This document shows, in pieces, positions 1 through 64,000 of a stretch of DNA of 64,000 nt (its first letter is position 1; each line of letters starts with the position of its first letter). The stretch comes from Parascardovia denticolens DSM 10105 = JCM 12538. Its GTDB lineage: Bacteria; Actinomycetota; Actinomycetes; Actinomycetales; Bifidobacteriaceae. The stretch covers positions 806,001 to 870,000 of the forward strand of contig NZ_AP012333.1 in the NCBI RefSeq assembly GCF_001042675.1. Direction: 5' to 3'. Made by a program: the position numbers and the translations under genes. The notes beneath the pieces are model-generated. The model was not told where the DNA came from. It searched no databases and worked only from the letters and a program-made list of their open reading frames with translations.

Positions 1-141
1 CTCATGTCGGAGATGTTGGAATTCCATCCCAGCCAAATCGTCCAGATCTTCCTGGTCTTCGCTTTGGGGTACGTGATCCTCATCATCCCCATTGGCCTTT
101 TGACCACTTACCTGTCCAATAGATTGGCGGTGCGCCGATGA
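1..141 (+). CDS. Amino-acid ABC transporter permease, C-terminal end only
   Basis: The window opens inside a gene whose last 46 codons are visible. They encode a hydrophobic helix (around FLVFALGYVILIIPIGLLTT) and a short basic tail ending LAVRR, which fits the last membrane helix of a polar amino-acid permease of the GluC type. The stop codon overlaps the start of the next permease in an ATGA arrangement, so the two are translationally coupled subunits of one importer. The binding protein and ATPase should lie upstream, outside the window. The assignment rests mainly on the neighbour, because the diagnostic permease loop is not visible. Confidence 0.75.
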   Translation, partial: LMSEMLEFHPSQIVQIFLVFALGYVILIIPIGLLTTYLSNRLAVRR

Positions 142-1397
142 CATCCTCCTCCCATACCGATACTTCCACCCAGCTTCTTTTCGACGCCCCAGGTCCGAAG
201 GGGATGAAGAAGATCCGCATAGCCAACGCCATGGGGGCCTTCCTCATCGTCGTCCTGGTGGCCTTGGTCCTCGTCCGTCTGTGGCGGCCTCCCCAAGGGG
301 AGAACCAGCTTTCCTGGGAGCTGTGGCGGCCCGCTTTGGATTCGGAAGCATGGACCGACTTCTACCTGCCCGGCCTGGTGCAGACTTTGGCCGCCGCCGG
401 TGTGGCCATCGTGGGGTCCGTCCTCTTCGGCCTCCTCTTCGGAATTGGCCGTCTCATCCCCAACGGTTTCGTCCGCTGGCTCTCCGGCATCGTCGTGGAG
501 TTCTGCCGGGCCGTCCCCGTCCTCTTGATGATGATCTTCATGTGGCGTTGGTTCGCCTCATTGGACGTCCCCTCCGCCTCCTATTGGGCCGTGACCCTTT
601 CCTTGGTCCTCTATAACGGGTCCGTGGTGGCCGAGTTGGTCCGGTCCGGGGTCGGCTCCTTGCCCGGCGGACAGCATGAGGCGGCTTTGGCCCTGGGATT
701 GACCAGGACCCGGTCCCTGATGTTGGTGGAAGTCCCCCAGGCCATCTACGCCATGCTGCCCGCAGCCGTCACCCAGCTGGTGGTGGTTCTGAAGGATACG
801 GCTTTGGGGTCCATCATCCTGTATACGGACCTACTCCAGCAATCCCGCCGCCTGGGGTCCATGTACTTTAACATCCTGCAGACCCTGTTCATGGCCGGCA
901 TCCTCTACTTCATCATGTGCTTCATCGTCTCCCGGATCGCCGAGACCCTGCCCGCCCGTATGGCCGCCCGGACCTCCGGCGCTACCGAGCCCGATCCCAC
1001 GGCCCCCATCGCCATCAACGACCCCAGCAACGTGGTCCGCGTGCGGGCCGCCCAGACCCCGCGTCCTCTTGGTGGCGCCCAGCCAGACCTGCCGGACAGC
1101 TATGGCGAATCCGGTTTCACCCCGGACGGATGGATGGGCGATTACCGCGGCTGGCTTCATGAGGATGAAGAGCAGTACCTGCACGGTCGGGAGCGCTACC
1201 ATGAGCGCAACCAGCATATGAGCGTGGAGAAGCTGGCCAGCATGATCAATCAGGATAAGAAGGTCACCCTGGATTCTTCATCCCCGTCCGGCAAACATGG
1301 ACGCAAACACGGCAAACAGGCCAAGCAGACCAGGCAGACCAGGTCGGCCGACAAAGGGGAGAGGAAGGGCAAGCATAAGAAGGATGACAAAAAGTAA
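138..1397 (+). CDS. Amino-acid (glutamate-type) ABC transporter permease with long C-terminal tail
   Basis: This is a 419-residue inner-membrane permease of the His/Glu/Gln/Arg family, probably the GluD-like partner of the preceding subunit. Membrane helices occur at about residues 30-50, 80-105, 120-145, 155-175 and 250-270. The EAA coupling loop that contacts the ATPase is clear around residues 180-200 (GGQHEAALALGLTRTRSLML). The family is normally about 270 residues. Here a hydrophilic tail of some 140 residues (about 280-419) follows the last helix, turning Pro/Asp-rich and then strongly Lys/Arg-rich at the end. The tail is probably cytoplasmic and its role is unknown. The start ATG overlaps the upstream stop codon. 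Confidence 0.9.
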   Translation: MTSSSHTDTSTQLLFDAPGPKGMKKIRIANAMGAFLIVVLVALVLVRLWRPPQGENQLSWELWRPALDSEAWTDFYLPGLVQTLAAAGVAIVGSVLFGLLFGIGRLIPNGFVRWLSGIVVEFCRAVPVLLMMIFMWRWFASLDVPSASYWAVTLSLVLYNGSVVAELVRSGVGSLPGGQHEAALALGLTRTRSLMLVEVPQAIYAMLPAAVTQLVVVLKDTALGSIILYTDLLQQSRRLGSMYFNILQTLFMAGILYFIMCFIVSRIAETLPARMAARTSGATEPDPTAPIAINDPSNVVRVRAAQTPRPLGGAQPDLPDSYGESGFTPDGWMGDYRGWLHEDEEQYLHGRERYHERNQHMSVEKLASMINQDKKVTLDSSSPSGKHGRKHGKQAKQTRQTRSADKGERKGKHKKDDKK

Positions 1398-1414
1398 GTA
1401 AGAGCGACCGGTGA

Positions 1415-1443
1415 TTGTCATGGGGCGGTCTTACACTGTAAAA
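1415..1443 (+). promoter_or_regulatory. Candidate promoter of the infC operon
   Basis: TTGTCA (1415-1420) and TGTAAA (1438-1443) are separated by 17 bases and match the sigma-70 -35 and -10 boxes at five and four of six positions. They lie just after the permease gene and about 290 bases before infC, which leaves room for a long leader. This was found by eye and has not been tested. Confidence 0.4.
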
Positions 1444-1515
1444 GCTTGAGAAATCAAGAAAGTGGATCTCCCACCTGGGAACCTTTTGAGGCTCCGGGTT
1501 CAGGCTGAAGCCTTG

Positions 1516-1731
1516 GGCTGCAGCCACGGCCGGTCGTCCGGCCATGCATGAGGAATCATGCTTCCCCGTCCAAGGGATGTTTCAAGCATTCGTCGCCTGC
1601 GAGGGCGAAGCTTTGGGCGGGCGTTGGAAGCCATGTTTCCGATTAGGGTGATTCAAAAGCGATTCCGCTTTCTTCTCCTTGCCATCCCGGCCGGGAACAA
1701 GAAGGCGGAGCAAAGATGAAATGGAGTCATC
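1516..1731 (+). promoter_or_regulatory. Structured leader of infC-rpmI-rplT
   Basis: The untranslated stretch before infC holds back-to-back hairpins. GGCCGG-TCGT-CCGGCC lies at 1528-1543 and GCATGA-GGAA-TCATGC, with a GNRA tetraloop, at 1546-1561. A GGCTGCAGCC self-complement lies at 1516-1525. In many bacteria this operon is controlled through its leader by L20 or IF3, so a regulatory RNA is likely here. No pseudoknot or terminator was worked out. Confidence 0.45.
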
Positions 1732-2511
1732 ATCAGCGAACAACGTATTAATGATGAGATTCGCGCTTCCGAGGTCCGTCTGATCGGACCGAACGGTGAG
1801 CAGGTCGGCATCGTGAAGACCTCGATCGCCATGAATCTCGCGCGTGAGGCCAACCTCGACCTGGTCGAGGTGTCCGCGCACGCCAAGCCGCCTGTGGCAA
1901 AGCTCATCGACTATGGCAAGTTCAAGTACAACGAGAAGATCAAAGCCCGTGAAGCTCGCCGTAACCAGAGCACAGCCGAAGTCAAGGAATCGCGTTTCCG
2001 CCTGAAGATCGATGATCATGATTTCGAAGTCAAGAAGAACCAGGTGTCCCGCTTCCTGGAAGGGGGAGACAAGGTCAAGGTGAGCATCATGCTCCGAGGC
2101 CGCGAGCAGTCCCGGCCGGTGGGAGGCATCGAGCTCATGCAGCGTCTGGCTGATGAAGTGGAGGAGTTCGGCACTGTCGAATCCGCCCCTCGCCGTGATG
2201 GACGCAACATCATCATGGTGTTGGCGCCTAAAGGCAAGAAGGTCCACAAGCAGTCCGAGCAGCGCCGTCGCGGGGCCGATTCCCGCGAAGAGCGCCAGGC
2301 CCGTCAACAGGCGCGCTTGAAGGCCAAGGAAGAGGCTCAAAAGGCCGCGGCCCAGGAAGCAAAGGAGGCTCTCGCCTCCCTGGGCAAGGGCTCTTCCGCC
2401 GCCGAGCAGACTGATTCGGAATCAGAGAATCCCCAGACTTCCACGAAGAAGACTTCTTCCCGTCCCGCGGATGAGGGCGAGGGGAAGGCATCACCTAAGG
2501 AGGGCAAATAA
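1732..2511 (+). CDS. infC: Translation initiation factor IF-3
   Basis: IF-3 binds the 30S subunit, keeps it apart from 50S and checks the start codon. The product has the IF-3 N domain (INDEIRASEVRLIG, GEQVGIVKTS), the linker helix (AKPPVAKLIDYGKFKYNE) and the C domain (EIKESRFR-like region to about residue 195). An extra Lys/Glu/Ala/Ser-rich tail of about 60 residues follows. The reading frame has no ATG before the conserved N-terminus, and the nearest in-frame upstream stop is at 1717-1719. I place the start at ATC 1732, with GGAG at 1723-1726 five bases before it. This gives I-S-E-Q-R-I-N-D, which parallels the non-AUG starts of infC in other bacteria. The GTG at 1813 would delete about 27 conserved residues. 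The stop overlaps the rpmI start. Confidence 0.93.
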   Translation: MSEQRINDEIRASEVRLIGPNGEQVGIVKTSIAMNLAREANLDLVEVSAHAKPPVAKLIDYGKFKYNEKIKAREARRNQSTAEVKESRFRLKIDDHDFEVKKNQVSRFLEGGDKVKVSIMLRGREQSRPVGGIELMQRLADEVEEFGTVESAPRRDGRNIIMVLAPKGKKVHKQSEQRRRGADSREERQARQQARLKAKEEAQKAAAQEAKEALASLGKGSSAAEQTDSESENPQTSTKKTSSRPADEGEGKASPKEGK

Positions 2512-2705
2512 TGCCAAAGATGAAAAGTAATTCCGCCCTGTCCAAGCGCGTGCGCACCACCAGCAAGGGCAAGATGGTCCACAACGGCAGCGCCATGCGC
2601 CATAATCTGGAGAACAAGTCCGCTTCCCGGCGTCGTCGCATGTCCGACAACAAGGTTCTGGCCAAGGCCCAGACCAAGAAGCTGGCCGCCATGCTCAACG
2701 CCTGA
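2511..2705 (+). CDS. rpmI: 50S ribosomal protein L35
   Basis: This 64-residue, very basic protein has the L35 N-terminus (MPKMKSNSALSKRVRTT), the GKMVHNGSAMRHNLENKS core and the RRRRM segment. It is a component of the large ribosomal subunit. Its length is normal for the family. The ATG shares one base with the infC stop (TAATG), so its translation is coupled to infC. Confidence 0.97.
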   Translation: MPKMKSNSALSKRVRTTSKGKMVHNGSAMRHNLENKSASRRRRMSDNKVLAKAQTKKLAAMLNA

Positions 2706-2790
2706 GGCCAGATCTTAGCCGGCGAGTCCAGACGGATATACGAAGAAATAGATTTTAGAACAGACGTCAAGAAAGACGAGGAATTGAATT

Positions 2791-3171
2791 ATGGCACGTG
2801 TCAAGCGCGCAGTGAATGCGCATAAGAAGCGTCGTGTGGTGCTCGAGCGGGCGAAGGGCTATCGTGGCCAGCGCTCCCGCCTTTATCGTAAGGCCAAGGA
2901 GCAGCTCCTGCACTCCTTCACTTACAGCTTCCGCGACCGCAAGGCCCGCAAGGGTGATTTCCGCAAGCTGTGGATCACCCGCATCAACGTGGCCGTCCGC
3001 GCCGAAGGCATGACTTACAACCGCTTCATCCAGGGTCTGCGCCTGGCCGGCATCGAACTCGATCGCCGCGCTTTGGCTGACCTGGCCGTGAACGATCATG
3101 ACACTTTCGTCTCCATCGTGGATGCCGCCAAGAAGGCTCTGCCGGCGGACGTGAACGCTCCCGCCAAGTAA
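2791..3171 (+). CDS. rplT: 50S ribosomal protein L20
   Basis: L20 is needed early in 50S assembly and often represses its own operon by binding the leader. The 126-residue product shows the typical N-terminus ([26 protein letters not shown], given here only as its start), the basic [14 protein letters not shown] helix and the globular C-terminus with [21 protein letters not shown]. The ribosome site GACGAGG precedes the ATG. It is the third gene of the infC operon, 85 bases after rpmI, and is followed by a strong terminator. Confidence 0.97.
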
Positions 3172-3259
3172 GCAAGGTCGGGGCAAGCGGAAAGTCGGAA
3201 CGGCTGATGAGCCGGAACCTACAGCTCCGAGAAGGGGAGCGCCCTCCCTTTCGATTCAG

Positions 3260-3287
3260 GGGATGGTCTTGGAACCATCCCTTTTTT
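3260..3287 (+). terminator. Rho-independent terminator of infC-rpmI-rplT
   Basis: A perfect 8-bp stem, GGGATGGT (3260-3267) and ACCATCCC (3274-3281), encloses a 6-base loop and is followed directly by six T residues. It lies about 90 bases after the rplT stop. Confidence 0.9.
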
Positions 3288-3403
3288 CATGCCTTTCGTT
3301 CATTTCGCTCGTCCCCTCATCCCGGTCTAGGAAGGATTTCGCTCTAGGCCTTCTTACTTGCACGTTCTAATGTGAAGAAGCCTCCTATCAGAGGCGTGTC
3401 CTT

Positions 3404-3463
3404 TTGTGATTCCGCCTTTTCTAGAGTAGAGTGGGAGTGTGCGAGATGCAACGTTTGCGTCTC
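3404..3463 (+). promoter_or_regulatory. Promoter and LacI-type operator of the sugar kinase gene
   Basis: TTGTGA (3404-3409) and TAGAGT (3427-3432) are spaced 17 bases and form a reasonable promoter. About ten bases downstream, over the expected transcription start, is an imperfect 21-base inverted repeat at 3443-3463 with core GCAACGTTTGC. Its half sites are GAGAtGCAA and TTGCgTCTC. The core resembles LacI-family operators (GCAA..TTGC). A repressor bound here would block transcription; no LacI gene is in the window. Confidence 0.5.
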
Positions 3464-3534
3464 CTCAAAGAAGTCTCATTCAATGAAGATAAGACGTAGA
3501 GTATGGTCTCCATCTTCAGATAGAAAGGAATCAG

Positions 3535-4452
3535 ATGGGTGATTCAGCACAATCCAAAGATCAGCATATTGTCGTAGCCCTGGGCGAGCTTTTGTGGGAC
3601 ATGCTTCCCACCGGCAAACGAGCCGGTGGCGCCCCTGCGAATTTCTGCTACCATTCCATGAAGAACGGGGCCGATGGATATGCGATCAGCGCTTTGGGAG
3701 AAGACGAACTCGGAGATGAGCTGGAAGCAGAGGTCAAGAAGGCCGGCATCAAGCATGTGATCAAACGCAACGCTTATCCGACCGGAACCGTGGAAGTCCA
3801 TCTGAGCGATGGCATCCCGACCTACGACATCGTCAAGGACGTCGCTTGGGACCATATCCCCTTCACCAAGGACATGGTCGATCTGGTCAAGCAGGCCGAC
3901 GCCGTCTGCTACGGGACCTTGGCCTGCCGCAGCCAGGAATCACATGACACCATCATGCGTTTGCTCGACCAGGTCCATCCTGGCACCATGAAGTATTTCG
4001 ACATCAACCTTCGCGGCGATTTCTACTCCAAGATCCTCATCGAAGAGCAGCTCGAATCCGCCACCGTCTTCAAGATCAACGACGAAGAGATCACCCAGCT
4101 CCAGACCATGTTCAGCGTCCCCGGCACCCCCGAGGAAGTGGCCCAGTGGTTCCTCAAGCAGTATGACCTGGATTACGTGATCCTGACGGCCGGCAGCGAA
4201 TATTCCGAAGTCTTCGGCAAGGGCGGGGCCTTCTCCAAGGTCGTCACCCCGAAGGTGGAAGTGATCGACACCGTCGGCGCCGGCGATTCCTTCTCCGGCG
4301 TCTTCTGCATCGAGATCCTCAAGGGCACCCCGCTCCACCTGGCCCATAAGAGGGCGGCCAACGTGGCCGCTTATGTGTGCACCAAGGCCGGGGCCTGGCC
4401 GGAGTATCCCGACGAGATCCCCGATTACGTGGCGGATCAAGGGCTGGAATAA
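3535..4452 (+). CDS. PfkB-family sugar kinase, probably fructokinase
   Basis: The 305-residue cytoplasmic kinase phosphorylates a sugar, most likely fructose, with ATP. The N-terminus has LGELLWDMLPTGKRAGGAPANF, the substrate-binding GG motif of the PfkB/ribokinase family. The C-terminus has DTVGAGDSFSG, with the anion-hole glycines and the catalytic Asp. Lengths of about 300 residues are usual for fructokinases. The ATG follows AAAGGAATCAG. It sits behind a promoter with a LacI-like operator, and a sugar symporter gene follows 250 bases on, which suggests an uptake-plus-phosphorylation pair. The exact sugar cannot be read from the sequence. Confidence 0.88.
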   Translation: MGDSAQSKDQHIVVALGELLWDMLPTGKRAGGAPANFCYHSMKNGADGYAISALGEDELGDELEAEVKKAGIKHVIKRNAYPTGTVEVHLSDGIPTYDIVKDVAWDHIPFTKDMVDLVKQADAVCYGTLACRSQESHDTIMRLLDQVHPGTMKYFDINLRGDFYSKILIEEQLESATVFKINDEEITQLQTMFSVPGTPEEVAQWFLKQYDLDYVILTAGSEYSEVFGKGGAFSKVVTPKVEVIDTVGAGDSFSGVFCIEILKGTPLHLAHKRAANVAAYVCTKAGAWPEYPDEIPDYVADQGLE

Positions 4453-4705
4453 ATCACGGTCCGTAAGGGACCTCGTGCTCTCCGTCTGTATCTTTCTTCC
4501 AGGCTTCTCAGCCGCTGTCCGCCTCTTTCCGGTTTGGATGGCGACCGGCTGGCCTGACCTCACCGACGCTGTGGAAGGATCCTCTTGTCCGGCGGTTCTC
4601 TGTCTTTCTTCGCGCGCCCAACGTGTGCTTGGCGTGCGTGCGCCATCAGGTGAGTGTTTCTATCTTTTCGGCAGAACCATCTTCCCCTCGTTCTAAGGAT
4701 TTTTC

Positions 4706-5929
4706 ATGGAACAAAAAATGACACGACAAACGAAACAAGCCTCAGCAGGCGTCATCGCCCCGATTTTCCTGGCCTTCTTCACCATGGGCTTCGTCGATTT
4801 CGTAGGAACCGCGACCAACCTCGTGAAAGAGGATCTGACCTTGTCATCCGGACAAGCCAGCCTCTTCACCACCATGGTCTTCTTCTGGTTCTTCATCTTC
4901 GCCATCCCCACCAGCTATTGCATGAACAAGTATGGCCGCCGGGTGACCGTCCTGATCTCCATCGCCATCACCATCGGCGCCTGCATCTTCCCCATCTTCG
5001 CTTACGCCATTCCCGGCGTCCCCAAAGGCGGCAAGCTGGCTCTCATGGTCATCTCCTTCATCCTCTTGGGCATAGGCAACACCTTCATGCAGGTGTCCCT
5101 GAACCCTCTGATCGCCAACCTGGTTTCCGGAGACCGCTATTCCAGCACCATCTCCGCCGGCCAGTTCGTCAAGGCCATCGCTTCCTTCTCGGCTCCTCTC
5201 ATCGCCGCCTGGCTGGGTCAGGCCTTCCACATCTGGTGGTTCATGTACGTGATCTTCCTGATCATCTCCGTCCTGGCCTTCGTCTGGCTGGCCGCTGATA
5301 AGATCCAGGAGGAGAAGCAGACCGCCCCCGACATGTCCTTCGGCAAGGTGCTGGGACTTCTGGGCGATACGGTCATCCTGCTCTGCTTCATCGGCATCCT
5401 CTGCCATGTGGGCATCGACGCCGGGGTCAACACTTACGCCCCCCAGTTCCTGATGGGGGCTCATGCCGGCATGAAGGCTTCCGCCGCCGCCTACACCACG
5501 TCGATTTACTTCGCCTTCCGTACCTTGGGCTTCGCCGTGGGCATGTGGGCCCTGGCCAAGTATTCCAACAAGGTGACCGTGGCCATCTGCGCCACCTGTG
5601 TGGCCTTGTCCGTCCTCTGCTTCATCCTCTTCACCACGGTCCTGCCGGTCAACTGGATCCTCTATGTGGCCTTGGCCTTAGTCGGCTTCGGCAACTCCAA
5701 CGTCTTCTCCCTCATGTTCTCCATCGCCGGTCTCCATATGCCCAAGCGTCAGAACGAGATCTCCGGCCTGATGATCATGGGCCTGATCGGTGGGGCCATC
5801 CTGCCTCCGATCATGGGCGGCATCTCCTCCTTGGTCGGCAGCCAACTCGGCTCCGCCCTGGTCCTGATCGTCCCCGCCTGCTATCTGGTCTTCGTGGCCT
5901 GCAATCCTCACCTTCTGGGCGAGGACTGA
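4706..5929 (+). CDS. MFS sugar symporter, FHS/FucP-like
   Basis: This 407-residue protein of about twelve membrane helices belongs to the major facilitator superfamily. The layout (an acidic residue in the first helix, MGFVDFVGTATNLVKEDL; YGRRVTVLIS in the loop 2-3 region; ISGLMIMGLIGGAILPPIMG near the C-terminus) resembles the fucose:H+ symporter (FHS) group, whose members import fucose, glucose or fructose. TAAGGA at 4695-4700 sits just before the chosen ATG. Its neighbour is a fructokinase-like gene, so fructose is a reasonable guess. A terminator follows. Confidence 0.85.
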   Translation: MEQKMTRQTKQASAGVIAPIFLAFFTMGFVDFVGTATNLVKEDLTLSSGQASLFTTMVFFWFFIFAIPTSYCMNKYGRRVTVLISIAITIGACIFPIFAYAIPGVPKGGKLALMVISFILLGIGNTFMQVSLNPLIANLVSGDRYSSTISAGQFVKAIASFSAPLIAAWLGQAFHIWWFMYVIFLIISVLAFVWLAADKIQEEKQTAPDMSFGKVLGLLGDTVILLCFIGILCHVGIDAGVNTYAPQFLMGAHAGMKASAAAYTTSIYFAFRTLGFAVGMWALAKYSNKVTVAICATCVALSVLCFILFTTVLPVNWILYVALALVGFGNSNVFSLMFSIAGLHMPKRQNEISGLMIMGLIGGAILPPIMGGISSLVGSQLGSALVLIVPACYLVFVACNPHLLGED

Positions 5930-5976
5930 TGATCGCTGGACAGTCGTCTGATAGCTGAGGGAATCATTCCCCTTTT

Positions 5977-6006
5977 GGGCTCATCCGGGAAACCGGATGG
6001 GCCTTT
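5977..6006 (+). terminator. Terminator after the sugar symporter gene
   Basis: The stem GGGCTCATCCGG pairs with CCGGATGGGCC around a GAAA loop (about 5977-6002), with one bulge, and is followed by TTTT. It lies about 50 bases after the stop codon of the symporter gene. Confidence 0.75.
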
Positions 6007-6154
6007 TGCGAGGATTGGGCCGAAAATCGGGGGAGGACGGGGGAGAAGCGATAGGATTTGAGGGGATGTATTTGACGGAATCTCGGGTAGGCCTGAGACG
6101 GACTTGCAAGAGGATTTGATACAGATTTGACACAGAAAGCGGAAAGGCGGGACG

Positions 6155-7087
6155 ATGACCGCGACGAATGAGGATTTCGAGACCGGCAGGGAGCTCTTCC
6201 TCGGCTACATCTCGATTGAGAAAGGCTTGTCCGAAGCCACGCGCCGGGCTTATGAATCCGATTTGAAGAAGTACATGGCCTGGCTGGCTAGGCATGGGAT
6301 TGACCGGCCCGACCAAATCAGACAGGAGGACGTGGAGACCTTCGTGGCCAGCTTGTCCCAGGAGGGGGAGTCCAGCAGGTCCATCGCCCGCAGGCTGGCT
6401 TCCATACACGAATACCACCGTTTCCTCACCTCCCGGGGGATGGCGCAGGCCGACGTCTCGCAAGGGGTCAAGCCCCCCAAGGCGGCTTCGGTCCTGCCGG
6501 ATGTTCTCACCATCGAAGAGGTCCGTAGACTCTTGGAGAAAACCAGCAATGAGAGGGATACGGACCCGGTCGTCTTGCGGGACAGGGCTTTGTTGGAGTT
6601 CCTGTACGCGACCGGAGCCCGCGTCTCCGAAGCGGTAGGGGCCAATCTGACTGACGTCGATCTGGATGATCATTTCGCCCGTCTGACCGGCAAGGGGAAC
6701 AAACAACGCCTGGTGCCCTTGGGGTCGTATGCCTGCCAGGCCATGGAAAGATATCTGGACGGTCCTCGGGCCCAGCTTCAGGCCAAGGCCGCCAAAGGGG
6801 CCGAGGTCAACGCCATCTTCCTGAACAAAAAGGGCAAACGCCTGTCCCGCCAATCGGTCTGGGAGATCGTCCAGAAGGCGGCTGACAGGGCGGGGATCAC
6901 CAAGGAAGTCCATCCCCATACTTTGCGCCATTCCTGCGCCACCCATCTGATCCAAGGCGGGGCCGACGTGCGCATGGTCCAGGAGCTTTTGGGGCATGCG
7001 TCGGTGACCACCACCCAGATCTACACCCACATCTCGCCCCAGACTTTGATTGAATCCTATATGGGGGCCCATCCCCGGGCGAATTAA
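6155..7087 (+). CDS. xerD: Site-specific tyrosine recombinase XerD
   Basis: XerD acts with XerC at dif to resolve chromosome dimers, normally activated by FtsK. The 310-residue protein has the SAM-like N-terminal core-binding domain (about 10-100) and a complete catalytic set: R156 (ATGARVSE), K180, H255 and R258 (HPHTLRHS), H281 (LLGHASVTTTQ) and the nucleophile Y290. The length is normal. It stands alone between two terminators. XerC, ParA, ScpA/B and the start of FtsK are all in this window, consistent with a housekeeping role, not an integrase. Confidence 0.93.
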   Translation: MTATNEDFETGRELFLGYISIEKGLSEATRRAYESDLKKYMAWLARHGIDRPDQIRQEDVETFVASLSQEGESSRSIARRLASIHEYHRFLTSRGMAQADVSQGVKPPKAASVLPDVLTIEEVRRLLEKTSNERDTDPVVLRDRALLEFLYATGARVSEAVGANLTDVDLDDHFARLTGKGNKQRLVPLGSYACQAMERYLDGPRAQLQAKAAKGAEVNAIFLNKKGKRLSRQSVWEIVQKAADRAGITKEVHPHTLRHSCATHLIQGGADVRMVQELLGHASVTTTQIYTHISPQTLIESYMGAHPRAN

Positions 7088-7167
7088 GGAAGCAGTCCCG
7101 ACCCGGGCGAACGATTGGTCTTTGGCCGAAATCAGCGGCCTTCAGGCTGATCAGCAGGAAAGATATG

Positions 7168-7208
7168 AAAAGCGGCACCCAGAATCCTGAATCCTGGATG
7201 CCGCTTTC
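7168..7208. terminator. Bidirectional terminator between xerD and peptide-binding protein
   Basis: AAAGCGGCA (about 7169-7177) pairs with TGCCGCTTT (about 7199-7207), with an inner CCAG/CTGG pairing. A-rich and T-rich flanks on each side let it serve both xerD (plus) and the convergent binding-protein gene (minus). Confidence 0.8.
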
Positions 7209-7283
7209 CTGTTCTCAGCTTCGGCAGACGAAGCTCAGGGCTTTAAGAGGCCATGACCGCTCATGCCGAGGCCGGAGTGGGGA

Positions 7284-9014
7284 CTATTTCTCCCAACCAA
7301 CGTCTTCCCTCAGGACCGTCTGCCATCCGGCTGGGCCGGAGTTGGCCAGTCCTTTGGTATAGGCGCCCATGACGGGGCCGTTGAAGTAGGGGAAGGTGCC
7401 GTAGAGGGCCAGGGCCTTCTTTTCGGCGGCGTTCATGGTGTCCACCTGTTGCTTCGTATCCTTGATGGAGGGGACCTTCTTGAAGGCTTCGTCGATTTCC
7501 TTGGTGCCGACGTGGGTGTAGTTGGACTGGGAGTCGGAGCCATAAAGCTGATAACCGGAGCTGAAGGCGTCGGTGGGGATGGAAGAGGACCAGCTCATGC
7601 GGACGATGTCCCAGTTGCCGGAAGTCAGGGTGGTGGAGAAGTTGGCGGAGGGCTGGTTGTCGATGGTGAGCTTGATTCCAGCGGCCTTCAGCATCTTCTG
7701 CACGGCCAGGCCATTGGCCTTGGTCTTCTGGCTGTCGGAGAAGGTGGTGTAGGACAGGGCCAGGGTCTTGCCGTTCTTGGCGTAGTAGCCGTCGGAGCCC
7801 ATCTTGTACCCGGCCTTTTCCAGCGTCTTTTTGGCGTTGGCCACGTTGTAGGCGGATTCCTTGGGCATGTTGTCCTCATAGGAAGACTGGGTGGGGTATG
7901 TGAGCTCCGACCCGGGGACCGACTCGTTCCAGTCGATGCCGGCGTTGGCCAGGTCGTCAAGCTGCTTGCGGTTGATGGCCTGGACGATGGCGCGACGGAC
8001 GTTGATGTCCTTGAGCTGGGGGCGGGTGGTGTTCATCTCGAGGACGCCCACGGAGGAGGCGTAACCGCGACGGATGGTTGCTCCCTTGACGGAGGCGACG
8101 GCCTTGATGTCGTCCTTGGATCCCAGGGAGACCGTGTCGATTTCGCCGTTCTTGAAGGCGTTGATCTCAGCCTGGGATTCCAGCTTCTTCAAGGTGACGG
8201 TGGTCATCTTGGGCTTGTTGCCCCACCACTTGGGGTTGGCGGTGAAGACGACCTGGGAGTCAGTCAGGCTCTTGACCACGTAGGGGCCGGCTCCCCAGTC
8301 CTTGTCGTGCGGGTCGTTGGACCATCCCTTGGTGTAGGCGTTGACGTTCGCCGCCTGAGGAGGATAGACGCCCAAGAAAGAGTAGGCGGGATAATATGGG
8401 GTCTTCATGGTGACCACGGCCTGCTTGGAGCTGGTTCCTTGCTTGACGGATTCGACTTGGTCCCAGCCGGTGGTGGAGGCGGGGGTGTAGTTCTGGTCTT
8501 TGCCGGACTGGACCTTCCAGGCGGCTTCCACGGCGGTCCAGTCGATGGGGGTGCCATTGTTCCATTTGGCCTTGGGGTTGAAGTTGAGGGTGATGGTCTG
8601 CTTGCCGTTGACCGTCTTCACGTTGTAGTCGGTGATGTAGTTCTTGTTGGGGGCGACCTTGGAGCCATCGACGTTATAGGTCCACAGGACCGGCATGTAG
8701 TAGGACCAGAGGGTGTTCATATAGAGGGTGTTGCCGTTAACGGACCAGGTGTTCCAGTCGGGGCCCAGCTCCACGATGGGGTAGGTGACGGATCCGTTGT
8801 CCTTCAACTGGTCGCGGGACTTGGGGTTGTTATAGACGCCCACCTTCTTGGGCATAGGGAGCGTGCCGGAATAGTTGACCGGGGTGCCGGCGGCGGACTC
8901 GGACTTGGCCGACCCGCTTCCCGCATTATTGTTTCCGCAGGCGGCTAGCGCGAAAACGGTGGCGGCCGAAGCGACAAGGGCGCCAAGCTTAACGAGCGTA
9001 GAAGTCTTCTTCAT
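7284..9014 (-). CDS. Peptide ABC transporter substrate-binding lipoprotein (system 1)
   Basis: The 576-residue extracytoplasmic lipoprotein belongs to the SBP_bac_5 (OppA/DppA) family and captures peptides for import. A signal peptide ends in the lipobox LAAC near residue 26 (MKKTSTLVKLGALVASAATV then FALAAC). The mature protein has family features such as WNNGTPIDWTAVEAAW and GAGPYVVKS. AAGGAAGG precedes the ATG. It is separated from the ATPase gene of the same strand by a 584-base stretch with its own terminator and promoter, so it can be expressed separately from, and probably more strongly than, the membrane components. Confidence 0.92.
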   Translation of the reverse strand: MKKTSTLVKLGALVASAATVFALAACGNNNAGSGSAKSESAAGTPVNYSGTLPMPKKVGVYNNPKSRDQLKDNGSVTYPIVELGPDWNTWSVNGNTLYMNTLWSYYMPVLWTYNVDGSKVAPNKNYITDYNVKTVNGKQTITLNFNPKAKWNNGTPIDWTAVEAAWKVQSGKDQNYTPASTTGWDQVESVKQGTSSKQAVVTMKTPYYPAYSFLGVYPPQAANVNAYTKGWSNDPHDKDWGAGPYVVKSLTDSQVVFTANPKWWGNKPKMTTVTLKKLESQAEINAFKNGEIDTVSLGSKDDIKAVASVKGATIRRGYASSVGVLEMNTTRPQLKDINVRRAIVQAINRKQLDDLANAGIDWNESVPGSELTYPTQSSYEDNMPKESAYNVANAKKTLEKAGYKMGSDGYYAKNGKTLALSYTTFSDSQKTKANGLAVQKMLKAAGIKLTIDNQPSANFSTTLTSGNWDIVRMSWSSSIPTDAFSSGYQLYGSDSQSNYTHVGTKEIDEAFKKVPSIKDTKQQVDTMNAAEKKALALYGTFPYFNGPVMGAYTKGLANSGPAGWQTVLREDVGWEK

Positions 9015-9033
9015 TGCTCAATCCTTCCTTTCG

Positions 9034-9134
9034 AAGTTTCTTATGAAACTTTGCGAGAAGGGAGCCTCGCTGGTGTGGGGCGTCTCTCCTTGCAATGTGG
9101 TTTTTATACTAATCTTCAATAAAGATGTGAGAAA
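9034..9134 (-). promoter_or_regulatory. Promoter and 5' hairpin of the peptide-binding protein gene
   Basis: Read on the minus strand, TTTCTC (9134-9129) and TAGTAT (9111-9106) lie 17 bases apart and form a plausible promoter. In the leader, just upstream of the ribosome site, AAGTTTC-ATAA-GAAACTT (9051-9034) forms a 7-bp hairpin. It could stabilise the mRNA or tune translation. Confidence 0.45.
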
Positions 9135-9546
9135 GGTGGATGTCCACAATCTGATATTCTATGCACATACTGAATCCCCTCTGAGAAAAGTCAAGGATAT
9201 CTGCGAAAAGGCTCATCATTGATTGGGCGTGTCACGCCTCTTTTCCCACGGTATCAAGCCTTGATTCAAGTCAAGAGAGGGAAGGGACGCGTGCCAGAGG
9301 ATAGGGAAAGTCCCATGAAGGGAGGTAAATATTTATTGGATTGAGAACCTGCTATAAGGAATTCCTATAGTATGAATCATATAGCTTCCTGACGGGCATC
9401 TTTTCCAATACTTCCCTGAGCCTTCCGATGGACTTTGGACTTCCTGTCCCCGCTTGCTTCTCTTGCCTTTCGCCAGCTCACTTCCCGCGGGTCCCCGTAT
9501 GAAAGAGGCAGGAAGACAGGAGCCGGGGAGGGGCAGCAGGAGGGAG
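9135..9546. other. Intergenic stretch upstream of binding-protein gene, with a palindrome
   Basis: No gene is supported here. An EcoRI-centred near-palindrome, CTATA-A-GGAATTCC-TATAG, lies at 9352-9370 and is symmetric except for one extra A. It sits in AT-rich sequence and could be an operator. CTTGATTCAAG near 9255 is a second short palindrome. Confidence 0.4.
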
Positions 9547-9580
9547 AAAGAAAAAGGGCCGAAGCTGACGCCCCGGCCCT
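9547..9580 (-). terminator. Terminator of the OppBCDF operon (system 1)
   Basis: On the minus strand AGGGCCG (9580-9574) pairs with CGGCCCT (9561-9555) across a 12-base loop and is followed by TTTTTCTTTC. It lies about 20 bases after the ATPase gene and separates it from the binding-protein gene. Confidence 0.85.
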
Positions 9581-9598
9581 GTCGGAATCCTGACTCGC

Positions 9599-11683
9599 TT
9601 ACGCCCGAAGCCCCTGGGCGGCGCCATAAGACTCCACCTTATGCAGCTCCCCGTCTTCGAACACATAGCGTTCGCGGCTGCGCTCGATCACCGGGTCGGG
9701 GATGGGGATCGCGGACAGGAGAGCCTTGGTGTAAGGATGCTGAGGATTGGTGAAGACGTCTTCCGTCTCCCCCTGCTCCACGATCACCCCATGGTACATG
9801 ACGCAGACGCGGTCGGAGATATGGCGGATGACGGCCAAGTCGTGGGCCACGAAGAGGTAAGCGATCTTCAGCTGGGCCTGGAGGTCTTCCAGAAGATTGA
9901 TCACGCCGGCCTGGATGGACACGTCCAAGGAGGCGATGGGCTCATCCAGCAAAAGAAGGCGGGGATTGGTGGCCAAGGCGCGGGCGATGGCGATACGCTG
10001 GCGCTGTCCGCCGGAGAATTGGGTGGGGAAACGGTCCACGTAATCGGGGTTGATCCCCACCATGGTCATCAGCTCGCCGATGCGGTTGTTGATGTCTCCC
10101 TTGTTCCAATGCTGGGCGGTCAGGGGCTCGGCCAGGACGTCATAGACGGTCATGCGGGAGTCCAAGGAGCTCAGAGGGTCCTGGAAGATGATCTGGACGT
10201 CCTTGCGCAGCTCCTTGCGCTGCTTGCGGGAGAGGTCGGCGATGTTCCTGCCCATGATGGTGATGGACCCCTCTTCGGGCTTCTGCAACTCGACGATCTG
10301 GGTCAAGGTCGTGGACTTGCCGGAGCCGGACTCGCCTACCAAAGCGACGGTCTCGCCTTCATGGATGTCGAAGGAGGCGTGGTCGACAGCGGACAGCTTG
10401 CCAATCACCCGGCCGAAGGACCCGCCTTTGGTGATGGGGAAGGTCTTGGTCACGTCTTTGAGGGAGAGGACCATCGGACGCTGGTCCCGAGGGACGTCGG
10501 CCCACTTGGCCGGCAGGTCTTCCGGCGAAGGGAAGACCTCCTTGTAAGTCAGGTTGTTGTCTTGGATGTGCTTGAGCCTCAGGCAGGAGACCAGGTGGCC
10601 GGTGCCTTCTTCGGCCAGCTCCAGCTGGGGCTCGGTTTTGAAGCATTCGTCCACGGCCAGGGGGCAGCGGGGGGAGAAGGGGCAGCCGGCCGGGATGTCC
10701 GCCAGGGAAGGCGGGTTGCCGTTGATGGGGACCAGGCGTTGGCTGGCCGCCACATGGGGCTTGGGAACGGCGCCTAAAAGGCCCATGGTGTAAGGCATAG
10801 TGGGCTTGGCGAAGAGCTTGTCGATGCTGGCCCGTTCCACGGCCCGGCCCGCGTACATGACCAGGATGTCGTCGGCTGTGCCGGCCACCACGCCCAGATC
10901 GTGGGTGATAAGGACGACGGCCGCGTTGGTCTCGCGCTGGGCCACGGCCAGGAGATCCAGGACCTGGGCCTGGATGGTCACATCCAAGGCGGTGGTGGGC
11001 TCATCGGCGATGATCACGTCCGGGTTGTTGGCGATGGCGATGGCGATCATGACGCGCTGGCGCATGCCGCCGGAGAATTCGTGGGGGAAGGAGACCATCC
11101 GCTTTTCCTGGTCATCGATGCCCACCATTTTCAGCAGTTCCACGCACCGGTCATGCACGGCTTCCTTGCTCATGTCAGGGTGGTGGATGAGCAGGGCCTC
11201 GGCCAGCTGGTCGCCGATGGTGAACATGGGGCTCAAGGCGCTCAAGGGATCCTGAAAGATCATAGAGATGCGTTCGCCCCGGATATGGGACATCTCTTCA
11301 TCGGTCTTACCCACCAGCTCCTCACCGTCCAAGGTGATGGATCCGCTGACGGTGGCGTTGTCGTCCAAAAGCCCGATGAGGGACAGGGCGGTGACGGACT
11401 TTCCGGAGCCGGATTCGCCCACGATGCCCAGGGTGCGGCCCCGCCACAGGTCGAAGTTCATGCCTCGGACGGCCTTGACGTCGCCGGCTTCGGAGGCGAA
11501 GGAGACGTTCAGGTCCCTCACCTGCATGACCGGGTCGCCTTGGGGGGCGCCTTTGGGGCCGTCGGCCTCGAGGTATTCGTAAGTCAGGGTGTCGTCTTTG
11601 ACCAATTCCGTCTTACGGAAGCCGTCCTTGTCTTCGGAGGACTGGGACTTGTCCGCCGTCCGGCGTTTGTTCACATGTGCCAT
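9599..11683 (-). CDS. Peptide ABC transporter, fused two-domain ATPase (system 1)
   Basis: This 694-residue cytoplasmic protein joins the DppD- and DppF-type ATPases that power peptide import. Domain 1 has Walker A GESGSGKS (89-96), Q-loop Q144, signature FSGGMRQR (203-210) and Walker B DVIIADEP. Domain 2 has Walker A at about 450-457, signature FSGGQRQR (556-563) and Walker B RLLLLDEP. After domain 1 is the oligopeptide-transporter extension with Cys334, Cys340, Cys347 and Cys367 (CPFSPRCPLAVDEC). This is the spacing associated with a [4Fe-4S] site in DppD/OppD proteins. AAGGAAAG precedes the ATG. Fused ATPases are common in bifidobacteria. Confidence 0.93.
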   Translation of the reverse strand: MAHVNKRRTADKSQSSEDKDGFRKTELVKDDTLTYEYLEADGPKGAPQGDPVMQVRDLNVSFASEAGDVKAVRGMNFDLWRGRTLGIVGESGSGKSVTALSLIGLLDDNATVSGSITLDGEELVGKTDEEMSHIRGERISMIFQDPLSALSPMFTIGDQLAEALLIHHPDMSKEAVHDRCVELLKMVGIDDQEKRMVSFPHEFSGGMRQRVMIAIAIANNPDVIIADEPTTALDVTIQAQVLDLLAVAQRETNAAVVLITHDLGVVAGTADDILVMYAGRAVERASIDKLFAKPTMPYTMGLLGAVPKPHVAASQRLVPINGNPPSLADIPAGCPFSPRCPLAVDECFKTEPQLELAEEGTGHLVSCLRLKHIQDNNLTYKEVFPSPEDLPAKWADVPRDQRPMVLSLKDVTKTFPITKGGSFGRVIGKLSAVDHASFDIHEGETVALVGESGSGKSTTLTQIVELQKPEEGSITIMGRNIADLSRKQRKELRKDVQIIFQDPLSSLDSRMTVYDVLAEPLTAQHWNKGDINNRIGELMTMVGINPDYVDRFPTQFSGGQRQRIAIARALATNPRLLLLDEPIASLDVSIQAGVINLLEDLQAQLKIAYLFVAHDLAVIRHISDRVCVMYHGVIVEQGETEDVFTNPQHPYTKALLSAIPIPDPVIERSRERYVFEDGELHKVESYGAAQGLRA

Positions 11684-11764
11684 TGCTGTGTCTTTCCTTA
11701 GATTGAGAGGGTGTTGTTCGACGCTTCTCCGTCTCTTTCCGGCCCCGAATCAGGCCGGGGACGA

Positions 11765-12781
11765 TCAGGCTCCCGCATGGCCGCTGGCCCCGGACCGGGG
11801 GTCGATGGCGTCGCGGAGGGCGTCGGAAATCATCATGAGGCTCACGCAGAGGACGATCAGGGTGAAAGCCGGTTCCAGGACCACCCAGGGGGCGGTCTGC
11901 ATGACGCTTTGGCCTCCGGACAGGAGGGAACCGAGGGAGGTGTCAGGGAGCTTGATGCCCAGACCCAGGAAGCTCAAGCCGGTTTCGGAACCGACGGACC
12001 CGATGATGCCCAATAGCATGTTGAGGATGATGATGGAGGCCAGGTTCGGGATCAAATGGCGGATGATGATGGTGAAGGAATTCACACCCATGTATTTGGA
12101 GGCTTTCACGTAATCGCGTTCGCGCAAGGACAGGGCGACGGTCCTCAGGACTCGGGCCTCGGAGATCCATCCGAAGACGGACAGGCCAAAAACCAGCCAG
12201 ACCCAGCCGGCGCTGGCGTTGGCGGCCCTCACCATAAGGGCGATCAGGAGGAAGGAGGGGATGACCATGAGCATATCGAGCAGCCACATGCCGATCTTCT
12301 CCACCGGGCCGCGGAAGTAGGCGATGGCCGTTCCGTAGATGGCGGCGATGACGGTGGAGATCAGGGAGGAGAGGATGCCGATGGTCATGGACCGGCCCAG
12401 GCCGTGGCACATGGCCGAATACATGTCGACCCCGGAGGAGTCGGTGCCCAGCCAATGGTCGGCGCTAGGGGCCGAGGACAAGGCGGTGAAGTCGGGGTCC
12501 GAATAGGAGAACTTGGCGAAATGGTCGCCGAAAATGGCGATCAGGGCCAGGATCACGAAGATGGTGACCCCGATCACGGCCCTGGGCTGGCGGAAGAAGC
12601 GGCGGGCGATCAGGTGCCAGTAGCCGATGTGCTTGACCTTCTCCTCGCTTTTCCCGGTTTTCTCGGCCAAGGCCTGCTGGGCCTTGATCTCCTCCACGGC
12701 GTTGACCACCATGGGGGCCGAAGCCTCGGATGCGGCTTCGGGCTGATTCTGTTCTTCTTGCGTCATCTTGTTGTCTTCCAT
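11765..12781 (-). CDS. Peptide ABC transporter permease, DppC type (system 1)
   Basis: The 338-residue inner-membrane permease is one half of the peptide channel. It starts with an acidic/Gln-rich cytoplasmic region of about 55 residues, then the DppC N-terminal helix (RQPRAVIGVTIFVILALIAI). A periplasmic HWLGTDSSGVDMYSAMCHG block, diagnostic of the family, and five further helices follow. The EAA loop is LRERDYVKASKYMGVNSF. GGGAG precedes the ATG at 12781; a second ATG lies five codons in. It follows DppB by 18 bases and is clearly co-transcribed. Confidence 0.92.
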   Translation of the reverse strand: MEDNKMTQEEQNQPEAASEASAPMVVNAVEEIKAQQALAEKTGKSEEKVKHIGYWHLIARRFFRQPRAVIGVTIFVILALIAIFGDHFAKFSYSDPDFTALSSAPSADHWLGTDSSGVDMYSAMCHGLGRSMTIGILSSLISTVIAAIYGTAIAYFRGPVEKIGMWLLDMLMVIPSFLLIALMVRAANASAGWVWLVFGLSVFGWISEARVLRTVALSLRERDYVKASKYMGVNSFTIIIRHLIPNLASIIILNMLLGIIGSVGSETGLSFLGLGIKLPDTSLGSLLSGGQSVMQTAPWVVLEPAFTLIVLCVSLMMISDALRDAIDPRSGASGHAGA

Positions 12782-12799
12782 AATGTAGTCTCCCGTGCC

Positions 12800-13783
12800 T
12801 TAGCTCATCTTGATTCGTGGATCCAGCAGGGCGGCGACGATGTCCGCCAGCAGAGCGCCGACCAGGGTGGTCACGCCGCCGAAGGCCATGTAGGCTACGG
12901 TTCCGTAGATGTCGTTCTTGGCCAAGGCGGTGACGAAGTACTTGCCCATGCCTTCGATGCCGAACATGGATTCGGTCAAGGTGGCTCCGGTGAAGACGCC
13001 GGCGATGGAGAAGGCGATGGAGACGGCGGTGGGGATGAAGGAAGCCCTCAAAGCGTGCCTGCGGATGGCCTGGTTGCGGGTCAGCCCCTTCATGCGGGCG
13101 GTGCGCACGTAATCGGAATTTATCTCGTCCATGAGATAAGTGCGCTGGCTGATGTGATAGCCCACGGAGCCGACGATGGTCAGGACCAGGGTGGGGATGA
13201 AGATGTGCTGGCAGAAGTCCAGGAACCAGAAGAAGGGGTTGTCCCCCGTGTAGGATGACAGGCCGGTGACGTAGAAGATGGTCTTGCCGGACATGGTATT
13301 GATGTTGATGAAGAAGAAGATGAGGAGGATGGCGATGACCGGGGTGGGGATGCACATGAGCACCGAAGCCAGACCGGTCCAGAAATTGTCCTTCCAGCTG
13401 TACTGGCGCAAGGCCGTGTAAACGCCCAGGGAGACTCCGACCAGGATGCTGAGGATGGTGGCCAGGGTGACAAGTTCGGTGGAGGCGACGATGCGGGGGG
13501 CCATGATGGTGTTGACCCTCTGCCCGTCGGGGGTCATGCCCCAGTCCCAGCGGGTGACGACGCCAGTCAGCCACCGCCAGTAGCGCACGAAGATGTTCGT
13601 ATGGTCGTTCAGGTTGGCGTTATTGAGAGACCTTTCGATGGAAGGCTGCGGGGGCCGCGGGGTCCTGCTTTCGTAATTCGAGCGGGGGTGCATGAACCAG
13701 CTTGCCATGAAGAAGGTCATGGAGGTCGCCATGAAGAGCAGGACCACGTACCTTCCTAGTCTCTTGATAATGAACTTGAACAT
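12800..13783 (-). CDS. Peptide ABC transporter permease, DppB type (system 1)
   Basis: This is the other permease half, 327 residues from the chosen start (MFKFIIKRLGRYVVLLF). An ATG 18 codons upstream (13837) would add a non-hydrophobic, non-conserved leader, and GAGGAAAACGGAA sits just before 13783, so the shorter form is preferred. The first helix is followed by a periplasmic region and five helices. The EAA loop reads YVRTARMKGLTRNQAIRRHA. It is the first gene of a minus-strand operon B-C-DF. Its promoter lies in the AT-rich region shared with the divergent parA. Confidence 0.92.
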   Translation of the reverse strand: MFKFIIKRLGRYVVLLFMATSMTFFMASWFMHPRSNYESRTPRPPQPSIERSLNNANLNDHTNIFVRYWRWLTGVVTRWDWGMTPDGQRVNTIMAPRIVASTELVTLATILSILVGVSLGVYTALRQYSWKDNFWTGLASVLMCIPTPVIAILLIFFFININTMSGKTIFYVTGLSSYTGDNPFFWFLDFCQHIFIPTLVLTIVGSVGYHISQRTYLMDEINSDYVRTARMKGLTRNQAIRRHALRASFIPTAVSIAFSIAGVFTGATLTESMFGIEGMGKYFVTALAKNDIYGTVAYMAFGGVTTLVGALLADIVAALLDPRIKMS

Positions 13784-14059
13784 TTCCGTTTTCCTCGAAT
13801 TCTTGGTGATCGTACCCAAGAGCACTGAGATCTCCATCTGGAGTGCTGCGCTACAAGAATCCTCACCTTAGCAATTTTTCAAGTACGTTCATAATACAAT
13901 GCCCCTCTACCTTTTCCGGGGAAGAAAAATGTATAAATAGCGTATAAACGTCTGTTTTTTAGGAAATATACTGTATATACTCTACAATCACCGTTTTCGC
14001 GCCCTGGAGGGGTCGGGAAATTTGCACAAGATGTGAAGGCGAAAGACAAGCGCTATTGA
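13784..14059. promoter_or_regulatory. Divergent AT-rich control region of peptide operon 1 and parA
   Basis: The region between the divergent genes is far more AT-rich than its surroundings. GTATAAA occurs twice, at 13931-13937 and 13942-13948, exactly 11 bases (one helical turn) apart. The sequence ATATACTGTATATAC follows at about 13967-13980. A related GCGTATAAA-GTCT string lies before peptide operon 2 (21463-21475), so a shared regulator is possible. No single promoter could be fixed with confidence. Confidence 0.4.
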
Positions 14060-14071
14060 TAGAGTACAATT
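14060..14071 (+). promoter_or_regulatory. Leaderless-type promoter of parA
   Basis: TAGAGT at 14060-14065 fits the -10 pattern TANNNT and ends six bases before the parA ATG, and no Shine-Dalgarno sequence precedes the start. In actinobacteria this arrangement usually marks leaderless mRNAs, whose transcription starts at the start codon. Confidence 0.45.
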
Positions 14072-14911
14072 ATGCCAGTTGATATGCTCGGACGCGAATA
14101 CAAGACCTTCCCGGCCCCTGAACCCCTTGGCCAGCACGGCCCGGCCCGCGTGGTCGCCATGTGCAACCAGAAGGGCGGGGTGGGCAAGACCACCAGCTCG
14201 GTCAACATAGCCGGGGCCTTAAGCCAGTACGGGCGCAAGGTCCTCCTCGTGGACTTCGACCCCCAGGGGGCGGCCACGGTCGCTTTGGGCATCAACGCCA
14301 ATCAGGTGGAGAACACCATCTACACCGCCCTGTTCAACCCTTCCATGGACGTCCATGACGTGGTGGTCCACACCCGTTTCCCCAATCTGGACATCATCCC
14401 GGCCAACATTGACCTGTCGGCCGCGGAAGTGCAGCTGGTCACCGAGGTGGGCCGCGAACAGGTCCTGGCCAGCGTTTTGCGCAAGGTGAGGAACGAATAC
14501 GACGCCATCATCATCGACTGCCAGCCTTCCCTGGGCCTGCTGACCGTCAACGCCCTGACCGCCGCGGACGGGGTCATCATCCCCGTGGCGGCCGAGTTCT
14601 TCGCCTTGCGCGGGGTGGCCTTGCTCATGCAGTCCATAGAAAAGGTCAAGAGCCGGATCAACCCCGACCTGGAGGTCTACGGGGTCTTGGTGACCATGTA
14701 CACCAACACCATCCATTCCCAGGAGGTCCTGCAAAGGGTTTACGAGGCCTTCCAGGGCAAGGTCTTCCATTCCATCATCTCCCGTTCCATCAAGCTGCCG
14801 GACGCCACCGTCGCCGCCGCTCCCATCACCATGTTCGCCCCGGAGCACCGGACGGCCAAGGAATACCGGGAAGTGGCCCGGGAGATCATTTCCGAAGGGA
14901 TCATCGCCTAG
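14072..14911 (+). CDS. parA: ParA-family chromosome partitioning ATPase
   Basis: The 279-residue cytoplasmic ATPase of the ParA/Soj family has the deviant Walker A KGGVGKTT (34-41), switch region VDFDPQGAAT (60-69) and the IIIDCQPSLGLLTVNAL block. ParA proteins form ATP-dependent dimers on DNA that move ParB-bound origins. No parB is adjacent; the gene heads a cluster with scpA and scpB. This placement, next to the condensin accessory genes, is common in actinobacteria and may reflect a segregation role distinct from the origin-linked parAB. Expression is probably from a leaderless transcript. Confidence 0.9.
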   Translation: MPVDMLGREYKTFPAPEPLGQHGPARVVAMCNQKGGVGKTTSSVNIAGALSQYGRKVLLVDFDPQGAATVALGINANQVENTIYTALFNPSMDVHDVVVHTRFPNLDIIPANIDLSAAEVQLVTEVGREQVLASVLRKVRNEYDAIIIDCQPSLGLLTVNALTAADGVIIPVAAEFFALRGVALLMQSIEKVKSRINPDLEVYGVLVTMYTNTIHSQEVLQRVYEAFQGKVFHSIISRSIKLPDATVAAAPITMFAPEHRTAKEYREVAREIISEGIIA

Positions 14912-14948
14912 CCTTCCGGGCGGGCGGCTGACAGGACGGCGGGAATCC

Positions 14949-15782
14949 ATGGCTTTGGAGGAAACGGAGATCTCGGAGAGGTTCGTGGTCAGCCTTGACT
15001 CCTATCAAGGCCCTTTCGACGCGCTCCTGAGCATGCTGGCCCAACGGAAGATGGAGCTCTCCCAGATCTCCTTGGCCCTCATCACCGAGGATTTCCTCCG
15101 ATACGTGTCCACTTTGGACATGATCGAAGACGCGGATCAGATCTCCTCCTTCATCGACGTGGCCTCCATCCTAGTGGAGGCCAAATCCGCTTCCCTCCTG
15201 CCCCATGAAGAGGCGCAAGAACCTTTGGAACAGAGCTTGGAAGCCCTACGGGAGAGGGACCTGCTGTTCGCCCGGCTTCTGCAGTACCGGGCCTTCAAGG
15301 AGGCCGGCGAGGACTTCCGCCAGCGGTTGGCGGCGAATTCGGGGTCCTTCCCCCATCCGGGATACATGGATGGGGCCATCGCGGCCATGCTGCCGGAACT
15401 GGCCTGGTCGGTCAGGCCGGAGGACCTGGCACGGATCGCGGCGTCCGCCATCGCCAACGCCCCTCTCAGCCAGGTGCGGGTGGACCAGCTTCACGTCCCC
15501 ATGGTCAGTCTGCGCCAGGAGGCGACGGTCGTCAGGGAACGGCTGCAGGCGGCCGGGCCGCAGGCGGACGTGACTTTCGCCTCCCTGATCGAGGACGTCC
15601 AGGAGAGACTGGTCGTCGTGGCCCGCTTTTTCTCCCTCCTGGCCTTTTTCAAACAAGGGTTGATCCAATTCAAGCAGGCCGGCCCCTTTGAAAGCCTTCA
15701 TATCCGTTGGGCGGGCCAGGAGGATGGGCAGGAAGCCGAAGACGCCGCTTTCGGCGGCATCAGTCAGGAGGATTTCGCATGA
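14949..15782 (+). CDS. scpA: Segregation and condensation protein A
   Basis: ScpA is the kleisin that bridges the SMC heads in the bacterial condensin complex. The 277-residue protein has the typical N-terminus (FVVSLDSYQGPFDALLSML, then QISLALITEDFLRYV), the acidic middle region and the C-terminal winged helix (DVQERLVVVARFFSLLAFFKQGLIQ, named here only by its ends). Length fits the family. It begins 37 bases after parA, and its stop overlaps the scpB start (ATGA), which is strong evidence for coupled synthesis. Confidence 0.94.
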   Translation: MALEETEISERFVVSLDSYQGPFDALLSMLAQRKMELSQISLALITEDFLRYVSTLDMIEDADQISSFIDVASILVEAKSASLLPHEEAQEPLEQSLEALRERDLLFARLLQYRAFKEAGEDFRQRLAANSGSFPHPGYMDGAIAAMLPELAWSVRPEDLARIAASAIANAPLSQVRVDQLHVPMVSLRQEATVVRERLQAAGPQADVTFASLIEDVQERLVVVARFFSLLAFFKQGLIQFKQAGPFESLHIRWAGQEDGQEAEDAAFGGISQEDFA

Positions 15783-16408
15783 CGACGACCGGGACCGAAG
15801 GAATCGAAGATGGGCAAGAGGGGCAAGCCAAGGCGGATACTGCGTCGGAAGCCAGGTCGAAGGCCGAGCTCCAGGCCGGCCTGGAGGCGATCCTCATGGT
15901 GGCCGATCAACCGGTCCAGACCGACCAGGTGGCCCGGGCCTTGGAAATCTCCCCGGCCAGGGCGGACTCTTTGATCCAGGACCTGGCCCGGTCTTATGGC
16001 CAGGAAGGGCGGGGATTCCAGCTGAAGATGACCTCCCAAGGCTGGCAGCTGTCCAGCCGGCAGGAATTCGAGTCGGTCGTGTCCGCCTTCGTAACCGACG
16101 GCCAGACAGCCCGCCTGTCCCAAGCCGCTTTGGAGGCCCTGGCCATCATCGCTTACAAGCAGCCGGTCACCCGGGCTCAGGTGGCGGCCATCCGGGGGGT
16201 CAACTCCGATGGGGTGATCCGGTCCCTCTCGGTCCGGGGCCTGATCCGCGAGCAAGGGGAGGATGAGGAATCCCATGCGGCCCTGCTGGTCACCTCCGGT
16301 CTCTTTCTGGACAAGATGGGGATCCGGACTGTGGGGGAGTTGCCTTCTTTGGCGCCCTTCCTCCCGGTTTCCGCCCGGGACGTGGCCGAGGAGGCCGGCC
16401 TGGCCTGA
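15779..16408 (+). CDS. scpB: Segregation and condensation protein B
   Basis: ScpB binds ScpA as a dimer and completes the SMC-ScpAB condensin. The 209-residue product shows two winged-helix domains: LQAGLEAILMVADQPVQTDQ near the start, and LEALAIIAYKQPVTRAQVAA followed by IRGVNSDGVIRSL. I chose the ATG at 15779, which overlaps the scpA stop and follows AGGAGG (about 15767). A longer reading from 15707 would run far into scpA without conserved sequence. Confidence 0.94.
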   Translation: MTTTGTEGIEDGQEGQAKADTASEARSKAELQAGLEAILMVADQPVQTDQVARALEISPARADSLIQDLARSYGQEGRGFQLKMTSQGWQLSSRQEFESVVSAFVTDGQTARLSQAALEALAIIAYKQPVTRAQVAAIRGVNSDGVIRSLSVRGLIREQGEDEESHAALLVTSGLFLDKMGIRTVGELPSLAPFLPVSARDVAEEAGLA

Positions 16409-16448
16409 TTATGTTCAAATGGGAGACATAAGAAGCAAGGCATAAGAA

Positions 16449-16506
16449 AGCCCCTGCATCGCATGCACTCGTACGTTCCTTCATACTGTGCGGATTTGCA
16501 GGGGCT
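16449..16506. terminator. Long hairpin between convergent scpB and hsp20
   Basis: AGCCCCTGCA (16449-16458) pairs perfectly with TGCAGGGGCT (16497-16506) across a 38-base loop that has weak inner pairing. On the minus strand the stem is followed by TTTCTT, so it probably ends hsp20 transcription. The plus-strand side lacks a T run. Confidence 0.6.
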
Positions 16507-16533
16507 GCAGCCGGTTCGTCGCTTTCCGGCTTA

Positions 16534-17073
16534 TCAGCCTTCGATGGCGATCGTATGCTTCTTTTCCACCTCAGGCTGAGCTTCCTTCTTGGCTATGGCC
16601 AGGCTCAAGGTCCCATCCTTATAGTTGGCGTGAATATCGGCGTCGGTCACTTGGTCGCCCACATAGAAGCTACGGGAGCAGGTGCCCACATAGCGCTCGC
16701 GGCGGATCCACTTGCCTTCGCCTTCCTTATCGTCTTTCGAACCTTCGGCCGGTCCTTCATCGCTGTGGCTTTCGTCCTTATGGGCGGAAACGGTCAGATA
16801 GCCGTCGTTCAGCTCCACGGAGATATCGTCCTTCTTGAAGCCGGGCATATCGATGGCGACATCATAGCTGTCCTTGTTCTCACGAACGTCGGTCCGCATG
16901 AGGTTGGTGGACTTCACGCTGGCCGGGACCAGCTTGGACCCATCCTTCTTCGCGGACTCGGGGGACTGCCCCAGGACAGCTTGGCGCATGCGGGTGAAGA
17001 AAGGCTCATCGAACCAATCGTCAAAAGGATCGTCGAAAAGGGAATCCTCAAAAGGCATCGGTAACATTGCCAT
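16534..17073 (-). CDS. Hsp20 / alpha-crystallin small heat-shock protein
   Basis: The 179-residue cytoplasmic chaperone holds unfolding proteins for refolding by other chaperones. An acidic, Phe-rich N-terminus (PFEDSLFDDPFDDWFDEPFF) is followed by the alpha-crystallin domain (about 58-165) with DVAIDMPGFKKDDISVELND, LTVSAHKDE and a C-terminal GTLSLAIAKKEAQ strand. An acidic linker (SDEGPAEGSKDDKEGEG) interrupts the domain. AAGGAG lies ten bases before the ATG. I saw neither a CIRCE nor a clear HAIR operator upstream. Confidence 0.93.
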   Translation of the reverse strand: MAMLPMPFEDSLFDDPFDDWFDEPFFTRMRQAVLGQSPESAKKDGSKLVPASVKSTNLMRTDVRENKDSYDVAIDMPGFKKDDISVELNDGYLTVSAHKDESHSDEGPAEGSKDDKEGEGKWIRRERYVGTCSRSFYVGDQVTDADIHANYKDGTLSLAIAKKEAQPEVEKKHTIAIEG

Positions 17074-17442
17074 GATTTCATACTCCTTCGTGTATGCGTC
17101 GAAGGTTTCCCGCCTTCGGCCACTGCTCTTGTGGGTCTCTCGTAGGGGTGACGCCTTGCAGGGGTATCATCGTCGATCGGCCCACCTATCTGGCTTAACC
17201 TAAAGCGTAAGGCAATCTTCCATTATTTTACCGTGGGAGAACGGCCCCTGTTTCCAAGGTTTTCCGGGCATTTCCACAGTGGGACCCCAGGAGTCCGCGG
17301 GCTTGCGGACGGCCGGAAGGCATGCGTGAGATGATTCATCTTCGGGCGAAAAGACGATAGAATGGAAGGGACGGTCTCGTCATGGACGATGGGAGCGTCA
17401 GAATGCCGTACCAGCGGTCAACAATTATACAAAGAGGTAATA
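17074..17442. promoter_or_regulatory. Divergent intergenic region, hsp20 and glycerol dehydrogenase
   Basis: This 369-base gap holds the start regions of both divergent genes. TAGAAT (17358-17363) with TTCATC (17335-17340), spaced 17 bases, is a weak promoter candidate for the dehydrogenase. On the minus strand TTGCCT near 17216 could be the hsp20 -35 box, without a convincing -10. No gene is supported here. Confidence 0.35.
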
Positions 17443-18531
17443 ATGAGAACAGTTTTATGCTCGCCAGGCACATATGTGCAACAGGAAGGCGCCATCAAGA
17501 CCTTGGCCGAGGAATACAAGGCCGTCGGGTTCCAAGGGGCTTACCTGATCGTCGATTCCACCATCGACAAGCTCTATCATGACGACATCGTCTCCAGCTT
17601 CGAATCCAGCCAGACCCCCTATCAGCTGGTGGTCTTCGGCGGGGAATGCTCCGATCCGGAAATCCAGAAGCATGTGGCCGCTTTCGGCCAGATGGATACG
17701 GTCATCGGCATCGGCGGAGGAAAGACCTTGGATACGGCCAAGGCAGCCGCCTATTACGGCAAGCGGCCGGTGATCATCGTACCCACCGCCGCTTCCAGCG
17801 ATGCCCCCTGCTCCCGTCTGTCCGTGGTCTACACCACGGAAGGCCAGTTCGACCATTATCTGTCCCTGCCGGAGAACCCGCGGGTGGTCCTCATGGACAC
17901 GGACCTGATTTCCCACGCCCCGGCCCGCTTCCTCATCTCGGGCATCGGAGACGCTTTCGCCACCTATTATGAGGCCGTCGCCTGCGTCAAATCCAGCGCC
18001 ATCACCATGACCGGAGGCCATGCCACCAACGCGGCCTTCGCCTTGGCCACCCTCTGCCACGACAACCTCCTGGCGGATGGGATCAAGGCCGTCTCGGCCG
18101 TGAAGAAGGGGCTGAGGACCAAGGCCGTGGAGAACATCATCGAGACCAACACCCTGCTTTCCGGCCTGGGGTTCGAATCCTGCGGCCTGGCCGCCGCCCA
18201 TTCCATCCACGATGGTCTGACGGCTCTGCCTCAGACCCACGCCTACCTGCATGGGGAGAAGGTGGCCTTCGGCACTTTGACCGAGATGATCATGGAGGAT
18301 AGGTCTTTGGAAGAGCTGGCCCAGGTCTACCGCTTCTTCCGCGCCGTAGGCCTGCCCACCACCTTCGCCGGGATCGGGATCACCGAAGTGAGCGACGAAC
18401 AGCTCCTGCAGGTGGGGGAGTTGGCTTGCGGCCCGGCTGACACCATGGCCAACATGCCTTTTGAAGTCCAGCCGATCGACGTGGCCAACGCCATGCGGGC
18501 GGCGGACGCTTTGGACGCCGAAATCGACTGA
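17443..18531 (+). CDS. gldA: Glycerol dehydrogenase (iron-type alcohol dehydrogenase family)
   Basis: The enzyme oxidises glycerol to dihydroxyacetone with NAD+, or runs in reverse. The 362-residue protein has the NAD-binding GIGGGKTLDTAKAAAYY motif near residue 90, the metal-site Asp in ISGIGDAFATYYEA, and two metal-site His residues in AAHSIHDGLTALPQTHAYLHGEKVAFG. The chosen ATG follows AGAGGTAATA; an upstream ATG (17362) would add 27 unconserved residues. It stands alone, divergent from hsp20, with a terminator after it. No dihydroxyacetone kinase is nearby. Confidence 0.92.
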   Translation: MRTVLCSPGTYVQQEGAIKTLAEEYKAVGFQGAYLIVDSTIDKLYHDDIVSSFESSQTPYQLVVFGGECSDPEIQKHVAAFGQMDTVIGIGGGKTLDTAKAAAYYGKRPVIIVPTAASSDAPCSRLSVVYTTEGQFDHYLSLPENPRVVLMDTDLISHAPARFLISGIGDAFATYYEAVACVKSSAITMTGGHATNAAFALATLCHDNLLADGIKAVSAVKKGLRTKAVENIIETNTLLSGLGFESCGLAAAHSIHDGLTALPQTHAYLHGEKVAFGTLTEMIMEDRSLEELAQVYRFFRAVGLPTTFAGIGITEVSDEQLLQVGELACGPADTMANMPFEVQPIDVANAMRAADALDAEID

Positions 18532-18555
18532 TCTGAATCCGAAACCGCGATCCGA

Positions 18556-18603
18556 GGCCGGAGTTTGACGGACCATGTCTGATCCGTGAGAACCCGGCCT
18601 TTT
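18556..18603 (+). terminator. Terminator of the glycerol dehydrogenase gene
   Basis: GGCCGG (18556-18561) pairs with CCGGCC (18594-18599), with an inner ACGGA/TCCGT stem, followed by TTTT. It begins about 25 bases after the stop codon. Confidence 0.75.
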
Positions 18604-18720
18604 CTCGTGCGGCATCTGTCAAGCGCCGTCTGTATTCTTTAACTTTGGCATTTTTCAGGCTGAGAGATACGTATTAGTCACGAAAACAAGCAGGAATATC
18701 CGAGGAATATAAGAGGAAAT

Positions 18721-20649
18721 ATGGCAACTCGTTCTGACATCCGAAATGTAGCTATCGTCGCCCACGTCGATCACGGCAAGACCACCCTGGTGAACGCGAT
18801 GCTGCAGCAGTCCCACGTCTTTTCGGAACGAGAGGAAGTGCCTGACCGCGTCATGGACTCCGGCGACATCGAACGCGAGAAGGGCATCACCATCCTGGCC
18901 AAGAACACGGCCATCCGTTACACCGGGCCCTTGGCCGCAAAAGTGGGCCAGCCCGATGGCATCACCATCAACGTGGTGGACACCCCCGGCCACGCCGATT
19001 TCGGTGGGGAAGTGGAACGCGGCATCTCCATGGTCGACGGGGTTCTCCTTCTGGTGGACGCTTCCGAAGGTCCCCTGCCCCAGACCCGTTTCGTCCTGCG
19101 CAAGGCCTTGGAAGCCAAGCTGCCGGTGATCCTAGTGGTCAACAAGACCGACCGTCCGGACGCCCGCATCTCCGAAGTGGTCTCCGAGACCACCGACCTG
19201 CTTCTGGGCCTGGCCCAGGATGTGATCGAAGAGGGGGTGGACCTGGACCTGGATTCCCTCCTGGACCTTCCCGTTCTTTATTGCGCGGCCAAGGCCGGCA
19301 TCGCCTCCACCAAGCAGCCCGCCGATGGGTCCGTGCCTGAAGGCGAAGGCCTGGAGCCCCTTTTCCAGTCCATCATCGAGAACATCCCCGCCCCCGACTA
19401 TGACGAGGACGCTCCTTTGCAGGCCCATGTGACCAACATCGATTCCTCCGATTACCTGGGCCGTCTGGGCCTGGTCCGCATCTACAACGGCGCCCTGGTC
19501 AAAGGCAAGAATTACGGCCTCTCCCGGGTGGATGGGTCCGTGGAGACCTTCCGCCTGACCGAGCTGTTGCGCACCGAAGGCCTGGACCGCGTTCCCACCG
19601 AAGAGGCCGGACCTGGAGACATCGTGGCCGTGGCTGGCGTGAGCGACATCATGATCGGCGAAACCATCGTCGATCCCGACAATCCCCACCCCATGCCCCT
19701 GATTCACGTGGATGATCCGGCCATCTCCATGACTTTCGGGACCAACGATTCTCCTTTGGCTGGAACCGAAGGCAAGGACCACAAGCTGACCGCCCGCATG
19801 CTCAAGGACCGTCTGGACCGCGAGCTCATCGGCAACGTCTCCATCCAGGTCTTCCCCACGGACCGGCCTGACGCTTGGGAAGTGCGCGGCCGTGGCGAAT
19901 TGGCTCTGGCTGTCCTGGCCGAGGAGATGCGTCGCGAAGGCTACGAACTGACCGTCGGCCGCCCTCAGGTGGTGACCAAGACCATCGATGGCCAGGTGAA
20001 CGAACCTTTCGAGAACACCACTATCGACGTTCCGGAAGAGTACATGGGGGCCGTCACCCAGCTCCTGGCCGCCCGCAAAGGCCGCATGGACTCCATGACC
20101 AACCACGGGTCCGGCTGGGTCCGGATGGAATTCACCGTCCCCTCCCGCGGTCTCATCGGTTTCCGCACCCAGCTCCTGTCCACCACGCGCGGGACCGGCA
20201 TCGCTTCTTCCATCTCCGCCGGCTATCAGCCTTGGGCGGGGGAGATCGTCCTGCGCCAGAACGGTTCCATGGTCTCCGACCGCCAGGGCAAGGCCAGCCC
20301 TTACGCCATGCAGCGTCTGCAGGCCCGGGGCAACTTCTTCGTGGAGCCCCAGAGCCCGGTCTATGAGGGCCAGGTGGTCGGCGTCTGCGCCAAGCCGGGG
20401 GACATGGATATCAACATCACCCTGGAAAAGCACATGACCAACATGCGTTCCTCCACCGCCGACGTGCTGGAAACCCTGACCCCGCCCATCAAGATGAGCC
20501 TGGAGGAGTGCCTGGACTTCGCCAACGAAGATGAATGCGTGGAAGTGACCCCCGAGGCCGTCCGCGTGCGCAAGATCATCCTGGACCGCGAGCAGTGGTA
20601 CAAGTGGAACGCCCAGCAGCGTCGCCAGTCCAAGAACAACGGTAAGTAA
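18721..20649 (+). CDS. typA: Ribosome-associated GTPase TypA/BipA
   Basis: BipA is an EF-G-like translational GTPase that helps 50S assembly and stress growth. The 642-residue protein has G1 [10 protein letters not shown] (about 14-23), the switch I block [17 protein letters not shown]3 [15 protein letters not shown]4 NKTDRPDAR, then EF-Tu-like domain 2 and EF-G-like domains ([39 protein letters not shown]) and the BipA-specific C-terminus. AAGAGGAAAT sits directly before the ATG. Length is normal. It stands alone behind a terminator. Confidence 0.96.
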
Positions 20650-20661
20650 ACGGTCGGCGGG

Positions 20662-21162
20662 ATGCGAGGGCACATGCAGGAAAGCAAGCAAAAGCCAGGG
20701 CAAGGGCAAGGCCCTCGGACGCAAGGGGAGGGCGATGACCGCCTGCCCTGGTCCTATCGCCTGTCCGCCTCCAAGCGCCTCCTGGTCTGCCTGCTGAGCG
20801 CCGTTCTGGTAGGGGCCATCGGAACGGCCGCTCACCGTATGGGGGCCGCCTTGAACATCCCCTATGGGATGGTCCTGTCTTTGGTCCTGGTCGGCCTGTC
20901 CGCATGGTCGGCCCGGGCCCGTTCCGGCTTTGGCGGTCTCCTGCTTCATTTCGTGGTCTCCTGCGCCGTCGCCTGGGGATTCGCCCTGATCGTCAAACCA
21001 CAATCCGCCTTGGTGGCGACGGGGAGCCCCGCCTTCACCACTTATTTTTCAACGGAAGTCTGGAAATACTGGCTTTTCGGCATCATCGCCGCCCAAGTCC
21101 TCATCGCTTTCCTTCCCAGCCGGGCCTTTCTGCCCGCCTCTCGGGAACAGGCTTCATCCTGA
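20662..21162 (+). CDS. Small integral membrane protein, function unknown
   Basis: The 166-residue product has a hydrophilic Gln/Gly-rich start and four predicted membrane helices (about 40-60, 68-83, 90-112 and 134-152). It begins 12 bases after typA and is probably co-transcribed. The ATG at 20674 is an equally possible start. I do not recognise a named family. Its 3' end overlaps the convergent small gene at 21101-21370 by 62 bases. Confidence 0.7.
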   Translation: MRGHMQESKQKPGQGQGPRTQGEGDDRLPWSYRLSASKRLLVCLLSAVLVGAIGTAAHRMGAALNIPYGMVLSLVLVGLSAWSARARSGFGGLLLHFVVSCAVAWGFALIVKPQSALVATGSPAFTTYFSTEVWKYWLFGIIAAQVLIAFLPSRAFLPASREQASS

Positions 21163-21370
21163 CGATGCGGTCGGCGTCGATGGCCACATCCTCTTCGGGC
21201 CTGGCCCCGTTCGCCGACGCGTCCCTTCTCATACGTAGGGTCTTTCCATCCCAGGCGCGGACGTGCCCCACGAAATCTCGATATTGGGGACGGCCGCTGT
21301 AAGGGTCGGTCCCGTCGGTCACTCGGACGACCACGCGGATCCCCGACGGTATGCTCTGAGGTAAATTCAT
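21101..21370 (-). CDS. Small protein resembling the SH3-like domain of Rv0428c/cg3035 acetyltransferases
   Basis: This 89-residue protein has a beta-rich pattern (SGIRVVVRVTDG, RDFVGHVRAWDGKTLRMRRD, EEDVAIDADRIVRMKPVPER). The KPVPE ending and overall strand layout resemble the N-terminal SH3-like barrel of the actinobacterial Rv0428c/cg3035 GNAT family, but without the acetyltransferase domain. Stand-alone versions are, to my knowledge, conserved in bifidobacteria (a DUF6725-like group). The gene overlaps the convergent membrane-protein gene. Function unknown; the family link is from memory of sequence patterns. Confidence 0.7.
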   Translation of the reverse strand: MNLPQSIPSGIRVVVRVTDGTDPYSGRPQYRDFVGHVRAWDGKTLRMRRDASANGARPEEDVAIDADRIVRMKPVPERRAERPGWEGKR

Positions 21371-21702
21371 ACCCCTATTTTATGATTTAGTGCATATTTT
21401 CCGCATAAATTCAGAAAATTTCACGATTTGAAACGAATTTATTATCATAAATCTTGCATTGAGCGTATAAAGTCTCTTTATATTCGCCTTATGGCTCAGC
21501 CTCGGCGAATCCGGCAGGAAGGCCCGCCGGACCCAAGGGACTTCGCTTTCGCCTCGGGCGTCTGGATTATCCGCGGAAAATCCTGATCGAATCCTTGGGC
21601 CGGCCTGTGGACTCAGTCTTCAGGTCAAGCTCCAGGCTCGGCCTTCGGGTCAAGTCTTTGGACCAGGTCTTGGATCGGGAATCAACTAGAGAAAGAAAAA
21701 TA
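21371..21702 (+). promoter_or_regulatory. Control region of peptide operon 2
   Basis: The first 110 bases are very AT-rich. TTGCAT (21454-21459) is a -35 candidate with TTTATA/TTATAT at 21477-21483 as -10. The 17-base inverted repeat TATAAAG-TCT-CTTTATA (21466-21482) overlaps this promoter and looks like an operator. The rest is host-like GC-rich leader with no supported gene. The binding-protein start is at 21703. Confidence 0.45.
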
Positions 21703-23349
21703 ATGAAAAAGCATTTATTCAAAAGCATGGTGGGGGCGGTCGCGGCCTTATCCCTCTCCTTTGGCCTGGCCGCCTGCGGATCCGGCGGTTCCTCCTCGGG
21801 AGCGACGGGGGAGAAGAGCATCGTCACCGTCTACAATGTGGAGCCCCAGAACAAGATGATCCCCGGCAATGTGAACGAAAACGCCGGCGCCCGGGTCTTG
21901 GACCTGATCTTCGCCGGCCTGGTCACTTTCGATCGTAACGGCATCCCCCACAATGAGGTCGCCCAGTCCATCAAGGCCAGCAAAAACAACACCTTCTTCA
22001 CCATCAACCTCAAGAGCGGATGGAAATTCAACGATGGGACCCCCGTCACCGCCTCCTCCTTCACCAAAGCCTGGAGCTACACGGCCAACGCGACCAACGC
22101 CCAGCTGAACGCAAGCTTCTTCTCAGTCATCAAGGGGTACGACGCCCTGCAGCGCAAGGGGGTCTCTCCCCAAGCCCAACTGTCCGGACTCAAAGTCGTC
22201 AATGACCGGACCTTCACGGTGGAGCTGAACAAGCCTTCCCAGGTCTTCTCCATCATGCTGGGCTACATCGCCTTCGTCCCCATGCCCGAATCCTTCTACA
22301 AGGACCCTAAGGCCTTCGGCGAGAACCCGGTGGGCGATGGACCCTACAAGTTCAAGTCCTGGACCCACAACAGGTCCATCGAGGTCGTCAGGAACAAGGA
22401 TTATCACGGCTTCCTCAAGCCCAAGAACGCGGGCATCACCTTCAAGATCTACACGGACAAGGAATCGGCCTACTCCGACGTGCGGTCCGGCAACCTGGAT
22501 GTCATGGACACCGTGCCCACTTCGGCCTTGAGAACCTTCCGCACGGATACCTCCCTCAAGTCCTACAACAAGGCCGGATCCCGCATCGAGACGGTGACTT
22601 TCTCCCCCAACCTCAAGCATTTCGGCAATGACAAAGAGGGAATCCTCCGACGCCGGGCCGTCTCCCTGGCCATCGACCGGCAGCAAATCGCCTCCAAGGT
22701 CTTCTCCGGCGTGGTCACCCCGGCCACTGACTTCGTTTCTCCCCCCATCTCGGGCCATACGGACAAGCTCAAGGGGGCGGACGTGCTGACCTACAATCCC
22801 AGCGAAGCCAAGAAACTCTGGGCCCAGGCGAACGCCATCAGCCCCTGGACCTCCTCCGACTCCATCGTCCTGTCCTACAACTCCGACGGAGGCACCAAGG
22901 ACGTGTTCGACGCCATCGCCAACCAGCTCACGAACACGCTGAAGGTGAAGGCGACCACCAACCCCGTGGCCACCTTCAACGAGTTCCGTAATGAGATCAA
23001 CCAACGCAAGCTGGTCGGCGTCTTCCGCACGGGCTGGATGCCTGATTACCCTTCGGCCGAGGATTACCTGAACCCGATCTATTCATCCGAAGCCGCTGAC
23101 GGCAAAGGTTCCAACGACGGCGATTACAAGAACCCCAAGTTCGACGCCATCCTCAGCCAGGCGGCCGGGGTCAGCTCGACCGCGGAGGCCAACAAGCTCT
23201 ACCAGCAGGGTGAAGAGATCCTTCTGGCCGAGCTGCCGACCATCCCCCTGTATTACTACAACAACTACGGGGTGACCACGAGCGGCGTCAGCGGTTACTA
23301 CCAGGGATGGGATTCCGTCCCCCGCTATGAGGACCTCCAGAAGAACTGA
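21703..23349 (+). CDS. Peptide ABC transporter substrate-binding lipoprotein (system 2)
   Basis: The 548-residue lipoprotein of the SBP_bac_5 family has a signal peptide ending LAACGSGG. The N-terminal block EPQNKMIPGNVNENAGARVL and FNDGTPVTASSFTKAW are typical of oligopeptide-binding OppA proteins. The chosen ATG opens the signal peptide (MKKHLFKSMVGAVAAL); an upstream frame adds 36 residues that do not look like a leader. Only a weak AGAGAAAG ribosome site is seen. It is followed by its own permeases and ATPase. It differs clearly from the system 1 binding protein and is closer to the third one at 28797. Confidence 0.92.
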   Translation: MKKHLFKSMVGAVAALSLSFGLAACGSGGSSSGATGEKSIVTVYNVEPQNKMIPGNVNENAGARVLDLIFAGLVTFDRNGIPHNEVAQSIKASKNNTFFTINLKSGWKFNDGTPVTASSFTKAWSYTANATNAQLNASFFSVIKGYDALQRKGVSPQAQLSGLKVVNDRTFTVELNKPSQVFSIMLGYIAFVPMPESFYKDPKAFGENPVGDGPYKFKSWTHNRSIEVVRNKDYHGFLKPKNAGITFKIYTDKESAYSDVRSGNLDVMDTVPTSALRTFRTDTSLKSYNKAGSRIETVTFSPNLKHFGNDKEGILRRRAVSLAIDRQQIASKVFSGVVTPATDFVSPPISGHTDKLKGADVLTYNPSEAKKLWAQANAISPWTSSDSIVLSYNSDGGTKDVFDAIANQLTNTLKVKATTNPVATFNEFRNEINQRKLVGVFRTGWMPDYPSAEDYLNPIYSSEAADGKGSNDGDYKNPKFDAILSQAAGVSSTAEANKLYQQGEEILLAELPTIPLYYYNNYGVTTSGVSGYYQGWDSVPRYEDLQKN

Positions 23350-23428
23350 AACCACTGAGTGGCGGTGACTTCAGGAAGAACTTTTGGAAAGACTCCAGGC
23401 AAGACTCTAGGAAAAAGAGGAAGTGGAC

Positions 23429-24367
23429 ATGTTCAGATATTTCATACGCAGGCTTTTGCAGATGATTCCCGTGATCCTGGGGGCGACTTTGCTGATCTAC
23501 GCCTTGGTCTTCGCCCTGCCGGGCGACCCCGTGGCCGCCATGTTCGGCAGCAGACCGGTGAATCAGCAGGTCGCCGCCCAGATCAGGGCGGAATACAATC
23601 TGGACAAACCCTTCTTCGTCCAGTACCTCCTTTTCCTGAAGAACGCCGTGACCCTCGATTTCGGGCGGACCTTCTCCGGGCAGCCGGTCCTGTCCATCAT
23701 GGGCCGGGCCTTCCCGGTGACGATCAAGCTGGCCATCATGGCCTTCGTCTTCGAAGGGCTCTTCGGCATCGTTTTCGGCATCATCTCCGGCCTGAACAAG
23801 GGGAAATGGTTCGATTCGGTCATCCTGGTCCTCTCCCTGCTGCTGATTTCGGTCCCCACTTTCGTCACCGGCTTCGTCATGCAGTATTTCCTGGGGGTCA
23901 AATGGCACGTCTTCCCGGTGACGGCCAGCTCCAACAACAGCTTCCTGGACCTGCTCATGCCGGCCATGGTCCTGGGCAGCGCCTCCATGGCCTACATCAT
24001 CAGGCTGACCAGGACGGAAGTCTCGTCCAATAGGACCTTGGACTACGTGCGCACGGCCCGGGCCAAAGGCATGTCCAACAAGAACGTGATCGTCCGCCAT
24101 ATCCTGCGCAATTCCCTGATCCCGGTCGTCACCTATTTGGGCGCCGACCTGGGGGCTCTCATGGGAGGGGCCATGATCTCCGAACGGATCTTCAACATCT
24201 TCGGAGTCGGCTACGCGCTCTATGACGGGATTTACCGGGGGGAGCAGACCCTGGTGGTCTCCCTGGTCACCGTCCTCGTGTTCATTTTCGTGATCTGCAA
24301 TCTGGCGGTCGACATGCTCTACGCCGTCCTTGATCCCCGGATCCGTTACCATGCTTCGCAGGCTTAG
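23429..24367 (+). CDS. Peptide ABC transporter permease, DppB type (system 2)
   Basis: The 312-residue permease begins MFRYFIRRLLQMIPVILGAT, the standard first helix, followed by the LPGDPVAAMFG periplasmic motif of OppB/DppB proteins. Five more helices follow, with the EAA loop YVRTARAKGMSNKNVIVRHI. AAGAGG lies eight bases before the ATG; a GTG two codons earlier is less well placed. It is the second gene of the A-B-C-DF operon. Confidence 0.93.
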   Translation: MFRYFIRRLLQMIPVILGATLLIYALVFALPGDPVAAMFGSRPVNQQVAAQIRAEYNLDKPFFVQYLLFLKNAVTLDFGRTFSGQPVLSIMGRAFPVTIKLAIMAFVFEGLFGIVFGIISGLNKGKWFDSVILVLSLLLISVPTFVTGFVMQYFLGVKWHVFPVTASSNNSFLDLLMPAMVLGSASMAYIIRLTRTEVSSNRTLDYVRTARAKGMSNKNVIVRHILRNSLIPVVTYLGADLGALMGGAMISERIFNIFGVGYALYDGIYRGEQTLVVSLVTVLVFIFVICNLAVDMLYAVLDPRIRYHASQA

Positions 24368-24377
24368 GAGGTAGTTC

Positions 24378-25445
24378 ATGGAAGATCAAGATCGAATCGA
24401 ACGGATCGAGCTGGGCGAAGAACTCGAATATAGCCAGACGGACAAAACGCAGGCGACCAGAGTCCAGGTAGACCAGGAACAGCCCGGTCAACCCCAAGCG
24501 GGTCAGGTTCTGCCCGGCCAGGAACGGTTCGTCGCCCTGGTGGACGAAGACGGCTTGCAAGAGGTGGACGCGGTGGACACTCACGCCCCCTCGTCGAGCC
24601 TCCTGGCGGACACTTGGCGCAGCCTGCGTCGGAACCCCCTCTTCTTCATCTCCACCGCCCTGATCCTTTTCATCGTGGTCGTGGCCCTTTTCCCCAGGCT
24701 TTTCACCCACACCGACCCCATCTACTGCGAGCTTGGCAACTCCTTGCAACCGGCCAGGGCGGGACATCCTTTCGGCTTCGACCTGCAAGGCTGCGACATC
24801 TACGCCAGGGTCATTTACGGGACCAGGACCTCCGTCAGCATCGGCGTCTTGGCCACACTGCTGGTCGTCCTCATCGGAGGGGTGATCGGGGCTTTGGCCG
24901 GTTTCTTCGGGGGCTGGGTGGACGCCCTTCTCTCCCGGGTCACCGACGTCTTCTTCGCCATCCCCCTCCTGCTGGGGGCCATCGTGGTCCTGCAGATGTT
25001 CAAAAACAACGGGTCTATCTGGAAGATCATCCTGGTCATGGCCATCTTCGGCTGGGTATCCGTGGCCCGCATCGCCCGCGGGGCCGTCATGGAGGCCAAG
25101 AACCTGGAATTCAACACGGCGGCGACGGCCTTGGGCTCCTCCCGGACGAGGAACCTGGTCCATCACATCATTCCGAACGCTTTGGCCCCGGTGATCGTCG
25201 TGGGAACCACGTCTTTGGGAACCTACATCGTTCTGGAAGCCACCTTGAGCTTCCTCGGTCTCGGCCTGCCCATCAGCACGGTCAGCTGGGGAGCGGATAT
25301 CGCCACGGCCCAACAGCTCCTGTCCACGTCCAACGCGATCGTCCTCGTTTACCCCTCGGCCGCTTTGGCCATCACGGTGCTCGCCTTCATCATGATGGGG
25401 GACGCGGTCAGGGATGCCTTGGACCCCAAGAGCAGGACGGAATGA
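24378..25445 (+). CDS. Peptide ABC transporter permease, DppC type (system 2)
   Basis: The 355-residue permease starts with an unusually long hydrophilic region (about 75 residues, rich in Glu and Gln). Then come the first helix (NPLFFISTALILFIVVVALF), a periplasmic HPFGFDLQGCDIYARVIYG block and the EAA region EFNTAATALGSSRTRNLVHH. AGGAGGT precedes the ATG by seven bases. The gene starts 10 bases after the DppB permease. The extended N-terminus probably stays in the cytoplasm near the ATPase. Confidence 0.93.
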   Translation: MEDQDRIERIELGEELEYSQTDKTQATRVQVDQEQPGQPQAGQVLPGQERFVALVDEDGLQEVDAVDTHAPSSSLLADTWRSLRRNPLFFISTALILFIVVVALFPRLFTHTDPIYCELGNSLQPARAGHPFGFDLQGCDIYARVIYGTRTSVSIGVLATLLVVLIGGVIGALAGFFGGWVDALLSRVTDVFFAIPLLLGAIVVLQMFKNNGSIWKIILVMAIFGWVSVARIARGAVMEAKNLEFNTAATALGSSRTRNLVHHIIPNALAPVIVVGTTSLGTYIVLEATLSFLGLGLPISTVSWGADIATAQQLLSTSNAIVLVYPSAALAITVLAFIMMGDAVRDALDPKSRTE

Positions 25446-25585
25446 CCTCAACCAATCAAGGCAAGACGATTGGTATCAGGCAGATGATTCAGACTCTCCA
25501 TGCGCACGAAGCGCATGAGGCATTTCAGGCGAAATAGACAATTCAGGAAAGATACGAATCCGGTCAACGGATAGAGGAGGTAACG

Positions 25586-27646
25586 ATGACCATGACGGAT
25601 AAGGCGATCAAGACCGGTCAGGATAGCGCTCGTAGGCGGCAGGAGGAGGAAGTTCCTCAGCGGGCCCTTCCCCGGCCCTTACTGGATGTCAAAGACCTCA
25701 GCGTCTCTTTCCAGACCAAGAACGGTCGGACCAAGGCGGTGAGGCAGGCCTCTTTCACCGTCTACCCCGGGCAGTGGGTGGCCATCGTAGGGGAGTCCGG
25801 CTCAGGCAAATCCACGTCCGCCATGGCCACTCTGGGCCTCTTGCCGGGGACGGGCCGGGTAGAAGGAGGGTCGATCGTCTTTGAAGGCCAGGAGATCAGC
25901 CACTACACCCAGAAGCAGTTCGAAAAGCTGCGCGGGGTGAAGATGGGCCTGGTCCCCCAAGACCCGATGAGCAATCTCAACCCCGTCTGGAGGATCGGGA
26001 CTCAGATCAAGGAAGCTTTGGTGGCCAACAACGTGGACATCTCCCATGAACAGCGGATCGAATGGGAGGAGGAGCTGAAAAAGCAGGAGGAGGGGGCCAC
26101 CCGGATCCCTTACGATGACGAGCTCTTCATCGGGTCCGACGAACGGGAAACCCTTTTGTCCGAAGCCCGGAAGGCCTTGGATGGTTTGGAATTGTCCGAG
26201 GCTGAGAAAGAAGAGACGATGCAGGGCTTCGAGCGGGAGTGGACGGTCGGGTCCTGCACCCGGTGGAGGGTCCGGGAGCAGCTGGAAGGGGCCGGCCTGC
26301 CCCAAGACCAGGCCGAAGATCTGGCCCGACGATATGTGACCGGTTCGTCCATCAACGACCGGATCTGCGGCCTCATGGAAGAAGCGGGCCTGCCCGACGC
26401 GGCCGAAAGGGCCAGGCAGTATCCTCACGAATTCTCCGGAGGGATGAGGCAAAGGGCCTTGATCGCCATGGCTTTGGCCGCCCGGCCCCGTCTGCTGATC
26501 GCCGACGAGCCCACCTCGGCCTTGGACGTGACCGTGCAGAAGAAGATCCTGGACCACCTGCGCTACCTGACCGATTCCTTGGGGACTTCCGTCCTCTTCA
26601 TCACCCATGACCTGGGTTTGGCCGCAGAAAGGGCCCAACACATCGTCGTCATGTATCGGGGGCAGGTGGTGGAATCCGGCCCGAGTCTGGAAGTTCTCCA
26701 ACATCCCCAGCACCCCTACACCAAACGCCTGGTCCATGCGGCGCCTTCCCTGGCCTCCCAGCGGATCCGGTCGGACAAGGCCGCAGGCCTGGACGCCTCT
26801 GTCGATGAAGAGCATCACGCCCTGTCCAATCAGGACCAGCAGGGCAGGAAAGTGATTCTCGAGGCCAGGAACCTGGTCAAGGAGTTCAAGATCCCCCGGC
26901 ATGACGGTACCTTCAAAGCCGTGGATAACATCTCCTTCCAAATCCGCAAAGGCACGACCCTGGCCATCGTGGGGGAGTCGGGATCAGGAAAATCGACGGT
27001 GGCCAACATGATCCTGCACCTGCTCAAGCCCACATCGGGTTCCGTCCTCTATCGAGGGCAGGATACGATCGGTTTCAAGCGGTCCCAGCTCCTGGATTTC
27101 CGACGGCACGTGCAGCCGGTCTTCCAGAACCCCTTCGGATCCCTGGACCCGGTCTATTCGATTTACCGGTCCATCGAAGAGCCTTTGCGGATCCATAAGA
27201 TCGGCAATCGGCTCCAGAGGGAGAAACGGGTGCGCGAACTGCTCGACATGGTGGAGATGCCGCAGACCGTCCTGTCCCGCTATCCCAACGAGCTTTCGGG
27301 CGGCCAGCGTCAACGTATCGCCATCGCCCGGGCCATGGCCCTGGACCCTGACGTCATCGTGGCCGATGAGGCCGTCTCCGCCTTGGACGTCCTGGTCCAG
27401 GACCAGGTCCTTCGGCTTTTGAACGACCTGCAGGAGGAAAAGGGGCTGAGCTACCTTTTCATCACCCATGACCTGGCCGTCGTCCGTCAGATCGCCGATG
27501 ACGTCCTGGTCATGGAGCGTGGGGGGATGAAGGAGCATAATTCCACCGACGAGGTCTTCGACCATCCGCAGAGCCCTTATACCCGGGACCTTTTGGACGC
27601 GATCCCCGGCGGCCATCTGCAGCTGGGGCTGGATTCCTTCAGGTGA
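25586..27646 (+). CDS. Peptide ABC transporter, fused two-domain ATPase with helical insertion (system 2)
   Basis: The 686-residue fusion powers system 2. Domain 1 has Walker A GESGSGKS (69-76), Q-loop Q125, signature FSGGMRQR (283-290) and Walker B LLIADEP. The Q-loop to signature distance is about 160 residues, against about 60 in ordinary DppD. The excess (roughly 150-255) is charged and helical. Domain 2 (from about residue 425) is complete, with LSGGQRQR and VIVADEAVSALD. In contrast to system 1, the region after domain 1 has no cysteine cluster, so no Fe-S site is expected. AGGAGGTAACG precedes the ATG. A second in-frame ATG lies two codons on. Confidence 0.92.
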   Translation: MTMTDKAIKTGQDSARRRQEEEVPQRALPRPLLDVKDLSVSFQTKNGRTKAVRQASFTVYPGQWVAIVGESGSGKSTSAMATLGLLPGTGRVEGGSIVFEGQEISHYTQKQFEKLRGVKMGLVPQDPMSNLNPVWRIGTQIKEALVANNVDISHEQRIEWEEELKKQEEGATRIPYDDELFIGSDERETLLSEARKALDGLELSEAEKEETMQGFEREWTVGSCTRWRVREQLEGAGLPQDQAEDLARRYVTGSSINDRICGLMEEAGLPDAAERARQYPHEFSGGMRQRALIAMALAARPRLLIADEPTSALDVTVQKKILDHLRYLTDSLGTSVLFITHDLGLAAERAQHIVVMYRGQVVESGPSLEVLQHPQHPYTKRLVHAAPSLASQRIRSDKAAGLDASVDEEHHALSNQDQQGRKVILEARNLVKEFKIPRHDGTFKAVDNISFQIRKGTTLAIVGESGSGKSTVANMILHLLKPTSGSVLYRGQDTIGFKRSQLLDFRRHVQPVFQNPFGSLDPVYSIYRSIEEPLRIHKIGNRLQREKRVRELLDMVEMPQTVLSRYPNELSGGQRQRIAIARAMALDPDVIVADEAVSALDVLVQDQVLRLLNDLQEEKGLSYLFITHDLAVVRQIADDVLVMERGGMKEHNSTDEVFDHPQSPYTRDLLDAIPGGHLQLGLDSFR

Positions 27647-27667
27647 GGCGAATGATAGGATGAAAGC

Positions 27668-28672
27668 ATGGATTTCGCCGAGCTTCTGCATGACTACTGT
27701 CTTTTTCTGAAAGACAGCAAAGGCCTGAGCCCGCAAAGTCTGAAGGCCTATGAGAGCGACGTGGACCAATGCCTTCATTTCCTGTGTCTCCATGGTCGAA
27801 CTGATATACAATCCATCAATACTGATTACTTACGTATGTGGATGAGCTATGAATCCCGGAAGGTGGCCAAATCTTCCCTGGCCCGGAAAATCGTCGCCGT
27901 CCGGGGCTTCTTCGCCTACCTCTATACCCATAAACTCATCCCATCCAACCCTGCCCGGCCCCTGGGAACCCCCAAATTGCCCAAGACCCTGCCGGCGGTT
28001 TTGACGCAAAAACAGGCGGTCAGGCTCATGGACCAGGCCGAGGAGGTTTGCGAGCGTGACCGGGATGGCCAGGCCGACAGGGCTGAGACAGGTAAGGCCA
28101 AGGCTGAGCTGTCCAAGGCCGAAGCGGAGAAAAAGACCCTGCTGGATATGCGCGACGACGCCATCATGGAAGTCCTGTACGCCACCGGCATCCGTGTGGC
28201 TGAGCTCGTTTCCTTGGATGTGGACGACATCGATTTCACCACCCGGACGGTCAAAGTGACGGGAAAAGGCAACAAACAACGAGTGGTTCCTTTCGGCAAG
28301 CCGGCCGCGGAAGCCTTGGACCGTTGGATCCGCCAGGGGAGGGATGGTTTGCTGGATCAAGCGGCCCCGTCCGCGGCGCAGGGGTCGGCGGCCGACCGGT
28401 CCGCCGTCTTCGTGGGGAGCCGGGGGAAAAGGATCAACCAGCGGCAGGTGAGGGAAGTGGTGCATCGCCTGGCCCGAGAGGCCGGGGTCCCCGACATCAG
28501 CCCCCACGCCTTGCGGCATTCGGCCGCCACCCACCTTCTGGATGGAGGGGCGGATTTGCGCGAGGTGCAGGAAATGCTGGGGCATTCCTCCCTGCAGACG
28601 ACCCAGCGCTACACTCATGTGTCCATGGAGCAGCTGACCAAAAAGTACAAGCGGGCCTTTCCCCGGGCCTGA
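27668..28672 (+). CDS. xerC: Tyrosine recombinase XerC
   Basis: This is the partner of XerD in chromosome-dimer resolution. The 334-residue protein has all catalytic residues: R176 (ATGIRVAEL), K200, H280 and R283 (SPHALRHS), H306 (MLGHSSLQTTQ) and Y315. An insertion of about 30 charged residues (about 127-158) sits just before the catalytic domain, and a second extension lies around 225-245, making it longer than most XerC proteins. It starts 21 bases after the ATPase gene and may be read from the peptide operon. It is chromosomal and not linked to an element. Confidence 0.9.
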   Translation: MDFAELLHDYCLFLKDSKGLSPQSLKAYESDVDQCLHFLCLHGRTDIQSINTDYLRMWMSYESRKVAKSSLARKIVAVRGFFAYLYTHKLIPSNPARPLGTPKLPKTLPAVLTQKQAVRLMDQAEEVCERDRDGQADRAETGKAKAELSKAEAEKKTLLDMRDDAIMEVLYATGIRVAELVSLDVDDIDFTTRTVKVTGKGNKQRVVPFGKPAAEALDRWIRQGRDGLLDQAAPSAAQGSAADRSAVFVGSRGKRINQRQVREVVHRLAREAGVPDISPHALRHSAATHLLDGGADLREVQEMLGHSSLQTTQRYTHVSMEQLTKKYKRAFPRA

Positions 28673-28692
28673 TTAGGAGAGATGGCCTCGGG

Positions 28693-28722
28693 TGGACCCG
28701 GTGCGGGTAGTGTGGGTATAAT
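28693..28722 (+). promoter_or_regulatory. Promoter of the third peptide-binding protein gene
   Basis: A perfect TATAAT lies at 28717-28722, with TGGACC (28693-28698) 18 bases upstream as a -35 match of four in six. It lies between xerC and the binding-protein gene, so that gene can be expressed on its own. Confidence 0.6.
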
Positions 28723-28796
28723 CACACAGAGACGGCCTTCCAAAGATGGGGGGCTTTCATAATGGTGAAACGCGGTCGGCGGGAAAGGCAGGTGGC

Positions 28797-30587
28797 ATGA
28801 TGGGAAAGGCGCAGGGTCTCCTGGCAAGATCCGTGACGCGGGTCCTGCCCAGATTCCTGAGAAGATCCTCGGGGAAGTCGCTTGCCTCCTTTGTGTGCCT
28901 GTCTTTCGTCGTCGCATCCGTCGGTCTTCTCCCCGCCTGCGGGACGGGGAAGCCTTCAGCCCCCCCATCTTCCACTTCGTCATCCTCTTCGGCGGCCTCT
29001 CCGAATCCTTCCGCCAGTCCTTCCTCTTCTGAAGACAGCGGAATCATCAGGGCTTATGGGACTGCCCCGGTCGATCCTTTAACCCCGGGAAAAGCGCAGG
29101 ATAACGCCAGCGGCCGCTTGGTCGACCTGGTCTTCGCCGGTCTGGTGGCCTGGGACTCCAACGGGGACACCCATTATGCGGCCGCCAGCGACATCGAACC
29201 GAATGACGATTTCACCCAGTTCCAAGTGACGGTCAGGTCCGACTTAGGTTTCAGCGATGGGACGGAAGTCACCGCCCAATCCTTCATCAAAGCCTGGGAC
29301 TATGTAGCCAACATCCGGCACAAGCAGCCCAACGCCCCTTATCTGGCCTTGATCAAAGGGTATGGGGACCTGCGCAGGAAGGACGTAACCGAAAACGCCC
29401 ATATGGATGGTCTCACTCAGACTGGGGAATACAGTTTCACTATAGAACTATCTCAGCCATGCCTGAATTTCATGTCGCTTCTGGCGAACCGGGCCTTCGA
29501 TCCCTTGCCCGAAGCTTTCTACGCCAATCCGTCCAAGTTCGAAGCCAATCCCATCGGCAATGGACCCTACCGGATCAGTTCCTATCAGCCGGGGAAATCC
29601 ATCACCCTCCTGCCTAATCTCAACTATAAGGGTGCCGGCGGCGCGGCCAACGACGGGCTGAGGTTCGTCTTCTATTCCGACCCGGCCAAGGCCTACGACG
29701 ATCTGGTCAAAGGCCGGCTGGACGTGACCGAGGTCGTCCCTTCGGCTCGCCTGGGTTTTTTCACCTCGAGCGGGAAGAGCCTGCCTGCCGGTCTCAAAGC
29801 GACGAATTCCTCCGGCAACAGTCTGATGATGCTGACTACCTCGAAAGGATACCCCCACTTCGCCCTCAACCAGGAGGGAGCCCTGCGGCGCAAGGCCCTT
29901 TCCCGGGCCATCAACCGTTCGGACCTGGCGAAGGAGACCATGAAGAATCTGGGCCTGCCCGCCACGGATTTCCTCAACCCGGCCGTCAGCGCCTACACCG
30001 ACAGTCTGAACGGTTCCGAGGTCTTGACTCACAATGCCCAGGCGGCCAAAGACCTCTGGGAACAGGCCAATTCCCTTTCCCCCTGGAAACCGGGCGACTC
30101 GCTGGACCTGACCTATGACGCCCAGGCGGAGGATCCGGCCTTCTATCGATCTTTGGCGGAGAGTCTGAAAAAAGTCCTCAAAATCAAGGTCAGGCTTCGT
30201 CCTGTTTCCACCACATATGAATTTGGCCTGAAAATGAAGCAGGGGAAGCTGCGCGGTTTGATCGGCTTCACTTGGCGGCCTTCCGGCCTCGTCGCCTGGA
30301 ACTATCTCATGCCTTTGTATACCAACCAGTTGGCAGGGTCCGGCCTCAACGCCAGCGGATACCAGGAAGGCGACTTTTCGACCATGCTGTCCAAAGCCTT
30401 GGTGGCCGCGACCGCGTCCTCGTCCATCTCCCTCTATCAGAGCGCCGAGGAGATCCTCCTCCAGCAATTGCCGGGAATCCCTCTGGTCTATAAGAACTCC
30501 TTCGGCCTGAGTTCCACGACTGTCAGCGGTTTCGCTTTGAACTCCAATGGTCTGCCTAGGTATCCCTCTATCCGCCGCATTCAGTGA
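28797..30587 (+). CDS. Peptide ABC transporter substrate-binding lipoprotein (third, near system 2)
   Basis: The 596-residue SBP_bac_5 protein has a long basic N-region, a hydrophobic stretch and the lipobox LPAC near residue 49, then a Ser/Pro-rich linker. Blocks such as SDGTEVTAQSFIKAWDYV and PIGNGPYRISSYQPGKSI match those of the system 2 binding protein, so the two are paralogues that may feed the same permease. The exact start is uncertain: ATG codons at 28797 and 28800 follow GGCAGGTGGC, and an in-frame ATG at 28746 lacks a ribosome site. It has its own TATAAT promoter. Expression of alternative binding proteins could widen substrate range. Confidence 0.87.
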   Translation: MMGKAQGLLARSVTRVLPRFLRRSSGKSLASFVCLSFVVASVGLLPACGTGKPSAPPSSTSSSSSAASPNPSASPSSSEDSGIIRAYGTAPVDPLTPGKAQDNASGRLVDLVFAGLVAWDSNGDTHYAAASDIEPNDDFTQFQVTVRSDLGFSDGTEVTAQSFIKAWDYVANIRHKQPNAPYLALIKGYGDLRRKDVTENAHMDGLTQTGEYSFTIELSQPCLNFMSLLANRAFDPLPEAFYANPSKFEANPIGNGPYRISSYQPGKSITLLPNLNYKGAGGAANDGLRFVFYSDPAKAYDDLVKGRLDVTEVVPSARLGFFTSSGKSLPAGLKATNSSGNSLMMLTTSKGYPHFALNQEGALRRKALSRAINRSDLAKETMKNLGLPATDFLNPAVSAYTDSLNGSEVLTHNAQAAKDLWEQANSLSPWKPGDSLDLTYDAQAEDPAFYRSLAESLKKVLKIKVRLRPVSTTYEFGLKMKQGKLRGLIGFTWRPSGLVAWNYLMPLYTNQLAGSGLNASGYQEGDFSTMLSKALVAATASSSISLYQSAEEILLQQLPGIPLVYKNSFGLSSTTVSGFALNSNGLPRYPSIRRIQ

Positions 30588-30812
30588 GGCCATCCGGCAA
30601 AACCATCCAGCGGCTCATCCAGTGAGTACACCCACCGGGTTCTCATCCTGCGGGTTCGTCCGGCGATGCTGAGGAAGCGGCAGGGGAGGGCTGATAGAAG
30701 CGGAGGCGGACGTAGACCGAAATACCAGCCTGAAGATAAGCTTATCCTCAGGAAATTTTCAGATTCCCTGACCATAATCAAAACGGTGATTCCCTACGTC
30801 GATAGGAATGGT

Positions 30813-31748
30813 ATGTTCGGTTTTGGCAAGAAGTCCAAGCACAACAAGAAAGATCGGATCTCTGAGGACGAAACTCAGGATGTGGTGGAAGACTCTCAGC
30901 TGGCGGACTCGGACCGGGAAGACCCTGCCGAGACCCGCGGGGCTGCCGGGAAAGGCGAGAACGCCGATAGGTTTGATGAGGACTCCAAGACCGCCAAAGC
31001 CAGCGATTCCAGCGACGTCGATGAGTCCGATGACGCCCCTCAGAATGACGGCTCTTCGGATGATGATTCCTCCACGAAAGACAACCTGCTGGAACCGACT
31101 GGCCCGTGGGATATCGACGACCCTGACGCCCCTGATTACGACGAGATGGTGAATCTGGGCGCTTTCTATCTTCCGGTGATCTCGGGGGCCGAGCTCAGGC
31201 TCAAGGCCGCTCCCAGCGCCGACCCCAGCGATCCCACCATCATCGGCGCGACTTTGACTTTAGGTGATTCCAGTCTGGAATTGGAAGCCTTCGCGGCTCC
31301 GAAGACCATGGGCCTGTGGGAGGACATCCGCCAGGAGCTCCTGGACTCCAATCCTCAGGCTTCTGAAGAGGAAGGGACCTTCGGTCAGGAGGTGACCCTG
31401 CCGGTGACGGTCAAGGGCAAGACCTACATCTCTTTGATCGTCGGTGTGGACGGACCTCGATGGATGCTCCGCGGGATTTTCACCGGCCCGGCTGCCAGCT
31501 CGGAAGGTCAGGAGTGGGACGCATTGTCCGCCTGCTTCTCCGATATCGTGGTCGATCGTGGCCAGGAGCCTTTGGCTCCTCGTGACCTGCTGCCCATGAC
31601 TCTGCCTCAGCCCCCCAAGCAGGAGGACGACGAGGATGAGGATTGGGAGGAGAAAGCCCAGGAGCCGGTCAAGCCCGACGGCTATGGGGTCCAGACCACC
31701 GTGCAGACCTCCTTGACCCGGGGCCCCCTCTTCTCCGAATTGCGCTGA
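30813..31748 (+). CDS. DUF3710 family protein
   Basis: The 311-residue protein starts MFGFGKKSKHNKKD and continues with a long acidic, Asp/Ser-rich disordered region (to about residue 105). The conserved DUF3710 domain follows (GPWDIDDPDAPDY, LNLGAFYLP-like region, GIFTGPA near residue 225). AGGA lies five bases before the chosen ATG; the reading frame is open further upstream but without conserved sequence. In actinobacteria DUF3710 genes commonly sit next to DUF3159 and a TrmA-like methyltransferase, as here. The biochemical role is unknown. Confidence 0.88.
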   Translation: MFGFGKKSKHNKKDRISEDETQDVVEDSQLADSDREDPAETRGAAGKGENADRFDEDSKTAKASDSSDVDESDDAPQNDGSSDDDSSTKDNLLEPTGPWDIDDPDAPDYDEMVNLGAFYLPVISGAELRLKAAPSADPSDPTIIGATLTLGDSSLELEAFAAPKTMGLWEDIRQELLDSNPQASEEEGTFGQEVTLPVTVKGKTYISLIVGVDGPRWMLRGIFTGPAASSEGQEWDALSACFSDIVVDRGQEPLAPRDLLPMTLPQPPKQEDDEDEDWEEKAQEPVKPDGYGVQTTVQTSLTRGPLFSELR

Positions 31749-31749
31749 C

Positions 31750-32517
31750 GTGAACCCAGTGACCCCTTCCTCCCCGGAATCCTCTTCCCCCTCTTGTTCT
31801 TCCACTTCCTCGCAGGATTTCTCCCCTCTGGATACGATCAGCGGGGTCCGCGGCCTGGTCGAATCCGTCCTGCCCGCCTTGGTCTTCATTCTCCTGTACC
31901 TTTTCACGCGTTCCCTGCCGTGGATCGTGGGTATTTCCCTTTTCATCGCCTGCGCCGAGTTCCTGCTTCGCCTGATTCAGAAGCAGAAGCTGGCCGGGAC
32001 CCTTTTCGGCTTCGTCGCCGTCCTGGTCTGTCTTCTGACCGCCTGGTTCAGTCATGATGCCAGGAATTTCTATCTGCCCGGCTTCATCCTCAACGCCGTT
32101 TTGCTGATTCTCCTGATGATTTCGATGGTTGCCAAGACCCCCGGTGTCGGTTTTCTGGTCGAAGTGTGGCGGGACGCTGACATTTCCGATTATTCGGCTT
32201 GGTCGGCCCGATGGAAGCAGGACAAGTCTCTCCTGTCCGCCTACCGCCTGGCGACCTGGATTTGGGCCGGGATTTTCGCTCTAAGACTCCTGGTGGAGAT
32301 CCCTCTTTACGTGGCGCAATCGGTCGCCTGGCTGGGAACCGCCCGGGTGATTCTGGGCATCCCACTTTTCCTGCTGGGTCTGTGGGTCTCATGGATCCTT
32401 CTCGCCGGGCCGATTCAGGCGAACAAGGCCGCTCGGCCGTCAAAGACCGACTCTGCCTCTTCCGATTCCGCTCCTTCCGATTCCACCCCTGTGAATTCAG
32501 AAAGTGAGCTTTCATGA
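31750..32517 (+). CDS. DUF3159 family membrane protein
   Basis: The 255-residue integral membrane protein starts at a GTG one base after the DUF3710 stop. A Ser/Pro-rich N-terminus precedes the characteristic SGVRGLVESVLPALVFILLY. Five to six helices follow, with the conserved WRDADISDYSAWSARWKQD loop. Its C-terminus is a Ser/Asp-rich tail. The stop overlaps the next gene by four bases (ATGA). Conserved actinobacterial gene order suggests a link to the methyltransferase, but no function is established. Confidence 0.88.
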   Translation: MNPVTPSSPESSSPSCSSTSSQDFSPLDTISGVRGLVESVLPALVFILLYLFTRSLPWIVGISLFIACAEFLLRLIQKQKLAGTLFGFVAVLVCLLTAWFSHDARNFYLPGFILNAVLLILLMISMVAKTPGVGFLVEVWRDADISDYSAWSARWKQDKSLLSAYRLATWIWAGIFALRLLVEIPLYVAQSVAWLGTARVILGIPLFLLGLWVSWILLAGPIQANKAARPSKTDSASSDSAPSDSTPVNSESELS

Positions 32518-33887
32518 CCGCTCCCGCTAGCCAGCCTCTTCCTTCCGATAATCGTTTGGAAGCGGATGTGGAAATTGAGCGTTACGCCGATCAAGGCCGA
32601 TGCGTGGCCCACCTTGACGGCCGCGTCGTTTTCGTCCGCTTCGCCTTGCCGGGGGAGCGGGTGCACATCCTGGTGGATGAGCCCCATAACCGCAAAGACC
32701 GTTTCTGGACAGCAGAGGTGACTGAGGTTTTAAAGGCGAGCCCAGACCGTGTCGAGCCTGTGTGGCCTCTGGCCGGTCCTTTGGCCTGGGGCGGGGGAGT
32801 CGGCGGGGCCGATTTGGTGCATGTCTCCCTGCCCGGTCAACTTGCCTGGAAGAAGGCGGTGATCGAAGACCAGATGCGCCGGCTGGGGCATGTGGAGGTA
32901 TCCGTCCCCGTGCATCGGCTCCCTGAGGATGAGGCTGAGGGCGGTTTGCATTGGCGGACCAGGCTGGACCTGGTGGCTGATGAGGAGGGGCATCCTTCCA
33001 TGCGTCGGCGGGAATCGCATCAACGGGTTGCCTTGACCGACATGCCCACTGCCAGTCAGCGGCTGTTGGGTGTCGCCGCCGCCGAGGATCTGTGGAATCA
33101 TCGCTTTGATCCTAACGACCATATTCGCATCAGCGTTCCCGAGCCTCGAAGCCTTGCTGGGGAAGCTAAGGATGGCAAAGATAACGAGGATAACTACGCT
33201 ATCGTCCTGAATGGGAAAGTGATTTCCGGCAGACGGAATCTGTCGGAACGAGTGTTGCTGTCCAACCCTGCTTTGCCGGGCGATGATGGTTCGCACACGC
33301 AGTTTGATTCGTTTGATTCGTTTGACTATACCGTTGACGCCGAAGGCTTCTGGCAGGTCCATCGGTGCGCCCCCACTGTTCTGGCCCAGGCCGTGGTAAA
33401 CGCTTTGATGGCTTCCGGGGCAGACCAGGCTTCAACTCTTTGGGACCTTTACTCCGGCTCGGGGCTTTTCACCTTGCCTATGGCCACTTTCTTCCCCCAA
33501 GCCCAGGTCCTGAGCATTGAAGGTGCTCCTGTCGCTGTCAAGAACGCCCACAAGAACATCAAGCAAGCGAGGTTGAACAAGACTATCACTGCTTTGGAAG
33601 GCGATGTGGCCGAGACTATCCGCTCTCTGACTGCTCACGGCCATGCCCAGTTGACCAAACCGGACATCATCCTCTTGGACCCCCCTCGGGCCGGAGCCGG
33701 CCGCAAGGTCTGCCAGCAGATGGCGGAGTCCGGAGCGAAGGCGATTATCTATGTCTCCTGTGACGTGACCAATCTTGCTCGCGACACCGCTTACCTGACC
33801 GAAGCCGGTTATCATATCTCCGACATTCAGGCTTACGATATTTACCCCATGACCCATCACGTCGAGACGGTGGCATTGTTTTCCTGA
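32514..33887 (+). CDS. TrmA-family class I SAM-dependent RNA methyltransferase
   Basis: The 457-residue enzyme should methylate C5 of a uridine in RNA. It has an N-terminal TRAM-like beta domain (about 15-75), the SAM-binding block LWDLYSGSGLFTLPMA, and the catalytic region LLDPPRAGAGRKVC followed by IIYVSCDVTNLARD with the nucleophilic Cys. The Cys cluster that holds [4Fe-4S] in RlmD-type enzymes is absent here (VEPVWPLAG), so it is a cluster-free actinobacterial variant. Target RNA unknown. It is coupled to DUF3159 by an ATGA overlap. It is the last host-like gene before the accessory island. Confidence 0.9.
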   Translation: MTAPASQPLPSDNRLEADVEIERYADQGRCVAHLDGRVVFVRFALPGERVHILVDEPHNRKDRFWTAEVTEVLKASPDRVEPVWPLAGPLAWGGGVGGADLVHVSLPGQLAWKKAVIEDQMRRLGHVEVSVPVHRLPEDEAEGGLHWRTRLDLVADEEGHPSMRRRESHQRVALTDMPTASQRLLGVAAAEDLWNHRFDPNDHIRISVPEPRSLAGEAKDGKDNEDNYAIVLNGKVISGRRNLSERVLLSNPALPGDDGSHTQFDSFDSFDYTVDAEGFWQVHRCAPTVLAQAVVNALMASGADQASTLWDLYSGSGLFTLPMATFFPQAQVLSIEGAPVAVKNAHKNIKQARLNKTITALEGDVAETIRSLTAHGHAQLTKPDIILLDPPRAGAGRKVCQQMAESGAKAIIYVSCDVTNLARDTAYLTEAGYHISDIQAYDIYPMTHHVETVALFS

Positions 33888-33943
33888 GAAAAAACTGTTT
33901 TACGATCATACTACGATAGAAAATCACAAGGAGGCGCGCGAAT

Positions 33944-35581
33944 ATGAAAACAGGTTATGAACTTCTCAATGATCCGTTTTTGAACAAGGGGACTGCGTTT
34001 ACGCAGGAGGAGAGGAAGAAATTCGGGCTGGTCGGCATTCTGCCGCCGGTGGTGCAGACGATTGAGCTGCAGGCGGCACGGGCATATGAAAACGTGCAGC
34101 GCAGGGAAAACGTCACAGAAAAACGTCACTATCTGATGAATCTCTTCAGCCGGAACCGGACCCTGTTTTTCTGCCTCTTCTCGCAGCATGTACAGGAACT
34201 TATGCCGATCGTCTATGATCCGGGCATCGCCGAGAGCATCCGCAATTACGGTGAGTTCTTTATGACGCCGCAGAACGCGGCTTATCTTACGGCAGATCAT
34301 CCGGAGGAGATGGAGGAAGCCATCCGCAATGCGGCGGGAGACCGGGACATTGAGCTGATTGTGGTCACCGATGCGCAGGCCATTCTGGGAATCGGCGATT
34401 GGGGAACCAATGGCGTCAGCATTTCCACCGGAAAGTTGATGGTATATACCGCTGCGGCGGGCATTGACCCGGCGAAGGTGCTGCCGGTCGTCATCGATGC
34501 GGGCACGGATCGCCAGAGCCTTCTGGACGATCCACTGTATCTGGGCTTTCATCACCACCGGATCGGCGATGAGCAGTACTACGCCTATATTGACCAGTTC
34601 ATGGAGCTTGTGGAGAGGATGTTCCCGCACCTGTACCTCCACTTCGAGGATTTCGGAAGAGGCCATGCGGCAGTGCTGCTGAACCGGTATGTCAACCGCT
34701 ATCCAGTATTTAATGACGACATCGAGGGAACCGGCATCATTTCTCTGGCGGGGATACTCGGGGCGCTGCGCATCTCCGGCGAGAAGCTCGCCAACCAGAA
34801 GTACCTGTGCTTTGGCGCGGGAACGGCGGGCTGCGGCATTGTGAAGAGGATCTGCCAGGAAATGGTTGACCAAGGTATGGATGTCAAGGAAGCCCAACAA
34901 CACTTCTATCTTGTCGACAAGCAGGGCCTTCTGTTCGACGACATGCAGGATCTGACCCCGGAGCAGGCCGTCTTTGCACGAAGCAGAGAGGAGTTCGCTG
35001 ACGCGGATGCGCTGACCACACTGGCGGCAGCGGTGAAGGCGATCCATCCCACCATCCTGGTCGGGACATCCACGCAGGGCGGTGCCTTCACAGAGGAGAT
35101 TGTGAAGGAGATGGCAGCCCACACGGCGCGCCCCATTATCTTCCCGCTGAGCAACCCGACGGAACTGGCGGAGGCAAAGGCGGAGGATCTCATCCGCTGG
35201 ACCGAGGGACGGGCGCTGGTGGCAACGGGAATTCCGTCTGCGCCGGTCTCATATAAGGGCGTCACGTATGAAATCGGGCAGGCGAACAACGCCCTGATCT
35301 ATCCGGGACTGGGGCTTGGCGTGATTAGTGCAGATGCAAAGCTTGTCACCGACCGGATGATCTCTGTCGCGGCTCACTCGATCAGTGACATTGTCGATGC
35401 TTCCCGTGCCGGTGCCGCAGTCCTTCCGCCGGTATCGGAACTCCCTGAGTTTTCGAGAACCGTGGCGATTGCCGTCGCCGGTGAGGCGGTCAAGGAGGGA
35501 CTGAATCGTCGGACGGTGGATAACGTTGCCGATGCCGTGGATACACAAAGGTGGAGCCCTACATACAGAGAGTTTGCATAA
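33944..35581 (+). CDS. mleS: Malolactic enzyme (malic enzyme family)
   Basis: The 545-residue cytoplasmic enzyme closely follows malolactic enzymes of lactic acid bacteria, which convert L-malate to L-lactate and CO2 with bound NAD+ and Mn2+. Shared blocks include NDPFLNKGTAFTQEER, VIYDP-like MPIVYDPGIAES, GIGDWGTNGVSI, KLMVYTAAAGIDP, FNDDIEGTG and the NAD site CFGAGTAGCGI; the C-terminal GQANNALIYPGLGLG is also conserved. Length matches (about 540). AAGGAGG precedes the ATG. Base and codon use differ sharply from the gene upstream, indicating transfer from a Firmicute. The usual malate permease partner is absent, and an NAD-malic enzyme activity is the alternative. Confidence 0.9.
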   Translation: MKTGYELLNDPFLNKGTAFTQEERKKFGLVGILPPVVQTIELQAARAYENVQRRENVTEKRHYLMNLFSRNRTLFFCLFSQHVQELMPIVYDPGIAESIRNYGEFFMTPQNAAYLTADHPEEMEEAIRNAAGDRDIELIVVTDAQAILGIGDWGTNGVSISTGKLMVYTAAAGIDPAKVLPVVIDAGTDRQSLLDDPLYLGFHHHRIGDEQYYAYIDQFMELVERMFPHLYLHFEDFGRGHAAVLLNRYVNRYPVFNDDIEGTGIISLAGILGALRISGEKLANQKYLCFGAGTAGCGIVKRICQEMVDQGMDVKEAQQHFYLVDKQGLLFDDMQDLTPEQAVFARSREEFADADALTTLAAAVKAIHPTILVGTSTQGGAFTEEIVKEMAAHTARPIIFPLSNPTELAEAKAEDLIRWTEGRALVATGIPSAPVSYKGVTYEIGQANNALIYPGLGLGVISADAKLVTDRMISVAAHSISDIVDASRAGAAVLPPVSELPEFSRTVAIAVAGEAVKEGLNRRTVDNVADAVDTQRWSPTYREFA

Positions 35582-35587
35582 CGTCAC

Positions 35588-35624
35588 AATGCCTCCAAGC
35601 CATCATGGCCTGGAGGCATTTCTT
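35588..35624 (+). terminator. Terminator of mleS
   Basis: A perfect 10-bp stem, AATGCCTCCA (35588-35597) and TGGAGGCATT (35611-35620), runs into TTTCTT. It begins seven bases after the mleS stop, so mleS is a single-gene unit. Confidence 0.88.
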
Positions 35625-35819
35625 GTGATCATCTACTCGCGTTCAAGGTACGGATCGCTGTTCAATATGCGGATGCCTTCTGTGGGGCGGTACGACAGTT
35701 TCTGCCATAAACGCTTTCGAGGAGTCCCTCGGAGTCCCAAGAGGATCCAGGGCATGAATGAATAACGGCGGGTTGTGACTGCGATTGAGCTGCTAGGGTG
35801 ACGAATCGGAGGCCGACAG

Positions 35820-36356
35820 ATGGATACTAGAGAAGCAATTAAAGCCGAATTCATGAAAGAGTATGCCCAGAAAGACTTCCGGCTCATCACCGTGAAAGCT
35901 CTCTGCGCGGCGACGCCGGTCGCCCGGACTACGTTTTATTCCTATTTCGACAACACGGACGATGTGTGTCGCGAGGTGGAGAATGATCTCATCAAAGGAC
36001 TGTTGAAGGTATCTCGGAATGTCTCTTCCGGGAATATGCCAGATATGGATTTCAATCGTTTTATGGATGAGATAGAAAGATACATAAAAGATAACTGGAC
36101 CAATATTTATGCGTTCCTTGTACGGCAGCCCAATCTCAGATTTATCCGTAAATGGAAAAATGCAATCGTCGTAAATTTTCGAAAACGATATCCGCAGAAG
36201 CAAAGCAATAGGAACTATGACGCTATTGCCGAGATGTTGGCTTCGTCGGTCATCAGCGCCTACACGTATTGGATGGAGCATCCGGATACGTGCGACACAA
36301 AGGAGATCAAACCGCTGTTGCACAAGGTGCTGAATTCACCTGTGGCTGCATTGTAA
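35820..36356 (+). CDS. TetR-family transcriptional regulator
   Basis: The 178-residue protein has an N-terminal helix-turn-helix of TetR type (FRLITVKALCAATPVARTTFYSYFDNTDDVCREV, residues about 20-53; key part TTFYSYFDN) and a C-terminal all-helical ligand domain (KDNWTNIYAFLVRQP). GGAGG lies seven bases before the ATG. It faces the metallo-hydrolase pseudogene 115 bases downstream, and in the donor probably regulated it or the dehydrogenase after it. Its length and frame are intact. A small hairpin, AAGTG-CGAA-CACTT, with a short T run at about 36375-36390 may end its transcript. Confidence 0.87.
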   Translation: MDTREAIKAEFMKEYAQKDFRLITVKALCAATPVARTTFYSYFDNTDDVCREVENDLIKGLLKVSRNVSSGNMPDMDFNRFMDEIERYIKDNWTNIYAFLVRQPNLRFIRKWKNAIVVNFRKRYPQKQSNRNYDAIAEMLASSVISAYTYWMEHPDTCDTKEIKPLLHKVLNSPVAAL

Positions 36357-36471
36357 GTGCTCCTGAGTGCTTGCAAGTGCGAACACTTTTGGTATTTGTG
36401 TAGCGTCGAACCCTTCTAGGATGGCCGCAACGGCGAAAAGCCGAAGGTCACTGAATAGGAGGGCTTTTATC

Positions 36472-37326
36472 ATGGCAAACATCACAATTCGTGTATTTCA
36501 CGCCGGCGAGGTCTGTGTCGCTCCGGATTTTCCCTTTGGTGGAGAACACAGTAATGCGGTCACGTCATCAGGTATTTTCGAGAACAGATCAAAACGTATG
36601 TGGCTCCCGCTGTCTGCATATCTGATCGAGCATCCGAAGGGGAGATTCCTTGTTGATACCGGCTAGGCGCGTGATATCAGCCCGAACGGTGAGTTCGACA
36701 AGAAAGCGCAGATCAAATCTTTGGGCTCTGTGCTGCTTTATGAAGTGAATCAAGGTCGCATCGGATTGGGGCAGTGCATTGACGAACAGCTTGTAGAAAT
36801 GGGCATCAAAGACTCCGATATTGACGCAGTGCTCATCACTCATCTCGATTGCGATCACGCCAACGGCATGAAACAGGTAAAAGGCGCGAAGAAGTTTTTG
36901 GTCGCAGCGGATGAAATCAAGTTCGCCAACAAGTTCACGCCCGTCAACAAGGTGCGTTACTACAAAGGCTGGTGGGACGGGATCAAACTGACAGGGTTTG
37001 ACTGGAATGATAATCAGGGCCCTGTCGGTAGGTCTTATGACCTTCTTGGGGACGGATCCATTGAAATGATCAACATTCCAGGGCATTCCGATGGACTGTG
37101 TGCGGTCAAGGTCAAGAATGAGGAAGGCAAATTCGTGCTGATGTTCTCCGATGGCGGTTATGCGAGAAAAAGCTGGGAGAAGATGATCACCTCAGGTATT
37201 TATACGGACAAGCAGCTTCAGAAGAAGTCCCTCCAGTGGATCAGGGAACAGAGTCTTGACCCGAATTGTGTCGAGTCAATGGCAAGCCATGACCCGGATG
37301 TTGCTCCGCATGTCATAGAGCTGTGA
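36472..37326 (+). pseudogene. Metallo-beta-lactamase-fold lactonase-like gene with in-frame amber stop
   Basis: Read through one TAG (36664-36666), this frame encodes about 284 residues of the N-acyl-homoserine-lactonase-like MBL family. It includes ANITIRVFHAGEVCVAPDFP, LVDTG, the metal motif THLDCDHANGMKQ and NIPGHSDGLCAV. The residue at the stop is Trp in relatives as I recall them (DTGW..D), so a TGG-to-TAG change explains it. AGGAGG sits before the ATG. The downstream part has no good start of its own. Everything else in the frame is intact, which implies recent inactivation or, less likely, suppression of the stop. Confidence 0.82.
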
Positions 37327-37336
37327 GGTGAGTCCA

Positions 37337-38112
37337 TTGAGACACCATCAGACTGCTCTTATCACAGGAGCCTCCGGAGGACTTGGCTTGGAATTTGCCA
37401 AAATCCTTGCGAAAAAGAAATATGATCTTGTCCTTGTAGCGAGAAACGAGGGGAAAATATATTCTCTCAAAAATGAGCTTGAATCGGAACACGGCATATC
37501 GGTGTATCCATATGCGGCAGACTTGTCGGCTGTGGATGCTGCTTTGAATGTATTCAACTACACGTTGGAGAACGGCATCACAATCGATGTTCTTATTAAC
37601 AACGCCGGTTTTGGTGATTCAGGCAGTTTCGCAGACAGCGACTGGCGAAAACAGTATGAGATGGTGCAGTTGAATGTCGTGGCGATGATGCAACTGACAC
37701 ATTGTTTTCTTAATCCGATGATCGAACAGGGGCATGGGAAGATTCTGAATATATCGTCCGTGGCGGCGTTCAGCGCTGGACCGTATATGAGCATCTACTA
37801 TGCGACCAAGTGTTTCGTCAGAAGCTTTTCCGAAGCAATTGCAGAAGAGGTCAAGGCACGGGAGTCACGGTGACGGCGTTTTGTCCAGGACCTACGGCGA
37901 CTGGGTTTGAGCAGGCGGCGGCAATGGGCAAAGGCTCTGTTATGTTCCGCAAGGCGGCCAAGGCAGGCGATGTTGCAAAGGGTGGCATACGTGCCATGGC
38001 AAGAGGAAAAGTCCTCAGCTACTATGGCAGGTACACGAAGTGCATGAGCTTTCTATGCAGGATTGTTCCAAGATCCGTTGCAAGAAAATATGCCGAAAAA
38101 ATGGATAGATGA
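37337..38112 (+). pseudogene. Short-chain dehydrogenase broken by a frameshift
   Basis: The first part has the SDR cofactor motif TALITGASGGLGLEFAKIL, NNAGFGDSGSF and the catalytic block LNISSVAAFSAGPYMSIYYATK (Ser, Tyr and Lys in order). The frame ends at a TGA (37871-37873). The rest, GTGVTVTAFCPGPTATGF through the C-terminus, continues in another frame. A loss of one G near 37855-37860 explains this. The likely start is TTG 37337 behind GAGGTGA; a GTG lies at 37328. The product would be about 258 residues, normal for the family. It follows the MBL pseudogene by a few bases, as in an operon. Confidence 0.85.
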
Positions 38113-38192
38113 AAAAACAGACCAATGCTCCACACTGCCATCATCAGCGGGGAGAAACATAACGATGACAATGTCTCTAAGCCATACAGAAA

Positions 38193-38384
38193 CTGCTTGA
38201 TGTTCTCGGTGATGAGGAATTGTCCACCGTTCAAGTCATGGAGAGACTTGACCTTTCTCGTAGGCCGACGTTTCGCAAGAACTATCTGAATCCGGCATTA
38301 GCGCAAGGAGTTATCGAAATGACAATTCCCGACAAGCCTAACAGCCGAAATCAGAGCTGCAGGAGAAAGCAACCTGATCGGTGA
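38193..38384 (+). pseudogene. C-terminal fragment of a Fic- or AlbA_2-type protein
   Basis: A 63-codon open stretch without a start reads LLDVLGDEELSTVQVMERL, then RPTFRKNYLNPALAQGVIEM and TIPDKPNSRNQS. This is the winged-helix tail found at the end of many Fic-domain and AlbA_2/RecG-like regulatory proteins. It is only the tail; the enzymatic part is missing. Just after it, in shifted frames, the DNA repeats CGACCAAGAT-like units (38385-38425) that would read TDQ/SDQ repeats, as found in such proteins. It is clearly a remnant. Confidence 0.7.
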
Positions 38385-38654
38385 CCGACCAAGATAAGCG
38401 ACCAAGATACCGACCAAGTTAACGGCATACTGGGCCTAGACCTTGATCATAAACCGATTGAGCGGAGGAGAACAGGTCGAGACGATGGCTTCCCTCCTGA
38501 CCGCCGTATTATAGGTAGAAAAACACGTGGACAAGTTCCCGCAAATGGAGAGCACCTGTAAAAGCGCCGTTTTTTGGCTTTGAGCAGTTTCCGTAAACGG
38601 GCGGAAATGAGTCCGGAATCCAGACATTCAGGTGCTTGTCTCATGTCATGTCGA
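38385..38654. other. Degenerate region with two copies of a 14-bp motif
   Basis: No intact gene is supported. It holds the decayed TDQ-repeat DNA (three CGACCAAG units, 38385-38425) and two copies of the 14-bp motif KTTYCCGYRAAYGG at 38535-38548 and 38587-38600. Three more copies lie near 41.5 kb. GTTTTTTGG at about 38563 is the only T run. Confidence 0.5.
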
Positions 38655-38686
38655 GGCGGTAGCCGTTGATATCAACGGCTACCGCC
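38655..38686. repeat. Perfect 32-bp palindrome
   Basis: GGCGGTAGCCGTTGAT (38655-38670) is followed directly by its exact reverse complement ATCAACGGCTACCGCC (38671-38686), with no loop. No T run follows, so a standard terminator is unlikely. It may be an operator, a recombination or replication remnant, or a cruciform site. It lies 87 bases upstream of the Rrf2 operator. Confidence 0.85.
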
Positions 38687-38772
38687 GAACTCGGCGATTG
38701 ATAGGAAATGGTCAACGCCGGATACAGGTTGATCAGAGTCGGCCTGTCGACAAGTCGATTCGCATCTGTTAG

Positions 38773-38791
38773 TGTACCTGTTACAGGTACA
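38773..38791 (+). promoter_or_regulatory. Palindromic operator, probably for the Rrf2 regulator
   Basis: TGTACCTG-TTA-CAGGTACA is a perfect 8-bp inverted repeat with a 3-base centre. It lies upstream of the Rrf2-type gene and is followed by an AT-rich stretch (AATATATATTTATAT) fit for a -10 region. Rrf2 and TetR regulators often bind such sites and control themselves and the adjacent oxidoreductase. Confidence 0.65.
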
Positions 38792-38815
38792 AATATATAT
38801 TTATATGAGGTACGG

Positions 38816-38922
38816 ATGGATACAGAAAAATCGGACAGAAAAATTCGTAAGGCCTTCAGGAACAGGAGGCTCCAGAGCAGTTCATGAACCGGGTGATTGC
38901 TACCTATGCGTTGGAGGCGTAA
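38816..38922 (+). pseudogene. Small open frame between operator and Rrf2 gene, possibly frameshifted
   Basis: ATG 38816 has GAGG five bases upstream and opens a 23-codon frame (MDTEKSDRKIRKAF...). In another frame the DNA continues EQEAPEQFMNRVIATYALEA to a TAA at 38920-38922. Joining the two by adding one base would give a protein of about 35 residues. I do not recognise it. It could be a conserved small protein lost by deletion, a leader peptide, or chance. Confidence 0.35.
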
Positions 38923-38924
38923 CC

Positions 38925-39476
38925 GTGGATACAAAATTCTCCTCAGCTATTCATATGCTGATCCTGATTTCTGAATCAGAAGCACCGATGAATTCTGATC
39001 AGATCGCGGCCAGTGTCGGAACCAATGCGAGTTACATCCGCAAACTGACAACGCGGCTCAGCAAGACTGGAATCATCGAGGGACACCGTAGTGTCAGCGG
39101 TTTTCGCATGGTTAGAACGCCGGAAGATATCACGCTTCTGGATATATACAGAAGCGTGATGGAGACGGATGAACTGCATCTGTTTGATCTGCACCAGAAT
39201 CCGAAAGACGCCTGTATCGTCGGGCATAATATCCGGCCGGTCCTTAGCGGCATGTTCCGTGACATGGAAGAGAGCATGGAAAGAAGACTGCGAGGGAAGA
39301 CCCTTGCGGACTGCATCGGGCATATGCGTCAGTACATCACACAAAGTAATGCGATGACCAATAATGCCAGGCTGTGCAACGCCACATCCGACATTGTGAT
39401 GACAGAAGATAGCACAGGAATTAATGAAGAACAGGAGAAAAACAATGAGAGCAGCAGTGCTTCCTCACTACGATAA
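38925..39476 (+). CDS. Rrf2-family transcriptional regulator
   Basis: The 183-residue protein begins at GTG 38925 (GGAGG seven bases upstream) with the Rrf2 winged helix: VDTKFSSAIHMLILIS, MNSDQIAASVGTNASYIRKL (recognition helix region) and GFRMVRTPEDITLLDIYRSV. The Cys residues used for Fe-S or thiol sensing in some members are partly present (DACIVGHN), though the CX4CX6C set of IscR is not. The 3' end overlaps the oxidoreductase start by 32 bases, in a different frame. It likely represses both genes from the 19-bp operator upstream, as Rrf2-type sensors paired with quinone reductases do. Confidence 0.87.
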   Translation: MDTKFSSAIHMLILISESEAPMNSDQIAASVGTNASYIRKLTTRLSKTGIIEGHRSVSGFRMVRTPEDITLLDIYRSVMETDELHLFDLHQNPKDACIVGHNIRPVLSGMFRDMEESMERRLRGKTLADCIGHMRQYITQSNAMTNNARLCNATSDIVMTEDSTGINEEQEKNNESSSASSLR

Positions 39477-40452
39477 AGATGGTACGGACCTTGAAATCCG
39501 CGAGGAGCCCATTCCGGTTCCGGAAGATGATGAAGTCCTCGTCAGGATCATTGCGGCAGCCGTCAACCCTTTGGATAATATGATTATCCGGGGCGAGGTG
39601 AAACTGATCGTGCCGTATAAAACGCCGCTTGTCATGGGAAATGAGTTTGCCGGCGTGGTTGAAAAGACAGGGCGGGGCGTTTCCCGTTTCAAACCCGGAG
39701 ACAGGGTTTACGGAAGAATGCCGCTGAAAAGGATTGGTGCGTTTGCGGAATATGCGGCTGTCAGCGAGTCCGCGCTTGCGGTGATTCCGGATTATCTGTC
39801 CTATGAAGAGGCATCGACTGTTCCGCTTACTGCGCTCACAACGATGCAGGCCTTTGAAATCATGCAGGTGAAGCCGGGTGAATCTGTGTTCGTTTCCGGT
39901 GGAACCGGGAGCCTCGGGGCAATGGCAATTCCTGTTGCCAGAAGCCTTGGACTCCATGTGTACACCAACGGCAGCGGAGAAAACGAAGAGCGTGTTTTAA
40001 AGCTTGGAGCGGAGAAATTCATCGATTATAAAAAAGAGAAGTATACGGATGTTCTGGCGAATGTAGATCATGTCCTGGACACGCTCGGCGACAGGGAGCT
40101 TCCGGATGAATTCAAGGTACTGAAAGCGGGTGGGAATCTGGTATCCCTGAGGGGACTTCCGAATGGAAGATTTGCTCAAAGAAGCGGGATGCCATTATTG
40201 AAGCGTATCCTTTTTCAGGCCGCCGGAAGCAGGTACGACAAGATGGCAAAAGCGAAGGGTCAGACCTATGATTTCCTTTTCGTGCATGAGGATGGACGTC
40301 AACTGGAGGAGATCGCCAGATTGTTCGGCAAAGATCATCCGTTGGAGACATCCATCGATACTGTCTTTACGCTGGATCAGGTCAACGATGCTCTGGCAAA
40401 GGTCAAACAGGGAAAATCCAGAGGGAAGACGATCATTAAAATGAACGTGTAA
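39445..40452 (+). CDS. NAD(P)-dependent zinc-independent MDR oxidoreductase (quinone-reductase-like)
   Basis: The 335-residue enzyme has the medium-chain dehydrogenase N-domain (MRAAVLPHYDKDG, VVAAVNPLD-like IIAAAVNPLDNMIIRGE, GNEFAGVVEKTG) and the Rossmann motif VFVSGGTGSLGAMAIPVA. It lacks the structural-zinc cysteines, which points to the quinone oxidoreductase or enoyl-reductase side of the family. The chosen ATG follows CAGGAG; an in-frame ATG seven codons earlier lacks a site. It is coupled to the Rrf2 gene. Substrate not predictable; an electrophile or quinone stress role is an inference from the regulator. Confidence 0.87.
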   Translation: MRAAVLPHYDKDGTDLEIREEPIPVPEDDEVLVRIIAAAVNPLDNMIIRGEVKLIVPYKTPLVMGNEFAGVVEKTGRGVSRFKPGDRVYGRMPLKRIGAFAEYAAVSESALAVIPDYLSYEEASTVPLTALTTMQAFEIMQVKPGESVFVSGGTGSLGAMAIPVARSLGLHVYTNGSGENEERVLKLGAEKFIDYKKEKYTDVLANVDHVLDTLGDRELPDEFKVLKAGGNLVSLRGLPNGRFAQRSGMPLLKRILFQAAGSRYDKMAKAKGQTYDFLFVHEDGRQLEEIARLFGKDHPLETSIDTVFTLDQVNDALAKVKQGKSRGKTIIKMNV

Positions 40453-40801
40453 TTTAAATATATCACGAAAACCTTCCGGCTGCTTGGGATCTCATTCAAC
40501 GGTTAGGAAGAGATGCGCATTTTAAGGACTGTGCTGGATCGCATTGGACGACCGAAAAAATGTGTGGATGATATCAGGATATTCCATATGTGGCGGAATA
40601 TCCTGTGCGTAACATGGTTACGTTCAGAAAGCGATATAGGGATGTTTGGATTTTATAGAGATAACATTCTTAACAGAATACAAGCTGGCGGCTGGATGTC
40701 ATAGGTCGAGGCTTCAAGTTGGTCATCGAGGCGTTGAGCGTAGGAGATGGGTGTCAGTAACTGACGCGAGAAGCATCGGAGTATGGAGGTATATGAAGGC
40801 C
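40453..40801. other. Intergenic stretch with an 11-bp hairpin
   Basis: No gene is supported. CAGGATATTCC (40575-40585) pairs perfectly with GGAATATCCTG (40595-40605) around a 9-base loop. There is no T run, so a role as terminator is doubtful. GTCAGT-A-ACTGAC at 40752-40764 is a second short palindrome shortly before the VOC gene. The rest looks decayed. Confidence 0.45.
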
Positions 40802-41179
40802 ATGAAAATCAAGAACCTGGACCATCTGGTCATTACGACACGGAATCTCGATTCCTGTCTTCATTTTTATGTGGATGTCCTCGGCATGGAGTGTGACAGG
40901 GGCAACGGCAGGTATTCTGTGCGTTTTGAGAATCAGAAGTTCAATATTCACACGAAGAAGGCGGAGTTTCTACCAGCGGCAGCGTATCCGACATCTGGTA
41001 GCCTCGATCTGTGTCTTGTGGCCGACGTCGATATTGATTCCGTGAAACGCGAAATCGAAGGAAAAGGCTATCCTGTTGAGGAAGGCCCCGTGGTCCGTCA
41101 TGGAGCGCTTGGGGAAATGAAAAGTGTATATCTGCGTGATCCGGATGGCAATCTGATAGAGTTGAGCAGTTATCAATGA
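40802..41179 (+). CDS. VOC-family (glyoxalase-like) protein
   Basis: The 125-residue protein has two beta-alpha-beta-beta-beta modules of the vicinal oxygen chelate fold: MKIKNLDHLVITTRNLDSCL, with His in LDHL, and the C-terminal VYLRDPDGNLIELSSYQ with the metal-site Glu. Single-domain members act as dimers. Two starts are possible: ATG 40793 (GGAGG only three bases away) or ATG 40802, which matches the usual N-terminus. It is the third gene of the Rrf2-oxidoreductase cluster, 350 bases on. Lyase, dioxygenase or resistance functions cannot be told apart here. Confidence 0.85.
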   Translation: MKIKNLDHLVITTRNLDSCLHFYVDVLGMECDRGNGRYSVRFENQKFNIHTKKAEFLPAAAYPTSGSLDLCLVADVDIDSVKREIEGKGYPVEEGPVVRHGALGEMKSVYLRDPDGNLIELSSYQ

Positions 41180-41840
41180 TTCGAGTGGCATAGCGGTGTC
41201 GGTCTGTCAAGAAAAGCGTGCAGGCGCTCCGTCGCGGGCCTTTTCATCTCATCCGCGAAAGTTTTCTGCTTGCGTTCAAGAATTTCGGCCACCTTCCGGT
41301 CGGAGATCCCTTCCGGGTGGAACTGGCCGAATTGACGGTACTGGCGGCTGGGGTCGTCTTGGAGAGTCGGCGGATTGAAGAGGGGTGGGTTGAAACGGTG
41401 GGAATCCTGAGTTTTCCCGCAGACTCTTATCTTGAGATGACCGATAAAACGGAAAGCATGGATTATATTATGGAGAAACGGGGCCGCGATCCTTTTCCGC
41501 AAACGGTCAGGTCCAAAAAAACACAGCAATTTCGTCACAGGGCTCCTATGGACCGGTTCCCGCGAACGGAGAGGCGACTTTTCCCCGTGTTTTCCCGTAA
41601 ACGGAAACATATCCACATTCGTTCCCGGGCTCTTGCCGCATCGAACCGGTAGGGTAGCTGCGATGCCAAAGGAGGAGGAAAAATAGCCGCAAAAGTCGAG
41701 TAGAGCTACGCTTTTGGGCAATCGAGAAAATCTGGTATTGGACAGACAAATCTCTCTGTGGAAACATCTGCCAAAGGCAAATCCGATCAAAAGTGTGAAA
41801 GTCGAGTGCCTTGTTAGATGTTAGAGAGTGAAATCAGGAA
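41180..41840. other. Long gene-poor stretch with three copies of the 14-bp motif
   Basis: A 144-codon plus-strand frame (41218-41652) and a 205-codon minus-strand frame (41173-41790) overlap here. Neither has a convincing ribosome site, conserved family or codon pattern, so I call no gene. The 14-bp motif KTTYCCGYRAAYGG occurs at 41493-41506, 41556-41569 and 41591-41604, with a degenerate copy at about 41413-41426. The segment probably consists of decayed and repeated DNA. Confidence 0.5.
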
Positions 41841-42305
41841 TTGTGGAGGATAAACAGCAGTCAATTAACCCTCGATAAGGCCGGGAAGACTTTAAACGAC
41901 TTTAGACGTGTATCAACGGAATGGAAAGAAGCGATCGCAGGCTCCAACTATGTTGAAGGAAAAGGATTCAGCCAATTCGAATATTCAGGTAAGACCACCT
42001 CGGTAGCTTTATGCGGGGACTTATAGTACGAGGCTGATTGCGCGCAAATGAAGTACTTGAATTCTGATCTGGTTCTGTGGCCTGTTTATACAGATTTCAA
42101 CTGTCAAAAGTGGAATACGAGGCTGGAATATGAGTACGCTGAGCAAGCTGGGAAATGCGGGGGAAAATGTTTTGTATATCAACTCGTATTGCATGGATGG
42201 CAGTGGTTATGAAATGGCGCGAGGAGGAGCTGCTTTATTCGTCGATGGAGGAATTCAAGCGGAGAAGCCTTCCGGTGAAGAGGGTGTTCTTGTAGTCGAG
42301 ATTTA
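41841..42305 (+). pseudogene. Carbon-nitrogen hydrolase (nitrilase family) remnant with amber stop and frameshift
   Basis: The frame from about 41870 reads LDKAGKTLNDFRRVSTEWKE, FSQFEYSGKTTSVALCGDL, then TAG (42024-42026). It goes on in the same frame as YEADCAQMKYLNSDLVLWPV and YTDFNCQKWNTRLEYEYAEQ. A frame change near 42150 leads to NVLYINSYCMDGSGYEMARG and ends VLVVEI. The Cys in ALCGD is the expected nucleophile of the nitrilase family. The N-terminal half, with the catalytic Glu and Lys, is missing. The stop replaces the Trp expected in GDLWYE. Not functional. Confidence 0.72.
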
Positions 42306-42377
42306 ATTATCAAGAGATCGTTCATGGCAGCTTGACAAACCCGAGGCGAAAAGCACGGGAAAGCGAAAACCTATCAG

Positions 42378-42957
42378 AAAGAGTTCGAGCTGTGGAGAGG
42401 GCATTGCGAAAATGAGGGGTTACGGCACTTGTTCTTGGAGTTGCCGTATTTTACAGCGCAGTATTTGAATATATGGATGCGATCGAAGAACGACGCTATT
42501 TTGGATGAGCTCTATCACGATTCCGCGGCACGCTTTCTCACGTTCCGGATGAATCGAGTTTTTCAAAGGAATCAAGAAATACCATCCGACAACGAGATTC
42601 CATGAAACGGATGCAGGTCATCAATTCTTCTCAACAGGTAGACGCTACCTTCCTTATGCTTCCCGTGTCTATGGAATGGATTCGGAAGAGTATCGTTTAG
42701 CGAAGGAGAACATCAGCCAGGGAGCCGAATATTATGACAGCAATAATGATGCATTCCATGAAAATATGATGACTGAAAATTTCATGCGAGTGTACGATGG
42801 CTTGGGGAAGGGCGTTGTGATCATGGGGATTTATGGGGATGACCATTGCTATCCGAGAAAATCCATTTATACGCAGAAAGTCGATTCCATGGCGAAGCGG
42901 ATTCGGGCGCATTACGGGGATGTGGTCAAATATGAGTCTGTGATGAGGATGAAGTAG
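42378..42957 (+). pseudogene. Frameshifted remnant of a hydrolase-like gene, family uncertain
   Basis: The first frame reads KEFELWRGHCENEGLRHLFL and ELPYFTAQYLNIWMRSKNDA. After about 42545 the sense continues in another frame: EFFKGIKKYHPTTRFHETDA, GHQFFSTGRRYL, MDSEEYRLAKENISQGAEYY, MTENFMRVYDGLGKGVVIMG. The combination of a HETDAGHQ block and a GIYG block resembles erythromycin-esterase-like or ChaN-like proteins, but I am not sure of the family. The start is lost. It follows the nitrilase remnant and shares its low-GC composition. Confidence 0.6.
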
Positions 42958-43241
42958 GCGTCGCGCGGATTACAAGCTCGATTGATAAGACGTGATGGGT
43001 CGGACCCGTATCAGAGTGATGGCGCGTAAGAGAAGGTTGGCTCGATGGCTCCTGTCTGCCCCATATGGGTAGGATCGGATTAAGATTTTACGCTAGGATG
43101 GCTCTTTGCTATTGGGCTCCCATATAAGCAGGCGATTGCTCGCTACATGGCGGCCGCTCACTATAGAGAGTGGCAAATGCCAGTGCTGTCGCTCGCGCAT
43201 AAGGGCGTAAGTGTTATAAATCCAGATTGGAGATGCGCATA

Positions 43242-43754
43242 GTGGAAATCCGTATCAAGGAAATTTCTGATGCACAGGAGAAGGAAAGGATAAGCCACAG
43301 CGTGCTCCTCGATCTCCCGGAGTGGTTTGGTATCCCTGATAGTACGGCTGAATATATCACAAAGTCGCAGGATAAGCCGTTCATTGCCGGCTTTGTTGAT
43401 GATGAAATTGCGGGTTTCATCGTCTTGAATGCGACCAGTGAGGATTGCGCTGAAATTTTCGTCATGGGGGTCAAGAAACAGTATCATCGCCTGGGTGTCG
43501 GCTCACGACTCTGCGACGCATATGAAACCTTGGCAAAAAGTATGGGGTTCTCGTATTCGCAAGTGAAAACGATCAAAATGGGATGCTACAAAGAATATGA
43601 CGACACCAATAGGTTCTATAGGAGTATGGGATACAAGGAATTTGAGTGCTTCCCGTCCTTATGGGATGAGCTGAATCCTTGTCAGATTTATATCAAATAT
43701 ATCGGGGGTACGCCCGAGGCGGGCAGCTATGATCAGGGTCAGGCTCGGCATTGA
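43242..43754 (+). CDS. GNAT-family N-acetyltransferase
   Basis: The 170-residue enzyme shows the GNAT acetyl-CoA-binding motif in IFVMGVKKQYHRLGVGSRLC (Q/RxxGxG/A form) and the C-terminal NRFYRSMGYKEFECF block. The GTG at 43242 has GGAG nine bases upstream; an ATG at 43233 is too close to that site. It is complete, unlike most of its neighbours. The acceptor (small molecule, drug or protein) cannot be predicted. Composition fits the accessory island. Confidence 0.85.
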   Translation: MEIRIKEISDAQEKERISHSVLLDLPEWFGIPDSTAEYITKSQDKPFIAGFVDDEIAGFIVLNATSEDCAEIFVMGVKKQYHRLGVGSRLCDAYETLAKSMGFSYSQVKTIKMGCYKEYDDTNRFYRSMGYKEFECFPSLWDELNPCQIYIKYIGGTPEAGSYDQGQARH

Positions 43755-43871
43755 AGATATCAATGCATATCGGATTCTATCGGATTAGGGGCCTCCCTGA
43801 GAATATCGAAAAGGTCAAGGCGCCGAAATCCCTTGCCGAGATGTGTGTTGGCATAAGGATAGGATTCGCAT

Positions 43872-44206
43872 GTGAACGCTTGGGAATTTTCAGATGAAGA
43901 AGTGAATGATTTCGTCCAAGTACTGCTCGATTATCGCAAGAATACAGCGGTCAAGAATTATCTTCGCGAACTTGACCGTCCGAATTCCTGGACGGTCATG
44001 AGCTATAGGCATAAGTCCTATGAAGCGTGTTATTCCAAGATCCTTCGTTTGCTGCTTGACTCGAACGAGAATCATGGCCTTGGCCGAGATCTCGCTGAAA
44101 TTCCTGTCTATGAAGAACTGTGATAAAGCGAAGAGCGAAGCAAAGAACGAAACGCAGAACGAAATAAAGAATGAAGCATCGGATTTCGTGGGTGAAATCG
44201 CCTATC
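43872..44206 (+). pseudogene. PD-(D/E)XK nuclease-like N-terminal remnant
   Basis: MNAWEFSDEEVNDFVQVLLD, SWTVMSYRHKSYEACYSKIL and RLLLDSNENHGLG resemble the start of PD-(D/E)XK superfamily proteins (typically ..FLRWLLDP.ENHGLG..). The frame then shifts: after about 44078 the sense continues in a second frame as LKFLSMKNCDKAKSEAKNET and NEIKNEASDFVGEIAYH. The nuclease core is missing. It runs directly into a piece of an acetyltransferase, so a deletion joined the two. Confidence 0.6.
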
Positions 44207-44344
44207 ATTACGATGCCAAGCGAAAATCCTGCGGCCTCTCTCTTCCTGAAGAACGGGTTTGTGGAAGAATACCGGACTGATGGGGTGATCATGCTAAAAC
44301 GAGGAACTGTAAGGTTCAGCGCAAAGAGGCGTCGGCGCATCTGA
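44171..44344 (+). pseudogene. GNAT acetyltransferase C-terminal fragment
   Basis: The frame ending at TGA 44342-44344 contains MPSENPAASLFLKNGFVEEY and RTDGVIMLKRG. This is the ENPAA..LY..NGF motif and end of a GNAT enzyme. The acetyl-CoA binding half is absent. It overlaps the end of the nuclease remnant in another frame, marking a deletion joint around 44200. Confidence 0.6.
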
Positions 44345-44532
44345 CTGAAGAAGGAGAGCTTCCGGTATCCGCTGATGCCGCTGCCAGGATTCTGGCGCAA
44401 GAGGAGTTCGGAAAGGCAAGCGGAAAGTATTGTGACCGTAGTACAAGAATCGCCTTATCCTCCGAACTGTCCTATAATGGGAAGAACGCGAAAGAGCTGT
44501 GGAAAGACAGCCTGGAGCTGACAAACGTTTGA
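44345..44532 (+). pseudogene. Short-chain dehydrogenase C-terminal fragment
   Basis: The open frame to TGA 44530-44532 reads ELPVSADAAARILAQEEFGK, KYCDRSTRIALSSELSYNGK and NAKELWKDSLELTNV. This fits the tail of SDR-family oxidoreductases (..SYD..NAKELWE.S..LTG). No cofactor or catalytic region is present. It is the third stump in a row between the GNAT gene and the lipoprotein gene. Confidence 0.55.
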
Positions 44533-44553
44533 TCCGAAGCATGGAGGTTGACA

Positions 44554-45276
44554 ATGCGGAGAAGAGCTCGAGGGGGAATCGGCGTTTATCTTATGCTCCT
44601 CCTGCTGGTTTGCGCAATGCTGGTCCAACTTTCAGCCTGCTCGCTGCCGTTTGGAGGAGGGGGAAACGGCAGTAGTCATTCTGGTGCCACCTGCATGTCT
44701 GGCCTGAGTCAGTCGGATTCGCAGGCGTTGATGAGGCAGGTCGCGAAAAAAGAAGGACAGACCTTGTATGCGAAATATGGCCTGCCGGATAGGAATTTCG
44801 CAGTCGCTGAGATCTTTGGCCTTCGCAAATCAGGCAAGAGAGGGACAGCCTACGTTTACTTGAATGTCGGGGAATTCGTAGCCCTCAAGGGGAAGGCCTA
44901 TAACATGTCGGGATATGCGGCTGAAGCCGTCATTCGATTCGACTATGGCGACCAAGGGCCGAAGCTTTCCGATGTCGAATTGGCCAGCGACGGCGATCTG
45001 CATGACGCTTGGATCAAGAAGAATTTCCCTCGGGCATGCCGGGTCAAGCGCGACGTCTTCGCTTCGGTTTTCAGCGGTCGTTTGCAGGCCAGGCTCAGCG
45101 AAGAAGCCGCAAAACAGATGGGCATTCCCGTCGAGCCGAAAAACCTTCTCAACATTGACGAAAAGAAGGGGATCTATAAAATCGTCAAGATGGTGAATGA
45201 CCGCAAGGCAGCTGGTGGATCCAGGTTCGTGACCATTGACGAAGGCAAGCTCAGCGATCTGAAACGGGGACGTTGA
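44554..45276 (+). CDS. Lipoprotein of unknown function
   Basis: The 240-residue product has a basic N-terminus, a long hydrophobic stretch and the lipobox LSAC with Cys29, followed by a Gly/Ser linker, so it is an exported lipid-anchored protein. The rest is a soluble domain with a mix of beta strands and charged helices (FAVAEIFGLRKSGKRGTAYV, DGDLHDAWIKKNFPRACRVK). GGAGG lies six bases before the ATG. I do not recognise a family. It stands directly before the 792-residue gene on the same strand, with a 212-base AT-rich gap, so joint function is possible but unproven. Confidence 0.75.
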   Translation: MRRRARGGIGVYLMLLLLVCAMLVQLSACSLPFGGGGNGSSHSGATCMSGLSQSDSQALMRQVAKKEGQTLYAKYGLPDRNFAVAEIFGLRKSGKRGTAYVYLNVGEFVALKGKAYNMSGYAAEAVIRFDYGDQGPKLSDVELASDGDLHDAWIKKNFPRACRVKRDVFASVFSGRLQARLSEEAAKQMGIPVEPKNLLNIDEKKGIYKIVKMVNDRKAAGGSRFVTIDEGKLSDLKRGR

Positions 45277-45488
45277 CCGCCTCGTCTTCGTCCCAATCGC
45301 AGGAGTTGCAGAGAGAAGTCTTGAGGGGAAGACGTCTATATGCTTTATCGGTTTGAGGATGGATTAGCTTAAGCTCGAAAACTCTGGTGGATATTCCCCT
45401 GACGAGCCTTAAATCGAAGTTTGCTCAATACTTTGTTTTAGAATAGGGATTATCAAAATTTAACAATATATAAAAGGATGGTACGTGG

Positions 45489-47867
45489 ATGGATACGGGT
45501 ATGAGCAAGGAATTGGACGTCAGGCTTGTTCCCGATGAAGATAACAATGCTAGCTATGACATTGAAAAGGCTATTCATGATTTAAATAATCAGATCGATA
45601 ACCAGTCTAGTCAAGCTGACTATATGGATTATTTGGTAGCGATTTCATCAGGGATACTGTGCGGAATGACCGATATCCTTTGGACTGGTGAGTTCGATCT
45701 GACCAGAGGGCGTGATATCGCTGACTCGCAAATTAAGACTTTTGTTAACAAAACAGCGAATATGATGGGCTGCAATAGCGATGATCTAACAAAGTCTGTT
45801 GAATTCCTAGAAAAGAAGTTTCCAATACCAGAGGATGGGAATACACCTGATTTTGGTGGAGGCCTTCAACATCATCTCAGAGACTTTGCGCATCATCCAT
45901 CAATTGTTGGGCTATTGTTTTCGCTCTTAACACAGTTTACTGAGAAATCGTACGGTACAGATACGTTCGGGAATTTTATTATTGTTCCTGTTCCTCCAAG
46001 AAGCCGAACATTCATTGGGGAAAATTCGTTCGATAAAATTTTCCGAGGAACAGTTATCTGGTTTTTCCATCTTGTAAGTGATATGGCTGGATCAAGCAAT
46101 ACTACCGCATTTAGTGGTGGGACTGGCATACCCGGCCCGATATTATCGCTCGCCAAAGAATTATCCTCTCTGCCAATATTTAAAAGCCTCAAGGCTGACG
46201 ATAAGACTTTATCTACCTTCCTTTCAAAAATCTTCAATGGTACGATTTTCGCAAAACGTGATCGAAATGGGAAACTGATAAAAGATTCAGTAATTAGATG
46301 CGATTTAAGAGGTGAATTAGGAGGCGCTCTTGAGCTGGGACGACAAGCACTGCCTGTACTCGCGAATGATTGCCTAGTAAGATGCTTCTACTTTGTCAGA
46401 AGGCTCTTCGAAGAAATTCGGAGGATAAATCCAAAGTCTCTCGATGAAATCAAGGAGCTTGATTGGGATAAAATTAAACCAATTAGTAGTCCTACTCTTA
46501 CAAGGATGTTGACGGTCGCTACAGGAGTATTCACAACGATTGATGTTGCTGATGCGGTTGTTGCAAAGAAATATTGGGTTTCCATCAACTATATTGGCGT
46601 TGGGCGATTTTCTGTCGCTCTCGAACAGGAGATGGTTAATTTTCTTAAGATCAGAGATTTAAAGCGTCTTAGGAAGATGTACGAAATAATAAGTAGGAAT
46701 ACTTTCAAAGAGACAGATAATCGGATTTATGCAAATTTAGGAGATACTTTGGACACTGAAAAATTCGGACTGACAGTAGAGCAAACCGAAATACTCTATA
46801 ACCTGGAACTACTAAAAACCCAGAATGATATCAGCGAGACAAATATGCTGGGAGATAAGGAAAAGATTATTTCTTTGAAGCAGCAGTGGCTTGCTGAATG
46901 GCAGAAATACATGGAAGCCGGCTTTTCAGGGTTTACCGGAGAGAAAGATGCGGTGCTACATTGGTATGATAAGGAAGAGTTGATTTCACGGATTGAACAA
47001 AGCGAACCGTGGAAGACGTGGTTCCGTCTGGTTCTTCTGGAGGCGATGCTGTTTGAGCCATATTATTCCCTTACTATCGAAAAAGACAAAAAAGGGAAGG
47101 CTGTGCCCAGCAAACAGTATAAATTGCAGAATCCGATTTATGGTTACAAATGGCAGAAAGGTGATGAATTCCTAGAGTCGCTATTCCAAGGAGATTATTA
47201 TTCAAAGGGGTATATAAAGCGTTTGAGAAAATGCTATAAAAAGGTAAGAGGCGAGCTGATAGAGCAGCAGAAAAAAGTTGCTGAAGGACTGGCTATTTTT
47301 GCAGCAATAGTAGTAGTAGCTACAGCAACTGCGGGAATGCTTGCTCCAGGCATTGCTGTTGCGCTCGTTGGTACGAATTTTGCTGGTCTTCAAGGAGCTG
47401 CTCTTACGAGTGCATGTCTCGCTTATCTGGGAGGTGGAGCTGTAGCTGTCGGTGGAGCTGGAATGGCTGGAGGCATGATTGCGGTCGTAGGCGGCGGTGC
47501 GGTTCTTGGCGCGGGGGTCGGAGTTTTCGCTGGTGGCGCTACGGCAGCGACGGGTATTATGAGCAAAGAGGAAGTCATACTTCAATCTGCTAAACTATTG
47601 GTTGCGGTCCGGGAAATTTTCCTGAACGATGAACATGACATAGCATATTCAAATAGCGTATATGAGCAATATGTAACGCAGATATCAGAACTTGAAAAGA
47701 GCCTTGTTGATTTGAGATTACAGGCGATGTCGGCATCCAAGGAAGAGAAGGCGGAGCTAGATAAAAAGATCAAAAATCTTAGCGAATCTGTCCATGCAAT
47801 GAAGATTGCAATGAAGAGTATGATGAAATTCAATAGCTCTTTTGAAGCAGGAATGCAGTGTGAGTAA
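45489..47867 (+). CDS. Large AT-rich-encoded membrane-associated protein, function unknown
   Basis: The 792-residue protein has no named family that I can assign. Its N-terminal third is hydrophobic-helical with a His/Asp-rich motif, GGLQHHLRDFAHHP (124-137: H128, H129, D132, H135, H136), and WFFHLVSDMAGSS (H194, D198), suggesting a metal site. The middle (about 330-590) is charged and helical. Residues about 600-690 form a long Gly/Ala/Val-rich hydrophobic region (AIVVVATATAGMLAPGIAVA, then AVAVGGAGMAGGMIAVVGGG), apparently two or three glycine-zipper membrane helices. Residues 720-780 look like a coiled coil. Similar proteins, as I recall, occur in gut Firmicutes. AAAGGATGG precedes the ATG; M5 (45501) is an alternative. 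Its low GC marks it as foreign. Confidence 0.8.
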   Translation: MDTGMSKELDVRLVPDEDNNASYDIEKAIHDLNNQIDNQSSQADYMDYLVAISSGILCGMTDILWTGEFDLTRGRDIADSQIKTFVNKTANMMGCNSDDLTKSVEFLEKKFPIPEDGNTPDFGGGLQHHLRDFAHHPSIVGLLFSLLTQFTEKSYGTDTFGNFIIVPVPPRSRTFIGENSFDKIFRGTVIWFFHLVSDMAGSSNTTAFSGGTGIPGPILSLAKELSSLPIFKSLKADDKTLSTFLSKIFNGTIFAKRDRNGKLIKDSVIRCDLRGELGGALELGRQALPVLANDCLVRCFYFVRRLFEEIRRINPKSLDEIKELDWDKIKPISSPTLTRMLTVATGVFTTIDVADAVVAKKYWVSINYIGVGRFSVALEQEMVNFLKIRDLKRLRKMYEIISRNTFKETDNRIYANLGDTLDTEKFGLTVEQTEILYNLELLKTQNDISETNMLGDKEKIISLKQQWLAEWQKYMEAGFSGFTGEKDAVLHWYDKEELISRIEQSEPWKTWFRLVLLEAMLFEPYYSLTIEKDKKGKAVPSKQYKLQNPIYGYKWQKGDEFLESLFQGDYYSKGYIKRLRKCYKKVRGELIEQQKKVAEGLAIFAAIVVVATATAGMLAPGIAVALVGTNFAGLQGAALTSACLAYLGGGAVAVGGAGMAGGMIAVVGGGAVLGAGVGVFAGGATAATGIMSKEEVILQSAKLLVAVREIFLNDEHDIAYSNSVYEQYVTQISELEKSLVDLRLQAMSASKEEKAELDKKIKNLSESVHAMKIAMKSMMKFNSSFEAGMQCE

Positions 47868-47885
47868 TCTGTTCCTATGCTTCAA

Positions 47886-47921
47886 CTTCCTTTGTTAAAC
47901 TAGCTTCCTTTGTTAAACTAG
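47886..47921. repeat. 18-bp perfect tandem duplication
   Basis: CTTCCTTTGTTAAACTAG occurs twice without a gap (47886-47903 and 47904-47921), just after the 792-residue gene and at the right border of the AT-rich segment. It could mark an insertion scar or replication slippage. Confidence 0.9.
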
Positions 47922-47961
47922 TTTTCGTAAGGAGTATGGTCTTGCTCGGGAGGTCTTGGCT

Positions 47962-48297
47962 ATGGCTTTGACGGTGAATCTTTACTACACAGGAACGAAC
48001 GGCAGCGCTCGCAAGTTCGCCGAAGAGATGGAATCCAGCGGGATCGCACCTGCTATCCGAGCTGAGAAGGGGAATGAGAAGTACCAGTATTTCCAGCCCG
48101 TGGATGACCCGGAAACCATCCTTCTCATCGACTCGTGGACGGATCAGGCCGCTTTGGATACCCATCACGCTTCTCCTATGATGGCCCAGCTCGCCGCCTT
48201 GCGGGAGAAATATGACCTGCATATGCGGGTGGAGCGATACCGGTCGGATGATGACCAGGCTGCGGCCAGCAGTGACCGCAGCTTCATCCGGGAATGA
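47962..48297 (+). CDS. Antibiotic biosynthesis monooxygenase (ABM)-domain protein
   Basis: The 111-residue protein has the ferredoxin-like ABM fold pattern: LTVNLYYTGTNGSARKFAEE at the start, NEKYQYFQPVDDPETILLID, and SWTDQAALDTHHASPMMAQL, with the typical W.....HH..S..M block. Members include YgiN-type quinol monooxygenases and heme or aromatic-degrading enzymes. GGGAGG is eight bases before the ATG. GC content is host-like again. The substrate is unknown. Confidence 0.85.
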   Translation: MALTVNLYYTGTNGSARKFAEEMESSGIAPAIRAEKGNEKYQYFQPVDDPETILLIDSWTDQAALDTHHASPMMAQLAALREKYDLHMRVERYRSDDDQAAASSDRSFIRE

Positions 48298-48350
48298 TCT
48301 GATGGATAGATAACAGACAGAGGATAGAGGGAATCGGTTCGGGAGGAGCT

Positions 48351-49730
48351 ATGTATAAGCTAGGCCTTGAAACCAAGACGAGAGGGGATAAATTAGGGCG
48401 GGTAGCCAACATCTGCCTTGTAGTCCTGGCCAGCCTGTCCGCGAGCTTGATCTACGCCTTCCATCTGCCTATCGGGATTGTCATAGGGGCGATTATCTTT
48501 GTCTCGCTCGCTCTCTGTGCTGTCCTTATCTATCCATGCGCTTCCCACAGCAGCACTTGCCGGCTGACCATCATGAAAGGCGGAAGGCAACTGTTGGAAG
48601 CCTTCCTTTGGGCTTTGCCGGTCGACATCATTATCATGGGGATTCTCGCCTGTGGACTCGCAACAGCCTCTCCGCCACTGTCAGGAAAAGAATTGGCGGT
48701 CAGCCTGCTGGTCGCAGCCATCATTCTCGCCTTGGTTTTCTGGGATGGAATCATACGGATCTATCTGACCAGCATCCAACTGGGAATCCGTTGGCGGGTG
48801 CTGGGCATCGTAGCCGGATGGATATTCCCTGTCAACCTCTTCGTCCTCACCCGGATGGTGGCTGTGGTCGCCGACGAGGAAGAGCAGGAACGCGAGCGCC
48901 TGGAACTGGACCAGGTCCGGGCATCCAGCCAGATCTGCCATACCCGGTATCCGCTCCTTTTGGTCCACGGGATCTTCTTCCGCGATTTCAAAAAGGTCAA
49001 TTATTGGGGGCGGATTCCCCAAGCGCTGATGAAAAACGGGGCCGTCATCTATTACGGCCAACAGCAGTCGGCGGCCTCAGTCGAAGAGTGCGGCAAGGAG
49101 CTGGCCGAAAGAATCGACCAGATCCTGGCTGAGACCGGGGCGGAGAAGGTGAACATCATCGCCCACTCCAAAGGCGGTCTGGACGCCCGCGCCGCCATCA
49201 GCCATTGGGGGATGGCGGATAAAGTCGCCTCATTGACCACCATCAACACCCCGCACCGGGGCTGCATTTTCGCCGAACAGCTTTTGACCACCATCCCCGA
49301 GAAGACCAGGCAGGCTGTTGCGGCCCGCTACAATTTCGTGGCCGGGAAGGTGGGTGATAGGGGGCCGGACTTCCTGGCCGGAGTCACCGACCTGACGGCT
49401 TCCGCCTGCCGGGAATTCAACGACCAGACCCCCAACATGCCCGGAGTGCTCTATGAAAGCGTCGGCTCCTACTGTCGCAAAGCCCAAAGCGGCCGTTTCC
49501 CCCTGAACATGACCTACCCCTTGGTCAAGCACATGGACGGGCTCAACGACGGGCTGGTGTCCGTGGATTCGGCCCCATGGGGGAGCAGCTTCCGCCTGAT
49601 CGAGCCTCGGACCAACCGGGGCATTTCCCACGGCGATATGATCGACCTCAATCGCGAGAACATCCCTGGTTTCGATGTCCGCGAATTCTATGTGGGCCTG
49701 GTCTCATCCTTGAAAAAACGCGGATACTGA
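48351..49730 (+). CDS. Membrane-anchored alpha/beta-hydrolase (lipase-like)
   Basis: The 459-residue protein has about five N-terminal membrane helices (to about residue 175) and then a lipase domain. This has the oxyanion-region motif YPLLLVHGIFFRDFKKVNYW, the nucleophile elbow IIAHSKGGLDAR (a variant GxSxG with Ser in AHSKG), INTPHRGC, a likely catalytic Asp in HMDGLNDGLVSVDSA and His in ISHGDMIDL. The fold resembles triacylglycerol lipases. The soluble domain could face either side of the membrane; without a signal after helix 5 the side is undecided. GGGAGGAGCT precedes the ATG. Confidence 0.87.
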   Translation: MYKLGLETKTRGDKLGRVANICLVVLASLSASLIYAFHLPIGIVIGAIIFVSLALCAVLIYPCASHSSTCRLTIMKGGRQLLEAFLWALPVDIIIMGILACGLATASPPLSGKELAVSLLVAAIILALVFWDGIIRIYLTSIQLGIRWRVLGIVAGWIFPVNLFVLTRMVAVVADEEEQERERLELDQVRASSQICHTRYPLLLVHGIFFRDFKKVNYWGRIPQALMKNGAVIYYGQQQSAASVEECGKELAERIDQILAETGAEKVNIIAHSKGGLDARAAISHWGMADKVASLTTINTPHRGCIFAEQLLTTIPEKTRQAVAARYNFVAGKVGDRGPDFLAGVTDLTASACREFNDQTPNMPGVLYESVGSYCRKAQSGRFPLNMTYPLVKHMDGLNDGLVSVDSAPWGSSFRLIEPRTNRGISHGDMIDLNRENIPGFDVREFYVGLVSSLKKRGY

Positions 49731-49838
49731 GCGGTATTCCCCCGAAGGGAGCGTGTTTTTGAGGTCTGTCTGGCCGCATGGGCCGCTATGATGAACAGGA
49801 CATACGATTCGCATCATCAACATCATCAAGGAGAGGTC

Positions 49839-50204
49839 ATGACCATTCTGACCGACATCATCATCGTTTTGGTGGCTATTGAATTCGGCTACATTTTCTA
49901 TCTGGAGACCGCCGTCCCCGACTCCGAACGGACCGCCGGCGTTTTCGGCATGGACATCAACGAGCTGAGGCGGCCGGCCATGAAGAACGCCATGAAGAAC
50001 CAGGGGGTCTACAACCTCGGCATCGGGATCCTGCTGTTGCTGGCCGTCTTCGCCTTCCGCAGCAAGGCCATGGTCATCTCTTTACTGGCCTACATCATCT
50101 TCGTGGCCCTCTACGGCAGCTTCACCGTCAATAAGTCCATTATCCTCAAACAGGGCGGCCTGGCCATCATCGCCCTCATCCTCAGCATCTTCTTCCTCCA
50201 CTAA
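49839..50204 (+). CDS. DUF1304 family membrane protein
   Basis: The 121-residue protein has four membrane helices and the DUF1304 pattern: FGYIFYLETAVPD near the start, NQGVYNLGIGILLLLAVFAF in the middle and a last helix ending the protein. AGGAGAGG precedes the ATG; an upstream in-frame ATG (49788) would add 17 non-hydrophobic residues. Function unknown. Confidence 0.87.
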   Translation: MTILTDIIIVLVAIEFGYIFYLETAVPDSERTAGVFGMDINELRRPAMKNAMKNQGVYNLGIGILLLLAVFAFRSKAMVISLLAYIIFVALYGSFTVNKSIILKQGGLAIIALILSIFFLH

Positions 50205-50222
50205 AGGCTGGTTGGTTCTGGC

Positions 50223-51056
50223 ATGAAATTCGTCACATGGAACATCGACTCCTTGAACGCCGCCCTGACCGGGGACTCCGAGCGGTCCCGCCTAAGCAGG
50301 CAGGTCCTGCATGACATCGCCGCCTGCTCCCCTCAGGTCTTCGCCATCCAGGAGACCAAGTTGCCCGCCGCCGGCCCCAGCAAGAAGCAGAAAGCGAGCC
50401 TGGAATCGATCTTTCCCGGCTACTGGATCGCCTGGAGATCCTCACAGGAGCCGGCCCGGAAGGGGTACGCGGGGACCATGTGCCTTTACCGGCCTGAGGG
50501 CGGGCAGGAGGTCAGCCCCCTTTATCCGCAGATCGGAGCGCCGGAACCGATGGACAGCGAAGGGCGGATCCTGACCCTGGAATTCCCTGGCTTCTATCTG
50601 ACTGACGTCTATACGCCCAATTCCGGGGACGGTCTGCGTCGGCTGGAAGAGCGGCAGGTCTGGGATGATCGGTATCGCTCGTATCTGCAGGACTTGGACC
50701 AGGTCAAGCCGGTCATCGCCTGCGGGGATTTCAACGTCGCCCATGAGGAGATCGACCTGGCCCACCCGGCCAGCAACCGCCGCTCAGCAGGGTTCACTGA
50801 CGAGGAGCGAGATAAATTCGGTCAGCTTTTGGATGCCGGCTTCGCCGACACCTTCCGTCGCCTCCACCCGAATCAGGCGGGAGTCTACACCTGGTGGGCC
50901 CAGCGGGCGGTGACCAGCAAGGCCAATAATTCCGGCTGGAGGATCGACTACTGGCTGGTTTCGGATCGCCTGATGGATAAGGTACGGGGAGTGTCGGTCA
51001 TGGATACCGGGGAGCGGCGTGACCATGCCCCCCTCGTCATGGAGATCGACCTGTGA
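50223..51056 (+). CDS. xthA: Exonuclease III / AP endonuclease
   Basis: The 277-residue enzyme of the EEP superfamily repairs abasic sites and trims 3' ends. Visible motifs are MKFVTWNIDSLNAAL (metal-site Asn), FAIQETKLP (catalytic Glu), YLTDVYTPNSGDG, ACGDFNVAHEEID and the C-terminal RIDYWLVSDRL and RRDHAPLVMEIDL (catalytic Asp-His). Length fits the family. It starts 18 bases after the DUF1304 gene, and its stop overlaps the next start (GTGA). Confidence 0.93.
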   Translation: MKFVTWNIDSLNAALTGDSERSRLSRQVLHDIAACSPQVFAIQETKLPAAGPSKKQKASLESIFPGYWIAWRSSQEPARKGYAGTMCLYRPEGGQEVSPLYPQIGAPEPMDSEGRILTLEFPGFYLTDVYTPNSGDGLRRLEERQVWDDRYRSYLQDLDQVKPVIACGDFNVAHEEIDLAHPASNRRSAGFTDEERDKFGQLLDAGFADTFRRLHPNQAGVYTWWAQRAVTSKANNSGWRIDYWLVSDRLMDKVRGVSVMDTGERRDHAPLVMEIDL

Positions 51057-51565
51057 CTGACTCCGGGAAAGATCTCCGGGAAGACCAAGGGGGACCTTCG
51101 TCCTCCGTGGATTCTTTCGCCCTGCCTTTCGACCGGTTGACCGCCAGGCAGGTCTATGAGATCTTGAAAGCCCGTGCCCTGGTCTTCTCCGTGGAGCAAG
51201 GGATCCACTATCTGGATATGGACGACGTGGATTATTCCGCCTGCCACGTCTTCCTGGCCGACCGTCTTGGGGAGGTCCTGGCTTATGGTCGCCTTTACCG
51301 GCAAGAGGGTGATGAGCCCGGGGTCATCCGCATGGGACGGGTCCTGACCGTCCGGCATGGCCGTGGTCTTGGCCGTCGGCTGATGGAAGTCATCCTGATG
51401 ATCGCCAAGAAGAAGATGGGTGCGCGGACGATCGTTCTGGACGCTCAAAAGAGCGCCATAGGGTTTTACCAGGTTTTCGGTTTCAGCATAAAATCAGGGG
51501 AATTCCTGGAAGCTGGCATCATTCATCAGGTCATGGAAAAGGACCTGAGTATGATGGATGACTGA
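51053..51565 (+). CDS. ElaA-like GNAT acetyltransferase
   Basis: The 170-residue protein resembles ElaA: FDRLTARQVYEILKARALVF and SVEQGIHYLDMDDVDYSACH at the start, then VLAYGRLYRQEGDEPGVIRMGRV (ends named only) and the acetyl-CoA motif RHGRGLGRRLME. A FYQVFGF block follows. It starts at a GTG overlapping the xthA stop, so the two are coupled. Substrate unknown. Confidence 0.88.
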   Translation: MTDSGKDLREDQGGPSSSVDSFALPFDRLTARQVYEILKARALVFSVEQGIHYLDMDDVDYSACHVFLADRLGEVLAYGRLYRQEGDEPGVIRMGRVLTVRHGRGLGRRLMEVILMIAKKKMGARTIVLDAQKSAIGFYQVFGFSIKSGEFLEAGIIHQVMEKDLSMMDD

Positions 51566-52323
51566 TGATGACGATGACAACGAAAAGCCGGACGGTCGGT
51601 CTGCGTCTGTGCTGGATCCTGGTCCTCCTTTGCCTGGTCCTGGCTCCTTTATCCGCCTGCTCAGGGCCGTTTTCCTCCCCGAACCCGGCTGATTCCCTTC
51701 CCATCGGTCACTCCTATCAGCCGGGGGACAAGGGCTATGTCCTGGTGGACGGGATGGATGACCCCGACATCCATCTGGGATTGATCGGAAACTGCCAAGA
51801 GAATGATTCCGCTAAGAACCTTAAGAACCTTAAGGACCTTAAAAACCCAGTCGATTCGGCCATGAAAGCCCTCAACGACTCCCTCTCCCGCACTTACGCC
51901 TCGTCCGTCTACACGCCCATCGACTGCCCGACCAAGGCAAGCCAAGCCCTGGACCTGCAAATCAAACAGCTGGGCGGCTACCTCTCCCGCCAGATGACGG
52001 CCATCATCATCCATCCCCAGCGAATCGCAAGCGCGGCGGCTTCCGATAATCCGGGCAGGGACGCCTTCATCCAAGCCTTGCAGAGGGCCCGTTCTCATAA
52101 AATCCCAGTCATCCTCGTCAACACGAGCCAGGCACAGGCGGATTCCATGGGTATCCCGAAAGAGCTGTACGCCGGCTTGTGGAAGGTCGCCCTGACGGCC
52201 CCCACCTCGGCTTCCTCCTCTGACACGTCTTCGCGTAAGGTCCTTTCCATCATCAAACTGGTGGTGGATGATAAACCGCATACAGCCAACCTGCCCGGTA
52301 TCAGGCTGACGAATGTTCGATGA
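51565..52323 (+). CDS. Lipoprotein, possible periplasmic-binding-like fold
   Basis: The 252-residue protein has a signal peptide and lipobox LSAC (Cys32). The mature part has sections like the type 1 periplasmic-binding fold (SRQMTAIIIHPQRIASAA, DAFIQALQRARSHKIPVILV NTS read together as a strand-helix-strand). A short in-frame 9-base repeat (AAGAACCTT, near 51825-51850) encodes KNLKNLKDLKN. The stop of the GNAT gene touches its start, so it is probably translationally coupled; there is no strong ribosome site. No function assigned. Confidence 0.75.
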   Translation: MMTMTTKSRTVGLRLCWILVLLCLVLAPLSACSGPFSSPNPADSLPIGHSYQPGDKGYVLVDGMDDPDIHLGLIGNCQENDSAKNLKNLKDLKNPVDSAMKALNDSLSRTYASSVYTPIDCPTKASQALDLQIKQLGGYLSRQMTAIIIHPQRIASAAASDNPGRDAFIQALQRARSHKIPVILVNTSQAQADSMGIPKELYAGLWKVALTAPTSASSSDTSSRKVLSIIKLVVDDKPHTANLPGIRLTNVR

Positions 52324-52364
52324 CTCCGAAGTCAAACCCGAACGGACCGGGGGAGGACCGTCCC

Positions 52365-53054
52365 ATGATCGTTGAAGAAATCCAGGATGAATTGTTCTGT
52401 CTTCAGGACGAAAAATATCGAGACTTTCAGGCGAAGCTGATCCCCACTGTCGACCCGGAGAGGGTGATCGGAGTGAGGACGCCTCAGCTTCGTCAATACG
52501 CCAGACAGCTCGCGAAAAGGGAGGATATTTCAGCCTTTCTGAATAATCTACCGCATGGATATTTTGAGGAATGCCAGCTTCATGCTTTTATCATTTCCGG
52601 GATGAAAGATTATGACAAATGCATGGAAGAAGTGGACCATTTTCTGCCCTCCATCGATAACTGGGCGACCTGTGACCAGCTGTCCCCGAAAATATTCAAG
52701 AAGCACAGAGAAAAGCTGCTGGATCATATCCGAGTCTGGATTCAATCAGAGGAAACCTACACCGTCCGGTTCTCGATCGGGATGCTGATGGAGCATTTTC
52801 TGGATGAGGATTTCGATACGGACTATCCAGAAATGGTGGCAAAGATCAGGTCGGACGAATACTACGCGAACATGATGATCGCTTGGTATTTCGCGACGGC
52901 TTTGGCGAAACAGTGTGAAGCCGTGCTGCCTTATATCGAGCGGCAGCGATTGGATAAGTGGACGCATAACAAGACGATACAGAAGGCTGTTGAAAGCTAT
53001 CGGATCACGCCGGAGAAGAAAGAGTACCTGAAGAGTTTGAAAGTAAGGAAGTAG
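52365..53054 (+). CDS. DNA alkylation repair protein, AlkD-like
   Basis: The 229-residue all-helical protein fits the AlkD/HEAT-like DNA glycosylase family, which removes alkylated purines. Blocks include RVIGVRTPQLRQYARQLAKR, HGYFEECQLHAFIISGMKDY, LPSIDNWATCDQLSPKIFKK (the conserved NWA.CD motif) and TVRFSIGMLMEHFLDEDF. GGAGG sits before ATG 52365; ATG 52320, overlapping the previous stop, is an alternative. Codon use is more AT-rich than its neighbours, which suggests transfer from a Firmicute into otherwise host-like DNA. Confidence 0.88.
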   Translation: MIVEEIQDELFCLQDEKYRDFQAKLIPTVDPERVIGVRTPQLRQYARQLAKREDISAFLNNLPHGYFEECQLHAFIISGMKDYDKCMEEVDHFLPSIDNWATCDQLSPKIFKKHREKLLDHIRVWIQSEETYTVRFSIGMLMEHFLDEDFDTDYPEMVAKIRSDEYYANMMIAWYFATALAKQCEAVLPYIERQRLDKWTHNKTIQKAVESYRITPEKKEYLKSLKVRK

Positions 53055-53128
53055 GGATGCCGCTCCCTCATCGTGCGGTAGATTGTAGATTGAAGATAGC
53101 AACGGACTAGGAATGGAAAAGAGGATCC

Positions 53129-55783
53129 ATGCCAACAAAAGAAAGCATCGGCAAGACCACCGATCCGGGCGAGAAAGCCCCCTCCCTTCCTTGGGTCGAT
53201 TTGCCCGGCCTGAGCGCCCAGGAAGTCCAAGCCCAGATTGAAGCAGGGAAAACCAACGATTTGGAGCAGAAATCCTCCCGATCCCTCTGGCAGATCATCC
53301 GGGCCAACGTTTTCACCCTCTTCAACGCCATCATCTTCGTAGCCATGGTCATGGTCCTCATCACCGGCTACTGGAAGGACGCCCTTTTCGGCTTCGTCCT
53401 CATCATCAACACCGGCATCGGCATCTTCTCCGAAGTCAAATCGAAGCGGACCCTGGACCGGCTCTCCATTTTGGTCCAAGCTCCTTATATTGTCCACCGT
53501 GATGGCAAGGATCAGGAAATCGCCCGGGAGAAGATCGTCCAGGGGGACTTGCTGTGGATCCGCTCGGGAGAACAGGTCCCGGCCGATGGGGAAGTGCTGG
53601 AAGATTTCGGTTTGGAGCTGGACGAATCCGTTCTGACCGGCGAATCACGAACCGTGAAGAAGAAGGTGGGGGAGGCGGTCCGGTCCGGCAGCACCGCCAT
53701 CGCCGGCCTGGCCTTGGTCCGCGTGACCGCGGTCGGGGCGGACAGCTACGCGGCCAAGCTGACCGCTCAAGTGAAGAAGTTCACCAAGACCCATTCCGAC
53801 CTCAACGATGGCATCAACAAGATACTGAAAGTCATGACTTTCGTAGGCATTCCCATGGTTTTTCTTTTGGCCTGGAGTCAGATCCGCATCGTCGGCGGCT
53901 GGAACCACGCCTTGGCGACCGGCCTATGGCGACAGGCCGACGTGTCAGCCGTCTCCGGCGTGGTCGGGATGATCCCCGAAGGCCTGGTATTATTGACTTC
54001 GTTGAATTTCGCCATCGCAGCCATGAGGCTGGCCCGGCAAAACACCCTGGTCCAGGAGCTGGATGCCGTGGAGACCTTGGCCCGGGTGGATGCCTTGAAT
54101 CTGGACAAGACCGGGACCATCACCGACGGAGGCATCGTCTTCGATAGGTTGGAATTGGTCGGTCGTAAGGGGTCCGCGGAGCAGGGCAAGTCTGATGGAT
54201 CCGGCGGGGCCGATGTGGCCAGCCAAACCCATCAAGCCCTTTATGACCTGTCCGATGAAGAGTCCCCGAACGCCACGGCACGGGCTGTGCTGGCCTACTT
54301 CGACCAGAGAAAACCGGGGGAGGGAGAAGTCCTTTCCCGTCCTGACCTAGTGACTGGTGCCAAAGATGGAATCGAGGCTGATATTAAAGCCGGAGCTAAA
54401 GCCGGTGCCAAGAATCCTATCGTCTCCCGCCTGCCTTTCTCCTCGGCCCGGAAATGGAGCTCGATCGTGTACGCGGATGGAAGGCAATGGTATTTCGGCG
54501 CCCCCGAAGTCCTGCTGACCGGCTCCCGAGCCGCTGTGGACGCCGGAACCAACCAACCGCAGGAATTGGATGTTTATCGGGACCTCTTCGCCCGAATCTC
54601 TCTCTTAGCCAATGAAGGCTCCCGCGTCCTGCTTTTGGCCACGGTCCCCCCGCAAGAAAGGCAGGCCGCGGAAGAAGAAGGGCTGGAGACCATCAATCCC
54701 GCCTTGCAGCCGGTCGGTCTGGTCGTCTGCTCGGAATCCATCCGGTCCGACGCCGGGGAAACCCTGGCCTGGTTCCGGGAGCAAGGAGTGCGTTGCCGGG
54801 TCATCTCCGGGGACAACCCGGGGACCGTGGCCGCTATCGCCGGGAAAGTGGGCCTGACCGGCCAGACGACCCCCCGTTACATGGACGCCCGCAACCTGCC
54901 CACAGACCTCGGCCAGCTCTCTCAGGCTTTGGAGGATGTGGACGTGCTGGGGCGCGTGCTGCCGGAGCAAAAGAAGGCCATCGTCCAAGCCCTGCATAAA
55001 AGCGGTCATACCGTCGCCATGACCGGCGACGGGGTCAATGACGCCCTGGCCCTCAAAGAGGCCGACCTGGGCATCGCCATGGGGAACGCCGCTCCGGCCA
55101 CCAAGGCCGTGGCCCAGGTGGTTCTGGTCGATTCCAAGTTCTCCCACCTGCCTTCCGTGGTCGCCCGAGGCCGTCAGGTCATGGCCAACATGGAACGCGT
55201 GGCCAGCCTCTTCCTGGTGAAAACCGTCTACTCCGTCCTCATCTCCTTGGGCGTGGTCCTGACTTTCATCCCCTTCCCGTACCTGCCGCGTCACATCACT
55301 TACATCGGCGGCCTGACCATCGGCATCCCTGCTTTCATCCTGGCCTTGGCCCCCAATACCCGCCGTTACATCCCCGGCTTTCTCAAACGGGTGGTGGCCT
55401 TCGCTTTCCCCGGTGGCATCGCGGCCGGTCTGTCCGTCCTTCTGACCGCCTGGATCGTACCCAGAGCCATGGGCTGGGGTTATCAGGGGACCGATCTTTC
55501 CCACTTGAGGACCATCTGCGGGATCGTCCTCTTCTGCATCTCCATCGCCGTCCTGGCCCGGGTGGCCCGACCGCTGCGTTCGTGGAGGGGAGGTCTGGTC
55601 CTGGCCTTCTTCCTTCTGGGGGTTGTTGGGGCGGCCATCCCCTTCGTGGCCCGCTTCTTCGAAATCCATGTGCCTGACGGACCCAGCGCTGTGGCGACCA
55701 TCATCGCCATCGCCGTGGGTCTGGCTGTTTTCTGCCTATGTTACGGGGTTCAATCCCTCATCCAGAAAGGCGAAAACCGGTAA
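53129..55783 (+). CDS. Cation-transporting P-type ATPase, CtpE-like
   Basis: The 884-residue membrane pump has the A-domain motif VLTGES (about 170), a long M4 segment with GMIPEGLVLLTSLNF, the phosphorylation motif DKTGTITDGG (Asp326), the hinge MTGDGVNDALALKEADLGIA and ten predicted helices. The PEGL motif and overall layout resemble mycobacterial CtpE, a calcium ATPase, rather than heavy-metal pumps, since no CPx or N-terminal metal-binding domain is seen. The ion is therefore uncertain. The nucleotide domain has an acidic linker rich in Gly/Lys/Asp. AGAGG precedes the ATG. Confidence 0.9.
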   Translation: MPTKESIGKTTDPGEKAPSLPWVDLPGLSAQEVQAQIEAGKTNDLEQKSSRSLWQIIRANVFTLFNAIIFVAMVMVLITGYWKDALFGFVLIINTGIGIFSEVKSKRTLDRLSILVQAPYIVHRDGKDQEIAREKIVQGDLLWIRSGEQVPADGEVLEDFGLELDESVLTGESRTVKKKVGEAVRSGSTAIAGLALVRVTAVGADSYAAKLTAQVKKFTKTHSDLNDGINKILKVMTFVGIPMVFLLAWSQIRIVGGWNHALATGLWRQADVSAVSGVVGMIPEGLVLLTSLNFAIAAMRLARQNTLVQELDAVETLARVDALNLDKTGTITDGGIVFDRLELVGRKGSAEQGKSDGSGGADVASQTHQALYDLSDEESPNATARAVLAYFDQRKPGEGEVLSRPDLVTGAKDGIEADIKAGAKAGAKNPIVSRLPFSSARKWSSIVYADGRQWYFGAPEVLLTGSRAAVDAGTNQPQELDVYRDLFARISLLANEGSRVLLLATVPPQERQAAEEEGLETINPALQPVGLVVCSESIRSDAGETLAWFREQGVRCRVISGDNPGTVAAIAGKVGLTGQTTPRYMDARNLPTDLGQLSQALEDVDVLGRVLPEQKKAIVQALHKSGHTVAMTGDGVNDALALKEADLGIAMGNAAPATKAVAQVVLVDSKFSHLPSVVARGRQVMANMERVASLFLVKTVYSVLISLGVVLTFIPFPYLPRHITYIGGLTIGIPAFILALAPNTRRYIPGFLKRVVAFAFPGGIAAGLSVLLTAWIVPRAMGWGYQGTDLSHLRTICGIVLFCISIAVLARVARPLRSWRGGLVLAFFLLGVVGAAIPFVARFFEIHVPDGPSAVATIIAIAVGLAVFCLCYGVQSLIQKGENR

Positions 55784-55825
55784 GACCAGCGAAACCGGCG
55801 GGACCCGCGAGACCAAAAAGAAGCG

Positions 55826-56977
55826 CTAGAGGGTAGCCGACTGGCTAGGAGCCGTTTCCACCGTCTTATCCTCTGATTCGGCTCCCGGGACCTGGGCACC
55901 GTCAGGGAGGGGAAGAGGAGCGGGATCGTCTTCATCCACAGGGGCGAAGTCCGCCGTATTGCCTGTGGACTCAAGCCGATTGCGGCGCAGACGGAGGTTC
56001 TCGACCGGAATCTGGGAAAGCAAAGTGCCGACGAAGATGAGGGAGGAGCCGAAAATGGCCCGTCCGCTCATGAACTCGTGCAGGATGAGGATGCCGCCGA
56101 CAGCGGAGAAGAGGGATTCCAAAGACATGAGGATGGAGGCCTGAGCTGGCTGCACGAATCTTTGCCCGAAAATCTGCAAAGTATAGGCCACGCCGACGGA
56201 GACGATGCCGGTGTAGGCGATGGAGATCCAACCGTGGGTGGCGGCAGTCATGTTGATGGACCCGTCGAAAGCGGCCCCGATCCAGGAGAGGATGGCGACG
56301 ACCAGACTTTGCACGAAGGAAAGCATCATGGAATCCACATGATGCACGTTAGCGTCCAAAACGACGATATGGGCTCCGAAAAGGGTGGCGGACGCCAGGA
56401 AAATCAAGTCGACCGGATCCATCCTCGAGAAACCGGCCCCAGCGGGGATACTGAGGAAGTAAAAACCGATGATGGCCACCAGAATGCCGATCATAGTGAA
56501 AAGGGAGGTCCTCTTATGAAGAAAAATACGGGCCAGGATGGGCACGGCGATGATGTAGAGAGAGGAGATGAAGCCGGCGTGGGCGGCCTGTTTGGAGACT
56601 TCCAGTCCCAGCTGCTGGATGGTGCTGGCGACGAAAAGGAGGACCCCACAGACGCAATAGATCAGGACCCGGTAGAGGAAGGACCCCTTCCTTTGCAGGT
56701 CCGACAAAGAGATGACCGGCACGCGGAAGGCACCGCTGTTGACCCTCATCCGTCTGTTCTCGTCAGGAATGACGATTTTATGGTTCTTGATGAAGCTCCA
56801 TACTGCGAAAGGAAGGAGACTGACGCTGGCCAAGGTGAAACGGGTTGCGTTGAAGAACCAAAAAGACATGGTCTGCGAGCCTTGAACGGAGAAGACGAAG
56901 GCGAAGCCCCAGCAGGCGGCCGCGACCACGAGGGCGACGCTGCCTTCGAATGTACGAAGTTCGTTTTTCCTGTTCAT
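55826..56977 (-). CDS. EamA/DMT-family transporter
   Basis: The 383-residue inner-membrane protein has ten helices in two EamA repeats (VALVVAAACWGFAFVFSVQG at the start of the first; LIFLASATLFGAHIVVLDAN in the second). An acidic C-terminal tail of about 70 residues follows. DMT exporters release amino acids or other metabolites. The start at MNRKNELRTFEG is preferred; an upstream ATG (57058) would add 27 residues without conservation. Only a weak ribosome site is visible. It converges with the P-type ATPase gene, 42 bases apart. Confidence 0.87.
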   Translation of the reverse strand: MNRKNELRTFEGSVALVVAAACWGFAFVFSVQGSQTMSFWFFNATRFTLASVSLLPFAVWSFIKNHKIVIPDENRRMRVNSGAFRVPVISLSDLQRKGSFLYRVLIYCVCGVLLFVASTIQQLGLEVSKQAAHAGFISSLYIIAVPILARIFLHKRTSLFTMIGILVAIIGFYFLSIPAGAGFSRMDPVDLIFLASATLFGAHIVVLDANVHHVDSMMLSFVQSLVVAILSWIGAAFDGSINMTAATHGWISIAYTGIVSVGVAYTLQIFGQRFVQPAQASILMSLESLFSAVGGILILHEFMSGRAIFGSSLIFVGTLLSQIPVENLRLRRNRLESTGNTADFAPVDEDDPAPLPLPDGAQVPGAESEDKTVETAPSQSATL

Positions 56978-57219
56978 GCCACAATCACCACCAATCCCTG
57001 AAAGTCCCCTGATAGAGCCACTTAAAGCGTATACCCCCAGCCAAACGTCGACACGCAAGCCGCTAAGCCGCAGGGTATTTCGCTATCTGGGACATTCCTT
57101 CAGAGACTCGCGCGGTCCCATGACCAGGTCTCAAAAAATTCCCGGCCCTGTCATCCAAGCAAAAGAATCGCCGATGAAGGAACCGGGAAAGGGAAGGATC
57201 GAAGGACCGTCGGTCTCGC

Positions 57220-58158
57220 TCAGTCGCTGCTCCCTCCCAGAAGCTGCAGGAGGCTGACGAAGAAGTTGATGAAGTCCAGATAAAGGTCCAAAGCGCACAG
57301 GATGGAGACCTTCTTGATCATCTCAGGCTGGCCCTGATACTGGCCCAGGATGACACGGGTCTTCTGGGCGTCGTAGGCGGTGAAGCCGGCGAAGAGGACG
57401 ATGGAGATCCCGCTGATCAGCATGGTGGCGCCGCCGGCGTTGAAGATCATCAAGAGGATTTCCACGACGACCAGGGTCAACAGGGCTGCGAAGAGGATGG
57501 GGCCCCAAGCCAGGAGGTTGCGCCTAGTGGTCAGGCCGATCATGGTCAGGACTAGGAAGAAGAGAGAGGAAAGGCCGAAGGCCAGACCGATCGTGGTCAG
57601 ACCGTAGACGCCGAAGACCACGGAGAGGGTGAATCCCATGGAAGCGGCGTACAGGTAGAAGATGAGGCGGGCGACCGTCGTATTCATCTTGCTGATGTTG
57701 GTGCTGAGGACGACGACCAGGACCAGCTGGGCGATGACGATCCCCCAGTAGCCGATGGTGCCGGTGGCCTGGTAGAAGGAGATAAACCATCCGTTGATGG
57801 CGGACAGGACGGCGATGACTGCGGTGACCAGAATCCCCAGGAACATCTCGAAGTAAGCGCGGGTCACGGATGTGTGGCGGGCGCGCTCGTCCTGGGCGTA
57901 AGCGGCGGTGGTGTTCATGGGGGAGGAGAACTGAGCGAATTGTTGGCCTTGCTGACTGGCATAGGCTTGCTGACCCGCATACTGGATGTTGGCTGGATAC
58001 TGCTGACCCTGCTGCTGCGGCTGGTATTGCTGGCCGTACTGCTGGCCGCCTTGATATTGCTGATTGGCGCCCTGGCCCTGGCTTTGGCCCATCTGGTCGC
58101 CATGACCGTCGGCGTCATACTGCCCGTACTGGGGCTGTCCGTTGAAGTTATCCGTCAT
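57220..58158 (-). CDS. Bax inhibitor-1/YccA-family membrane protein with Gln-rich N-terminus
   Basis: The 312-residue protein has a Gln/Gly/Tyr-rich disordered region of about 95 residues (QYGQQYQPQQQGQQY) and then seven helices of the Bax inhibitor-1 family (YFEMFLGILVTAVIAVLSAI; AGFTAYDAQKTRVILGQY near the end, with the conserved Asp pair region). Bacterial members are pH-sensitive calcium leak channels or FtsH modulators. AAAGGAG lies seven bases before the ATG. The disordered N-terminus occurs in several actinobacterial homologues. Confidence 0.9.
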   Translation of the reverse strand: MTDNFNGQPQYGQYDADGHGDQMGQSQGQGANQQYQGGQQYGQQYQPQQQGQQYPANIQYAGQQAYASQQGQQFAQFSSPMNTTAAYAQDERARHTSVTRAYFEMFLGILVTAVIAVLSAINGWFISFYQATGTIGYWGIVIAQLVLVVVLSTNISKMNTTVARLIFYLYAASMGFTLSVVFGVYGLTTIGLAFGLSSLFFLVLTMIGLTTRRNLLAWGPILFAALLTLVVVEILLMIFNAGGATMLISGISIVLFAGFTAYDAQKTRVILGQYQGQPEMIKKVSILCALDLYLDFINFFVSLLQLLGGSSD

Positions 58159-58321
58159 AACCCTACTCCTTTATGATTGGACCCGGTATCCTGCGGCCTG
58201 TTTTCCGCGCCGCATTCGTGCCGGACCCGGCTCATCGATTCTTGGAATGTCATTCTAGACTGTGTCGCTGATAAAAGCCTGAGTGGGCCGGCGTTCTCGG
58301 ACCGGAAGCTGAATTTTCCGC

Positions 58322-59119
58322 TCAGTCGTCGTCCCTGATGACCGTGTAGCTGTGGTCGGTCAGGTCGATGTCTTCATCGGCGTTCTGCGGGGTGTCCACG
58401 ATCTCCCGATGAATGGACTGCATGGTGGACTCCACCTGGGCCAAGGTGGCCGCGCAATCCTGCAGGGTCCCGGCGTGCTTGGCTATCTGCTCAGGGTTCA
58501 AATGGCCTTTGTATCGCAGGTTATGCTCCAGGCTGGCCCAGTAATCCATGGCGATGGTCCTGAACTGCACCTCCACAGGGGTGATTTTGGACCCGGTCGT
58601 CAGGAAGACGGGGACGTTATAGATGACATGCAGGCTGCGATAGCCGGAGGGTTTGGGATGGGCGATGTAATCCTTGACGGCCAGGATTTCTATGTCCGAT
58701 TGGCGCGAGAGCATGCTGGCCACGGAATAGACGTCGTCCACATAGTTGCAGATGACCCGGATCCCTGCCACATCGAAGATGTTCTCTTCTATGGATTCGA
58801 CGGTCAGGGGCAGGTTCCTTTTGCGGAGTTTGCCGATGATGGACTGGACGCTTTTCACTCTCCGTTCCATGTGATGGATGGGATTGTGCTCATAGCGGAC
58901 GTGGTATTCGTCATCCAGGATCTCCAGCTTGGTGCTGATTTCATGCAAAGCCCCTCGATAGACCTGCATGAGGTCGATGAAATCGCCCATGTGGTCCACG
59001 ATTTCCTCGATATCGGCATTGGCCAGGTCCCCGGTCAGGTTCTTTCTGCCTTTGACCACCGCATCCAGCTGGCTGCGCAACTCCGCGTCGCTGATGCTGG
59101 CTTGTCTGTCTAAAATCAT
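58322..59119 (-). CDS. Small alarmone synthetase (RelA/SpoT-domain GTP pyrophosphokinase)
   Basis: The 265-residue cytoplasmic enzyme has only the (p)ppGpp synthetase domain: [40 protein letters not shown] and [19 protein letters not shown], with [20 protein letters not shown]. No hydrolase, TGS or ACT domain is present, as in RelP/RelQ (YjbM/YwaC) enzymes. Start ATG 59119 follows AAGGGGATCG; the in-frame ATG at 59146 has no ribosome site. Such enzymes raise alarmone levels in response to cell-wall or other stress. Confidence 0.92.
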
Positions 59120-59269
59120 TCGATCCCCTTTAATCTTCTTTTCCATAGTAGCGAAAAATCAGCCGGACCATGCCGGTCGTGCCGGCCATGCTGATCATGC
59201 CGGCCAGGCACAGGACCGACGGATTCGGCCCGTATGGTTTTGGACGATCCTCCCGTATCGCGTATCAGC

Positions 59270-59282
59270 TAGTATCGCAACT
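59270..59282 (+). promoter_or_regulatory. Leaderless-type promoter of miaB
   Basis: TAGTAT (59270-59275) fits a TANNNT -10 box and ends seven bases before the miaB ATG, and no Shine-Dalgarno motif precedes the start. The -35 box is not clear. Confidence 0.4.
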
Positions 59283-60788
59283 ATGAATGAAGACATGATG
59301 ACGGTCGAAGAACGCGAGCCTTTGCCATCAGCTGAAAAGCCTGTGGCTGAGGAGGCGACCGGCGGGGCTGCCGAAGCCGCCGACTCGGCTGAAGGATCGA
59401 CGGCCAAGGCGGGGCGGGGCAAAGGGCTCTATTACGTCCATACCTTGGGCTGCCAGATGAACGTGCATGATTCCGAGCGCATCGCCGGCGTCCTGGAATC
59501 GGACGGGTACGTGAAGGCCAACCAAGTCCAGATCGATTCCCATGATCTGGACCTGATCGTCATGAACACCTGCGCCGTGCGCGAAAACGCCTCCAACCGC
59601 ATGTACGGGACCTTGGGCCAGTGGGCGGAACTCAAAAGGGAGAACCCCCGCCTGCAGATCGCCGTCGGGGGTTGCATGGCCCAGAAGGACCGCCAGCGTA
59701 TCACCGAACGGGCCCCCTGGGTGGACGCCGTCTTCGGGACCAAGAACATCGGCTCTTTGACCGGTCTCTTGGACAAGGCCCGGGCCGAGCGGCGCTCGCA
59801 AGTGCAGGTGGCTACCGACCTGGACTATTTCCCCAGCCAGCTCCCCGTCTCCCGCGCCTCCCGGGTCTCGGCCTGGGTCGCCATCTCCATGGGCTGCAAC
59901 AACACCTGCACCTTCTGCATCGTTCCATCCGTGCGCGGACGTGAGAGGGACCGCCGCCCGGGCGACGTCTTGGATGAGATCCAGCGGTGCGTGGACGCAG
60001 GATCCAAAGAGGTGACCTTGCTGGGGCAGAACGTCAATTCGTACGGTTACTCCATGGGGGACCGCTACGCCTTCTCCAAACTCCTGCGCGCCTGCGGGAA
60101 GATCGATGGCTTGGAACGGGTGCGTTTCACCTCCCCTCACCCGGCCGCCTTCACCGATGACGTCATCGAGGCCATGGCCGAGACCCCCAACGTCATGCAT
60201 CAGCTGCACATGCCTTTGCAGTCCGGCTCCGACCGGATCCTGCGGGCCATGCGTCGGTCCTACCGCACGGCCAAGTTCATGGACATCCTCGGCAAAGTGC
60301 GTGCGGCCATGCCGGACGCCCAAATCAGCACGGATGTGATCGTGGGCTTCCCCGGAGAAACCGAAGAGGATTTCCAACGGACTCTGGACCTCATCTCCCA
60401 GGCTCGTTTCGCCTCCGCCTACACTTTCGAGTATTCCCCCCGGCCAGGGACCCCTGCCGCCTTGCTGCCCCAGATCCCGGCGGACGTCATGCGCGACCGT
60501 TACACCCGCCTGCACGACCTGCAGGAGGAGATCACGGAAGAGGGGCTGAAGGCCTTCCGCGGCAAGGAAGTGGAAGTCATGGTCACCGGTCAGGGCCGGA
60601 AGGACGGGAACACCCACCGGATCACCGGCCGGGAGAAGACGGGGACGCTGGTTCACATCGGTCCTCCGGAAGGCTACCCGGCCGCCCGGGTGGGCGATTT
60701 CGTCACCTGCACCGTCACCGATTCGGCCCGCCATTATCTGATTTCCGACCCGGATCCCGCCGCTGGGCAGACTTATTCGATCCGGTGA
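59283..60788 (+). CDS. miaB: tRNA-2-methylthio-N6-dimethylallyladenosine synthase MiaB
   Basis: This radical-SAM methylthiotransferase adds the 2-methylthio group to i6A37 of tRNA. The 501-residue protein has the auxiliary-cluster cysteines Cys57 (TLGCQMN), Cys97 ([10 protein letters not shown]) and Cys131 (GGCMAQKD), the radical-SAM motif CNNTCTFC, and a C-terminal TRAM domain ([20 protein letters not shown]). An acidic extension of about 45 residues precedes the usual N-terminus. I took ATG 59283, as upstream codons run through the divergent gene. It is followed 34 bases on by miaA, so the two i6A modification steps are clustered. Confidence 0.95.
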
Positions 60789-60822
60789 CTACCGGCGACT
60801 GACTATCAAGGCTGTGACGGGC

Positions 60823-61818
60823 ATGGATGAAAAACAGGAAAAGGTGATCTCTATCATTGGACCGACCGCTTCCGGCAAGACCGGCTTGGGCATAGCCCTG
60901 GCCCAGGCCTTGTTCAAGCATGGCCAGGCGGCGGAGATCATCAGCGCGGACGCTTACCAGATGTACAAGGGGATGGACATCGGCACCGCCAAGGCCACCG
61001 CGGAGGAACGGGCCTTGGTTCCCCATCACCTGATCGACATCCTGGAACCCGGTCAAGTGATGACCGTCGCCCTCTTCCAGGACTTGGCCCGCAAGGAGAT
61101 TTCCGACCTTCAGGCCCGGTCCGTTCGCCCCATCCTGGTGGGTGGGTCCGGTTTTTACGCCCGCGCCGCCATTGACCGGATTTCCTTTCCTGGGACTGAT
61201 TCGGATATCCGCAGGAGATGGGAGGAAGAAGGGAAGGTCCTCGGCCCGGAAGCGCTTTTCTCCATCCTTCGAGAGAAAGACCCACTGGCCGCTTCCCATA
61301 TGGATGAGCACAACATCCGCCGCACCGTCCGCGCCTTGGAAGTCATCGAGCTGACCGGACGTCCCTACTCGGCCAGTCTGCCCCGATACGAATACGCCAT
61401 CGGAAGCCTGCAAATCGGCCTGGACCTGTCCCGTCAGGAGCTGGACCGGAGGATCGATGAGCGTACTCAGGGGATGCGGAGGGCCGGCTTCACCAGCGAA
61501 GTGGAAAGGATCCGTCCCCACCTGGGGCCAACGGCCGCCCGGGCTTTGGGATATCAGCAGATCATCGACTTTCTGGATGGCCTCATCAGCGAAGACGAGG
61601 CATACGCCCTCATCGCCCGGAAGACCCGCCGCCTGGCCCGCAAACAGATGGGCTGGTTCGGCCGCGACCCACGCATCCATTGGCTGACGGCCACCCGTCC
61701 GGATTTGGTGGAGGCAGCCCTGGCTTTGGTGGACCACGCCGATGCGGGCGATTTCGATGACCAAGACGCCCAGGCGGATTCCTTCGTGCAGCATCATCTG
61801 GGTCAGACCGCCGCCTGA
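60823..61818 (+). CDS. miaA: tRNA dimethylallyltransferase MiaA
   Basis: MiaA transfers a dimethylallyl group to A37 of tRNA, the substrate of MiaB. The 331-residue protein has the P-loop [17 protein letters not shown], the [20 protein letters not shown] block, [14 protein letters not shown] and [13 protein letters not shown]. The ATG at 60823 is the most likely start; a GTG at 60814 is possible. No strong ribosome site is visible. It follows miaB on the same strand. Confidence 0.94.
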
Positions 61819-61897
61819 ATCGCAAGCTTGTGATTTTTGTGGATTTTCCCGCTTTGGCACCTCGCGACCGGCCTTGCCTTTGTATCCTTGAAAAGTT

Positions 61898-64000
61898 ATG
61901 GCAAGAGGAAATTCATCATCACGCAGACCCCGGGATCTGAACACGGACAAGGACCCGGATCCTTCGGCGCGCTCACGGTCCGCCTCCAAATCCGGCAAGG
62001 GCAGGGCGGGAGCGCCTGCGGGACAGGCCCGGGGCTCCCAGCGGTCCCAGGAACCCCTGTGGTACCGGATCCTTCTTTTCCTCCCCCGCGCCTTCGGGAA
62101 ACTGATCAGGGGAGTCACCGGCGCCGGGACCGACGACGATGAAGCCACCCGTGACGGGCTCTGCTTCCTTTTGCTCATTTTCGCCATTCTCTTCATCGCC
62201 AGCGAGTGGTTCCGGGTGAATGGGATCCTGGCCCGGGCCTTGCATGATTTCGCCGCCGGCGCTTTCGGCCTGATGAGCGTCTTCCTGCCGATCCTGTTGA
62301 TCGTCATCGCCATCCGTCTTTTGCGCAACGTCGGTCAGGAGTCCAGTTACGATAACTCCCGCGTGGTCGCCGGCTGGTTGCTGCTTCTCTGGTCGGTCTG
62401 CTCGATCCTGGACGCCGTCCGTTCCGCTCCTTTGCGGCGCTTCAGCTGGGAATCGGTCCGGCGAGCGGGGGGAGTCTTCGGGTTCGCCCTCGGATCCCCT
62501 CTGGCCTGGGGCTTATCGGTTCCTTTCGCCGTGGTCGTTTTCGTCGTCATCGCCCTTTTCTCCCTCTTGCTGATCACCCGCACCCATCTGACGGACCTGC
62601 CCGACATGATTTCCTCCCTTCCTTCCAGGAAGACCCGCTCCAAGGACGGGGAGTCCGAGGACCAGGCGACCGCTGATGACGGGTCCTTGCGATTCGCCGA
62701 AGGCGTCCCCCTTCATGATGGGGAGGAGGGAGAGGGCCCGGGCAATGCCTCTTTCCTCCACCACTTCCTGGGCTTCTTCAAAGGGAAGAAGAAGGATGAC
62801 GGTCTGGATTCCTACGAAGGGGATCAAGCCTTCGACCAGGCCCATAAGCGGGAAGGGGATTCTTCCCCTGAATCCGGGGCCTTCGACGATGGGGGAACCC
62901 TGCCCCTGCCTTCCGCCTCCTTCCCACCCACCCTGTATCAGGATCAGGGGCAGGAAGCCGATGATGAGGAAGGGAAGACCGTGGCTTTCGCCCGTCCTTC
63001 CGCGGGGTCCACTGGAACAGCCGTCCACGATGGAAGCACCGGGTCTGCTGGGGCCATGGCCGCACCATCAGAGGCAGCGGGTCCTGGAAATCCGCCGAAC
63101 TCCTCTGCCTCTGCAGGCGCGAACCCTGCCTCCGCCGTAGCGGCAGCGGCCGCGGCGAATTCAGCCGGCGACGAGTTCATCATCACCGACGATGGTCGGG
63201 GAGGAAACGGGAACAGCCACTATCAGCTCCCTGACCTCAACCTCCTCAAGCGAGGCAAACCTCACGCCACCAAGACCCCGGAAAACGAACGGGTCATGAA
63301 CTCCCTCCAGGCCACCTTCCGCCAATTCGGGGTGGACGCCCGGGTGGTCGGCTTCCTGCGCGGCCCCTCCGTCACCCAGTACGAAGTCGAACTGGGGCCT
63401 GGGGTCAAGGTGGAGAAGGTCACCAACCTGCAAAGGAACATCGCCTACGCGGTCGCCTCCTCCGACGTCCGGATCCTCTCTCCGATCCCGGGCAAATCCG
63501 CCATCGGCATCGAAATCCCGAACGCGGACAGGGAAATCGTCCATCTGGGCGACGTCCTGCGGTCCGACGTGGCCCTCAATGACCCCAACCCCATGTTGGC
63601 CGGTCTGGGCAAGGATGTGGAAGGCCACGTCATCACCGCCGACCTGACCAAAATGCCCCACCTCTTGGTCGCAGGCGCCACCGGCTCAGGAAAGTCCAGC
63701 TTCATCAACTCCATGCTCATGTCCATCGTCATGAGGGCCACCCCGGAACAGGTCCGGATGATCATGGTCGACCCCAAGCGGGTGGAGTTGACCGCCTACG
63801 CCGGCATCCCCCACCTGCTGACCCCCATCATCACCGATCCCAAACGGGCCGCCCAGGCCTTGGAATGGGTGGTCAAAGAGATGGACGCCCGCTATGACGA
63901 CCTGCAATTCTTCGGTTTCAAGCACGTGAAAGACTTCAACAAAGCCGTCCGCGAAGGCAAGGTCCATGCGCCGGCCGGGTCCAACCGGAAGGTGGCCCCT
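61898..64000 (+). CDS. ftsK: DNA translocase FtsK (N-terminal part; runs off the window)
   Basis: The visible 701 codons hold a basic N-terminus ([18 protein letters not shown]), about four membrane helices (roughly 85-225) and a long Ala/Gly/Asp-rich linker (about 240-430). Then comes the start of the motor: [40 protein letters not shown], Walker [12 protein letters not shown] (about 590-600) and Walker [12 protein letters not shown]. FtsK pumps DNA at the septum and activates XerCD at dif. The gamma domain lies beyond the window. No clear ribosome site is seen before the ATG. Confidence 0.93.

Follow-up and report, generated by a model that had tools for sequence, protein, structure and literature searches.

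A probable one-gene, single-chain relative of Bunzi and BnzB + PDC-M09A anti-phage systems in Parascardovia denticolens

A 792-residue gene in a 64,000-nucleotide stretch of the Parascardovia denticolens DSM 10105 genome (hereafter the window) is probably a one-gene system, gained from Clostridia by horizontal transfer, that encodes in a single chain a relative of the anti-phage systems Bunzi and BnzB + PDC-M09A. We give this reading, which is drawn from sequence comparison, a probability of roughly 0.7, a figure that covers the inferred mechanism too. The preliminary description of this DNA had proposed a candidate undescribed effector in which a putative enzyme or sensor is joined to a membrane-active part. 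That architecture is supported, as the two halves match BnzB and the partner found in BnzB operons and the family occurs among defence genes. 'Undescribed' fits only in part, for BnzB is a described defence protein and it is the single-chain form that appears in no library searched. The gene is thus probably a foreign-acquired, one-gene phage-defence system rather than an unclassified toxin.

Bunzi is counted among anti-phage systems in reviews (PMC10952713, PMC12926258), the first of which gives it a TerB domain (PF05099) and the second of which, from 2026, places it with systems of unknown mechanism. The literature we searched, with the original Bunzi paper outside its scope, contains no account of a single-chain Bunzi or of a Bunzi mechanism. 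The window gene is not Bunzi in the strict two-gene sense, because the protein has no PADLOC match to BnzA and Pfam detects no TerB in it or in its middle domain; TerB is nevertheless a weak criterion, as Pfam also misses it in both plasmid BnzAs and reports it above the cut-off in the partner genes of loci L150 and L159. A scan of the host's own genome at E 0.001 gave no BnzA either, where control genomes also gave none. The gene is instead a sister architecture with a clear BnzB family half.

Features of the 792-residue gene, in window coordinates
Feature	Position	Strand	Basis
Complete 792-aa gene: single-chain BnzB + middle domain + glycine zipper + coiled coil	45489..47867	+	ORF, profile and profile-profile evidence
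Candidate ribosome-binding site AAGGA, about 10 nt before ATG	45474..45478	+	read by eye
BnzB-type domain (residues about 25-410) that includes a TM-like helix, residues 45-70	45561..46718	+	PADLOC, hhalign, AlphaFold2
Motif 1, GGGLQHHLRDFAHHP, residues 123-137, H128 and H135 invariant	45855..45899	+	alignments of homologues
Motif 2, WFFHLVSDMAGSS...GTGIPGP, residues 191-217: H194, S197, D198, G213, P215, P217	46059..46139	+	alignments of homologues
Middle domain (residues 424-595): helices for the most part and a short beta hairpin; unmatched in Pfam	46758..47273	+	structure model, hhalign
Glycine-zipper hydrophobic block, residues 596-692	47274..47564	+	composition, PADLOC, hhalign
C-terminal long helices / coiled coil, residues 693-790	47565..47858	+	model, periodicity

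An intact gene with a BnzB-type N-terminal half

The open reading frame begins with ATG, preceded about 10 nt upstream by AAAGGA, and contains no internal stop. Its GC content is 42.3% (GC3 39%), compared with 57% in the window and 57-63% in core neighbours, which puts it with the most AT-rich genes of an AT-rich island that spans 35.8-48 kb of the window. The other island genes encode TetR, MBL-fold, SDR (short-chain dehydrogenase), Rrf2, ADH, glyoxalase, GNAT and ABM proteins, and part of them are broken, including the MBL-fold gene at 36367-37326 and the SDR gene at 37328-38112, which is frameshifted. These observations, together with the nesting of this copy in Clostridia described below, bear out the earlier view of a foreign, AT-rich and intact gene among decaying neighbours. 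The flanking genes were never found together in same-genus genomes, so no empty site could be demonstrated.

In PADLOC profile searches, residues 29-250 matched BnzB of Bunzi (E 1.5e-41), and in a scan of the host's own genome the match runs on to profile position 484, or residue ~391; profile positions 1-143 are absent from the protein. To anchor the name, we used BnzA-BnzB pairs on Lactococcus and Vibrio plasmids, in which both PADLOC models matched full length, and further BnzB + PDC-M09A pairs on Lactiplantibacillus plasmids and in phage NatCom_3357. With hhalign, an alignment of 66 fused N-terminal domains matched five BnzBs, two beside BnzA on plasmids and three more from genomes, at E 1e-31 (probability 99.9), and the BnzBs of PDC-M09A-type operons at E 6e-55. 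On these profile matches, residues ~29-391 are a BnzB homologue. Searches of the window protein against Pfam, NCBIfam and PHROGs gave nothing convincing.

The remote homology search and structure prediction proposed in the preliminary description thus delivered a family and a confident domain model, and no PDB fold match. Folded alone, residues 20-415 gave an AlphaFold2 model with pLDDT 89.7 and pTM 0.78 that is helical almost throughout. Nothing in the PDB matched this domain significantly, whether by Foldseek (best E 0.47), VIA (best Z 6.8 at 9.4 A rmsd) or sequence profile (best E 0.15), although absence from these match lists is not proof of a new fold. The full-length model is less confident (pLDDT 74, falling to about 30 in the glycine zipper), so it offers no pore model, and whole-model searches of PDB and viral libraries returned no significant fold.

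A His/Asp signature marks this domain. All 66 aligned homologues share H128, H129, R131, D132, H135, H136, W191, H194, S197 and D198. Among 31 diverse BnzB-type sequences, the near-invariant signature comprises D116, H128-(H/R)-x5-H135, H194-x2-S197-D198, G213-x-P-x-P217, D272 and R274, with H128 and H135 each present in 30/31 and H194 and D198 in 31/31. Both motif strings picked out earlier are therefore real, the numbering of H128, H135 and D198 was correct and their conservation is not chance; H194 was absent from that list. The likeness then drawn to an HD or zinc-dependent phospholipase-type site is not supported, as no such Pfam family appears at E up to 10 and neither an HD nor a phospholipase C site has Pfam, NCBIfam or PHROG support. 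A split BnzB from a genus related to the host (L014 637-2097, with related L013 and L015) has lost the signature, reading GRSFRAFGRESS and GHQLFGRGDTVDA in L014, and has kept its zipper partner.

A C-terminal half homologous to a BnzB operon partner

The earlier description of a Gly/Ala-rich hydrophobic block followed by a coiled coil was accurate. The 97-residue block holds 23 Gly, 26 Ala and 13 Val, with no charged residue from 601 to 692, and the 100 residues that follow are predicted to form long helices with heptad-like periodicity. PADLOC partly matches residues 585-771 to PDC-M09A (profile 87-272 of 282, E 2.3e-9) and finds no PDC-M09B in the protein. By hhalign, the fused C-terminal half matches PDC-M09A over the zipper at E 3e-15, shares the zipper block with TerB-zipper proteins at E 6e-10 and matches BnzA weakly, over the glycine zipper only (probability 25%).

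In three clostridial loci (L139, L157 and L158), a separate gene of 336-380 aa adjoins a divergent BnzB and aligns end to end with residues 424-792 (hhalign E 3e-63, probability 100), its N-terminal part being a homologue of the middle domain. With its N-terminal half homologous to BnzB and its C-terminal half to a separate gene adjoining BnzB, the window gene is a fusion of two modules that form a two-gene operon elsewhere. No remnant of a BnzB half lies upstream of the partner gene in L139. An adjacent glycine-zipper ORF is also present in 13/18 unfused BnzB loci from the genome searches, as read from locus listings.

The middle domain, of ~170 aa, stands where TerB stands in some relatives, and TerB adjoins several BnzB homologues. 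A degenerate TerB in this position was rejected, as hhalign comparisons with TerB-zipper proteins, the L131 TerB gene and L154 all scored below 1%. BnzA and TerB-zipper proteins, by comparison, match each other across the TerB-like part and zipper (E 3e-10).

Known systems thus each share part of the design. Like Bunzi (BnzA + BnzB; PADLOC PDLC03833, PDLC03834), the window protein has a BnzB homologue with the same H/H/H/D signature and a glycine-zipper part alongside, as in BnzA, but it is one gene rather than two, the module order is reversed with BnzB first, the start of the BnzB profile is lacking and the C-terminal half is not recognisably BnzA beyond the zipper. The BnzB + PDC-M09A operons of Lactiplantibacillus plasmids and phage NatCom_3357 have the same order, BnzB then zipper, and the same zipper signature, but they comprise two genes, and nothing equivalent to the 170-aa middle domain is detectable in the partner. 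The three clostridial operons are homologous over the full C-terminal half (middle domain, zipper and coiled coil), but they consist of two genes, in which the zipper gene precedes a BnzB that is more divergent. Finally, the L150, L159 and L131 loci bring BnzB and a glycine zipper together, but with a TerB domain that is undetectable here.

Other loci show further arrangements. One 645-aa protein (L154 1477-3414), another fusion of these modules, has a Gly/Ala-rich beginning and also contains a BnzB domain and a stretch that resembles TerB (E 0.0016, below the cut-off). Beside a BnzB-like gene at L142 1177-3274, the zipper gene is replaced by a GTPase P-loop gene that by eye resembles dynamin-like proteins (VGTVKAGKSSLINAMIGD). 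The BnzB + PDC-M09A pair of phage NatCom_3357 lies near the end of its record (L115 3294-5847).

Distribution, transfer and neighbourhoods

Fused copies are common in Clostridia and scattered in Actinomycetota. We fetched 77 fused loci (36-62% identity) and aligned 66 near-full-length sequences, mostly from Clostridia and including the window copy. The BnzB family was present in 14/291, 7/396 and 10/398 genomes of three samples, prevalences that are slightly overstated because at least one genome already known to carry it (G154 or G000) was part of each sample. Among relatives the distribution is patchy, with 21/149 showing any match, many to the glycine-zipper part only. The single-chain form is likely to be overlooked by tools that need BnzA beside BnzB, and such systems are therefore probably under-counted in gut Clostridia and their relatives.

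In the tree, a Lachnospiraceae copy is the sister of the window copy, which is placed within Clostridia (local support 0.98-0.987), and most actinobacterial copies fall elsewhere, in a clade that also takes in a few Clostridia and other members. Because the window copy branches inside Clostridia yet sits in an actinobacterial genome, we infer that the gene moved between phyla, by horizontal transfer from Clostridia. Six fused copies (L082, L085, L087, L089, L091 and L103) are interrupted by frameshifts or stops, or by assembly errors, which suggests that the fused gene is often lost.

No neighbouring gene family recurs in more than 6/77 fused loci, and some of the small clusters that do recur are made up of pieces of the fused gene. 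Because no neighbour recurs, the fused gene looks self-sufficient, with no evident obligate partner. The survey of neighbourhoods for defence genes suggested in the preliminary description placed the family as a whole among defence genes. At E 1e-20, the 116 nearest neighbours matched 112 PADLOC models, 116 genes at least 7 positions away matched 128, and 116 control genes, taken from random stretches in 15 genomes that carry the gene, matched 31; these are counts of models rather than genes, several models can match one gene and the counts are not independent. Near neighbourhoods thus carry about four times the models of random same-genome regions, with no gradient between near and far neighbours within 10 kb. 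Because genes at least 7 positions off match as many models as adjacent ones, the data support an enrichment that belongs to a defence-rich mobile region, not to adjacency. The window copy itself lies outside any obvious defence island, among TetR, SDR, ADH, GNAT and lipoprotein genes.

Possible mechanism and alternative explanations

The protein likely works like Bunzi; how it does so cannot be carried over from Bunzi, because that mechanism is itself listed as unknown (PMC12926258). In the mechanism we propose, the BnzB domain would recognise an infection cue or process a small ligand through a putative site of invariant H128, H135, H194 and D198, with D116, D272 and R274. This would free the glycine zipper from restraint by the middle domain, and the zipper could then insert in or perforate the inner membrane. 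The coiled coil would drive oligomerisation, and the infected cell would stop before phage release, an abortive outcome. More tentatively, the BnzB domain may represent a fold not recognised before, helical and associated with the membrane, that acts as a metallo-enzyme or senses a ligand. It would define a superfamily of proteins that sense phage and can exchange their membrane effectors (BnzA, PDC-M09A, TerB-zipper, dynamin-like GTPase or a fused zipper), and the window gene would be its one-polypeptide form. We regard this as possible rather than probable.

A different division of labour, which we consider doubtful, would make the BnzB domain itself the enzyme effector, a membrane-associated metallo-hydrolase with a YdjM-like H/H/H/D site, and leave the zipper only to anchor the protein or sense the membrane. 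The order of His/Asp residues is indeed similar to that of the YdjM family of predicted membrane metal-dependent hydrolases (PF04307), the BnzB pattern H-(R/H)-x5-H ... H-x3-D-x2-(S/T) ... G-x-P paralleling HR-x3-H ... H-x3-D-x2-T-x2-G-x-P. A single hydrophobic helix at 45-70 is kept across BnzB types, and membrane transporters and channels fill many of the top Foldseek rows, none of them significant. However, the best hhalign probability with PF04307 lies below 2%, so YdjM homology was rejected. In addition, the first two histidines are 7 residues apart in BnzB and 5 in YdjM, there is no Pfam match, no PDB fold matches and the motif-less split BnzB of L014 retains its operon.

The membrane-active composition and the lack of a defence gene in the window neighbourhood would also suit a general envelope-stress or cell-surface protein with no defence role, a reading made improbable by the BnzB homology, the patchy distribution, the cross-phylum transfer, the mobile defence-rich neighbourhoods and the relatives on plasmids and phage. 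Another alternative is an antibacterial toxin that is secreted or delivered by contact and whose immunity gene has been lost or lies at a distance. Pore-forming colicin-like proteins contain glycine-rich hydrophobic segments, as this protein does, and pyocin S5 was matched at Z 8.4, but over the C-terminal helices only, and such a match says little where long helices are concerned. The toxin reading is very improbable, given the BnzB-homologous N-terminal half, the lack of any delivery domain found and the lack of a recurrent immunity-like neighbour among the fused loci.

The one-polypeptide form holds its two partners at a 1:1 ratio and lets simple mutants test how sensor and effector are coupled, and the H/H/H/D signature, near-invariant across BnzB types, supplies the first residues to mutate.

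The same genome carries, ~55 kb away and outside the window, a separate PDC-M09A (398 aa, E 1.7e-94) paired with a PDC-M09B (496 aa, E 7e-113) at L002 159-2523 (G000:C1 907046-909410); this pair is a candidate defence system, and its zipper is of the same kind.
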